In this document: in pieces, positions 1 through 37,042 of the stretch | Position numbering within the stretch: the stretch's first letter is position 1 | Layout of the letters: every line of letters starts with the position of its first letter | NCBI GenBank assembly: GCA_028277845.1 | Contig: JANQFL010000037.1 | Location: 1 to 37,042 of the forward strand | DNA: 37,042 nucleotides | Origin: Sneathiellales bacterium | GTDB lineage: Bacteria > Pseudomonadota > Alphaproteobacteria > JANQFL01 | Reading direction: 5' to 3' | Translations under genes and position numbers: made by a program | The notes under the pieces: generated by a model | Told to the model about the DNA's origin: nothing | What the model saw: only the letters and a program-made list of their open reading frames with translations | Databases searched by the model: none

Positions 1-673
1 GCCCGCCATTCGCTTGTCCGCCCTGATGGGCCAGCGGGTGGTCTATGTGATGACCCATGACAGTATCGGCCTGGGCGAGGACGGCCCGACCCACCAGCCC
101 ATCGAGCACCTGGCCAGCCTCAGGGCCATGCCCAACCTGCTGGTCATGCGCCCGGCGGACGCCATCGAGACCGCCGAGTGCTGGCAGCTCGCGTTGGAGA
201 GCAGTGCCCGGCCCAGTGTCCTGGCCCTGAGCCGCCAGGGGGTCCCGGCGGTGCGCACCAGCCACACGCAAGACAATCTCTGCGCCCGCGGGGCCTATGA
301 GCTGTCCCCGGCCGACGGCCAAGCAAAAGTGACCCTGCTGGCCACGGGCACGGAGGTGCAGATCGCGCTGGAGGCCCAGGCCCTGCTGCAACAGGACAAT
401 ATCCCCGCCCGGGTGGTCTCGGTGCCGTGCTGGGAGCTGTTCGACGAGCAGGACGCGGCCTACCGCGCCGAGACCCTGGGCCCGGGCACGGTGAAAGTCG
501 CCGTGGAGGCCGCGGCCATGATGGGCTGGGAGCGCTACACCGGCAGCACCGGCGCCGCCGTCGGCATGACAAGCTTCGGCGCATCCGCGCCCGCAAACCA
601 TCTCTACACACACTTCAACATCACACCACACGCCGTCGCACAAACCGCGAAGGATTGCCTCGACCGGGCGTGA
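1..673 (+). CDS. tkt: Transketolase, C-terminal part (5' end outside window)
   Basis: Transketolase is a thiamine-diphosphate enzyme that moves two-carbon ketol units between sugar phosphates in the pentose phosphate or Calvin pathways. The frame is open from base 2, so the gene enters from the left; only about 223 of the usual ~660 residues are present. What remains is the end of the pyrimidine-binding domain, with the family motif [16 protein letters not shown] (positions 54-101), and the C-terminal domain. The stop is at 671-673. gap follows after 36 bp with its own Shine-Dalgarno, so tkt, gap and pgk look like one transcription unit. The family call is firm; whether this is a housekeeping or a Calvin-cycle copy cannot be told from this fragment. 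Confidence 0.95.
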
Positions 674-709
674 GGACCCATACCGGAACGACATAGGAGG
701 ACGTAAAAC

Positions 710-1717
710 ATGCCAGTCAAAGTTGCCATCAATGGATTCGGCCGCATCGGCCGCCTGGTGCTGCGCGCCATTCACGAATCGGGCCGCAAGGACATTCAGG
801 TCGTCGCCATCAACGATTTGGGCCCGGTGGAAACCAACGCCCACCTGCTGCGCTACGATTCGGTGCACGGCCGTTTCCCCGGCACGGTGAAGACCAAGCG
901 CAACGCCATGAACGCCGGCCGCAACGACATGGTGGTGACCGCCGAACGCGATCCGGCCAAGCTGCCGTGGGGCAAGCTGGGCGTCGATATCGCCCTGGAA
1001 TGCACCGGCATTTTCGCTTCCAAGGACAAGGCCGCCGCCCATCTGGAAGCCGGCGCCAAGAAGGTCCTGGTCTCCGCCCCGTGCACCGACGCCGACCTGA
1101 CGGTCGTTTACGGCGTCAACCACAGCAAGCTGCGCAAGTCGCACAAGGTGGTGTCGAACGCGTCGTGCACCACGAACTGCCTGGCGCCGGTGGCCCAGGT
1201 CCTGAACAACGCCATCGGCATCAACCAGGGTTTCATGACCACGATCCACGCCTATACCGGCGACCAGCCGGTGCTGGATACCCTGCACAAGGACCTCTAC
1301 CGCGGCCGTGCCGCCGCCATGTCGATGATCCCCACGTCGACCGGCGCCGCCCGCGCCGTCGGCCTGGTGCTGCCGGAACTGAAGGGCAAGCTGGACGGCA
1401 CCGCCGTGCGCGTGCCGACCGCCAACGTCTCGATGATCGATCTGAAGTTCATCGCCAAGCGCAAGACCACGGCCGAGGAAGTCAATGCGGCCATCAAGAA
1501 AGCATCCCGCGGCAAGCTGAAGGGCGTGCTCGACTACAACGAATCGCCGCTGGTCTCCATCGACTTCAACCACTGCCCGGCCAGCTCGACCTTCGATTCC
1601 AGCCAGACCCAGGTCGTCGACGGCAAGCTGGTGCGTGTCATGAGCTGGTACGACAACGAGTGGGGTTTCTCCAACCGCATGAGCGACACCGCCGTCGCCA
1701 TGGCCAAACTCCTGTAA
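710..1717 (+). CDS. gap: Glyceraldehyde-3-phosphate dehydrogenase, type I
   Basis: This cytosolic enzyme converts glyceraldehyde 3-phosphate to 1,3-bisphosphoglycerate with NAD and phosphate. The 335-residue length is normal. Residues 8-14 form the Rossmann motif NGFGRIG. Asp36 in AINDLG sits at the end of the second strand, which in this family favours NAD over NADP. The catalytic Cys is Cys153 in [12 protein letters not shown] and the general base is His180 in [10 protein letters not shown]. The C-terminal [12 protein letters not shown] motif is present. The start is supported by AGGAGG about 10 bases upstream. It lies between tkt and pgk, the usual glycolytic/Calvin arrangement. No unusual residue is seen. 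Confidence 0.98.
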
Positions 1718-1745
1718 GCGGTCCGGTAAAGAGAGCAATACGGCG

Positions 1746-2939
1746 ATGGCGGCTTACAAGACGTTGGACGACCTGGATGTGGCGGGCAAGCGCGTGCTTG
1801 TCCGCGTCGATTTGAACGTACCCATGCGTGACGGCGCCGTCAGCGACGCCACGCGCATCGACCGGGTGCTGCCGACCATCCGGGACCTGACCAAAAAGGG
1901 CGCGCGCGTCGTACTGCTGTCCCACTTCGGCCGGCCGAAAGGCCAGGTGGTGCCCGAGATGAGCCTGCTGCCCGTGGCCCGGGCCGTCATGGCCAAGCTG
2001 GGCACCGGCCTGACGTTCGCCGAGGACTGCATCGGCCCGGCGGCCGAGACCGCCGTCGCGGCGCTCGAGCCCGGCGGCGTCGCGCTGCTGGAAAACCTGC
2101 GCTTCCATGCCGGCGAGGAAGCCAACCACAAGACCTTCGCGGAAAAACTGGCGGCGCTTGGCGACATCTACGTCAACGACGCCTTCTCCACCGCCCATCG
2201 GGCCCACGCCTCGACCGAGGCCCTGGCCCACTTGCTGCCGGCGGCGGCGGGGCGCTGCATGCAGGCGGAACTGGAGGCCCTGGCCGCCGGTCTGGGATCG
2301 CCTGCCCGGCCGCTCGCGGCGGTGGTCGGCGGCGCCAAGGTGTCGACCAAGCTGGACTTGCTCGGCAACCTGGTCAGCAAGGTGGATCAATTGATCATCG
2401 GCGGCGGCATGGCCAACACGTTCCTTGCTGCCAAGGGCATCTCCGTCGGCAACAGCCTGTGCGAACACGACCTGGGCGACACCGCCCGCGCCATCGCCGA
2501 CAAGGCTGCGGCGGCCGGGTGCGACCTGGTCCTGCCCATGGACGCGGTCGTCGCCCGGGAGTTCAAGGACGACGCGGAGCGGGCCACGGTCGCCATCACG
2601 GCGGTACCCGGGGACGCCATGATCCTCGATGTCGGTCCCGCCAGCGTCAAGGACCTGAAGAAGCGTCTGGCCGCGTGCAAGACCGTGGTGTGGAACGGCC
2701 CGTTGGGCGCGTTCGAAACCCGGCCCTTCGACAAGGGCACCGTCGACGTCGCCAAGGAAGCGGCGAAACTGACCAAGGCGAAAAAGCTGACGTCTGTGGC
2801 CGGCGGCGGCGACACCGTGGCCGCCCTGGTGCACGCCGGCGCGGCCGACCAGTTCAGCTATGTCTCGACGGCCGGAGGAGCCTTTCTGGAATGGCTGGAA
2901 GGCAAGGAACTGCCGGGCGTGGCGGCCCTGTCAAAGTAG
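1746..2939 (+). CDS. pgk: Phosphoglycerate kinase
   Basis: Pgk transfers phosphate from 1,3-bisphosphoglycerate to ADP and is the partner step to the upstream gap product. The 397-residue protein has the N-terminal substrate-binding signature RVDLNVP (residues 20-26), the HFGRP motif and the C-terminal nucleotide-site stretch [12 protein letters not shown] followed by [18 protein letters not shown]. It starts 28 bp after gap. Its last 49 bases overlap, in another frame, the start of a small downstream gene, suggesting translational coupling. The product and start are clear. Confidence 0.97.
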
Positions 2940-3349
2940 ACGACGCCGGCCCCGCCTTCATCGTCCACAATGCGGACCACGTCCGGTCCGTGCTGGCGGC
3001 GTCGGAACGCTCGGGCAGGGCCGTCACACTCGTCACCCCGCCCCGTGGCGCAGCCTATCTGGGACTGCCCTACCTCAAGGACATGATCGCTTTGGCCGGT
3101 GCAGACCATCCGGGCGTGGACTTCGACACGGTATTGGATGCCGGTGATGATGCCGCCATTGCCCATGCGGCATTGGCCATAGGTTGGCCGGTGGTCGTGT
3201 TTCAAGGTACTGAAAACGTACGCACTAAACTGGCAGAAATCGCTGGTCACACCGGTGGCAAGTTGATCGCCGCTCCGCCTGCGGCCCACGACTTACAAAA
3301 TGTCGCAAACCCTACGGAAACAGCCGAAATTCTGCTATCTGGTTCCTAA
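2891..3349 (+). CDS. Uncharacterised 152-residue protein, possibly a degenerate class II aldolase-like fragment
   Basis: I do not recognise a named family with certainty. The frame starts with ATG at 2891 inside the 3' end of pgk (49-bp overlap), preceded by a strong GGAGGAG at 2872-2878, about 12 bases upstream. The sequence reads as alternating helices and strands and contains [15 protein letters not shown], then [19 protein letters not shown] and [11 protein letters not shown]. That pattern (yl..mi..A, then LD.Gdd..i..Al..G) resembles one stretch of class II fructose-bisphosphate/tagatose aldolase barrels, but metal-ligand histidines are not evident. A catalytic role is therefore doubtful. 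Position after pgk and before fba suggests a link to sugar phosphate metabolism. Being a gene is fairly sure; the aldolase resemblance is my inference. Confidence 0.7.
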
Positions 3350-3381
3350 TCTCGCCAAAGTGACAGTGACGTCGCGCCGAC

Positions 3382-3410
3382 TTGCATTGGCCGATACTTT
3401 GATTGATTAA
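3382..3410 (+). promoter_or_regulatory. Possible sigma70-type promoter of the duplicated fba leader
   Basis: TTGCAT at 3382-3387 is followed after 17 bases by GATTAA (3405-3410). The corresponding place upstream of the real fba has TTGCAT, 17 bases, then TATTCA. Conservation of the -35-like part and its distance to the start codon in both copies supports a promoter, but the -10 match is poor. Confidence 0.35.
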
Positions 3411-3661
3411 AGAGAAATCGAAGTTTCGGGATAAGCGGCCGTCCAAGCTCCAAGGCGTGCCGACATCAATGATGGGGACCATCCATGCAACTGACGCGTA
3501 TAGTCCGCGAAATCCTATCCTGGTACGAGAGCGACAATCGGGGCGCCACGGCCAATCTGGCGCGCATCCTGATGAACGGCAAACTAGGCGGAACAGGCAA
3601 GATGGTCATCCTGCCGGTCGACCAGAATTTCGAACAGGCGGCGGCTTTCAGTTACGCCCCC
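3382..3661 (+). repeat. Upstream copy of a ~280-bp duplication: fba promoter, leader and first ~59 codons
   Basis: This segment matches 4238-4519 at the true fba gene. Both copies carry TTGCATTGGC (3382 and 4238) about 100 bases before an ATG. Both have the leader GCCGACATCAAT..(A/T)GGGGACCATCC directly before the ATG (3485 and 4343). They share 125 of 141 bases over the first 47 codons by my hand alignment (about 89%). Similarity then fades and stops near 3661. Many differences are at third codon positions. Confidence 0.85.
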
Positions 3662-3712
3662 AGCAAACCATACACGGAGGAGGGCTATGAATCGGCAAAG
3701 CAAGCTGGATAA
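3485..3712 (+). pseudogene. Truncated class I fructose-bisphosphate aldolase fragment (fba')
   Basis: The 75-codon frame begins [15 protein letters not shown] and tracks the N-terminus of the intact Fba encoded at 4343 up to about residue 59. After that it runs into unrelated residues and a stop at 3710-3712. The intact enzyme has 309 residues, so the whole catalytic barrel, including the Schiff-base lysine region, is missing. It cannot be an aldolase. It could still be translated as a leader peptide, because it keeps the fba leader and start codon. Its last 26 bases overlap the start of the next gene, whose AGGAGG lies inside this frame, which would allow translational coupling. Confidence 0.85.
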
Positions 3713-4070
3713 CGACAATGCAATGCAAGATAAAGTTGGCATCCGAATGAATCTGAGCATTCCATCCAACCGCGGTAATGCAATCGTCGCGACTGGTATT
3801 GACGGAGTCCGCCCAAACATTCTGGAGCGGATAATCAAGCTACTAGAAACCGAAGAGGGGCACATTCATCGCTACCAGATTGCCAAGCTCAAGCACGAGA
3901 CTTCCGAATCAAGACAGAGTCGTAGATTTGCTTTTGTGTTCTCTATCGGCACCCTTGTCGTCACCGCCTATTGCGCAACAATTGATCAGCCTGTAGTCGC
4001 AACACTTGTATCTGGGAGTGGAGCAGCCATTTTGATGAACTTCGGAATCAACAGAATCAATAAACGCTGA
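3687..4070 (+). CDS. DUF2335-like small membrane protein
   Basis: A 127-residue protein of unknown function. It has an N-terminal cytoplasmic part, a charged helix PNILERIIKLLETEEGHIHR (residues 43-62), and two predicted membrane segments at about 81-98 and 102-120. This layout resembles the DUF2335 family of short predicted membrane proteins; I regard the match as probable, not certain. The start is supported by AGGAGG at 3676-3681. Base composition is clearly more AT-rich than the surrounding glycolytic genes and codons such as ATA, CTA and TTT are frequent, suggesting recent acquisition. It sits directly behind the truncated fba copy and probably uses the duplicated fba promoter and leader. 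Confidence 0.75.
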   Translation: MNRQSKLDNDNAMQDKVGIRMNLSIPSNRGNAIVATGIDGVRPNILERIIKLLETEEGHIHRYQIAKLKHETSESRQSRRFAFVFSIGTLVVTAYCATIDQPVVATLVSGSGAAILMNFGINRINKR

Positions 4071-4237
4071 GCACGAATTGAACCTTCTCCTGTTACCTGC
4101 AATTTCGAACGCCCATTGTCTTTGACACGCCACCCAACGCAATCAACCCGCTCAACCAAGCCGTTCGGTTCGCGACAGCCGCTAAACAGTGGGCAACTCG
4201 TTAACCTTACCCGCCGACAAAACGACACCCTGCCGCG

Positions 4238-4266
4238 TTGCATTGGCTGGATGCTTGGGCTATTCA
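4238..4266 (+). promoter_or_regulatory. Possible fba promoter
   Basis: TTGCAT (4238-4243), a 17-base spacer, then TATTCA (4261-4266). The element is conserved at nearly the same distance from the ATG in the duplicated copy (105 versus 103 bases). The 4071-4237 stretch before it contains nothing else I can identify. Confidence 0.4.
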
Positions 4267-4519
4267 AGCGCCATCTTTCTCTCGGGATTCACGTCGCACC
4301 GGCACCGCTTGAGTGCGCCGACATCAATAAAGGGGACCATCCATGAAACTGACGCGTAAAGTCCGCGAAATCCTGTCCTGGTACGAGGGCGACAACCCCG
4401 GCACCAAGGCCAACCTGGCGCGCATTCTGATGAACGGCAAGCTGGGCGGTTCGGGCAAGATGGTCATCCTGCCGGTCGACCAGGGCTTCGAGCATGGTCC
4501 CGCCCGCAGCTTCGCCCCC
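4238..4519 (+). repeat. Downstream copy of the fba 5'-end duplication
   Basis: This is the copy belonging to the intact fba gene: TTGCATTGGC at 4238, the leader at 4317-4342, and the first ~59 codons. It matches 3382-3661; the two start codons are 858 bases apart in the same orientation. Confidence 0.85.
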
Positions 4520-5272
4520 AATCCGGCCGCCTACGACCCGCACTATCATTTTCAACTGGCGCTGGACGCGGGACTCAATGCCTTCGCCACGCCGCTCGGC
4601 ATGATCGAAGCGGGCGCCGATACCTTCGCCGGCCAGGTACCGCTGATCCTCAAGGTCAACTCGTCCAATTCGCTGAACCGCGAAAAGGACGCGCCGACAC
4701 AGGCCATCACCGCCTCGGTCGACGACGCCCTGCGCCTCGGCTGCGCCGCCATCGGCTACACCATGTACCCCGGCTCCGATGCCGCGTTCGACATGATGGA
4801 AGACCTGCGCGAGCTGACCGCCGAAGCCAAGGCCGCCGGGCTGGCGGTTGTCGTGTGGTCCTACCCGCGCGGCGGCGATCTGTCGAAGGACGGCGAGACC
4901 GGCATGGACGTGGTCGCCTACGCCGCCCACATGGCCGCCTTGATGGGTGCCAACATCATCAAGGTCAAGCTGCCGTCCGATCACCTGGAGCAGGACGCCG
5001 CCGCCAAGGTCTACAAATCGGAAAAGATCAAGATCAAGTCCCAGGCGCAACGGGTCGAGCACGTCATGCAGTCCGTGTTCAACCAAAAGCGCGTCGTGGT
5101 GTTCTCCGGCGGCGCCAAGAAAGGCGCCGGCTCGGTCTATGACGACGCCCGCGCCATCCGCGACGGCGGCGGCAACGGTTCGATTATCGGGCGCAACACC
5201 TTCCAGCGCCCGCGCGAGGAAGCCCTGGACATGCTCGGTACCATCATCCGCATCTACCAGGGTAAGGAATAG
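4343..5272 (+). CDS. fba: Fructose-bisphosphate aldolase, class I (DhnA-type)
   Basis: This enzyme splits fructose 1,6-bisphosphate into glyceraldehyde 3-phosphate and dihydroxyacetone phosphate through a lysine Schiff base. The 309-residue protein is of the bacterial/archaeal DhnA-type class I family. It carries [12 protein letters not shown] (residues 41-52), the barrel strands around [10 protein letters not shown] and [10 protein letters not shown], and ANIIKVKLP (residues 203-211), in which Lys207 is the likely Schiff-base residue. The C-terminal phosphate-binding region is FSGGAKK followed by [19 protein letters not shown] precedes the ATG. The thiE-like gene starts 2 bp after the stop, so the two are co-transcribed. 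A truncated duplicate of the 5' end lies just upstream. Confidence 0.95.
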
Positions 5273-5274
5273 GC

Positions 5275-5940
5275 TTGGCCAAGGGCGATACATCGTCTCC
5301 GGCGGACACCTGCCGGCTGTATCTGATCACGCCGCCCGTCATCGACGTGGCGGCGTTTCCGGCTGTGCTGGAACAAGCCTTGTCCGGCGGCGACGTCGCC
5401 TGCCTGCAGCTGCGCCTGAAAGACACCGGCGACGAGGCGGTTCGGGACGCCGCCAGGGCCTTGATGCCCGTGTGCCATGCCCACGACGTGGCCTTGCTGA
5501 TCAACGACCGGCCCGACCTGGCGGCCGAGGTCGGTGCCGACGGCACCCATATCGGCCAGGATGACTGGGATTATGCCGATGCCCGCCGGATCCTGGGCGT
5601 GGACGCCATTATCGGGGTCACCTGTCACGATTCCCGCCATCTGGCCATCGAGGCCGCCGAAAAGGGCGCCGACTATGTGGCCTTCGGCGCCTTTTTCCCG
5701 ACCGAAACCAAACAGCCCAAAAGCCGGACAGACCCCGAGATCCTTGAGTGGTGGTCGGGCCTCATGGAGGTGCCGTGCGTCGCCATCGGCGGGATAACCG
5801 TGGAAAACTGCCCGCCTTTGATCAAGGCCGGCGCCGACTTCCTGGCCGTGGTCGGCGGCGTGTGGAACCGTCCCGACGGCCCCGGCGCGGCCGTCGCGGC
5901 GTTCAATCGGGTAGTGAACGAAGTTTCGCGACAAAACTAA
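5275..5940 (+). CDS. thiE: Thiamine phosphate synthase
   Basis: ThiE joins the hydroxymethylpyrimidine and thiazole phosphates to make thiamine phosphate. The 221-residue TIM barrel has the expected landmarks in order: [62 protein letters not shown], and VAIGGIT. A TTG at 5275 is the best start, with TAAGGA upstream and fba ending 2 bp earlier; no in-frame ATG fits the family N-terminus. CLQLRLK replaces the more usual QLREK, a variation I believe occurs in some alphaproteobacterial members. Thiamine diphosphate is the cofactor of the upstream transketolase, though the linkage may be coincidental. No other thi gene is in the window. Confidence 0.9.
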
Positions 5941-5962
5941 ATCCTGAATTACACACACTCCG

Positions 5963-5990
5963 TTGACGCACACTTGGATTTTGATGTACT
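5963..5990 (+). promoter_or_regulatory. Possible promoter of the orphan gene at 5998, overlapped by the palindrome
   Basis: TTGACG at 5963-5968 is followed after 16 bases by TGTACT (5985-5990), which matches TATAAT at four of six positions. The -10-like hexamer runs into the left edge of the 32-bp palindrome, as expected for a repressor-controlled promoter. Confidence 0.35.
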
Positions 5991-6019
5991 CTTTTAAATG
6001 AGTACTCATTTAAAAGAGT
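5988..6019. promoter_or_regulatory. Perfect 32-bp palindrome, candidate operator
   Basis: The left half ACTCTTTTAAATGAGT (5988-6003) is followed immediately by its exact reverse complement (6004-6019), with no mismatch and no spacer. Bases outside do not pair. There is no T-tract, so it is a poor terminator. It covers the upstream ATG (5998) of the following gene and touches the candidate -10 hexamer. A dimeric repressor or autoregulatory site is the most economical reading. A dyad in the mRNA that hides the start is the alternative. Confidence 0.6.
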
Positions 6020-6543
6020 TTCTGATGAGATTTCAATCAAAAATAGGCTTGGACTCTTCTAGGGCTGAACAACTGCGAGTCCTAGCCAAAAGAAACGGAT
6101 TTGGATCCGTGGCTGAGTTTGTGGAAGACTTTGTTGTCAAGCAATGGGGTAAAGAAATGATCCCTGGATGGACCATCACAAAATCATCAAATAAGCATTC
6201 AGGACAAGAGCTCGTCAAATTGACTATTCCTGAAGCGAAAATCGATGCGATGTTAACACGATCCAACGCACTAGAGATTTCGAAACCACTTCGCTACGCA
6301 AATACACTAAGAGATGAAAACTTAGAATTTATTGTCGACGATGATTTTAGTCCGAACAGAAAAGTCACTACTGAAAGCCCTACTGCAGGAATTCTTTCTG
6401 CAGAAGTCCGAGGAAAAGGAGTCGTGTTAAGTTTGTTCTATGAAGACTGTGGGCAGCGGTATAACTGCTCCCGCCCTATGACCTATTTGATGGCAAGCAA
6501 TCTTGGTCAAATGTTGTTGGATCAAGTGAAGTCAGAACCTTGA
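5998..6543 (+). CDS. Orphan hypothetical protein, low GC, likely acquired
   Basis: I recognise no family. The frame encodes 181 residues from ATG 5998, or 172 from ATG 6025. The second start is attractive because the first lies inside the 32-bp palindrome. The N-terminal ~50 residues (SRAEQLRVLAKRNGFGSVAEFVEDFV) look like a short helical unit reminiscent of ribbon-helix-helix or antitoxin-type N-termini, but this is only an impression. The remainder is mixed alpha/beta and has two cysteines in EDCGQRYNCSRP. No signal peptide or membrane segment is visible. The gene is markedly AT-richer than thiE and efp on either side, with rare codons such as ATA, AGA and TTA, which points to horizontal transfer. 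Confidence 0.75.
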   Translation: MSTHLKEFLMRFQSKIGLDSSRAEQLRVLAKRNGFGSVAEFVEDFVVKQWGKEMIPGWTITKSSNKHSGQELVKLTIPEAKIDAMLTRSNALEISKPLRYANTLRDENLEFIVDDDFSPNRKVTTESPTAGILSAEVRGKGVVLSLFYEDCGQRYNCSRPMTYLMASNLGQMLLDQVKSEP

Positions 6544-6647
6544 CAATTTTCTGTCAGAAATCCAGTTAGTCGATCATTGCAACACCAGGGCCGTGCTGGT
6601 AGGGTCCGCCCGCTTTTCGACACCCCACAACATCAGTAGTTAGACCG

Positions 6648-7214
6648 ATGAGAATCAACGGAAACGCCATCCGTCCCGGCAACGTGATCGAACACAAGGG
6701 CGGCCTGTGGCAGGCGGTCAAGATCCAGCACACCCAGCCCGGCAAGGGCGGCGCCTACCTGCAGGTCGAACTCAAGAACCTGCGCGACGGTTCCAAGCTG
6801 AACGAACGCTTCCGGTCTTCCGAAAACGTCGAGCGCGTGCGTCTGGAACAGCAGGCCCATCAGTTCCTCTTCGCCGACGGCGACATGCTGACCTTCATGA
6901 ACACCGAGAACTACGAACAGATCAATCTGAACGCCGATCTGGTCGGCGAGGCCCGCGTGTTCCTGCAGGACGGCATGGAAGTGACCGTGGAGAGCCATGA
7001 GGGTTCGCCGCTGGCGGTGCAGTTGCCGGAACACGTGACCCTGGAAGTCACCGAGACCGAACCGACGGTCAAGGGGCAGACCGCGGCGGCGTCCTACAAA
7101 CCGGCGATCCTCGATAACGGATCACGGGTCATGGTGCCGCCGTTCGTGCAGACCGGCGAACGCATCGTCGTCGCCACCGAGGACGCAACCTACGTCAAGC
7201 GCGCCGAGGACTGA
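6648..7214 (+). CDS. efp: Translation elongation factor P
   Basis: EF-P binds between the P and E sites and relieves ribosome stalling at consecutive prolines. The 188-residue length is normal. The N-terminal KOW-like domain begins [19 protein letters not shown], and the modifiable lysine sits in the loop QPGKGGAY (Lys33 or equivalent). Two OB-type domains follow, ending [19 protein letters not shown]. No efp-modifying enzyme (EpmA/EpmB or EarP type) is in the window. The proline-rich OmpA-like protein encoded 1 kb downstream is the kind of protein that needs EF-P. The Shine-Dalgarno is weak. The inositol monophosphatase gene starts 6 bp after the stop. Confidence 0.97.
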
Positions 7215-7220
7215 GCCGGC

Positions 7221-8027
7221 GTGGCCCTCAAATCCGCCGTCATCAACGTCATGGAAGCCGCCGCCCGCAAGGCGGCGCGCGGCATGCTGCGCGATTTCGG
7301 CGAAGTCGAACAATTGCAGGTCTCGCGCAAGGGACCGGCGGACTTCGTCTCCGCCGCCGACCTCAAGGCCGAGAAAGTCCTGCGCCGCGAACTGGAAAAG
7401 GCGCGACCCGATTATGGTTTTCTCATGGAGGAAAGCGGCCAGAGCAAGGACGGCGACGGTGTCCACCAGTGGGTCGTCGACCCCTTGGACGGCACGACCA
7501 ACTTCCTGCACGGCATTCCGCATTTCGCCATTTCCATCGGATTGCTGAACAAGGGCCGGCCGGTGGCCGGAGTCATCCTCGACCCGGCCCGCGACGAACT
7601 GTTCTGGGCCGAAAAAGGCGCGGGCGCCTACCTCAACGCCCACCGTATCCGCGTTTCGGGCCGGCAGTCGCTGAGTGACTGCCTGCTGTCCACCGGATTG
7701 CCGTTCATCGGCAAGGACGGTCACGACCGCAGTATGGTGGAGGTCCGCAGGCTGATGGACCAGGTTGCCGGTATCCGCCGGTTCGGCGCCGCCGCGCTCG
7801 ACCTCGCCTATGTCGCCGCCGGCCGATACGACGGCTTTTGGGAGCGCAACCTGCAGCCCTGGGACCTGGCCGCCGGCATGGTCATCGTACGCGAAGCGGG
7901 CGGCCTGGTGACGCAGATCAACGGCGGCGAACGCGTGCTTGAGAAAGGCGATGTCCTGGCCGCCAACCCGAACGTCTACGAACCGATGCGCGATATGCTG
8001 CGCACGGCATCCGGCGGCGCCCGCTAG
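7221..8027 (+). CDS. suhB: Inositol-1-monophosphatase family protein (SuhB)
   Basis: A Mg-dependent phosphatase of the IMPase family; SuhB members hydrolyse inositol 1-phosphate and related sugar phosphates and in enterobacteria also take part in rRNA antitermination. The 268-residue protein has the metal ligands Glu70-Glu71 in MEESG, Asp87/Asp90 in VDPLDGTTNF (86-95) and Asp215 in PWDLAAG (213-219). The start is GTG at 7221. It is closely coupled to efp. The precise substrate cannot be read from sequence. Confidence 0.93.
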   Translation: MALKSAVINVMEAAARKAARGMLRDFGEVEQLQVSRKGPADFVSAADLKAEKVLRRELEKARPDYGFLMEESGQSKDGDGVHQWVVDPLDGTTNFLHGIPHFAISIGLLNKGRPVAGVILDPARDELFWAEKGAGAYLNAHRIRVSGRQSLSDCLLSTGLPFIGKDGHDRSMVEVRRLMDQVAGIRRFGAAALDLAYVAAGRYDGFWERNLQPWDLAAGMVIVREAGGLVTQINGGERVLEKGDVLAANPNVYEPMRDMLRTASGGAR

Positions 8028-8188
8028 TTCGCGATTCCCGACCTTCTTCCTCAACCGCAGGGCCTGGCCACCGGACTTGTCGGAGCCTGTAGGCTAAGTT
8101 ATTGTCCCTTATCCGAGATTCTGCATGCGTGCGGACGGGTAGGAGGGGCTTAACCGTCGGCGGGAACGGAACGATTCGAGTGATACAG

Positions 8189-9511
8189 ATGCGTCCAGGT
8201 CCGACCATCGGCAATGGCGATGCCGTCGGCACATTCGTGAATGCCAGCGCCACCACGCGTCCACCCAAACCATGGATCATGTCCATGGTGGCGGGTTTTT
8301 CGCTGTTGACGATGACTGGCATCGCGCAAGTGCAAGCTCAACAGCCTTTCGTCATCGGCGCGCCGGGTGGTGGCGGAATCACCATCAACCAAAGCGTGCT
8401 GGACGAACTGGCTCGCCCTGCGGGACAGGGTGCGTCCCGGTTGCCCCTGCCGGGCGCCATGCCGAACGACGCACCGGTGGTGCTGCGCCCCCCCGGCCAA
8501 TTGGCGTTGCCGCATCCGTCCAATTTGCCGCAGTTGCCCATTCAACAGGAAATGCGCATGCATCCAAGCGGCCAGATGCTGCCGGTCGCGCCGCCATTGG
8601 CGTCGGCACCCCGCCTCCGCCTGCCGGTCGGCACGCCGACGCAGCGCATGGCACCGGCTCAAACCGCGCGGGCGCCGCAGTTGCAACCCCTGCCGCAAAC
8701 GCCGGTCACACAGCAACCGGCGCCGATCCAGCCGACGACGCAACCGAGCTATGCGCCGACCAAGACCCGTAAGGTCACGCCCGAATTGATCGTCGTGCCG
8801 CCGCCGCCCGCCGTGGCCCAGCCGGCACCACCCCCAGCGCCCGCCAAGAAAACCGCAGCGGTTCAGCCCAAGCGGGTCGCCCCACCGGTCGTCAAAAAGG
8901 CCGTACCGGCGCCACCACCTGTGCCGGCTGCGCCTGCCCCGGCTAAAAAAGTCGCACCACCGCCACCTCCACCGCCGGCCCCCGCGCCGGCTCCCGTCAA
9001 AAAGGCGCCGCCACCGCCGCCACCGGTAAAGAAAGCCGCACCGGCACCGGTCCCCAAGGTCGAGGTCAAGAAGGCGGAGTTGCCGCCGCCCGCACCCGCA
9101 CCGCGCAAATCGATTGTCGCCACGCCGAAAAAAGCGGAACCGCAACCACAAAAGCAAACAGCGCTGCAACCGCCGACCGCGCCCATCGCCCCCCTGTCTC
9201 CGGGTGTCCTGGCCAGCGTGCCGTTCGCCGCCGGCAGCGAAACCTTGTCCAATGCCGGTTCGGGCGAGTTGAGCGCGATCGCCGCGCAACTGGCGGAAAC
9301 CGGAGCCCGACTGCAACTGAAAGCCTATGCCAGCGCCAACGGCGCCAGCGAAAGCGCCGCCCGGCGCCTGTCCCTGACCCGGGCCCTCAAGGTCCGGTCG
9401 CATTTGATCCGCAATGGCGTGGCCAGCACCCGCATCGACGTCAGGGCGCTCGGCATCGCCAAGGACGGCGCGCCGGACCGGGTCGACGTCCTGGTGCTGA
9501 AACGCAAATGA
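8189..9511 (+). CDS. Secreted proline-rich protein with C-terminal OmpA-like domain
   Basis: From ATG 8189 the protein has about 440 residues. A long basic N-region precedes the hydrophobic stretch MSMVAGFSLLTMTGIAQVQA, with likely signal cleavage after AQVQA; ATG 8279 is an alternative start giving a compact signal peptide. The middle ~250 residues are proline-, alanine- and lysine-rich, with many PPP, APAP and VKK units, and should be an extended periplasmic linker of TonB-like character. The last ~90 residues (VPFAAGSETLSNAGSGELSAIA... to the end) read as an OmpA/MotB-type fold: SLTRALKVRSHLIRNGV and RIDVRALG. The two following genes encode a MotA/ExbB-like channel and a MotB/OmpA-like protein, so a shared envelope complex is likely. 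The many polyprolines make it a probable EF-P client. Confidence 0.75.
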   Translation: MRPGPTIGNGDAVGTFVNASATTRPPKPWIMSMVAGFSLLTMTGIAQVQAQQPFVIGAPGGGGITINQSVLDELARPAGQGASRLPLPGAMPNDAPVVLRPPGQLALPHPSNLPQLPIQQEMRMHPSGQMLPVAPPLASAPRLRLPVGTPTQRMAPAQTARAPQLQPLPQTPVTQQPAPIQPTTQPSYAPTKTRKVTPELIVVPPPPAVAQPAPPPAPAKKTAAVQPKRVAPPVVKKAVPAPPPVPAAPAPAKKVAPPPPPPPAPAPAPVKKAPPPPPPVKKAAPAPVPKVEVKKAELPPPAPAPRKSIVATPKKAEPQPQKQTALQPPTAPIAPLSPGVLASVPFAAGSETLSNAGSGELSAIAAQLAETGARLQLKAYASANGASESAARRLSLTRALKVRSHLIRNGVASTRIDVRALGIAKDGAPDRVDVLVLKRK

Positions 9512-9576
9512 CACAAGAACCTGTTCAGTATCGTGCCACAGCCGTGCGCCGGCCATCTCGGAATCCCTAGTCGACC

Positions 9577-10746
9577 ATGTCCCTGACCACGATCGCCATC
9601 ACCAAACCGAAGCGCTACCTGACACACATGGTGGTGTTCCTGTTGATCGTCATCGTGATCGCCGCCGCACTCATCGTGCCGATCCAGGGCGCGTTCATGG
9701 CCAACCCGGCATTGAACGGCGTCATTCTCGGTGTCCTTCTGTTCGGTATCATCTACACGTTCCGCCAGGTCGTCATGTTGCGGCCCGAAGTGGAATGGAT
9801 AGACACCTACCGCCGGTCGGAACCGGGCCTGTCGGTGCAGAAGCAACCGGTGCTGCTGGCCCCCATGGCGGCCATGCTGGGCGAGCACACCGGCCGGGTA
9901 ACGTTGTCGGCCCTGGCGACGCGGTCGTTGCTCGATTCCATCAGCTCACGGCTCGACGAATCCCGCGACATTTCCCGCTACCTCATCGGCCTGCTGATTT
10001 TCCTCGGCCTGCTGGGCACCTTCTGGGGATTGCTCGACACCATTTCGTCCGTCGGCACCACCATCAAGGACCTCTCCATCGAGGGCGGCGGCGATTTCAC
10101 CGATATGTTCGCCTCCCTCAAGGCCGGTCTGGAACGGCCGCTGTCGGGCATGGGCACGGCGTTCTCGTCGTCGCTGTTCGGCCTGGCCGGCAGCCTGGTC
10201 CTCGGTTTCCTCGATTTGCAGGCCAGTCAGGCGCAGAACCGGTTCTATATGGACCTGGAGGAATGGCTGTCATCCGTGACGCGGCTGGGCTCCGGCACCG
10301 GTGTGGCCGAAGGCGACCAGTCCGTGCCCGCTTATGTTCAGGCCCTGCTCGAACAGACCGCCGACTCGCTCGACAGCCTGCAACGGACCATTTCGCGCTC
10401 CGAGGAGAGCCGTTCGTCGTCCAATGCCGCCCTGCTGCAATTGTCGGAAAAACTGGCCACGTTGACCGACCAGATGCGCGCCGAACAGGACCTGATGAAG
10501 CGCATCGCCGAAAGCCAGATGGAACTGAAGCCCATCCTGCAGCGCCTGGCCGCCAGCGCCGAACTGGACACCGGCGGCATGGATCAGGCCAGCCGCAACC
10601 ATTTGCGCAACATCGATGTCTACCTGTTGCGTCTGCTCGAGGAGATGGCCGAGGGCCGCTCGGCCATGACCCAGGACATCCGCAGCGAGATCAAACTGCT
10701 GGCCCGAACCATCGCCGCCGTGGCCGACGAAAGCCGGGCGGGATAG
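9577..10746 (+). CDS. MotA/TolQ/ExbB-like proton channel family protein
   Basis: A 389-residue inner-membrane protein. Hydrophobic segments lie at about 17-36, 46-66, 134-156 and 192-214. The last two contain the channel-family signatures LGLLGTFWGLLDTISS and GMGTAFSSSLFGLAGSLVLG, separated by a loop with FASLKAGLERPLSGMGTAF, as in MotA and TolQ. A C-terminal cytoplasmic tail of ~160 residues looks helical or coiled-coil (SLDSLQRTISRSEE, LQLSEKLATLTDQM). Its partner starts 9 bp downstream. By analogy, five copies of this subunit would surround two copies of the partner and convert ion flow into motion or force. It is not flagellar by context. The specific role is unknown. Confidence 0.85.
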   Translation: MSLTTIAITKPKRYLTHMVVFLLIVIVIAAALIVPIQGAFMANPALNGVILGVLLFGIIYTFRQVVMLRPEVEWIDTYRRSEPGLSVQKQPVLLAPMAAMLGEHTGRVTLSALATRSLLDSISSRLDESRDISRYLIGLLIFLGLLGTFWGLLDTISSVGTTIKDLSIEGGGDFTDMFASLKAGLERPLSGMGTAFSSSLFGLAGSLVLGFLDLQASQAQNRFYMDLEEWLSSVTRLGSGTGVAEGDQSVPAYVQALLEQTADSLDSLQRTISRSEESRSSSNAALLQLSEKLATLTDQMRAEQDLMKRIAESQMELKPILQRLAASAELDTGGMDQASRNHLRNIDVYLLRLLEEMAEGRSAMTQDIRSEIKLLARTIAAVADESRAG

Positions 10747-10755
10747 CGGGTTCCC

Positions 10756-12258
10756 ATGGCGCGCGTCCGCAGCCAGCGCAGTGCCGACATCTGGCCGGGG
10801 TTCGTCGACGCCCTGAGCACCCTGTTGCTGGTCATCATCTTCCTGCTGGTGGTGTTCGTCCTGGCGCAGTTTTTCTTGAGCCACGCGCTGAGCGGCCGCG
10901 ATGCGGCGCTCGAACGGCTCAATCAGCAAGTCTCGGAACTCGCCGACCTGCTGTCGTTGGAACGGCAGGCCAACGCGGACCTGCGGCTCAATGTGGCGCA
11001 GCTGTCGGCAAGCCTGCAGGAATCCACCGTCGCGCGGGACGAGCTCATTTTGAAGCTCGATACCATGACCCGCCGGGCCGAGGACGCCGAAAAAGCCCTG
11101 GCCGACGCCAAGGCGGCGATCGAGGCGGACAAGGAAACCATCAAGGCCCGGCTGTCCGAAATCGAAAGCCTGAAGCGCGACATCACGGCGCTGCGCGACT
11201 TGCGCATCAAACTGGAAACCGACATCGCGGCCATGGTGGCGGCGCTGGAAACCGCCAAGGACGAAAAGGCCGAGTTGCAGGCGACCTTGTCGGAAAGTGA
11301 AAAGACGATCGACGACATCCGCAAGGACCTGGAAAGCAACCGGGCCGAGATCGCCAAACTGCTGGCCACCCTGAAGGCGCGTGACGAGCAGATCGCCGAG
11401 GGCGAGAGCAAACGCGAGGAACTGGAAAAATCCCTGGCCGAGACGTCCACGCAAATCGGATCCCTGCGCGACCGCACCAAGGAATTGCTCGACAAGCTGG
11501 CCGACGAAGAAGAGCGTACCTTGCTGGCCCAGAAAGAGGTCAAGGAGCGCGATGTCCGGCTGAGCGAACTGCAGTCCCTGTATCTGGAAAGCGAAGACAA
11601 ATTGACGGCGGAGAAGGAAATCAGCGCCGCCGCCAACCAGCAGGTCGCCTTGCTGAACCAGCAGATCAAGGCCCTGCGCGACCAGTTGACCCGTATCGAG
11701 GCGGCCCTGGAAGTCGCGGAGCAAAAGGACAAGGAACAGGAAGCGGTCATCGCCGACCTAGGCAAACGCCTGAACCGGGCTCTGGCGAGCAAGGTCGAGG
11801 AACTGTCGCGCTACCGTTCGGAGTTTTTCGGCCGCCTGCGCAATCTGTTGGGGCAACGGCGCGACGTGACCATCGTCGGCGACCGGTTCGTGTTCCAGTC
11901 CGAGGTCCTGTTCGCGTCGGGCTCGGCAACGATCGCGACCGCCGGCCAGGGACAGTTGGATCAACTGGCCGACGCCTTGCTGAAAATTGCCGGCGATATT
12001 CCGGACGATCTCAACTGGATCCTGCGCATCGACGGACATACCGATGTTCTGCCCATCCGCACGGCGCAATTCCCGTCCAATTGGGAACTGTCGGCGGCCC
12101 GGGCCATTTCCGTGGCCAAGTATCTGATCGCCCGCGGCGTGCCGTCCGACCGGATCGCCGCCGCCGGTTTCGCCCAGCACCAGCCGCTGGACGACCGCCA
12201 GGACGAAATCGCCTACCGGCGCAACCGGCGCATCGAGTTCAAGCTGACCCAGCGCTGA
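10756..12258 (+). CDS. MotB/OmpA-like protein with single membrane helix and long coiled coil
   Basis: The 500-residue protein has a short cytoplasmic start and one membrane helix (about 16-40). Asp18 at the beginning of the helix (GFVDALSTLLLV) takes the place of the MotB ion-binding aspartate. Residues ~50-335 form a very long heptad-rich coiled coil, with high Glu, Lys, Leu and Ala content. The C-terminal ~130 residues are an OmpA-type peptidoglycan-binding domain: FASGSATIATAGQGQLDQLA, IDGHTDVLPI, SAARAISVAKYLIARGV and RRNRRIEFKL. It is the stator-like partner of the MotA/ExbB-like gene 9 bp upstream. The coiled coil is far longer than in MotB or TolR and could span much of the periplasm. 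No flagellar, tol or tonB genes are nearby. Confidence 0.88.
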   Translation: MARVRSQRSADIWPGFVDALSTLLLVIIFLLVVFVLAQFFLSHALSGRDAALERLNQQVSELADLLSLERQANADLRLNVAQLSASLQESTVARDELILKLDTMTRRAEDAEKALADAKAAIEADKETIKARLSEIESLKRDITALRDLRIKLETDIAAMVAALETAKDEKAELQATLSESEKTIDDIRKDLESNRAEIAKLLATLKARDEQIAEGESKREELEKSLAETSTQIGSLRDRTKELLDKLADEEERTLLAQKEVKERDVRLSELQSLYLESEDKLTAEKEISAAANQQVALLNQQIKALRDQLTRIEAALEVAEQKDKEQEAVIADLGKRLNRALASKVEELSRYRSEFFGRLRNLLGQRRDVTIVGDRFVFQSEVLFASGSATIATAGQGQLDQLADALLKIAGDIPDDLNWILRIDGHTDVLPIRTAQFPSNWELSAARAISVAKYLIARGVPSDRIAAAGFAQHQPLDDRQDEIAYRRNRRIEFKLTQR

Positions 12259-12288
12259 CCGGCCCCGCGCCCCGCCAGGAGAAGATCC

Positions 12289-12762
12289 ATGGACTTCGCA
12301 AACCTCGTTGCCCAACTCGCGGACGCCGCCAGCCGCGGCGACGGCGGCGCCATCGCCGCCCTGTTCGCCGAGGACGGGGTCTATCACGACGTGTTCTACG
12401 GCGAGTTCAAGGGCCGCGACGCCATCAAGATCATGATCGAGGACTATTTCCACCACGACGCCGAGAACTTCGCCTGGGACTTCCATGACCCGGTCTGCCA
12501 GGGTGATATCGGCTATGCCCGCTATGTGTTCAGCTACGATTCGAAACTGCCGGACTTCGCCGGCAAGCGGTCGGTCTTCGAAGGCATCAGCATCATCCGC
12601 CTGCGCGACGGGTTGATCACTGATTATCGCGAGGTTGCCAACGGCGCCGTCGGCCTGACCATGTTGGGCTTCCCGCCCGAGCGGGTCGCCAAGATCCTGG
12701 CCAAGCAGGGCCGCGAATTGACCGGCCGCGCCGAAGCCGCCCGGCACGTCAAGGGCGAATGA
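12289..12762 (+). CDS. Nuclear transport factor 2 / SnoaL-like family protein
   Basis: A 157-residue protein with the cone-shaped NTF2/SnoaL pattern: N-terminal helices (LVAQLADAASRGDGGAIAAL), FAEDGVYHDVFYGEFKGRDAIKIMIEDYF, then beta strands ending GISIIRLRDGLITDYREVAN. Members include isomerases, hydrolases and binding proteins, so no substrate is assigned. CAGGAGAAG precedes the ATG. Its stop codon abuts the stop codon of the convergent membrane methyltransferase with no intervening base. Confidence 0.8.
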   Translation: MDFANLVAQLADAASRGDGGAIAALFAEDGVYHDVFYGEFKGRDAIKIMIEDYFHHDAENFAWDFHDPVCQGDIGYARYVFSYDSKLPDFAGKRSVFEGISIIRLRDGLITDYREVANGAVGLTMLGFPPERVAKILAKQGRELTGRAEAARHVKGE

Positions 12763-13482
12763 TCACCAGACGAAGGGGATAAGCCGGTAGCGCACCCGTG
12801 CCGCGTAGTCGGCATAACCGTCCAGTTCACGGTGCAACATGCGGTCCTCCAGTGCGGTCCGCAGGATCAGCAGCACGACGATGAACGCGGACGGAATGAG
12901 CGACCAGAACGATCCCAATACGAACGACGCTGACACATTGCCGACCATCGCGCCGATGTAACCGGGATGACGCACGAACGCATAAGGCCCGCTCGAAATC
13001 ACCGTCTGGCCCCGTTCCTGCTGCAGCCGTACCGTGGGCGCAAAAAAAGTATTGGCCCGCATGGCGAGAAAAATCAGGACCACGCCTTCCGCGGCCAGCC
13101 ACCATGCCACCCACTGCCATGCGATGTGATAGGGCGGCGACCAACCGAGGCGATGATCCAATCCCGCCACGACCAATTGTGCCAGCGGAAAAACAAAGAC
13201 AATCAAGGGCACCAGGTATCGGTCCCATGTCTTGGTGCCGCGATGCACCCGCAGGCGCTCGGCCAGCAGTTCCCGGTCGTAAGCCAGCAGATACGCCATG
13301 GTGCCGTAGAGGGACAGGGCCACGAGGGCCAGATAGGCCCATGCCATCATCCAATCCACCCGACCCGCCGAAATCAACAACACGGATGCCATCAGCGCCA
13401 GGCCGATGGTGCTGCGCACGGCCGCGATAATCCCGAGATGGGCTGGCAGCGCCGGTTCGGGCGCCTGAGGTGTATCGGTCAT
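12763..13482 (-). CDS. Isoprenylcysteine carboxylmethyltransferase / PEMT-like membrane protein
   Basis: A 239-residue polytopic membrane protein with about five hydrophobic helices. The C-terminal half has the ICMT/phospholipid-methyltransferase hallmark ISSGPYAFVRHPGYIGAM followed by a helix and ALEDRMLHRELDGYADYAARVRYRLIPFVW, the region that binds S-adenosylmethionine in this superfamily. In bacteria these proteins methylate lipids or small hydrophobic acceptors; true prenyl-cysteine substrates are not expected. The gene is alone, convergent with the SnoaL-like gene, and separated by 88 bp from the end of the upstream ABC transporter gene on the same strand. Confidence 0.85.
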   Translation of the reverse strand: MTDTPQAPEPALPAHLGIIAAVRSTIGLALMASVLLISAGRVDWMMAWAYLALVALSLYGTMAYLLAYDRELLAERLRVHRGTKTWDRYLVPLIVFVFPLAQLVVAGLDHRLGWSPPYHIAWQWVAWWLAAEGVVLIFLAMRANTFFAPTVRLQQERGQTVISSGPYAFVRHPGYIGAMVGNVSASFVLGSFWSLIPSAFIVVLLILRTALEDRMLHRELDGYADYAARVRYRLIPFVW

Positions 13483-13570
13483 GCTTTCTAGGTAGGAGCG
13501 GCTGCAATCGGCCGCAACCGGCCCGCCGCGGAATTAGACCGGCTGGTTCAAATTGTGATCGGTGACGGGT

Positions 13571-15424
13571 TTATTCGGCCGCCGAGGGTTTGCCCGTGAC
13601 GACACTCAGGGCCGTCGCGCCGTTATCGAACTGCAGCTTGGCCAGACGGGCATAGAGACCGCCCTGGGCCAGAAGTTCCTCGTGCGTGCCTTCGGCCACC
13701 ACCCTGCCCTGATCCAAGACGACGATACGGTCGGCCTTGAGGACCGTGGCCAGGCGATGGGCGATAACGATCGTCGTGCGGTCCTTCATCAGACGGTCGA
13801 GAGCCGTCTGCACCATGCGTTCGCTTTCCGCGTCCAGGGCGCTGGTGGCTTCGTCGAGCAACAGAACGGCCGGATCGCGCAGGATGGCCCGGGCGATGGC
13901 GATACGCTGGCGCTGGCCGACCGACAGCCGGGCGCCCCGCTCGCCGAGATAGGTTTCCAGGCCTTCCGGCAGGCGGTCGAGGAACTCGGTGGCGGCCGCC
14001 GAATTGGCCGCCTCGCGCACCTCCGCGTCGTCCGCGTCGGGCCGGCCGTAACGGATGTTTTCCCGCGCCGATGCGGCGAACATGGCCGGTTCCTGCGGCA
14101 CCAGCCCCATGGCGGATCTTGCATCCACCGGGTCGGCCTGAGTCAGGTCCACACCGTCGATGGACACCATGCCGCTACCGGGATCATAGAATCGCAACAG
14201 CAACTGGAACACGGTCGTCTTGCCGGCGCCCGATGGACCGACCAGGGCGACGGTTTCGCCCGGCGCGACCTTGAGGGAAAAACCGTCCAGGGCCGACGCG
14301 TCCGGCCGGGCCGGGTAATGGAACACGACGTTATCGAAGGTCACTTCGCCCCGCGCCGGCGACGGCAAGGCGGCCGGCTGTACCGGCGCGGCGATATCGG
14401 GCTCGGTGGACAGCAACTCCAGCAAACGTTCGCAGGCGCCCGCGGCCCGTTGCAGATCGCCCCAGACCTCGCTCAAGGCGCCGACCGATCCGGCGACCAC
14501 GACGGCATAAAACACGAACGCGGCCAGTTCGCCGCTGCTCATGCCACCACCGGAAACGTCGCGGGCGCCGATCCACAACACGCCGTCCACGGCGCCGAAG
14601 ACCAGCAGGATCACCGCCGCCGTCAGCCAGGCCCGAGCCTTGATTCGCTGTACCGCGGTGGTGAAGGCGTTTTCGGTCAGGTCCATGAAACGGCCGCTTT
14701 CCCGTTTTTCCTGCGTAAAGGATTGGACCGTCTGCACGGCATTCAGGGTTTCCCCCGCATGAGCACTGACGTCGGCGATACGGTCCTGGCTTGCGCGCGA
14801 CAGGTTGCGCACCTTGCGGCCAAAGAACACGATCGGCATGACCACGACCGGCACCATGAGAAATACCATGCCGGCCAGCTTGGCGCTGGTGACGAACAGC
14901 ATGACCGTGCCGCCAAGAAACAACAGGACATTGCGCAGCGCGATCGAGGCACTGGAACCGACCACCGCCTGCACCAGTGTCGTGTCGGTGGTCAGCCGGG
15001 ACAGCACTTCGCCCGTGGACGTGACTTCAAAAAACGCGGGGCTGAGCCGGACAACGTGCTTGTAAACGGCGCCCCGGATATCGGCGACCACCCGTTCGCC
15101 GAGCCAGGAAACCAGATAGAACCGGCCGAATGTCGCCGCCGCCAGAACCACGAACACCAGGAACAGGGCGGCGAAGTACTGGTCGATGATCCCGCCCGCC
15201 TGGTCGCTGAAGCCGTGATCGACCATGCGCCGCACGGCCTGACCGATGGCCAGGGTGGAACCGGCCGCAACGACCAGCGCGATCAGAGCACCCAGCACGG
15301 CCTTCTTGTATGGCAACACGAACCGGCCCAGCACCCGCAGGTTGCCCATCTGGCGGGACGTCTGCCGCTCGTTGTCACCGCCAATGCCGGTCGAAGCGGC
15401 TTGAGGTTGGGTGCTTTGCGTCAT
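13571..15424 (-). CDS. ABC exporter, fused permease and ATPase (MsbA-related)
   Basis: The 617-residue half-transporter has an N-terminal six-helix exporter domain (about 35-330) and a C-terminal ATPase. Walker A is GPSGAGKTT (396-404), the Q-loop is LVPQEP, the signature is LSVGQ (500-504, with Val for the usual Gly at the third position), Walker B is AVLLLDE (519-525) and the H-loop is VIAHRLATV. It belongs to the MsbA-related alphaproteobacterial family and would work as a homodimer in the inner membrane exporting a lipid or hydrophobic compound. The substrate is unknown. It starts 10 bp downstream of cyaY on the same strand, so the two are probably co-transcribed. Confidence 0.92.
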
Positions 15425-15434
15425 GGGTGATCAG

Positions 15435-15767
15435 TCAGTCCAGGCTGATGTTCAGGCCGGTCACTTGCGACATTTCGGCGGCCAGCAAACCGAGAAGATC
15501 GGTGCCGTCCCGCGTCGAAAGCCAACGCCCGCCTTCCTCCGCCAGCGCATAGTGACTGGCGCCGCTTTTGGGTGAGGACAACCAGAGCTGCTTCATCGGC
15601 GCGTGTTTGTTGAGCAAGAAGGTACCGCCGTCATCGACCTCGATGGTCAAGACGCCTTCCTCCAACTCCACATCGAGATTGTCGGCATCGGCGTCTTCCA
15701 GGGTGTCGGCAATGCTCTGCAACGCCGCTTCGGCAAGGGTTTCAAAGGTCGCGTCGTCAATGCTCAT
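15435..15767 (-). CDS. cyaY: Frataxin-like iron-binding protein CyaY
   Basis: A 110-residue frataxin homologue that regulates or supplies iron for iron-sulfur cluster assembly. The start is the ATG at 15767, giving [25 protein letters not shown]; the acidic first helix is typical. Then come the strands [39 protein letters not shown] and [19 protein letters not shown], which is the frataxin fold order, including the conserved [10 protein letters not shown]. It is divergent from rpmE. Confidence 0.92.
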
Positions 15768-15933
15768 GAAAACCGCGGAATTCCAGTTGTCCGAATCCGC
15801 CGACGGGTCCGATCCTGCAAGCCACGGACAGGCCGACGGAAAGAGCGGTATATCAGGGTCCACAGCGGCCAACAACCCCGGCCGGACTGCAATTCATGGT
15901 AAAAAACCGCTTGATCCCGCGAAAATTGAGCGC

Positions 15934-15962
15934 TTGTGTTCCATAAAGCCCTTGGCTATAAC
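15934..15962 (+). promoter_or_regulatory. sigma70-type promoter of rpmE
   Basis: TTGTGT (15934-15939), a 17-base spacer, TATAAC (15957-15962). It lies 28 bases before the rpmE start in the cyaY-rpmE divergent region. Confidence 0.6.
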
Positions 15963-15990
15963 AGCGCCTTCGATTTTCAGGGGTTTTGAG

Positions 15991-16215
15991 ATGAAAAAAG
16001 ACATCCACCCGGACTACCATGAGATCACCGTCAAGATGACGGACGGTACGACCTATCAGACCTATTCGACCTGGGGCAGCGAGGGCGACACCCTGGTGCT
16101 CGATATCGATTCCAAATCCCACCCGGCTTGGACCGGTGGCGCCACCAAGCTTGTCGATTCCGGTGGCCAGGTCGCCCGTTTCAACAAGCGGTTCAAGGAT
16201 TTCGGTCTGGGTTGA
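15991..16215 (+). CDS. rpmE: 50S ribosomal protein L31
   Basis: A 74-residue L31 beginning [19 protein letters not shown] and ending [11 protein letters not shown]. The CxxC zinc pair of the zinc-binding L31 type is absent (no cysteine at all), so this is the zinc-independent form common in alphaproteobacteria. CAGGGG lies upstream of the ATG, a clear sigma70 promoter precedes it and a strong terminator follows, so it is a single-gene unit. Confidence 0.96.
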
Positions 16216-16257
16216 GGTCGCATCCGGCCTCTATCTACGGTCCGGAACAGTTTCGGA

Positions 16258-16283
16258 AAGAGGCGCCGCGCGGCGCCTTTTTT
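16258..16283 (+). terminator. Intrinsic terminator after rpmE
   Basis: A GC stem AGGCGCC / GGCGCCT (16261-16267 with 16272-16278) with a 4-base loop is followed by a run of six T. Flanking A and T bases extend the stem. Confidence 0.9.
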
Positions 16284-16330
16284 CTTGCACAAAATCAGGC
16301 CAAATCCGACCGATTTGCGCCGCCTGTCCC

Positions 16331-16359
16331 CTTGAACAGTGCACCCATATTCCCATCTA
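16331..16359 (+). promoter_or_regulatory. Heat-shock (sigma32/RpoH) promoter of the first hsp20 gene
   Basis: CTTGAA (16331-16336), 15 bases, then CCCATCTA (16352-16359). This fits the RpoH consensus (CTTGAA, 13-15 bases, CCCCATnT) and sits about 100 bases before a small heat-shock gene, leaving a structured 5' leader. Confidence 0.7.
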
Positions 16360-16402
16360 TAGATCAGTCCGGATGCCAATGTTGGGTCCGGATGTTTCAA
16401 CC

Positions 16403-16461
16403 GCCCGGCCATTTCGGCGGGCATTTTGAACTTCATGTTGCTTGCTAGGAGGATATGAAGC
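16403..16461 (+). promoter_or_regulatory. ROSE-type RNA thermometer in the hsp20 leader
   Basis: The hairpin next to the start codon has CTTCAT (16431-16436) pairing with ATGAAG (16455-16460). Inside it, G pairs with U, then TTGCT (16438-16442) pairs with AGGA (16450-16453) of the Shine-Dalgarno with one bulged G. That is the conserved UYGCU/AGGA arrangement of ROSE elements. The loop is 7 bases and the ATG follows one base later, so the ribosome site is closed at low temperature. A second hairpin lies just upstream (16403-16422, 7 bp with one bulge). The match to the known ROSE architecture is by eye. Confidence 0.75.
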
Positions 16462-16923
16462 ATGCGCACCTATGATCTCACTCCCCTCATGCGTTCCACC
16501 ATCGGCTTCGACCGGTTTGACCGTCTGTTCGAACAGGCGTTTCAGCATGCCGATTCGGCATCGACCTACCCGCCCTACAACATCGAAAAGCTTGGCGAGG
16601 AAGCCTATCGCATTTCGATGGCGGTGGCCGGGTTCGGCGAAGACGATCTCGACATCACCGTCCGCGAAAACTCGTTGACCATCGCCGGCAAGGCGCTGGC
16701 CGAGGACAAGGACACGGCCTTCCTGCACAAGGGCATCGCCCGGCGCGGTTTCGAGCGCCGCTTCGATTTGGCCGACTACATCAAGGTCACCGGCGCCAAC
16801 CTGGAAAACGGGTTGCTGCACGTCGACCTGGTGCGGGAAATCCCGGAAGCCAAGCGCCCGCGGCACATCAACATCGCCTCCAAGGCGTCTTCCGCCAAGG
16901 TGATCGAAGAGAAGGCCGCCTAA
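16462..16923 (+). CDS. Small heat-shock protein, Hsp20 / IbpA type
   Basis: An ATP-independent holdase of 153 residues. The N-terminus MRTYDLTPLMRSTIGFDRFDRLFE is typical of the IbpA (class A) group of alphaproteobacteria, and YPPYNIEKLGEEAYRISMAVAGF starts the alpha-crystallin domain (about 35-130), which ends near GLLHVDLVREIPEAKRPRHINI. The IxI/V-type tail is partly visible (HINIAS). The Shine-Dalgarno AGGAGGA is excellent but lies within a ROSE-like hairpin, and an RpoH-type promoter precedes it, so both transcription and translation should respond to heat. Confidence 0.95.
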   Translation: MRTYDLTPLMRSTIGFDRFDRLFEQAFQHADSASTYPPYNIEKLGEEAYRISMAVAGFGEDDLDITVRENSLTIAGKALAEDKDTAFLHKGIARRGFERRFDLADYIKVTGANLENGLLHVDLVREIPEAKRPRHINIASKASSAKVIEEKAA

Positions 16924-16942
16924 GGCCGAACAGCGAACGCAG

Positions 16943-16967
16943 GACCGGGGCCGTGACGGCTCCGGTC
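16943..16967 (+). terminator. Hairpin after first hsp20, probable terminator
   Basis: GACCGGGGCCG pairs with CGGCTCCGGTC across a 3-base loop with one G-U pair. Only two T follow, so termination may be partial, leaving some read-through to the second hsp20. Confidence 0.5.
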
Positions 16968-17126
16968 TTGACCGCCAAAAACCAAACGACCCAAACCCCG
17001 GTTGATGAATGTCAATGCTGGCACGTTAAGGCTGCCTAGTATCTGACCGACAATTCCGGTGAGTTCTCCCGCCGCACATCTTTGCGGACCGGTTGGCATC
17101 ATCAACGACAGAACAGGAGAGCAATC

Positions 17127-17624
17127 ATGACCGACCGTCATCTCACGCCGTTTGGATGGGGCAAGAGCAAAAAAGGCGACTTGTCGCCTCTCGAAGACCT
17201 GCAAGGCCGCATCAATTCCATGTTCGACGACATGTGGAAGGGTTTCGACATCGCCCCGTTCAGGGCCTTCGGCGAAAGCCTGGGCGACATTTCGCCGAAA
17301 GTCGACATCAAGGAAAACGAGAAAACCTATTCCTTCCTGGTCGAACTCCCCGGGATCGATGAGAAGGACGTGGATGTCACCCTGAGTGACAACCGCCTGA
17401 CCATCAAGGGCGAGAAAAAGCAGGAGAAGGAGGAAAAGGACGAGAACCGCCACCTGGTCGAACGATCCTACGGATCGTTCAAGCGCTCCTTCGATTTGCC
17501 GGCCGATGTCGAACCCGGCAAGACCAAGGCCGAGTTCAGCAAGGGAATCCTGACCGTGGTTGTCCCGAAAAGCGCAAAAGCAAAATCGGCCGTCAAGAAA
17601 GTGGCGATCAAATCCGCCGGTTGA
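17127..17624 (+). CDS. Small heat-shock protein, Hsp20 family (second copy)
   Basis: A 165-residue Hsp20 chaperone, clearly different from its neighbour: MTDRHLTPFGWGKSKKGD, then LQGRINSMFDDMWKGFDIAPF, and the alpha-crystallin domain from SPKVDIKENEKTYSFLVELPGID (about 55-150) with GILTVVVPKSAKA at its end. It resembles the class of short sHSPs outside the IbpA group. A charged loop (KKQEKEEKDENRHLVERSYG) precedes the dimerisation strand. The start ATG at 17127 has CAGGAGAG upstream. I see neither a clean sigma32 box nor a ROSE hairpin directly before it, so its control may differ from the first copy. Confidence 0.93.
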   Translation: MTDRHLTPFGWGKSKKGDLSPLEDLQGRINSMFDDMWKGFDIAPFRAFGESLGDISPKVDIKENEKTYSFLVELPGIDEKDVDVTLSDNRLTIKGEKKQEKEEKDENRHLVERSYGSFKRSFDLPADVEPGKTKAEFSKGILTVVVPKSAKAKSAVKKVAIKSAG

Positions 17625-17652
17625 TGCAGCCCCTCGCACCGGCTTGACCCGT

Positions 17653-17681
17653 GGCCCGCCGTCTCCCCGAGGCGGGCCCTT
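17653..17681. terminator. Terminator hairpin between hsp20 and the convergent hydrolase gene
   Basis: GGCCCGCC (17653-17660) and GGCGGGCC (17671-17678) form an 8-bp GC stem with a 10-base loop, followed by CTTTG on the + strand. It lies between two convergent genes. Confidence 0.6.
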
Positions 17682-17685
17682 TGTA

Positions 17686-18474
17686 CTAAAGCGCCGCCTT
17701 CAGAGCGTCGAGCACGGCATCCGGGGTCTCGATCATCATCATATGGCCGGCGTCTTTGATCTCAGTAACGGTCGCGTCACGGCACAAGCCTGCAAGTTTA
17801 TGCCCGGCCCGGGCCGGCGTCATCAGATCGCGTTCGCCCAGGATAAGGTGCACCGGACAGGTAACGGCCGCCGCGGCCAGTTCGCCGTTCTGATAATCGT
17901 TGCACGCCTTCAGGCACGCCCATTGGGCGCCGGGCCGGGCCCGTTCGACCAGCCGCTCGGCGCCGCCGATCATGTGCAGGCCGGGCACCTTGTGGCCGCC
18001 GACGTGGGAGCGCCGGCTGTGCGCCCAGTCGGTCATCAGATCGATGGCGAGATGATCGTTGGCTTCGGCCAGACCGAGAAAATCGTCATTCACCGGCATG
18101 GGGACCGATACGCCGATCAGGGCCAAGGCGCTGACCCGCGCGGGATAACGCGCCGCGGCATCCAAGGCGATCAGGGCACCCAGGCTGTGTCCGACGATCG
18201 CCGCCTTCTCGACCTTAAGGGCATCGAAAACGCTAATCAGCCAGTCGGCCAAAGCGCCGACCGATACCATGGGATCACCGCCGGAGCGGCCGTGCCCCGG
18301 CAGGTCCAGCGCCAGAACGCTGTAACCGTGATGGGCAAAATAGCGCGTCTGCAGCACCCAGGCCGTACGATCCATGGCGGCCCCGTGCAGGAACACCACC
18401 ACCGGCAACGCCGCATCGAACGGCCGGCCGCCGGTGGCCGCGTACGCGGGTTGTCCGTCGACGTCCACCTTCAT
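17686..18474 (-). CDS. Alpha/beta-fold hydrolase
   Basis: A 262-residue serine hydrolase of the alpha/beta superfamily. The nucleophile elbow is GHSLG (95-99, Ser97), the oxyanion strand is VVVFLHGAAMDRTAW (25-39), the acid is the Asp in GERDLMTP and the base is the His in DAGHMMM. LALDLPGHGRSGG is typical. The substrate cannot be read. The start codon overlaps the metY stop by four bases (ATGA), a strong sign of co-translation, so it may act on a sulfur-amino-acid-related ester or lactone, or simply share regulation. No acetyltransferase features (MetX type) are seen. Confidence 0.85.
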   Translation of the reverse strand: MKVDVDGQPAYAATGGRPFDAALPVVVFLHGAAMDRTAWVLQTRYFAHHGYSVLALDLPGHGRSGGDPMVSVGALADWLISVFDALKVEKAAIVGHSLGALIALDAAARYPARVSALALIGVSVPMPVNDDFLGLAEANDHLAIDLMTDWAHSRRSHVGGHKVPGLHMIGGAERLVERARPGAQWACLKACNDYQNGELAAAAVTCPVHLILGERDLMTPARAGHKLAGLCRDATVTEIKDAGHMMMIETPDAVLDALKAAL

Positions 18475-19787
18475 GCCGCGCGCCCTTTCAGAGCCTTTTG
18501 CGACGCCTTCAACGCCTGGCCGAGATCGCCGATCAGATCATCGGGATCCTCCAGGCCGACCGACAGCCGGACGAGATCCTCGCCGATCCCGGCCTGGGCC
18601 AGGGCGGCGGCGTCCATCTGCTGGTGGGTGGTGGTGGCGGGATGAATGACCAGCGACTTGGCGTCGCCCACATTGGCCAGATGCGAAAAGACGCGCAGGT
18701 TCTCGATGAAATGCCGGCCGGCTTCGCGTCCTCCCTTGATGCCGAAACTGAATATGGCGCCGCAGCCCTTGGGCAGCAGCGTCTTGGCCTTTTCGTGGTC
18801 GGGGTGGCTCGGCAGTTCGGGGTACGAGATCCACGACACCGCGGGATTGTCATCGAGGAACGCGATCACCTTGCGGCTGTTCTCCACGTGCCGGGCCATA
18901 CGCAGCGGCAGGGTTTCCACACCCTGCAGGATGTAGAACGCGTTCGCCGGGCTCATGCACGGTCCGAAATCGCGCAGGCCTTCGGCCCGCACCCGCATGA
19001 TGAAGGCGTACGGCCCGAATTCCTCGGCGAAGTTTAGGCCGTGATAGCCGGCATAGGGTTCGGTCAGGGTGGGGAACTTGTCGCCGGTGTCTTCCCAGTC
19101 GAAACGGCCGCCGTCGACGATCACGCCGCCGATGGCAACGCCATGGCCGCCAAGGAACTTGGTGGCCGAATGCATGACGATGTCGGCGCCCAGCGTCAGC
19201 GGCTGCATGAGATACGGCGTGGTGAAGGTGGCGTCGACCACCAACGGCAAGCCGGCCGCGTGCGCCACTTCCGACACGGCGGGAATATCCAGCACCTCAA
19301 GCCCTGGATTGCCCAGCGTCTCGCCGAACAGCATGCGGGTTTCCGGCCGGATGGCGTCGGCGAAGGCCTGCGGGTCGCGGGGATCGACGAACGTGGTTTC
19401 GATGCCGAAGCGTGGCAAGGTGTGCATGAACAGATTGTGCGAGCCGCCATAGATCGAGGCCGACGCGACGATGTGCCCGCCTGCGCCCATCAACGTCGCG
19501 ACGATCAAATGCAGCGCTGCCTGGCCGCTGGACGTGCAAACCGCACCCACACCGTCTTCCAGCCCCGCGATGCGTTCCTCCAGCACCGCCGTGGTCGGGT
19601 TCGAAATACGGGTGTAGATGTGGCCGGGGCGTTCCATGTTGAACAGGGCCGCCGCGTGGTCCGTGTCCTGAAAGACATAGGACGTGGTCTGGTAGATGGG
19701 CACAGCCCGGGCGCCGGTGGTTTCATCGGGCTGCTGCCCGGCATGCAGGCTGAGCGTATCGAATTTGAGGAAATTGGGTTTAACCAT
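18471..19787 (-). CDS. metY: O-acetylhomoserine aminocarboxypropyltransferase (sulfhydrylase)
   Basis: A PLP enzyme of the Cys/Met-metabolism family that makes homocysteine or methionine from O-acetylhomoserine and sulfide or methanethiol. The 438-residue length fits the longer MetY group (MetB and MetZ are ~380-400). The N-terminus FDTLSLHAGQQPDETTGARA and YIYTRISNPT-type signature (HIYTRISNPTTAVLEERIA) are characteristic. The PLP lysine is Lys210 in HSATKFLGGHG. C-terminal RLSVGLEDPDDLIGDL is standard. It is followed by a hydrolase gene overlapping by 4 bp. Upstream, on the same strand, a UUCG-capped terminator hairpin lies 144-169 bp before the start and may be an attenuator. Confidence 0.95.
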   Translation of the reverse strand: MVKPNFLKFDTLSLHAGQQPDETTGARAVPIYQTTSYVFQDTDHAAALFNMERPGHIYTRISNPTTAVLEERIAGLEDGVGAVCTSSGQAALHLIVATLMGAGGHIVASASIYGGSHNLFMHTLPRFGIETTFVDPRDPQAFADAIRPETRMLFGETLGNPGLEVLDIPAVSEVAHAAGLPLVVDATFTTPYLMQPLTLGADIVMHSATKFLGGHGVAIGGVIVDGGRFDWEDTGDKFPTLTEPYAGYHGLNFAEEFGPYAFIMRVRAEGLRDFGPCMSPANAFYILQGVETLPLRMARHVENSRKVIAFLDDNPAVSWISYPELPSHPDHEKAKTLLPKGCGAIFSFGIKGGREAGRHFIENLRVFSHLANVGDAKSLVIHPATTTHQQMDAAALAQAGIGEDLVRLSVGLEDPDDLIGDLGQALKASQKALKGRAA

Positions 19788-19926
19788 GGACGCACCCCGC
19801 GGTTATGGCCGTCCGGTTCGCTGCCGGACGCTTGGCTGGACATACGCCTGCCAACCTACACGCGCGGTTTTGGCCCGTCCATAGAACCCCGCCGGAGAGC
19901 CGAAACGAGCGGATACCCTGGGATTC

Positions 19927-19956
19927 AAAAGAGGCCGCCGGGCGAACCCGGCGGCC
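19927..19956 (-). terminator. Minus-strand intrinsic terminator upstream of metY (possible attenuator)
   Basis: Bases 19931-19942 and 19945-19956 hold a long GC-rich inverted repeat, GAGGCCGCC pairing with GGCGGCCTC around a tip that reads GGG-TTCG-CCC on the minus strand. TTTT follows on the minus strand (AAAA at 19927-19930). The UUCG tip indicates that the minus strand is the functional RNA. It ends any transcript that begins in 19960-20050, 140 bp before the metY start. Confidence 0.75.
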
Positions 19957-19999
19957 TCTTCATGACAAGCCTCAACCTGTGAACTCGTTCTCGTTTTCC

Positions 20000-20037
20000 T
20001 AGAGTCTATCCACGGAGTCCGGGCGAGAGTCAAGTAG
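20000..20037 (-). promoter_or_regulatory. Possible minus-strand promoter of metY leader
   Basis: On the minus strand TTGACT is followed after 17-19 bases by a weak -10 (GATAGACT region). Transcripts from it would run about 50 bases and then meet the UUCG terminator hairpin before metY. The -35 is good, the -10 only fair. Confidence 0.3.
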
Positions 20038-20050
20038 GAGAATAGTTAAC

Positions 20051-20080
20051 AAAAAAACGAGCCGCCAAAATGGCGGCTCG
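20051..20080 (-). terminator. Strong orphan terminator on the minus strand
   Basis: A 10-bp perfect stem (20058-20067 with 20071-20080) has a 3-base loop, with seven A on the + strand directly before it (seven U in a minus-strand RNA). No T-run exists on the + side, so it is one-directional. The closest minus-strand gene (DUF1192) stops at 20461, too far to be its obvious terminator. Confidence 0.85.
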
Positions 20081-20147
20081 AGTTCAACAGGGAGGCGTCA
20101 AACAGATGGATGAAATCCAACCGGATGATCGTGTCAGGACCATCGAA
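20051..20147 (-). ncRNA. Candidate small RNA (~95 nt) driven by a CtrA-like promoter
   Basis: The minus strand between a promoter-like CtrA box and a strong orphan terminator shows an sRNA-like layout. Hairpin 1 is GATGGTC/GATCATC with a 7-base loop (7 bp, one G-U). Hairpin 2 is TGGAT/ATCCA with a TTC loop. A presumably unpaired stretch containing GCCTCCCT (anti-Shine-Dalgarno type) follows, then the terminator hairpin CGAGCCGCCA/TGGCGGCTCG and seven T. No plausible coding frame lies here on the minus strand and the nearest upstream gene ends 310 bp away. The 5' end (~20147) is estimated from the -10-like CATAAC. No known RNA family is recognised. Confidence 0.45.
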
Positions 20148-20153
20148 TGCTAC

Positions 20154-20183
20154 GTTATGGAAAAATGGTTAACAAAAGGTTAA
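20154..20183 (-). promoter_or_regulatory. CtrA-type binding site overlapping a promoter
   Basis: TTAA-N7-TTAA occurs at 20169-20183; read on the minus strand it is TTAACCTTTTGTTAACCAT, which also contains the TTAACCAT form of the CtrA site. Taking the first TTAACC as -35, CATAAC lies 18 bases downstream (20159-20154). More GTTAAC half-sites lie at 20045 and 20211. The rest of 20184-20460 is AT-rich and holds nothing I can identify. Confidence 0.5.
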
Positions 20184-20460
20184 CAGCAAAGAACTGGAAT
20201 GTAAATCGTGGTTAACATCCCTGAACCCGATAATTAGCACCAAGAAATCCTTAGAATTGTGGGAATTTCGTGCAAATCCCTCGCCAAGTAGCCGGGTCGA
20301 ATCAACACTGGCAAGCATCACCCATTTTGATGATTTTGTGCCGAATAGCTTTGATTATCCGGTTTTACTCAGTGAATCGCGAAATATTAAACCAGCAGCT
20401 TCTATTGACTGGCAATCAATCAGGTTTAGGCCGACATTTAGTTGCACGGTTTGTCCCCAG

Positions 20461-20643
20461 TTAGAGCTTGAAGACGGAATCCGCGTCTCCTCGGGCTTTT
20501 TGCTTCGAAACAATCATTTCTTCCGCCCGCACGATTTCCGCCTTCAGGGCCGTAATGCGGTCTTCCAGCTCTTCGACGGACATTTCGTCCAGCTTGATTG
20601 CCATGGGGACGGCGGGTGGTGGCGCAATATCGTCTGTATCCAT
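20461..20643 (-). CDS. DUF1192 small coiled-coil protein
   Basis: A 60-residue protein (start ATG at 20643, MDTDDIAPPPAVPMAIKLDEMS). The pattern MSVEELEDRITALKAEIVRAE is the hallmark of the alphaproteobacterial DUF1192 family: a short proline-bearing start, one long amphipathic coiled-coil helix, and a hydrophobic end DADSVFKL. Function is unknown. It is divergent from the quinone oxidoreductase gene, a neighbourhood I recall as common for this family. A longer in-frame start (20700) exists but family members begin near 20643. Confidence 0.85.
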   Translation of the reverse strand: MDTDDIAPPPAVPMAIKLDEMSVEELEDRITALKAEIVRAEEMIVSKQKARGDADSVFKL

Positions 20644-20750
20644 GTCGAACCTGCAATACTGTGTTGGTCCCGGTGCCTCTTGCGGAGACGCGGGGAACAT
20701 AATAGACGTCTTTTTTCACCTCTGTCCCACCAAACGCCGGAGAATTCAGG

Positions 20751-21776
20751 GTGTCTGAAAGCTCGTCGTCCCGTACCGCGCCGTTACCCACATCCATGCA
20801 ATGTGTCGAAATCACCCAGCCGGGCGGGCCGGACGTTTTGGTCCCGGCGGAACGGCCCTTGCCGCAGCTCCAGGACGGCGAAGCGCTGATCCGCGTTGCC
20901 GCGGCCGGCGTCAACCGGCCCGACATCGTTCAGCGCCAAGGCAGCTACCCCCCGCCGCCCGGCGTCTCCGATCTGCCGGGCCTGGAAGTGGCGGGCGAAA
21001 TCGTTGCCGTGCACGGTGATACGGAAGGATTTTCGGTCGGCGACACGGTCTGCGCCCTGGTCGCCGGCGGCGGCTACGCCGAATACTGTGCGGCACCGGC
21101 CAAACAATGCCTGCCCGTTCCCGAAGGCTTCTCGATGGTGCAGGCGGCGGCACTGCCCGAGACCTACTTCACGGTGTGGACCAACGTTTTCCAGCGCGGC
21201 CGCTTGCAACCGGACGAGATACTCCTGGTGCATGGCGGCGCCAGCGGCATCGGCACCACGGCCGTGCAAATCGCCTCCGCCTTGGGTAGCCGGGTGTTTG
21301 CCACCGCCGGCACCGCGGACAAGTGCCGGGCCGTCGAGGAACTGGGGGCCGAGCGGGCGATCAATTACCGCGAGGAGGATTTCGTCGCCGTCGTGCAGGA
21401 CGCGACCGACAAGCATGGCGCGGACGTCATCCTGGACATGGTGGGCGGGGATTATCTGGCCCGCAACATGGCCGTGGCGGCGGTGGAAGGGCGGATCGTC
21501 AACATCGCCTTCCTGCACGGCCCCAAGATCGAAACCAACTTCATGCCCTTGATACTGAAGCGGCTGACGTGGACCGGTTCGACCCTTCGGCCCCGCACGG
21601 TCGAGCAAAAGGCCATCATTACCCGGGAACTGCTGGATACCGTCTGGCCGTTGCTGAACCAGGGCCGGATCGCTCCGGTGATCGACAAGGTTCTGCCCCT
21701 GGCCCAGGCCAGTGACGCCCATGCCTACCTGGAGGCCGGCGAGCATGTCGGCAAAGTCGTTCTAACCGTCAACTGA
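20751..21776 (+). CDS. NAD(P)H quinone oxidoreductase, PIG3-like MDR family
   Basis: A 341-residue medium-chain reductase without zinc ligands. The catalytic domain has GVNRPDIVQRQGSYPPPPG and LPGLEVAGEIVAVG-like LEVAGEIVAV; the Rossmann motif is HGGASGIGTTAVQIA; further on are VFATAGTADKC and DVILDMVGGDYLARN. These fit the PIG3 (TP53I3-like) quinone oxidoreductase family, which reduces quinones with NADPH. The start GTG at 20751 has GGAG upstream; ATG 20796 lacks a ribosome site. The 107-bp gap to the divergent DUF1192 gene must hold both promoters. Confidence 0.9.
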   Translation: MSESSSSRTAPLPTSMQCVEITQPGGPDVLVPAERPLPQLQDGEALIRVAAAGVNRPDIVQRQGSYPPPPGVSDLPGLEVAGEIVAVHGDTEGFSVGDTVCALVAGGGYAEYCAAPAKQCLPVPEGFSMVQAAALPETYFTVWTNVFQRGRLQPDEILLVHGGASGIGTTAVQIASALGSRVFATAGTADKCRAVEELGAERAINYREEDFVAVVQDATDKHGADVILDMVGGDYLARNMAVAAVEGRIVNIAFLHGPKIETNFMPLILKRLTWTGSTLRPRTVEQKAIITRELLDTVWPLLNQGRIAPVIDKVLPLAQASDAHAYLEAGEHVGKVVLTVN

Positions 21777-21916
21777 ACCCGAAAAGCGCGTGTACAGTTT
21801 GCTTTGATTGCACCGGACAAAGGACTATATTCGGGAAAGATACGTATCAATCGGTCCTGCCGCATCGAACAAAACACAGGAAATATGCGCCGGACCGTTA
21901 CTACCGAGGAGAATCG

Positions 21917-22687
21917 ATGACGTTACCCTTGATGCCCAAGGCGACGGCCGTATGGCTGGTCGAAAACACGTCCCTGACATTCGATCAGATTGCCGATTTT
22001 TGCGGCCTTCACGCTCTGGAAGTACAGGGGATCGCCGACGGCGAAGTGGCGATCGGAATGGTCGGCCTGGATCCCATCGGCAACGGCCAGCTGTCCAAGG
22101 ACGAAATCGAGCGGTGTCAGGCCGACACCAAGGCCCGCCTGGTGCTGCGCAAACCGGCGCTGGAACTGCCGTCCAAACGCAACAAAGGCCCCCGCTACAC
22201 GCCGGTAGCCCGGCGGCAGGACAAACCGGACGCCATTGCCTGGCTGCTCAAGCACGCCTCCGTGTTGAGCGACGCCCAGATCGCCAAGCTCATCGGCACG
22301 ACCAAGAACACCATCAACGCCGTGCGCGAACGGTCCCACTGGAACGCACCGAATATCAAGGCGCGCCATCCCGTGGCGCTCGGCCTGTGTGCCCAGAAGG
22401 ACCTGAACGAGGCGATGGAGAAGGCCGAGGCCCGCGAGGCGTCCCGCAAGAAACGGGAAGCCAAGGGCACCGCGCCGATCGAAGCGCCGCAGAAAACGAC
22501 GCCCGACTATCCCGACGCCAACGATCTGCTGCAAAGCGAGGAGCCGGAAGTGCCGGGCCAGGCGAAGGAGCCCGCCGACGTGTTCAGCGCCTTCTCTTCC
22601 AGTCCGGAACCGAAAAAGCCGGACAGCGACAGCGAAGTCAGCCTCGGTTCGGTTTGGCCCGGCGCCGACAAGGGAACCGACGCGTAG
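21917..22687 (+). CDS. trcR: DUF1013 family cell-cycle regulator (TrcR)
   Basis: A 256-residue DUF1013 protein. The conserved N-terminal part begins MTLPLMPKATAVWLVENTSLTFDQIADFCGLHALEVQGIADGE-like and contains two helix-turn-helix-like units: residues ~18-40, and ASVLSDAQIAKLIGTTKNTINAV (~114-136). The C-terminal ~80 residues are charged and low-complexity, as in relatives. The family is almost restricted to alphaproteobacteria and is annotated as cell cycle transcriptional regulator TrcR; targets here are unknown. GAGGAGAATCG precedes the ATG. A bidirectional terminator follows. Confidence 0.9.
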   Translation: MTLPLMPKATAVWLVENTSLTFDQIADFCGLHALEVQGIADGEVAIGMVGLDPIGNGQLSKDEIERCQADTKARLVLRKPALELPSKRNKGPRYTPVARRQDKPDAIAWLLKHASVLSDAQIAKLIGTTKNTINAVRERSHWNAPNIKARHPVALGLCAQKDLNEAMEKAEAREASRKKREAKGTAPIEAPQKTTPDYPDANDLLQSEEPEVPGQAKEPADVFSAFSSSPEPKKPDSDSEVSLGSVWPGADKGTDA

Positions 22688-22714
22688 CTCCGCAGTCGGG
22701 CCCACATCCCATCA

Positions 22715-22746
22715 AAAATGGGCGGCCGAGTGTGGCCGCCCATTTT
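22715..22746. terminator. Bidirectional terminator between trcR and prpE
   Basis: AAAATGGGCGGCC and GGCCGCCCATTTT form a perfect 13-bp stem with a 6-base loop. A-rich and T-rich flanks serve both the + strand (trcR) and the - strand (prpE) transcripts. Confidence 0.9.
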
Positions 22747-22768
22747 CGTTTACACAACGGTCCGGGAT

Positions 22769-24667
22769 TTAGTCCTGGGCGTAGCCCACGTCCTGCAAAG
22801 CGACGGTGACTTCGTCCAGGATGACCGGATCGTCGATGGTCGCCGGCATGCGGTATTCCTCGCCGTCGGCGATTTTCCGCATGGTGCCGCGCAGGATCTT
22901 GCCCGACCGGGTTTTCGGCAGCCGCTGCACGACCACCGCCGTCTTGAAGGCCGCGACCGGGCCGATCTTCTCGCGCACAAGCGCGATCAGTTCCCGCACG
23001 ATGTCGCCCTCGGCCCGGGCCACGCCGGCCTTCAGGACGACGAAGCCGATGGGCAATTGTCCCTTCAGCGCATCATGCACGCCGATGACGGCGCACTCGG
23101 CCACATCCGGATGGCCGGCCAGGATTTCCTCCATGCCGCCGGTCGACAGACGGTGGCCGGCGACATTGATGATGTCGTCGGTCCGGCTCATGACGAAGAT
23201 GTAATCGTCGTCGTCCATGTACCCGGCATCGCCCGTGGCGTAATAGCCGGGGAACTGGCTCATGTAGGAGGTCTTGAAGCCTTCGTCGTTGTGCCACAGC
23301 GTCGGCAGCGTACCGGGCGGCAAAGGCAGCTTGATGGCGATCGCGCCGGTTTCGTTGCGGGCCACCTGGTTGCCGCCCTCGTCCAGAATCTGCACGTCCC
23401 AACCCGGCACCGCCTTGGTGGGGGAGCCGTACTTGATCGGCAGGGCGCCCAGACCCATGCAGTCCGCCGCGATGGGCCAGCCGGTTTCCGTCTGCCACCA
23501 GTGGTCGATGACCGGCGTGCCGAGATGCTTCTCCGCCCACATGATGGTGTCGGGATCGGCCCGCTCTCCGGCCAGGAACAGGGTTGTGAAGCCCGACATG
23601 TCGTACTTCTTGAGGAACTCGGCCTCTGGGTCCTCGCGCTTGATGGCGCGGAATGCCGTCGGCGCGGTGAACAGCGCCTTTACGTTGTGCTGGGAAATCA
23701 CCCGCCAGAAGGCGCCGGGATCGGGCGTACCGACCGGCTTGCCTTCGTAGAGGATCGAGGTCGCGCCGTGCAACAGCGGCGCGTAGACGATGTAGCTGTG
23801 CCCGACGACCCAGCCGACGTCCGACGCCGCCCAATAGGCCTCGCCCGGGTCGATGCCGTAGATGTTCTTCATGCTCCATTTGAGCACGACGGCATGGCCG
23901 CCATTGTCGCGCACGACGCCCTTAGGCACGCCGGTGGTGCCGGAGGTGTAGAGGATGTAGAGCGGATCGGTGGCGGCCACCGGCACGCAATCGACCGGTT
24001 CGGCGGCGTTGAAGGCCTCCTTCCAGTCGTGGTCGCGGCCCGGCTTCAGCGGCGCCTCGCACATCTCACGCTGCAGGACGACAACCGCGTCGGGCTTGTG
24101 CTCGGCCAGGTCGATGGCGCCGTTCAGGAGCGGCATGTATTCGACGACGCGGCCCGGCTCGATCCCGCACGACGCGGTGACGATGGCCTTGGGCTTGGCG
24201 TCGTCGATACGGGTGGCCAGTTCGTTCGACGCGAAACCGCCGAACACCACGGAATGCACCGCGCCCAAACGCGCGCAGGCCAGCATGGCGACGGCCGCCT
24301 GCGGCACCATCGGCATATAGAGGATCACCCGGTCGCCCTTCTCGACGCCCACATTGCGCAGCATGCCGGCGCAGCGGGCGACCTTGTCCTTCAGTTCGGC
24401 GTAGGTGAACGTCTTGACCGTGTCGGTGACCGGCGAATCGTAGATCAGCGCCACCTGGTCGGCCCGGCCGTTTTCCACGTGGCGGTCGACGGCGTTGTAG
24501 CAGGTGTTCATCTCGCCGCCGACGAACCAGCGGTAGAACGGCGGATTGGAACTGTCGAGAACCCGGTCCCATTTCTTGGTCCAGTGGATGTCCTCGGCGG
24601 CTTCCGCCCAGAAGCCTTCCGGGTCTTCAAGCGACCGTGCGTAGACTTGATCGTATGTGCTGCTCAT
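22769..24667 (-). CDS. prpE: Propionyl-CoA synthetase
   Basis: An adenylate-forming enzyme that activates propionate (and more slowly acetate) to the CoA ester. The 632-residue protein starts MSSTYDQVYARSLEDPEGFW at ATG 24667, with GGGAGG well placed upstream. The N-terminal ACAS domain is followed by the nucleotide loop YTSGTTGVPKG (240-250), WWQTETGWPI, and the C-terminal TRSGKILRG with the catalytic lysine. The short N-terminus, and SNPPFYRWFVGGEMNTCYNAVDRHV, fit PrpE rather than Acs, which is usually ~650. The Lys before GK is the usual site of Pat acetylation control. It is divergent from another acyl-CoA ligase. Confidence 0.9.
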   Translation of the reverse strand: MSSTYDQVYARSLEDPEGFWAEAAEDIHWTKKWDRVLDSSNPPFYRWFVGGEMNTCYNAVDRHVENGRADQVALIYDSPVTDTVKTFTYAELKDKVARCAGMLRNVGVEKGDRVILYMPMVPQAAVAMLACARLGAVHSVVFGGFASNELATRIDDAKPKAIVTASCGIEPGRVVEYMPLLNGAIDLAEHKPDAVVVLQREMCEAPLKPGRDHDWKEAFNAAEPVDCVPVAATDPLYILYTSGTTGVPKGVVRDNGGHAVVLKWSMKNIYGIDPGEAYWAASDVGWVVGHSYIVYAPLLHGATSILYEGKPVGTPDPGAFWRVISQHNVKALFTAPTAFRAIKREDPEAEFLKKYDMSGFTTLFLAGERADPDTIMWAEKHLGTPVIDHWWQTETGWPIAADCMGLGALPIKYGSPTKAVPGWDVQILDEGGNQVARNETGAIAIKLPLPPGTLPTLWHNDEGFKTSYMSQFPGYYATGDAGYMDDDDYIFVMSRTDDIINVAGHRLSTGGMEEILAGHPDVAECAVIGVHDALKGQLPIGFVVLKAGVARAEGDIVRELIALVREKIGPVAAFKTAVVVQRLPKTRSGKILRGTMRKIADGEEYRMPATIDDPVILDEVTVALQDVGYAQD

Positions 24668-24827
24668 GACGCCTCCCAAAGCGATTGCCCGCCAGTCCAA
24701 TTTAGCCTAGTTTCCGGGCCGGCCAGCGGATTTTTACGTCCCGTACGGCCGCAAAATGACCATTTGGCGCACCCTAACCCACCGCGATTGCCAAAAAAGC
24801 AGGCTGGCCAACATTTTGGAGGACAAA

Positions 24828-26471
24828 ATGCCGCAGAGCGACATTTACGAAGCGGGACTGAGCAAAGTCGCCGCCAATTTTCAGACCCTGTCGCCGCTGA
24901 CCCTGATCGAGCGGGCGGCCCATGTCTTTCCGAACCGCACGGCCATCATTCACGGTACCGTCCGCCGCACCTGGGCCGAAACCTATGCCCGCTGCCGGCA
25001 GCTGGCCAGCGCGCTGACGAAACGCGGCATCGGTCTCGGCGACACCGTGGCGGTGATGGCGACCAATACACCGGAAATCTACGAAGCCCATTTCGGCGTA
25101 CCCATGACGGGTGCGGTGTTGAATACCCTCAACACCCGGCTCGACGGCGAAGCCCTCGGTTTCATCCTCGGTCACGGCGAGGCCAAGGTGCTGATCACCG
25201 ACACCGAGTTCTCGCCGGTCATCGCCGAAGCGCTCAGGATCGCGGACCGTGACATCCTGGTGATCGACATCGACGACCCGCAGGCCGAGCTGCCCGAAGG
25301 CGCCGGCCAGACATTGGGTGAAATGGATTACGAGGCGTTTATCGCCGACGGTGACGCCGACTTCGCCTGGTCGCCGCCGGCCGACGAATGGCAGGCGATT
25401 TCGCTGAATTACACATCGGGCACCACCGGCAACCCCAAGGGTGTCGTCTACCACCATCGCGGCGCCTATCTGAACGCCATGGGCAATATCGTGTCGTGGA
25501 ACATGCAGCCCCATCCGGTCTACCTCTGGACCCTGCCCATGTTCCATTGCAACGGCTGGTGCTTCCCCTGGACCATCGCCGCGCAGGCGGGCACCAGCGT
25601 GTGCCTGCGCAAGGTCGGCGCCAAGGGCATCTTCGACGGCATCGCCGACCACAAGGTCAACTACTTCTGCGGCGCGCCGATCGTGCTCAGCTTCGTCATC
25701 AATGCCAGCGATGCCGACAAGCGGCCTTTCGACCACCAGGTCAACGTCATGACCGCCGCGGCGCCGCCGCCGGCCTCGGTGTTGGAAGCGATGGAGCGCG
25801 ACGGCTTCAACGTGACCCACGTCTACGGCCTGACCGAGACTTACGGCCCCGCAGTGGTCTGTGCCTGGCACGAGGAATGGGATGACCTGCCGTCCGCCGA
25901 ACGGGCGGCGATGAAATCGCGCCAGGGCGTGCGCTATCACGTGCTGCAGGGCCTCGACGTCATCGACCCGGAAACCATGCAGTCCGTGCCGGCGGACGGC
26001 GAAACCATGGGCGAGGTCATGTTCCAGGGCAACATCGTCATGAAGGGCTATCTGAAAAACCCCGACGCGACCGGAGAATCGTTGTCCGGCGGCTGGTTCC
26101 ATTCCGGTGACCTGGGCGTCAAACACCCGGACGGCTACATCCAGCTCAAAGACCGGTCCAAGGACATCATCATTTCCGGCGGCGAAAACATCTCGTCGAT
26201 CGAAGTGGAAGGCGTGATCTACAAGCACCCGGATGTGATGGATGCCGCCGTGGTCGCCCGGCCCGACGACAAGTGGGGCGAAACGCCGTGCGCCTTCGTC
26301 GAATTGAAGCCGGATGCCGGCGACGTGTCGGACAAGGACATCATCACGTTCTGCCGCGACAACCTGGCCCACTACAAATGCCCCAAGCACGTCGTGTTCG
26401 GCGACCTGCCGAAAACGTCGACCGGCAAGATTCAGAAATTCATCCTGCGCGAACGCGCCCGCGACATGTAG
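24828..26471 (+). CDS. Acyl-CoA ligase, DmdB-like medium/short-chain type
   Basis: A 547-residue AMP-forming fatty-acid CoA ligase. The nucleotide loop is YTSGTTGNPKG (195-205); later motifs are VYGLTETYGP, GWFHSGDLGVKHPDGYIQLKDRSKD and KTSTGKIQKFIL with the catalytic lysine. The N-terminus (LIERAAHVFPNRTAIIHGTVRRTWAE) matches the group that includes 3-methylmercaptopropionate-CoA ligase (DmdB), so an MMPA or short/medium-chain acid is a plausible substrate. The start ATG at 24828 follows TTGGAGGAC; an earlier in-frame ATG (24756) lacks a ribosome site. The 160-bp intergenic region to prpE is shared. Confidence 0.85.
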   Translation: MPQSDIYEAGLSKVAANFQTLSPLTLIERAAHVFPNRTAIIHGTVRRTWAETYARCRQLASALTKRGIGLGDTVAVMATNTPEIYEAHFGVPMTGAVLNTLNTRLDGEALGFILGHGEAKVLITDTEFSPVIAEALRIADRDILVIDIDDPQAELPEGAGQTLGEMDYEAFIADGDADFAWSPPADEWQAISLNYTSGTTGNPKGVVYHHRGAYLNAMGNIVSWNMQPHPVYLWTLPMFHCNGWCFPWTIAAQAGTSVCLRKVGAKGIFDGIADHKVNYFCGAPIVLSFVINASDADKRPFDHQVNVMTAAAPPPASVLEAMERDGFNVTHVYGLTETYGPAVVCAWHEEWDDLPSAERAAMKSRQGVRYHVLQGLDVIDPETMQSVPADGETMGEVMFQGNIVMKGYLKNPDATGESLSGGWFHSGDLGVKHPDGYIQLKDRSKDIIISGGENISSIEVEGVIYKHPDVMDAAVVARPDDKWGETPCAFVELKPDAGDVSDKDIITFCRDNLAHYKCPKHVVFGDLPKTSTGKIQKFILRERARDM

Positions 26472-26483
26472 GCCGACACACCA

Positions 26484-26513
26484 GCGCCCGGCGGGAACAA
26501 CCCGGCCGGGCGC
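26484..26513 (+). terminator. GC-rich hairpin after the acyl-CoA ligase gene
   Basis: GCGCCCGGC (26484-26492) pairs with GCCGGGCGC (26505-26513) and the loop adds GGG/CCC pairs with one bulge. There is no T-run, so termination would be weak or Rho-assisted. The rest of 26514-26597 shows nothing recognisable. Confidence 0.4.
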
Positions 26514-26597
26514 GGAACTTGGTCACGCGATACACGCAAGGCTTCGCCAGCCTTCATGCGGTGTTCGCGGTATCACGATTTCAGTGGAAAATCCGGT

Positions 26598-26774
26598 TTA
26601 GTGCGCCGTCTCGTGTTCGAGCCTGGCAATTTCGTCTTTTATTCGAAGCTTTTGTTTCTTCAGGTCTGAGATTCGTATCGAGTCCGGTTCGGGTCTGTGT
26701 ATTTCGACGTCGATCTGCTGTTTTAGATTGGCATGTTTTTCGCGCAGCTGAACGATGTGTGACTCCGTGCTCAT
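26598..26774 (-). CDS. DUF465 (YdcH-like) small protein
   Basis: A 58-residue protein too short to be noticed easily. It begins MSTESHIVQLREKHANLKQQ and ends LRIKDEIARLEHETAH. The pattern (HIVQLREKHA-LKxxID, then RISDLKKQKLRIKDEIARLE) is the DUF465/YdcH family of short antiparallel helical-hairpin proteins of unknown function, common in proteobacteria. The start ATG at 26774 has AGGAGC at the right distance. Base composition is lower in GC than the adjacent ligase gene. A second DUF465 gene lies at 28233, 1.5 kb away. Confidence 0.9.
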   Translation of the reverse strand: MSTESHIVQLREKHANLKQQIDVEIHRPEPDSIRISDLKKQKLRIKDEIARLEHETAH

Positions 26775-26944
26775 CTGAAGAGAGCTCCTTTCCTAGAAAG
26801 TTTAACGGGAAAACGGGGTGTGTTTGGAAAGCGCCTCCATGCAAATTTCAACTACCTCTTTTAAACCACGTATGACACGATCTGTCACGCTTCAAGGGCC
26901 CGAGTCGGGGCAAAGGTTAACGCATCACCAACCGAGGATTGCCG

Positions 26945-27550
26945 ATGTCGCAGCCTACCAGACTGATTGTTGGATTGAGCGGCGCATCGGGCGTGATTTA
27001 CGGCGTGCGGATGCTCGAAACGCTGCGATCCCTGGACGTGGAGACCCATCTTGTGATGAGCAAGGCGGCCGAGATGACGTTGGCCTACGAGACCGATCTG
27101 AAGTCCGCCGACGTGACCAAATTGGCCGATGTGCGCCACCCCATCGCCGACATCGGCGCCGCCATCTCGTCGGGTTCATTCAAAACGCTCGGCATGGTCA
27201 TCGCCCCGTGTTCGATCCGGACGGCGTCGGAAATCGCCACCGGCGTCACATCCAGTCTGCTGACCCGCGCCGCCGATGTGGTACTCAAGGAACGCCGCCG
27301 CCTGGTCCTGATGGTGCGCGAAACGCCGCTGCACGCGGGCCATCTGAAAACACTTGCACAGCTCGCGGACATGGGCGCCATTGTCGCACCGCCTGTGCCG
27401 GCGTTCTATGCCAAGCCGGACAGTCTGGATGCGATGATCAATCACACGGTTGGGCGGGTCCTCGATCTGTTCGATCTCGATACCGGTAAGATCAAACGCT
27501 GGGGCGAAGCCGTCGGGCCGGGCTCCAAAAACGGATCGCTCAACCCGTGA
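26945..27550 (+). CDS. ubiX: Flavin prenyltransferase UbiX
   Basis: UbiX makes the prenylated-FMN cofactor used by UbiD decarboxylases, needed here for ubiquinone biosynthesis. The start ATG at 26945 (MSQPTRLIVGLSGASG) has GAGG 7 bases upstream; a TTG two codons earlier is less likely. The 201-residue protein shows the flavin-loop GLSGASG, IAPCSIRTASEIA, TRAADVVLKERRRLVLMVRETPLH and PAFYAKPDSLD, all family signatures. The common D(N/T)L before TRAAD reads SSLL here. No ubiD is in the window. Its 3' end overlaps by 11 bp the convergent DUF2390 gene. Confidence 0.95.
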   Translation: MSQPTRLIVGLSGASGVIYGVRMLETLRSLDVETHLVMSKAAEMTLAYETDLKSADVTKLADVRHPIADIGAAISSGSFKTLGMVIAPCSIRTASEIATGVTSSLLTRAADVVLKERRRLVLMVRETPLHAGHLKTLAQLADMGAIVAPPVPAFYAKPDSLDAMINHTVGRVLDLFDLDTGKIKRWGEAVGPGSKNGSLNP

Positions 27551-28100
27551 CCGGCGCCGCGTTCGTGCGAGGCGGAAACGCCTGAGTTAGGATCGTGTCG
27601 AGTGCCGCCTGCTCGTCTTCCTTGAGCTTGACGTTCAACCGATCCAGATACACCGCCACGTTGGCCCGTGCGTCATCGGCTTGACCGTCGTCACCGAAGC
27701 TGCCGGTCGCCGGCCGTGTCATTGTGTCGGCCAGCATCAGTTGCTCGATGTGTTCGGCGTGAATTTCCGTTTCCTTGACGACACGGCGGATCTGATCGGC
27801 GAGGTGACGTGGCGCGGTGCCGATCGACCCCTTGAGGTAACGCCGCGCGCGTCGCAATGCCAGCACGACGTCTTGACGCCAGTCCGCCACCGTTTCCAGT
27901 GCACGGTCCAGTTCGCCATCTTCGAATACACCACGCCCGCCGGCGGCCACCCAGCAGCAGAACAACAGTACGTTGACGTTGACATCGTGACGTTCCTGCA
28001 GAAGCAGGCAGGCCTCGGCCACGTCCGCGTCACCGTAGACACGGATGGAAAAGTCCCAGAACTCGTTGGGTGGAAACGCGCTTTGCGATATCACACTCAT
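27540..28100 (-). CDS. DUF2390 / TIGR02444 family protein
   Basis: A 186-residue protein starting MSVISQSAFPPNEFWDFSIRVYGD at ATG 28100, with GGAGAG upstream. FWDFSIRVYGDADVAEACLLLQERHDVNVNVLLFCCW is the TIGR02444/DUF2390 signature. The family is all-helical and of unknown function. The tail contains a helix ending FPPRTNAAP. It converges with ubiX (11-bp overlap) and is divergent from a DUF465 gene. Confidence 0.88.
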   Translation of the reverse strand: MSVISQSAFPPNEFWDFSIRVYGDADVAEACLLLQERHDVNVNVLLFCCWVAAGGRGVFEDGELDRALETVADWRQDVVLALRRARRYLKGSIGTAPRHLADQIRRVVKETEIHAEHIEQLMLADTMTRPATGSFGDDGQADDARANVAVYLDRLNVKLKEDEQAALDTILTQAFPPRTNAAPVTG

Positions 28101-28232
28101 TCCGGCTGTCTCTCCAATGCGCTGGCGGCTTTGACCCGCCAAGCGAAAATGTTAATCTACGCCGATCTCGGTGCTGTCCATCCGGAGCCCCCTGGACTCC
28201 GCGGAAAGCCCACCCATGGAACACGTTTTACC

Positions 28233-28451
28233 ATGAGCGACGACGATACTTCAGACGACCCCGAGTCCATACGCGCCAAGCTTGTCGAGTTGCGCACGGA
28301 ACACCGCGACCTGGACGACGCCATCAACGCGATGGACGAACGGGGCGTCTACGACACGATCAAGGTCCAGCGCCTGAAAAAACGCAAGCTGGCGCTCAAG
28401 GACCAGATCTCCCGCCTGGAAAACGCCCTGGTCCCGGACATCATCGCCTAG
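28233..28451 (+). CDS. DUF465 (YdcH-like) small protein, second copy
   Basis: A 72-residue protein from ATG 28233: an acidic leader (MSDDDTSDDPESIRAKL), then LRTEHRDLDDAINAMDERGVYDTIKVQRLKKRKLALKDQISRLENAL. The hairpin-helix pattern L.EH..LD..I and IKVQRLKKRKLALKDQI is that of DUF465. The adjacent GGDEF gene converges 24 bp downstream. The ribosome site is weak. An extended upstream frame exists but overlaps the DUF2390 gene on the other strand and is not credible. Confidence 0.88.
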   Translation: MSDDDTSDDPESIRAKLVELRTEHRDLDDAINAMDERGVYDTIKVQRLKKRKLALKDQISRLENALVPDIIA

Positions 28452-28475
28452 GCCCGGCCAATTCCGGCGCACCCG

Positions 28476-29213
28476 TCAGCCGTCCTTGCCGTCCGGCTTG
28501 GACGCCGACTTGTTGGCGTACATCGCCTTGTCGACCTGGGCCAGCGCCGTACCGGCGTCCTCGCCGGCCTTGAGGCCATAAACCCCGACAGCGATGTCCA
28601 GCGCCACCGGCGTTCCTTCCCACTGGAAATCCAACTCACGCACGATTTGCACCAGGCCTTCGCCCTTCTCCCGTCCCGACGCCTCATCGGCATTGGACAG
28701 AATGACCGCAAATTCATCACCGCCAATGCGGCCGACCACATCGGAATCACGCACATGATCGACCAGCACCTGCGCAATGGTCATCAGGGCCTGGTCGCCG
28801 GCAGCGTGTCCATGGGTATCGTTGATGGCCTTGAAGTTGTTGGCGTCGAAGAACAGCAGCGTTGCCGGCGTGCCGTAACGATCGGAGTAGCTCATCACCC
28901 GCGACAGTTCACGGACGAAGGCGCGGCGGTTGTAGACCGGGGCCAACGAGTCCTCGTCGGCCAGCCGTTCCATATCACCGAGCCGCGCCTGGGCGCTGGC
29001 CAGCTGCTGGCGCAGACTGTCCACTTCGGCCATCAGCCGCATGATGGCGTCACGCACCTTCGGGGTAAGCTCGGCTTCAGGGATACCCATGACGGACGCC
29101 GTGTCGCGGATCTCTCGCGGGTCGGACACCCGGGCTCCGTCGTCGCGCTTGACGGCGGGTGAACCCGTGACGGCGTTCACGCCGGCGATCGGTCTGGTTC
29201 GGCTGATGCGCAT
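28476..29213 (-). CDS. Diguanylate cyclase (GGDEF domain)
   Basis: The 245-residue protein has a short N-terminal region without membrane segments or a recognisable sensor domain, a helical stretch (LRQQLASAQARLGDMERLADEDSL, ~68-90), and a GGDEF domain (about 85-235). The active-site loop is intact (GGDEF, 164-168). FFDANNFKAINDTHGHAAGD carries the metal/base-binding part. RDSD at 155-158, five residues before GGDEF, is a complete RxxD inhibitory site, so product inhibition by c-di-GMP is expected. It is therefore likely an active enzyme. Convergent with DUF465, divergent from purE. Confidence 0.9.
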   Translation of the reverse strand: MRISRTRPIAGVNAVTGSPAVKRDDGARVSDPREIRDTASVMGIPEAELTPKVRDAIMRLMAEVDSLRQQLASAQARLGDMERLADEDSLAPVYNRRAFVRELSRVMSYSDRYGTPATLLFFDANNFKAINDTHGHAAGDQALMTIAQVLVDHVRDSDVVGRIGGDEFAVILSNADEASGREKGEGLVQIVRELDFQWEGTPVALDIAVGVYGLKAGEDAGTALAQVDKAMYANKSASKPDGKDG

Positions 29214-29477
29214 GGCCCGTTACCCTTGTGCGCCTTTCGGACGCGGCTCCTTCAAAAAAACAAGCGAATGGCCGGGCGAAACCCGTGATTTCGCCCGTAT
29301 TCCGAAAGAGTGCCACGGATTTGGTTAACAAATCCTACCGAAAGATGAATGGATCGTTTGGACTGTCGCGTGACATCCGCCGTATTAGAGTTCTTGCCAG
29401 CCCGGGCGCGATTTCTATAATCGCCGCTTTTCCGGCCAATCGCGCGCCATATTCGGACATACAGGGAGTTAACCACC

Positions 29478-29966
29478 ATGGGCACCGAGCAACCCACCGT
29501 CGCCATTCTGATGGGCAGTCAGTCGGACTGGAAAGTCATGAAAAACGTCGCCGACACCCTCGACAAGTTCGGCGTGGGTCACGAGGCCAGGGTCATTTCG
29601 GCCCATCGCAACGCCGACAAGCTGGACGCCTACGTTTCGGCGGCAGCCGGCCGGGGCACCAAGGTGTTCGTCGCCGGTGCCGGCATGGCGGCGGCACTGC
29701 CCGGCGTGGTCGCGGCCAAAACACCCTTGCCGGTGCTGGGCGTACCGATGGAAAGCAAAGTGAATGGCCTGGACAGCCTGTTGTCCATGGTGCAGATGCC
29801 CGCCGGCATTCCGGTCGGCACGCTGGCCATCGGCCGGGCCGGCGCCGTCAACGCCGCGTTGCTGGCGGTGGCCATCCTGGCGCTGAACGACGGTGAACTG
29901 GCGGACAAGCTGGCGGCACATCGGGCCGACATGGCCGACGCACCGGACATTCCGCAAGACGACTGA
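29478..29966 (+). CDS. purE: PurE-family protein (N5-CAIR mutase) with altered active-site motif
   Basis: The 162-residue length and fold signatures fit PurE, the mutase converting N5-CAIR to CAIR in purine synthesis: LMGSQSDW (11-18), SAHRNADKL (41-49, catalytic His43), [34 protein letters not shown]. However the usual GAGGAAHLPG is [10 protein letters not shown] (67-76), so the second conserved histidine is Ala73 and a Gly is Met70. The motif AHRxPD is AHRNAD. No purK follows; the next gene (COQ9) is convergent with abutting stop codons. The family is clear, but full activity is not guaranteed. AGGGAG precedes the ATG. Confidence 0.85.
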
Positions 29967-30611
29967 TTATCCGGCGCGGCGCGTCCGGAAGGAAAAACCC
30001 GGGCGCGGCGTCCATTTGCCGCCCAGGCCGCGCAATTTGGCCTTGGCCTTTTCGATTCGCATGACGTCCTCGATGCGGCGGTCGAGAAACGCCCAGGTTT
30101 CGGTGCAGTCTTCCGATTGGTCGCCGAGCCAGATCAGCACCGTGGAGGTGTAGACACCGGCCAGCAAGGCGCGCTTGGTATAGAAATTCCAATCCGTCGC
30201 CGTGTCGCCGGCGGCATGCCACATAGCATCGACCGTACGGTACACCGATTTCAATGCGCCGGGCGCATTGCCGGGCAAGGCCTCGAATGCCACCGCGCGG
30301 CGCACCGCCTCCTTGTGCGGCGCCAATAGGTCCAGACGGGTACGAACGGCACATGTGACCCGCTCGCGGATGCGCATCGAAGGTAAATCCTTTGCCTCCA
30401 GCGCTTCCACCATGCGCCGGTCGGTATCCTTGGAAAAATAGTCGAGCGCCTGGGACGGGCCGCGGGGGAACGCCCGCTTGGCGGTGACGGCGTCATACCC
30501 GGCGTCGACGGCGGCCCGGGCCAGTGTCTTGTTCGTCCAGCCGTCGAAGGCGACATTGGGCAGCAAGGCGGCCAGGATGTTCTTGCGAATGTCAGCCAGT
30601 GTATCGCTCAT
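29967..30611 (-). CDS. COQ9 family protein
   Basis: A 214-residue homologue of COQ9, a lipid-binding TetR-fold protein that supports ubiquinone biosynthesis (with COQ7 in eukaryotes). GWTNKTLARAAVDAGYDAVTAKRAFPRG is the TetR-like N-terminal helix region and NFYTKRALLAGVYTSTVLIWLGDQSED-TETWAFLDRRI is the COQ9 signature. Its start overlaps the stop of the upstream def gene by 4 bp (ATGA), so they are co-translated. ubiX elsewhere in the window serves the same pathway. The 3' end abuts purE. Confidence 0.9.
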   Translation of the reverse strand: MSDTLADIRKNILAALLPNVAFDGWTNKTLARAAVDAGYDAVTAKRAFPRGPSQALDYFSKDTDRRMVEALEAKDLPSMRIRERVTCAVRTRLDLLAPHKEAVRRAVAFEALPGNAPGALKSVYRTVDAMWHAAGDTATDWNFYTKRALLAGVYTSTVLIWLGDQSEDCTETWAFLDRRIEDVMRIEKAKAKLRGLGGKWTPRPGFSFRTRRAG

Positions 30612-31162
30612 TGCGCTGCGTCCTCCTGCCGTTCGGCACCCGGATCCTCACGGGCTTCCATATATCTGCGCATCTCGCTTTCGAATATCAGACGGCTCAA
30701 ATCGGTCATACGCTGAGGATAAAGAATGCCATCCAGGTGATCGCATTCGTGTTGCACGACCCGCGCGTGATACCCTTCGGCTTCCCGCTCGATGGTCTCA
30801 CCATTCAGGGATAAACCGCGATATCCGATATGCGCGTGACGCGGCACCTCGCCGCGTAATCCAGGCACCGACAGGCACCCTTCCCACCCCAATTCGATCT
30901 GATCGCTCAACGGTTCGATCACGGGATTGACCAGAACCGTCGTCGGGCCCAATTCATCGTCGGCGCCGGGCACATGAAAGATCACCACGCGCACGGATTC
31001 GTGCACTTGAGGGGCGGCCAGGCCAAGACCACCGATATCGTCGAGGGTCTCCAGCATGTCCGCCGCCAGGCGATGCACGGCCGGATGGGACGGATCGGCC
31101 ACGGGCCGTGCGATTTGTTGCAACACCGGGTGCCCCATGCGGGCGATTTTCAGTACGGACAT
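30608..31162 (-). CDS. def: Peptide deformylase
   Basis: Def removes the formyl group from nascent proteins. From ATG 31162 it encodes 184 residues (MSVLKIARMGHPVL). All three motifs are present: GLGLAAPQ (45-52), EGCLS (94-98, metal ligand Cys96) and HECDH (138-142, His138, Glu139, His142). The extra 75 codons upstream in frame lack family similarity, so the ATG at 31162 is preferred. COQ9 follows with a 4-bp overlap. fmt, the common partner, is not here. Divergent from rpsU, 252 bp apart. Confidence 0.96.
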   Translation of the reverse strand: MSVLKIARMGHPVLQQIARPVADPSHPAVHRLAADMLETLDDIGGLGLAAPQVHESVRVVIFHVPGADDELGPTTVLVNPVIEPLSDQIELGWEGCLSVPGLRGEVPRHAHIGYRGLSLNGETIEREAEGYHARVVQHECDHLDGILYPQRMTDLSRLIFESEMRRYMEAREDPGAERQEDAAQ

Positions 31163-31414
31163 ACCGGTAATATGAGGGTTCGGGCGGACCGGGTCAAAGT
31201 CTCCATGCAATCCATCCGCGCCTTCCCAACGGATAAAATGCCTTTGGTTCCGGGACAATTTATGGTTAATGGGCCTTAACGATCTTAGTTCTTCACAGGC
31301 GCGAACACGTGTGTTATGAGTCGCGCTTTCCAGGCCGCACCTGGAAACCAGTTTGTGCGCCCTATTTTCAGCCAATTTGGCGACTGCCAACGGTCAACAG
31401 GAGATACGACCACC

Positions 31415-31621
31415 GTGCTCGTTCAGGTCCGCGACAACAATGTCGACCAAGCTCTCAAAGCGCTTAAGAAGAAAATGCAGCGCGAGGGCATTTTCCGTGA
31501 AATGAAGCTGCGTTCTTATTACGAAAAGCCGTCGGAAAAGCGTGCCCGCGAAAAGGCCCAGGCCATTCGCCGCGCCCGTAAGCTGGCCCGCAAGCGCGCC
31601 GAACGGGAAGGCCTGATCTAA
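31415..31621 (+). CDS. rpsU: 30S ribosomal protein S21
   Basis: A 68-residue S21 starting at GTG 31415 (read [20 protein letters not shown]). The sequence continues [25 protein letters not shown] and ends in a very basic tail ([14 protein letters not shown]), standard for the family. AGGAG lies about 11 bases upstream. The gene stands alone, with a strong terminator after it. Confidence 0.96.
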
Positions 31622-31673
31622 ACAGGCTCCGGTCGCCGGCCTCCTGGTCCGAAGAGAGGGCCGGCCAAGGGAC

Positions 31674-31707
31674 AAACCGCCCCTGAACCGTCAGGCGGCG
31701 GTTTTTT
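31674..31707 (+). terminator. Intrinsic terminator after rpsU
   Basis: AAACCGCC and CCTGA pair with TCAGG and GGCGGTTT around an ACCG loop, with one bulged C; six T end it (31702-31707). Confidence 0.88.
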
Positions 31708-31816
31708 GCGTTCTTGTTCAGCATTTCGGTTCCCTTGATCGCTCAGGGAGCGACTCCTAAGATGACGCGGCATTGCCATCCGTAGGCAGCACATTTTCGA
31801 GGGAGACCGATCAGCC

Positions 31817-32830
31817 GTGACAATTCGCTTTTTGCCGCATCTGTTCACCGCCATTTTGGCTGCGACGGTGCTGATCGCACTCGGCAACTCCGCCGGCGCC
31901 CAAAGCCCGGATCAATACTACGAAGACAAAACCGTGACCTTCGTGGTCGGGTTCGGTCCGGGCGGTGGATACGACACATATACGCGGCTTTTGGCGCCTT
32001 ATGTCGGAGAACGCCTGGGAGCAACGGTGGTGGTCAAGAACCAGCCTGGCGGCCGCGGCATGGTGGCGCTCAATCAACTCGTATCCGGCAAACCCGACGG
32101 GTTGACCATTATGTTCGCACCGGGCCACTTCGCGGCGTTCGCGCAACTGGTCGGCCAGGAAGGCGCACGCTTCGACCTGGCCAAACTGCCTTGGCTGGCC
32201 CGGGCCGTACGAGCGAACGAGATCGTATTCGTCAGCGCCAAATCGCCCTACCGCACCATCGAGGACCTGGCCAACGCCAAGGAACCGATCAAATTTTCCG
32301 CCAGTCAGCCGGCGATCATCCTGTGCCGCGCCTTGCATTTGAACTGCAAGCAGATCCGCGGATACCGGGGTAGCAAGCAATTCGTGCTGGCGGCCATCCG
32401 CGGCGAAATCGACGCCTTTACCCTGGCCGGCAGTTCGGCCCGCAAGGCCGCCGAAGGCGGCCAGATCATCCCGGTGTTCGCACTGGGGCACCAGCGCTCG
32501 CAATACTTCAAGGACACGCCAACCATCTTCGAGCGTGGAAATCTCACGGCCGAGCAAAAATGGTGGTTCGGTCTCGAAGACGATGTGCGCAATTTGGGCC
32601 GCGCCTTTGTCACCACACCCGGTGTGGCCGCCGACCGGGTGGCCTATCTGCGCCGTGTGTTCAGCCAGGTCCTCAACGATCCCGATGTCATCGCGGCGGC
32701 GGACAAGATCAAACGCCCGCTGAGTTATCTGTCCGGTGAGGAAGTCGAGAAAACCGTCGGCAAAGTCCTGTCCATGGACGCGGAACGGCGCCGGCAGGTG
32801 CGCGACCTGCTGCTTTCGGGACGGAAATAA
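31817..32830 (+). CDS. tctC: Tripartite tricarboxylate transporter substrate-binding protein (TctC/Bug)
   Basis: A periplasmic solute receptor of 337 residues. The signal peptide (MTIRFLPHLFTAILAATVLI...) should be cut near AGA-QSPDQ, residue 28. VTFVVGFGPGGGYDTYTRLLAPYV, NQPGGRGMVALNQL and FKDTPTIFERGN are typical of the Bug family, which binds citrate, aromatic acids, amino acids or other carboxylates. The ligand here is unknown. tctA follows after 48 bp and tctB overlaps tctA, so the three form one operon. Confidence 0.92.
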   Translation: MTIRFLPHLFTAILAATVLIALGNSAGAQSPDQYYEDKTVTFVVGFGPGGGYDTYTRLLAPYVGERLGATVVVKNQPGGRGMVALNQLVSGKPDGLTIMFAPGHFAAFAQLVGQEGARFDLAKLPWLARAVRANEIVFVSAKSPYRTIEDLANAKEPIKFSASQPAIILCRALHLNCKQIRGYRGSKQFVLAAIRGEIDAFTLAGSSARKAAEGGQIIPVFALGHQRSQYFKDTPTIFERGNLTAEQKWWFGLEDDVRNLGRAFVTTPGVAADRVAYLRRVFSQVLNDPDVIAAADKIKRPLSYLSGEEVEKTVGKVLSMDAERRRQVRDLLLSGRK

Positions 32831-32878
32831 CTGCGTTGCCGATGATCGGGTCATAACGGCCGGGGCCGCGGTGGACTC

Positions 32879-34372
32879 ATGCTCGACGCCCTGATTCTCG
32901 CGTCCCAGCAGTTCCTGCAGCCCTCGGTCCTGTTGTTGATGGTCGTCGCCGTGCCGATCGGTCTACTGTTCGGCGTGCTGCCTGGCGTCAGCGGCCTGAC
33001 CGCCCTGGCCATCCTGATCCCCGTGATCTACGGCATGGAACCGGTGCATGGCTTGACGTTCCTGCTGGCCGCCCATGCCGTGGTCACCACCGGCGGTTCG
33101 GTGACCAGCATTTTACTGGGCATCCCCGGATCCACCCTCAATGCCGCGACGGTCATGGACGGCCATCCGCTCAGCCGGCAGGGCAAAGCCGGCTATGCCA
33201 TAGGCGCGGCGTTGACGGCGTCGGCGCTCGGCGGCGTCATCGGTGTCATCGTATTGGTCGTTCTATTGCCGTTCCTGCAGCCCATTATCGAAGCGTTCGG
33301 TTCACCGGAAGTGTTTTTCCTCGCCGTGTTCGGCATCGTCTTCATTGGCGCCCTGGGTGAAGGTCAGCCACTGAAAGGGCTCATGGCCGGTGGCCTGGGT
33401 GTTTTCCTGTCGACGTTCGGATATCAGGGCACGACGGGCGTGCCGCGGTTCTGGCTCGACAGTGATTACCTGCTCGACGGTTTCCGGCTTGTCCCGATCG
33501 GACTCGGACTGTTTGCCGTACCGCAGATCATAGCCTTGATGAGCACTGGAAAGCCCATCGCTTCGGGCGGCCAAAACCACGATGTTTCCTGGGCCCAGGT
33601 CGGTGAAGGCATAAAGACGGTGGTGCGCCGCTGGCGCCTGTTGCTGGGTTCTTCCGCCATCGGTACGTTTGTGGGCATCGTACCCGGTGTGGGCGGCGAT
33701 ACGGCGTCGTTCGTGTCCTACGGATGGGCCAAACAGACCTCCAAGAACCCCGATGAATTCGGCAAGGGCGCCATCGCCGGCGTCATCGCGCCGGAAGCCA
33801 GCAACAACGCCAAGGAAGGCGGTTCGCTGGTGCCGACCCTGGCCTTCGGCATCCCCGGTAGCGTTGCCATGGCCATGCTGTTTGGGGCGTTTCTCATCCT
33901 CGGCCTGGAGCCCGGCCCCTACTTTCTGCGCGATCATATGGATATCGCCCTTGGCCTGGCGTTCGTTGTCGCCGCCGCCAACCTCATCGCCGCCATCATG
34001 ATCCTGCCGGCCGTATCCCATATCTCTTTGCTCACGCGTGTGCCCGGCCACGTGCTCGGGCCGCTGCTGCTGGTGTTGGTCGTTCTGGGTGCCTACGCGA
34101 GCGCCAACAACCCGGTGGACGTCCTGTTCGTTTTCGTTTTCGGTGCCCTGGGATTTGTCATGACCCGGCTGGGCTTCAGCCGCCCCGCCCTGATGCTGGG
34201 TTTCGTTCTCGGCTCGATGATCGAGACCTACTTCGAAATCTCGCTCGACGCCTACGGACCCTGGTTCGTCACACGGCCGATTTCGGCGTTGTTGTTCGTT
34301 CTCATCCTTGCCGGTATCGCCGTGCCCATGGCGCGGCAAATGCGGCGGAGGAAAGACCATGATCACGGTTGA
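32879..34372 (+). CDS. tctA: Tripartite tricarboxylate transporter large permease (TctA)
   Basis: The 497-residue inner-membrane protein with about 11-12 hydrophobic helices is the TctA/DUF112 permease. Signatures visible: VAVPIGLLFGVLPGVSGLTALA, ILLGIPGSTLNAATVMDGHPL, IVPGVGGDTASFVSYGWAKQ, GVIAPEASNNAKEGGSLVPTLAFGIPGSVAMA. The symmetrical pair GVLPG-GxxGI and IVPG-G/PGIPGS reflects the duplicated fold. The ATG at 32879 is preceded only by a weak ribosome site. Its 3' end overlaps tctB by 14 bp. Confidence 0.95.
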   Translation: MLDALILASQQFLQPSVLLLMVVAVPIGLLFGVLPGVSGLTALAILIPVIYGMEPVHGLTFLLAAHAVVTTGGSVTSILLGIPGSTLNAATVMDGHPLSRQGKAGYAIGAALTASALGGVIGVIVLVVLLPFLQPIIEAFGSPEVFFLAVFGIVFIGALGEGQPLKGLMAGGLGVFLSTFGYQGTTGVPRFWLDSDYLLDGFRLVPIGLGLFAVPQIIALMSTGKPIASGGQNHDVSWAQVGEGIKTVVRRWRLLLGSSAIGTFVGIVPGVGGDTASFVSYGWAKQTSKNPDEFGKGAIAGVIAPEASNNAKEGGSLVPTLAFGIPGSVAMAMLFGAFLILGLEPGPYFLRDHMDIALGLAFVVAAANLIAAIMILPAVSHISLLTRVPGHVLGPLLLVLVVLGAYASANNPVDVLFVFVFGALGFVMTRLGFSRPALMLGFVLGSMIETYFEISLDAYGPWFVTRPISALLFVLILAGIAVPMARQMRRRKDHDHG

Positions 34373-34799
34373 CCGAACTTTCACTCTGGGCGTGATGGCG
34401 TTCGTGCTCGATTTTCTGGCCATCGGCGTGTGGCACTACGATTATGGCTGGACCATTTTGCGTTTCCCGGTGTTGGCCGGCGTGACGGTGTGTTTGATCG
34501 GCATCGGCAACCTGGCCATGACCGCGCGGATCATGCATGCCGGGGACAGCGACGACACGGTTCAAACCGGCCTGCGGCCCGCCATTTCAGCCATGGCCTG
34601 GATCGGCGCGGCCTTACCCATGGTCCTGCTGCTCGGATATGTCATCGGCCTGCCGCTCTACATTTTCATCTATCTGAAATCCCATGGTCAGGGATGGCGT
34701 GTCTCCGCCGTCCTGGCCGCCGTCACGTTCGTTGTCGTCTATGGCGGCTTCGTCACACTCCTGGCCATACCCCTCCAGGTATTGCCCATGGGACTATGA
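34359..34799 (+). CDS. tctB: Tripartite tricarboxylate transporter small permease (TctB)
   Basis: A 146-residue four-helix membrane protein (TctB). The start ATG at 34359 (MITVDRTFTLGVMAFVLDFLAIGVWHYDYG) sits inside the end of tctA, with GGAGGAAAG directly upstream, which fixes the start. Hydrophobic segments lie at about 8-26, 29-52, 70-92 and 110-140. The order tctC-tctA-tctB is less usual than C-B-A. It is the accessory permease subunit. Confidence 0.9.
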   Translation: MITVDRTFTLGVMAFVLDFLAIGVWHYDYGWTILRFPVLAGVTVCLIGIGNLAMTARIMHAGDSDDTVQTGLRPAISAMAWIGAALPMVLLLGYVIGLPLYIFIYLKSHGQGWRVSAVLAAVTFVVVYGGFVTLLAIPLQVLPMGL

Positions 34800-34852
34800 T
34801 GACCACCCTTCGCACTCGGTCTTTCCAAGCAACCGCCAACGGATGATTCATC

Positions 34853-36316
34853 GTGCCTTCGGACCTTTTTGACAAACTGGCAAAACTTCATTCGACCCGG
34901 CAGGAGCAACAGACCGGCAACGCCGTCGTTTCGGTGCCTGTTGCCGATGCCGCCGAAATCGGCGCGGCCTTGTTCGACGGCCTGCAATCGGGGGGCATGT
35001 GCACGCACATGGTCAATGGCCGGACAACGTGGGACCCAAGCAGCGACTACTTCGACGCAGCCCGCCGGGCGGCGCGACGGGGCTGTACCATCGAACGATT
35101 GTTTCTCCTACCCAGCCGTCATCTGCGGCACGATGAAATCTTGCGCGCACATATCAGGTTGGACGGCGCCGCCGGCATTGCGACCCGAATGCTCGATGTC
35201 AGCCGGCTGATTTCCAGGGTCGATCTGACGCCCGACGCCAGCCTGGAATTCGGTGTCTGGGACGATGCCATCGCCAGCAACGCGGTGTATGGGTCGGGCG
35301 CGGCCGCAGGTGCCGTTGACCACTGGCGAATCTCATCCAAGGCCGCGGACGTGGCCTCCTACACGGCCTTGGCAGCCGCGCTGCAGGACGGCGCTGTCGA
35401 TCTGGAGAGGGAGCCAGAACCGCAACCCGGCACACCCGAAGCCGTCGAGGAGCCGGTGGTGGAAACCGCGGTGCTGGCCCGGCTGGCGGCGCCGGGCCTG
35501 TGTCACGCCGACCCGGAAACCGGCTACGATTGCGCTTCCCTGCACGGCAACTGGCAGATGTTCCGCCTGTTCGACGTGGTGCCGACACCGCAACGCAATT
35601 CCGGATTTTTTCTGGACGCGTTTTCGAAACTGGCACAGGACGGCGACCACGAGCGGGTCTTTGTCTCCGGCACCTGCGACTATTCCATCCTGGCGGTTCT
35701 CCTGCACGCCTATGGCAACCAGAACGCGCCGATCGACGTGACCGTGAGCGACCTGTGCGAAACGCCGCTCTATCTGTGCAAATGGTATGCGAAGCGCATG
35801 GGGCAGCCGATCAAGACGATTGCCAGCAACATACTGGATTGCACGGCGGACGACCCCTTCGACATCGTGACGACCCATTCCTTTCTCTACAATTTCTCGC
35901 CCGAAGTACGTCGGCAAGTCGTGGCCAAATGGCATGACCTGTTACGGCCCGGCGGCAGGATGATCACGTCGGCGCGTATGAGCGAACACCAGGCCCACCA
36001 GCCCATGTCGTGGGAGCCGGACCAGCGAAAGGCCTTCCGCCAACGGATTTACGAGGAAGCCCGGCGCTGGCAGGGCGTGCTCGGCCTCGATCCGGACGAA
36101 GTGGCGGACGATGCCGACAACTATACCAGCCGGCCGGTGGTGGCACGCTACACCCTGGGCGGTAAGGACGATTTCGTCGCGTTGTTCGAAGGCACCGGCT
36201 TCCGCGTCGAACATCTCGAGCTGGTCGACTGGGGCGGCAATATGAGCGACAAGGAGACCGGCCCCGGCACCAACCGCAAAGCGACCTACGCGGAAATCGT
36301 TGCGGTCAAAATCTAA
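34853..36316 (+). CDS. Two-domain SAM-dependent methyltransferase
   Basis: The 487-residue protein has an N-terminal region (~1-185) of unknown family, a linker rich in Pro and Glu (~190-215), and a C-terminal class I methyltransferase. There, VFVSGTCDYSILAVLLHAYG stands in for motif I, VTVSDLCETPLYLCKWYA holds the acidic residue of motif II, ILDCTADDPFDIVTTHSFLYNF is motif III/IV, and LLRPGGRMITSARM the late strand. The glycine-rich motif I is atypical (SGTCDYS rather than DxGxGxG). The start is GTG 34853. It converges with a PaaK-like gene; the stop codons overlap by 4 bp. The substrate is unknown. Confidence 0.75.
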   Translation: MPSDLFDKLAKLHSTRQEQQTGNAVVSVPVADAAEIGAALFDGLQSGGMCTHMVNGRTTWDPSSDYFDAARRAARRGCTIERLFLLPSRHLRHDEILRAHIRLDGAAGIATRMLDVSRLISRVDLTPDASLEFGVWDDAIASNAVYGSGAAAGAVDHWRISSKAADVASYTALAAALQDGAVDLEREPEPQPGTPEAVEEPVVETAVLARLAAPGLCHADPETGYDCASLHGNWQMFRLFDVVPTPQRNSGFFLDAFSKLAQDGDHERVFVSGTCDYSILAVLLHAYGNQNAPIDVTVSDLCETPLYLCKWYAKRMGQPIKTIASNILDCTADDPFDIVTTHSFLYNFSPEVRRQVVAKWHDLLRPGGRMITSARMSEHQAHQPMSWEPDQRKAFRQRIYEEARRWQGVLGLDPDEVADDADNYTSRPVVARYTLGGKDDFVALFEGTGFRVEHLELVDWGGNMSDKETGPGTNRKATYAEIVAVKI

Positions 36317-37042
36317 CCGGCGATCTCGGACTTGAAGTCTTCGTACTTGCCGCGGGCGCTGCGCGGGATCTCGTCGCAATAGGTCAAAGTCAGGTCGAAC
36401 TGGTTGTCGAACTTGTCGTCGAACAGGGTGCGCAGCCCAGCCTCCTCCTCTTGCGTCAACGGCCGTTCCGGCACCAGCTTGACCTCGATGTGTTCGCGGC
36501 TGGTCTGGATGCATTGCAGTTGACGGATCGGCGCGATGTCCGACACCGACCAGCCGCCGACCGACGGCCAGGCGGTCTCCCCCGACGGTAGCACCAGCAT
36601 GTTGCGCACCCGGCCCATGATGCGGCTGAGCACCGGCAGGCTCCGGCCGCACGGACAGGGCGCGCCGACCTCGGCATAATCGCCGACTTCGTAGCGGATC
36701 AGCGGCGTGGCGAAATTGTGCAGGGTCGTCACGACGACACGGCCGGTCTCACCCGGCCCGCACGGTCGGCCATCGTCGTCGAGGATTTCGACGATGAGGT
36801 TTTCCGACTGCACGTGCAGGCCATTGTGCTCGGGACACTGGATGGCGATATAACCCGCTTCCTGGGCGCTATAGGACTGCACCACCGGCACGCCCCAGAC
36901 CTCGCGGCAGGCGTCGCGCACGGAATCGTCGAGCACCTCCGTCATGCAGCTCACTTGGCGCAGCTTGCGCGGCTTGCGCCCGGTTTCGGCCGAGCGCTGC
37001 AGCAAGGCACGCAGGTTGGAGGGATAGGTCAAAAGATACTCG
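36313..37042 (-). CDS. Phenylacetate-CoA ligase-like adenylate-forming enzyme (5' end outside window)
   Basis: The frame is open to the right edge, so about 243 C-terminal residues are present (the visible part begins EYLLTYPSNLRALLQ). YSAQEAGYIAIQCPEHNGLHVQSENLIVEILDDDG, FATPLIRYEVGDYAEVGAPCPCGRSLPVLSRIMGRVRN and the C-terminal lid (SARGKYEDFKSEI) are typical of the PaaK/CapK ligase branch. CPCGRSLP resembles the cysteine-rich stretch of this branch. PaaK relatives activate aromatic acids, but homologues also join capsule or natural-product gene sets; the substrate is not determined. It converges with the methyltransferase gene. Confidence 0.88.
   Translation of the reverse strand, partial: EYLLTYPSNLRALLQRSAETGRKPRKLRQVSCMTEVLDDSVRDACREVWGVPVVQSYSAQEAGYIAIQCPEHNGLHVQSENLIVEILDDDGRPCGPGETGRVVVTTLHNFATPLIRYEVGDYAEVGAPCPCGRSLPVLSRIMGRVRNMLVLPSGETAWPSVGGWSVSDIAPIRQLQCIQTSREHIEVKLVPERPLTQEEEAGLRTLFDDKFDNQFDLTLTYCDEIPRSARGKYEDFKSEIAG

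Follow-up and report, generated by a model that had tools for sequence, protein, structure and literature searches.

A perfect 32-bp palindrome as candidate operator of an orphan gene encoding a probable ribbon-helix-helix protein in a Sneathiellales bacterium

In a 37,042-nucleotide stretch of a Sneathiellales genome (contig JANQFL010000037.1 of assembly GCA_028277845.1; the whole stretch is referred to as the window), a perfect 32-bp palindrome composed of two abutting dyads covers the start of an orphan open reading frame of foreign base composition, and occurs at this single place in the genome. The palindrome probably acts as operator in an autorepression circuit made up of one horizontally acquired gene and the ribbon-helix-helix (RHH) protein that it would encode, a reading drawn from sequence features. 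Support comes from a predicted RHH fold and a promoter-like site, neither significant alone, and from the arrangement as a whole we infer binding, repression and the stoichiometry of the complex. New in this analysis, compared with a preliminary description of the same DNA, are the double-dyad anatomy, the probable RHH start of the protein and the promoter-like -10 element at the left edge of the palindrome. Feature coordinates are collected in Table 1.

Table 1. Positions of the palindrome, its internal symmetries and the associated gene features in the window
Feature	Position	Strand	Details
AT-rich insert separating thiE from the efp leader	5941–6570	.	right edge approximate
Best promoter-like site	5963–5990	+	TTGACG, 16 nt, extended TGaTGTACT; -10 shares 3 bases with the palindrome
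Perfect 32-bp palindrome, proposed operator	5988–6019	.	16-bp arms, no spacer
First 16-bp dyad unit, ACTCTTTTAAATGAGT	5988–6003	.	7 of 8 base pairs symmetric
Central 8-bp palindrome, GAGTACTC	6000–6007	.	where the two units meet
Second 16-bp dyad unit, ACTCATTTAAAAGAGT	6004–6019	.	reverse complement of the first unit
Possible ribosome-binding sequence, AAGAG	6014–6018	+	6 nt before ATG 6025, within the right arm
Orphan gene	6025–6543	+	172 codons when started at ATG 6025, the preferred start (181 from ATG 5998)
Probable ribbon-helix-helix DNA-binding domain	6025–6174	+	first 50 residues
C-terminal part	6175–6540	+	~120 residues; no family found

Results

The palindrome reads ACTCTTTTAAATGAGTACTCATTTAAAAGAGT, 32 letters identical to their own reverse complement, with two abutting arms of 16 bp each (ACTCTTTTAAATGAGT and ACTCATTTAAAAGAGT). 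The preliminary description had held that a perfect, spacer-free palindrome of this length exceeds chance, and this was borne out: in 80 simulated sequences of 37,042 bases, arms reached at most 11 bp in the 40 that kept the dinucleotides of the window and 10 bp in the 40 modelled on the AT-rich insert, so base composition and chance do not account for the palindrome. The runner-up among perfect spacer-free palindromes measured 18 bp in the window and 26 bp across 183 fetched loci (1.30 Mb; partly overlapping, eight of them containing the 5988–6019 palindrome itself).

Each arm is itself symmetric in seven of eight pairs, so the whole element amounts to two ACTCWTTTAAAWGAGT dyads placed end to end. 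In simulated local sequence a comparable 16-mer turned up at 72 of 199,984 positions (~3.6e-4), and such 16-mers are present at 23 of 37,027 window positions, counting the units within 5988–6019. Nested symmetry of this kind is as expected if two side-by-side protein dimers are to be accommodated and is not required by an RNA hairpin, which favors the operator reading. Because the site is palindromic, a minus-strand ATG at 6009 shares its first seven codons (MSTHLKE) with the plus-strand ATG at 5998; the minus-strand frame from ATG 6009 runs antisense through thiE, to 5254.

A DNA search of the 5.39-Mb genome (124 contigs, 98.47% complete) located no further copies of the palindrome, and a search for the 16-mer dyad with ≤2 mismatches returned only the two units of 5988–6019, each on both strands (reversed-pattern control, one forward and one reverse match). 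The half-site, for which a genome-wide count had been proposed in the preliminary description, is thus confined to this locus at ≤2 mismatches. The mobile-element target suggested there is unsupported by a single genomic occurrence, and a dispersed repeat or regulon site was rejected, both searches giving one locus only.

Outside the genome, the tandem motif with loosened positions had zero matches in the genome_contigs and viral_contigs collections. Viral stretches matching the single 16-mer unit numbered at least 120; among 120 examined, 78 were inside frames >300 bases and 42 were elsewhere, and for the 42 the only neighbors seen to recur were on contigs of near-identical appearance (one gene on four of them, another on two). 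As no independent recurring neighbors were seen, these viral matches were taken as chance occurrences in AT-rich DNA. One of the 42, on viral contig L091 (778–801), is a 24-bp perfect palindrome, the core of which fits the same 16-bp dyad. BLAST with the 32-mer matched 62 phage and 97 plasmid records, none of the matches listed covering ≥80% of it (top E values of 0.08 and 9 among the best 20 of the 62 and the best 20 of the 97, respectively).

The orphan gene occupies a 707-bp gap between the end of thiE (5940) and the start of efp (6648). By Pfam, the neighbors are thiE (thiamine monophosphate synthase), efp (elongation factor P), suhB (an inositol monophosphatase family protein) and fba, the name used here for a DeoC/LacD-type aldolase. 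The orphan has a GC content of 42% (window, 62.5%) and a third-position GC of 0.39 (neighbors, 0.82–0.87), and an open run as long as its reading frame arose in one of 2000 simulations of the insert. Ten frames ≥30 aa, the orphan included, touch 5941–6647; three overlap thiE (251, 72 and 45 aa), two extend into efp (59 and 133 aa) and the remaining four are short (32–77 aa).

Amongst 29 loci from other genomes, the fetched flank of 12 includes thiE upstream of efp in the same orientation, with a gap between aligned ends of 54–253 bp in nine and 1.15–1.28 kb in three, compared to 710 bp for the window on the same measure. A 347-codon Sel1-repeat gene fills the gap in two of the long-gap loci (L149, 264–1307; L157, 329–1372) and other frames are present in the third; the presence of the Sel1-repeat gene in two other genomes indicates that this intergenic site varies between lineages. 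When the window gap was locally aligned with eight of the nine close loci (L156 left out), the best alignment started in the expected efp leader (6566–6588) in four (0, 0, 1 and 12 of 100 shuffles scoring as well), at 6607 in a fifth at chance level (78 of 100 shuffles as good), and inside the orphan gene in three (3, 14 and 27 of 100 shuffles as good). Based on the gap lengths and alignments across these loci, ~600 bp of foreign-looking DNA, with approximate edges, was probably inserted directly after thiE.

Other foreign-looking features occur nearby. Positions 3459–3662 repeat the first part of the aldolase gene with 84% identity, 858 bp upstream of its intact counterpart at 4317–4520. A foreign-looking 127-codon gene separates the copies, and the arrangement resembles an insertion into the 5′ end of the aldolase gene that supplied a replacement 5′ end. 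This ORF (3687–4070) has lower GC and matches PHROG 3996 (membrane protein, moron category; E 2.5e-9), along with a sub-threshold DUF2335 match and a weak PADLOC match (E 0.011). A single housekeeping cluster thus has two lone foreign-looking genes, this ORF and the orphan, within 3 kb. The 16-bp repeat shared by 3419 and 5919 was considered as a common insertion site or mobile-element boundary and rejected as no more than chance, since a genome-wide search located it at three places on one strand and at zero on the opposite strand (reversed control, three and two).

Evidence for an RHH domain at the start of the protein, counted from ATG 6025, came from several lines. The N-terminal 45 residues, submitted alone and chosen after an RHH motif was spotted by eye, matched Pfam RHH_1 (PF01402) as their sole family (residues 8–35, E 0.15), with 12.5 bits, below the curated gathering score of 20.5 bits for this profile. 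A monomer model of the first 50 residues, with no strand assigned, has a low-confidence N-terminus followed by helices at residues 9–23 and 29–42 (15 and 14 residues; mean pLDDT of 83, 91 and 86 at residues 11–20, 21–30 and 31–40). Foldseek returned 53 matches for this model at E ≤ 10 (best E, 1.4; none at E ≤ 0.001), and 37 of the best 50 are RHH proteins, none significant alone; the 50 comprise 36 named RHH proteins, one putative regulator (1y9b) that we take to be RHH, 12 plant TCP domains and one cytochrome. VIA-align placed NikR, CopG and Arc at Z ~4 over 38–43 residues, a value rated as middling by the tool. Taken together, the RHH_1 match, the helix-helix model, the fold matches and the alignments make the RHH domain probable, if short of a formal profile assignment.

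Several searches with the protein were negative. The full-length sequence had no match in Pfam, PHROGs, NCBIfam or PADLOC, the C-terminal part matched no Pfam family, and the five matches of a whole-genome RHH_1 search (E up to 10) do not include the place of the orphan. PDB sequence searches had a best E of 0.26, and the full-length structure model was poor (mean pLDDT, 36.5). Protein relatives were confined to the own genome at E ≤ 0.001 in a relatives search covering 58 genomes and in a search of 385 genomes of the class, both sets including the own genome. Of 398 genomes of the phylum searched at E ≤ 1, 45 were listed, own included, and the best other match (E 0.00785, 29% over 73 residues, within a 1039-residue frame) was taken as noise, as were the remaining matches. 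Pattern matches in genome_contigs (32) and viral_contigs (7, 17 and 23) included none confirmed as a relative, and the reach of a single-protein query of these two collections is limited to close relatives. Plasmids and phages had a single match apiece, to unrelated genes (E 0.8 and 0.7). The collections searched thus yielded no homologue, and with it none that could reveal whether the gene and its palindrome move as a unit.

The best promoter-like site (Table 1) had the top score of the 100 bases scanned, and its score was equalled by 46 of 500 shuffles; a stricter promoter scan did not list it. The ‘-10-like hexamer’ earlier described as touching the palindrome is best taken as TGTACT (5985–5990), subject to that same score, and overlaps the palindrome. 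The dyad symmetry is present at the gene start; the promoter overlap depends on this consensus score.

ATG 5998 inside the palindrome and ATG 6025 as the next in-frame start were both found as earlier reported. Upstream of ATG 5998 no ribosome site was seen by eye, and a leaderless start there may occur, as the best promoter-like site would initiate transcription near 5997. ATG 6025 is the likelier start based on its sequence context, because AAGAG is positioned upstream of it and the predicted DNA-binding domain begins there. The palindrome would, therefore, probably serve as promoter and 5′ UTR together.

Discussion

In the proposed mechanism, the orphan protein would start at ATG 6025 and carry an N-terminal RHH domain, two dimers would bind the palindrome and shut their own promoter, and the C-terminal part may have an effector, oligomerization or other function. 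This operator reading is suggested by the position of the palindrome, which covers the -10 of the best site, the expected transcription start and the possible ribosome site, and the absence of a second site from the genome fits a strictly local circuit. The operator of an autoregulatory repressor, one of several roles first put forward for the palindrome, gains support as a candidate from the arm dyads, the position of the promoter-like site and the probable RHH domain. Counting against it, the RHH match appears with the N-terminal 45 residues only, while the full protein matches nothing; the fold matches short of significance, the omission of the locus from the whole-genome RHH_1 matches, the poor full-length model, the promoter score equalled by shuffles and the failure to find a homologue weigh in the same direction. 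A bolder version, with an unseen RHH family, a novel C-terminal domain, a one-gene mobile passenger and two dimers on the 32-bp double dyad controlling both transcription and, as the sequence is also part of the leader, access to the ribosome site, is quite unlikely.

Control could instead occur through RNA, with a hairpin of 14 bp and a 4-nt loop that holds the ribosome-binding sequence in its right arm and blocks ATG 6025 until opened. The stretch 5988–6050 folds at -16.4 kcal/mol compared to -8.31 (sd 2.41) for shuffles (z -3.36, 1 of 200 as good), a longer stretch (5970–6045) folds at -20.0, and AAGAG is within the right arm. Such a hairpin requires transcription to start upstream of 5988, but the best promoter-like site would initiate near 5997, inside the palindrome, from which 5997–6045 folds weakly (-6.1 kcal/mol); the symmetry internal to the arms would be superfluous and the sole Rfam match at E up to 1 is a plant microRNA model (20.4 against a 69-bit cut-off), leaving this explanation unlikely. 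It is similarly improbable that the site is an operator for another regulator, belonging to the host or to a lost donor element. The site resembles a protein-dimer site whichever protein is involved and the RHH assignment is weak, but the loosened tandem motif is unmatched in genome_contigs and viral_contigs, and a second site within two mismatches is absent from the 5.39-Mb genome, so that the host repressor once suggested is unlikely to have a regulon; a regulator with a looser site may be considered.

The palindrome may also be a mutational relic without present function, in which an inverted duplication or template-switch correction perfected a shorter quasi-palindrome. The arms are mutually reverse-complementary and individually near-palindromic, as the inverted duplication of one 16-bp dyad would yield. 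A perfect 16-bp match, however, demands a recent event or selection, the palindrome overlies a gene start and promoter-like site, and such an origin would be compatible with operator function; as a full explanation, a relic is very unlikely.

Among known systems, Arc, NikR and MobC each share part of the proposed arrangement. The Arc repressor of phage P22, with an RHH fold of ~50 residues (Z 4.0 over 38 residues, 24% identity), binds as paired dimers on neighboring half-sites, but hardly exceeds the RHH domain, whereas the orphan has ~120 extra residues and a proposed operator that is a perfect 32-bp palindrome. NikR has an N-terminal RHH domain followed by a larger C-terminal sensor domain, an organization similar to that proposed for the orphan, and NikR chains rank 1, 5 and 7 in the fold alignment. 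The halves of the NikR operator are far apart, PDB sequence searches with the orphan did not list NikR, and the C-terminal part of the orphan is without a Pfam family.

MobC of the IncU plasmid RA3 is of similar size, with 176 residues, a predicted RHH domain and palindrome-based repression of its own promoter, and is encoded in an operon shared with a relaxase beside oriT (PMC4175270). The orphan is alone between thiE and efp, and its palindrome is perfect, while that of MobC is imperfect and between -35 and -10; two perfected versions repressed far less (PMC4175270), and MobC to that extent counts against the operator reading. For type II antitoxins, which have several DNA-binding folds, the usual operator is a palindrome, perfect or imperfect, that overlaps the antitoxin’s own promoter (PMC4803016). 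No toxin or relaxase gene was recognized beside the orphan among the Pfam-named neighbors thiE and efp, and the orphan is without a PADLOC match.

The type of circuit proposed is ordinary and the gene unfamiliar; apart from the points that follow, the regulatory arrangement would be ordinary. An orphan missed by the searched family libraries gains a concrete hypothesis, that of a DNA-binding protein with its own target site, and the long perfect double dyad is a clean substrate for studying the side-by-side packing of RHH dimers. If the operator reading is right, the locus illustrates how a lone foreign gene may bring along a built-in limit on its own expression.

Follow-up and report, generated by a model that had tools for sequence, protein, structure and literature searches.

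CtrA, the master regulator of the cell cycle, is known chiefly for its control of protein genes. Its binding motif is given as TTAA-N7-TTAA (PMC12403871) or TAA-N7-TTAAC (PMC3616915). In the literature consulted, CcnA of Caulobacter crescentus is the one CtrA-driven small RNA (sRNA) studied in depth, and it sets the precedent of an sRNA that depends on CtrA and has a C-rich loop (PMC8959179). EcpR1 of Sinorhizobium meliloti is a broadly conserved alphaproteobacterial trans-sRNA with a cell-cycle connection (PMC4414408), and CCUCC-type loops have been described as anti-Shine-Dalgarno (anti-SD) seeds in alphaproteobacterial/Rhizobiales sRNAs (PMC3927594). Closest to the RNA considered here is BjrC1505, a Bradyrhizobium/Rhodopseudomonas sRNA. 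Its founding paper is reportedly Madhugiri et al. 2012, as cited by others. In the literature searched no paper on BjrC1505 function was found, the family name being met in a table only, and no report tying the family to CtrA was found; Madhugiri et al. 2012 may mention the box. The alphaproteobacterial family is catalogued, its function apparently unstudied, and its probable CtrA connection appears unreported as far as this literature goes.

The window analysed here is the whole stretch of DNA, 37,042 nt long. On its minus strand lies an intergenic gene for a small regulatory RNA of about 95 nt, which we regard as real, its transcript being predicted (Table 1). It belongs with near certainty to the BjrC1505 family: the match to Rfam RF02356 scores 57.4 bits against a gathering cutoff of 50 and runs over the full model (1-140) at 20052-20188, promoter included, and a transcript-only covariance model of our own gives the window sRNA 67.6 bits. 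The BjrC1505 core CUGUUUGACGCCUCCCUGUU is exact in the window and the Rho-independent GCCGC terminator is present. The two 5' hairpins of the family are seen in the MFE structure of the window copy, though as an isolated 48-nt segment 5' of the core they fold weakly (z -1.0). The first-pass annotation had called this sRNA undescribed, which is wrong because the RNA clears the RF02356 cutoff. In difference to the founding members, the window copy lies outside the Bradyrhizobium/Rhodopseudomonas lineage, its SL1 and SL2 have diverged and the genome holds a second copy. The 5' part of the RF02356 consensus (alignment positions ~8-22) reads UUuACggccuAUUaa, i.e., TTTA-N7-TTAA. Therefore, the model seems to start in the CtrA-box promoter, counted as RNA, and the 5' third of the family as filed in Rfam would accordingly be promoter and not RNA. 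The 5' boundary of RF02356, which implies a transcription start before the box, probably needs revision; for Bradyrhizobium USDA 110 a map of transcription start sites is available (PMC4842269).

Table 1. Features of the sRNA locus and its upstream side, in positions of the window.
Feature	Position	Strand	Basis or remark
BjrC1505-family sRNA, predicted ~95 nt	20052..~20146	minus	start deduced, end from terminator
Perfect CtrA full box TTAACCTTTTGTTAA, TTAA-N7-TTAA	20169..20183	minus	predicted ~-38 to -24, overlaps -35 region
-10-like hexamer CATAAC	20154..20159	minus	direct reading
Second, imperfect CtrA-like box TTAACCACGATTTAC	20201..20215	minus	1 mismatch to TTAA-N7-TTAA
SL1, 5' hairpin of sRNA	20124..20144	minus	MFE; SL1-type hairpins in most homologues
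SL2, second hairpin	20104..20122	minus	MFE; compensatory changes in homologues
Conserved core TTTGACGCCTCCCTGTT incl. CCUCCC anti-Shine-Dalgarno segment	20087..20103	minus	exact core match
Rho-independent terminator	20051..20080	minus	10-bp stem 20080-20058, 8 G-C pairs, then seven T
DUF1192 small protein, upstream neighbour	20461..20640	minus	PF06698, E 6.4e-16
PIG3-family quinone oxidoreductase, divergent neighbour	20751..21776	plus	TIGR02824, E 8e-149
TrcR cell-cycle transcriptional regulator	21917..22687	plus	PF06242, E = 7.6e-63

Read on the minus strand from 20230 to 20040, the locus shows TTAACCTTTTGTTAACCAT, then CATAAC, then about 95 bases that close with CGAGCCGCCATTTTGGCGGCTCG-TTTTTTT. 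The second half-site of the perfect box runs on to TTAACCAT (20183-20169), and the spacing from the first TTAACC to CATAAC is exactly 18 nt, so that box and hexamer are present just as had been claimed from direct reading. No other perfect TTAA-N7-TTAA occurs in the window, where 0.03 are expected from shuffles; the imperfect box further upstream is on its own at chance level, the window expectation being 1.3 matches at one mismatch or less. By its predicted position the full box covers the -35 region of the BjrC1505 locus, as in members of the CtrA regulon, and judged by established promoter anatomy its position, the spacing and the -10 are what would be expected of a CtrA-activated promoter. 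The transcribed part agrees with its first description as well, with two 5' hairpins and a U-tailed terminator. The segment 20150-20052 folds with an MFE of -36.3 kcal/mol (z = -4.5), and none of 200 shuffles was equally stable. The CCTCCC segment had been described as unpaired; in the MFE structure it is indeed exposed in a loop, but a weak stem closes this loop and it is not fully unstructured. As claimed, the list of open reading frames of at least 60 aa has none that crosses the element on the minus strand, and the window contains no tRNA. The statement that no upstream gene is nearby does not hold, as the same-strand DUF1192 gene ends ~310 nt upstream of the predicted start.

To avoid circularity, relatives were searched with a promoter-blind pattern, the 17-nt RNA core, over named genomes; the matches listed are a sample. 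They were pooled with loci from an RF02356 survey, whose model includes the promoter but which supplied only ~15 of the 124 usable homologues (terminator plus 130 nt upstream) among the matches listed. Core-scan and RF02356-survey loci together hold the exact core at at least 134 places, its invariance in these sets being by construction since the core was the search pattern. A terminator follows in 129 of the 134 listed; the five cores that lack it come from records of Clostridium, Bacteroides, Lentisphaerae, Chitinophagaceae and Clostridiales. The box TT[A/T]A-N7-TTA[A/G] has a nearly constant place, starting 90 to 60 nt before the core, in 110 of the 124 homologues among the matches listed and is perfect in 57; by kinship these are not independent events, Bradyrhizobium and Mesorhizobium being heavily represented, and the set also takes in Sneathiella, Devosia, Roseibium, Hyphomicrobium and others. 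Dinucleotide-shuffled upstreams of the same 124 gave 0.5 relaxed boxes (maximum 3) and 0.1 perfect ones.

A second survey, with the transcript-only covariance model, returned matches in 61 of 387 class genomes. Among scorable matches of at least 50 bits the box was found in 24 of 30, compared with none of 756 flank windows; several of the others have it at one mismatch. Tandem sRNA copies ~200 nt apart were seen at two loci (L183, G366:C6; L184, G209:C10), each copy with its own perfect TTAA-N7-TTAA where upstream sequence exists. When 92 dereplicated promoters were aligned on the box, a TATTAC-like -10 appeared with T-A-T at +26 to +28 from the box start, whereas the N7 spacer was variable (0.07-0.46 bits at positions 5 to 10). 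The invariance of the half-sites in this alignment is partly due to selection; the -10 peak was not selected for and fits a box over the -35 region. Conservation in relatives, the lack of which the first-pass annotation had named as part of a refutation, is thus found class-wide, and BjrC1505 promoters across the class almost always have a CtrA box. Therefore, the CtrA network very likely includes this family as an RNA arm.

The genome of the window adds to this picture. It carries a second, diverged and weaker copy of the sRNA (C110:66803-66925, 41.8 bits), which has core and terminator in common with the window copy, differs in its 5' hairpin (z -8.3) and bears the perfect box TTAACCATCTTTTAA in its promoter. 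This genome was the single return when its own family and order were searched. CtrA is encoded in it (79% identity, 347.6 bits, with a C. crescentus CtrA as the query), and a perfect box lies upstream of this ctrA, 41 nt before the ATG. In the whole genome (5.39 Mb) there are 45 perfect TTAA-N7-TTAA sites compared with 48 of the reversed control pattern, and the motif is therefore not enriched genome-wide; two of the 45 are the sRNA promoters and one is in the ctrA upstream region. With the box in the 110 of 124 listed homologues, in the second copy and in the tandem copies, and with the same box before ctrA, the earlier proposal that the sRNA is CtrA-regulated is strongly supported, and control by CtrA appears very likely on these promoter sequences.

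The fold of the RNA is conserved along with its promoter. The 48 nt 5' of the core have z below -2 in 61 of 68 dereplicated homologues, and the alignment of homologues shows compensatory changes in the terminator stem. The full MAFFT alignment misaligned SL1 and SL2, its automatic consensus showing the core stem and terminator only; therefore SL2 was counted on a fixed-register subset. In these 35 homologues sharing one register, compensatory changes occur in five of the six pairs. The covariation of SL2 is 0.356 compared with 0.149 in shuffles (0/500 as high) and collapses when the register is slid, while the 96% pairing is inflated since the subset was picked for pairing. The window copy deviates from this register by one base. 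What computation shows is that the RNA belongs to the family, how it folds and that the box is conserved along with it.

On its upstream side the window has the commonest arrangement around the sRNA. The divergent PIG3 oxidoreductase is upstream in 53 of 88 homologous genome_contigs loci, DUF1192 in 26 of 88 (by tblastn, a count that is likely too low because the protein is short), and TrcR is found at a distance of up to 4 kb in 26 of 67 such loci. The cell-cycle regulator gene trcR that had been noticed nearby is confirmed in the window by its Pfam match. The downstream side allows for another explanation, namely that the RNA is the 5' leader of metY, with the promoter driving metY and the terminator acting as an attenuator or riboswitch expression platform. 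metY is indeed on the same strand, starts ~265 nt downstream of the sRNA terminator, and is also downstream in the Sneathiella-like relatives (L006-L008). However, apart from these three and duplicates of them metY was not seen to adjoin the sRNA; none of 69 homologous genome_contigs loci has it downstream, although core, terminator and box are conserved, so the sRNA is not a metY leader. In addition, no methionine-related riboswitch was matched in Rfam even at E up to 1, and no match to the metY query is found near the second copy in the genome. On synteny and the lack of a methionine-related match we rejected this explanation, which we consider highly improbable. That there is no gene at all, only a terminator and an AT-rich intergenic stretch brought together by chance, is refuted by conservation (the Rfam match, the class-wide homologues, the covariation and the co-conserved box) and has a negligible probability. 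Between the sRNA and metY, at 19927-19958 on the minus strand, the window contains a hairpin that is very strong and rich in G+C, GAGGCCGCCGGGTTCGCCCGGCGGCCTC, with TTTT after it; it is absent from the terminator-scan list and might be an attenuator in the metY leader or a terminator.

The best reading, which we hold with good confidence, is a CtrA-activated, trans-acting anti-SD sRNA of the BjrC1505 family with its own promoter. Phosphorylated CtrA would bind TTAA-N7-TTAA over the -35 region and activate transcription from ~20146, and the RNA would end at the terminator. It would fold into two variable hairpins and present the conserved UUUGACGCCUCCCUGUU core, which could pair with Shine-Dalgarno regions of the GGGAGG type in target mRNAs and block their translation. 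Hfq is probably bound at the 3' U tail, and target protein levels would drop whenever CtrA is active. We infer that CtrA binds the box, that it activates and does not repress, that Hfq is used and that targeting is by anti-SD pairing, and the conserved CCUCCC core makes it plausible that the RNA blocks ribosome sites, as had been proposed.

Candidate targets were sought by complementarity to the core. The own genome contains four exact complements of 12 nt. Two of these belong to the sRNA genes; of the others, one immediately precedes a plausible GTG start, and no start is close to the second. The former, C90:117272-117283 on the minus strand (L221/L272), stands before an ORF that by eye is amidohydrolase-like and is the best single candidate in the own genome. 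With up to one mismatch the own genome has 55 sites. Among these and the exact 11-nt complements in 12 genomes a few are at plausible starts, also those of a sarcosine-oxidase-like ORF (G188) and a secretion-protein-like ORF (G321), both identified by eye. The ctrA gene itself was rejected as a target, its ribosome site offering, by eye, just five pairs in a row. Over 12 genomes no recurrent target gene was found by simple complementarity (11-nt exact sites), and the anti-SD mode is therefore one that we infer.

This result also leaves some room for a different mode of action, e.g., protein binding or RNA sponging, which we regard as rather unlikely. The 17-nt core exceeds what an anti-SD seed needs, but as the search pattern it is invariant by construction; on the other side, CCUCC-type loops are described as anti-SD seeds in sRNAs of these bacteria (PMC3927594), and MmgR, SorX and SorY, which Rfam files as sRNAs, share the same module. 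Less probable still is that a real BjrC1505 sRNA has a box that chiefly serves a factor other than CtrA, or repression by CtrA. The consensus is short and AT-rich, and another regulator could have a similar site. However, the exact N7 spacing, the position over the -35 region and the same perfect box before ctrA in this genome speak for CtrA, which is the described binder of the motif in the class (PMC3616915, PMC12403871).

Among the known sRNAs, SorX (RF02784), SorY (RF02651) and MmgR (suhB, RF00519) share CCUCCCU(G)-RAACU and a GCCGC-type terminator with the window RNA, which scores 32.4, 30.5 and 19.9 bits with their models, all below the gathering cutoffs of 46.6, 111 and 41. In the class survey the MmgR matches (G041, G265, G132) were without box. 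Among the loci, L204, L208 and L209 are MmgR, and L195, L199, L203 and L205 are SorX-like. This suggests that in MmgR, SorX, SorY and BjrC1505 the CCUCCCU-RAACU core and GCCGC-type terminator form a common 3' module under different promoters. Three weak matches (L196, L211, L215; G316, G380, G235) have TGAAGCCTCCCTTTTCC-like cores and a GCGCCGCC terminator; Rfam assigns them to none of BjrC1505, SorX and MmgR, and they may represent one more sRNA family that has this module.

EcpR1 differs from the window RNA in lying by divK-pleD and rpmG, in being stress-induced and in its stringent-response regulon; its seed/loop UCCGCCGCAUCU is absent from 20052-20150, and with the neighbours also different the window RNA was rejected as its orthologue. 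CcnA is nearer in its control, with a CtrA box in the promoter, CtrA-dependent transcription and a C-rich loop that pairs in 5' UTRs. However, it is 182 nt long, lies at the replication origin, has a CCCC loop A and shows no Rfam or positional relation to the window RNA, which neighbours metY, DUF1192, the PIG3 oxidoreductase and TrcR and has a CCUCCC loop; orthology was rejected here as well. In a wider view, for and against which we see about equal weight, BjrC1505 would be an ancient, widespread RNA output of CtrA in Hyphomicrobiales, Sneathiella-type and further lineages, often beside trcR, the PIG3 oxidoreductase and DUF1192, that is activated by CtrA and, once in each cell cycle or in motile cells, silences a set of mRNAs at the ribosome site. 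If true, CtrA would have a post-transcriptional arm with negative effect in bacteria other than Caulobacter. Provided that the box is used, CcnA would be joined by an orphan Rfam family, present across much of the class, as a second and more widely distributed CtrA-dependent RNA.
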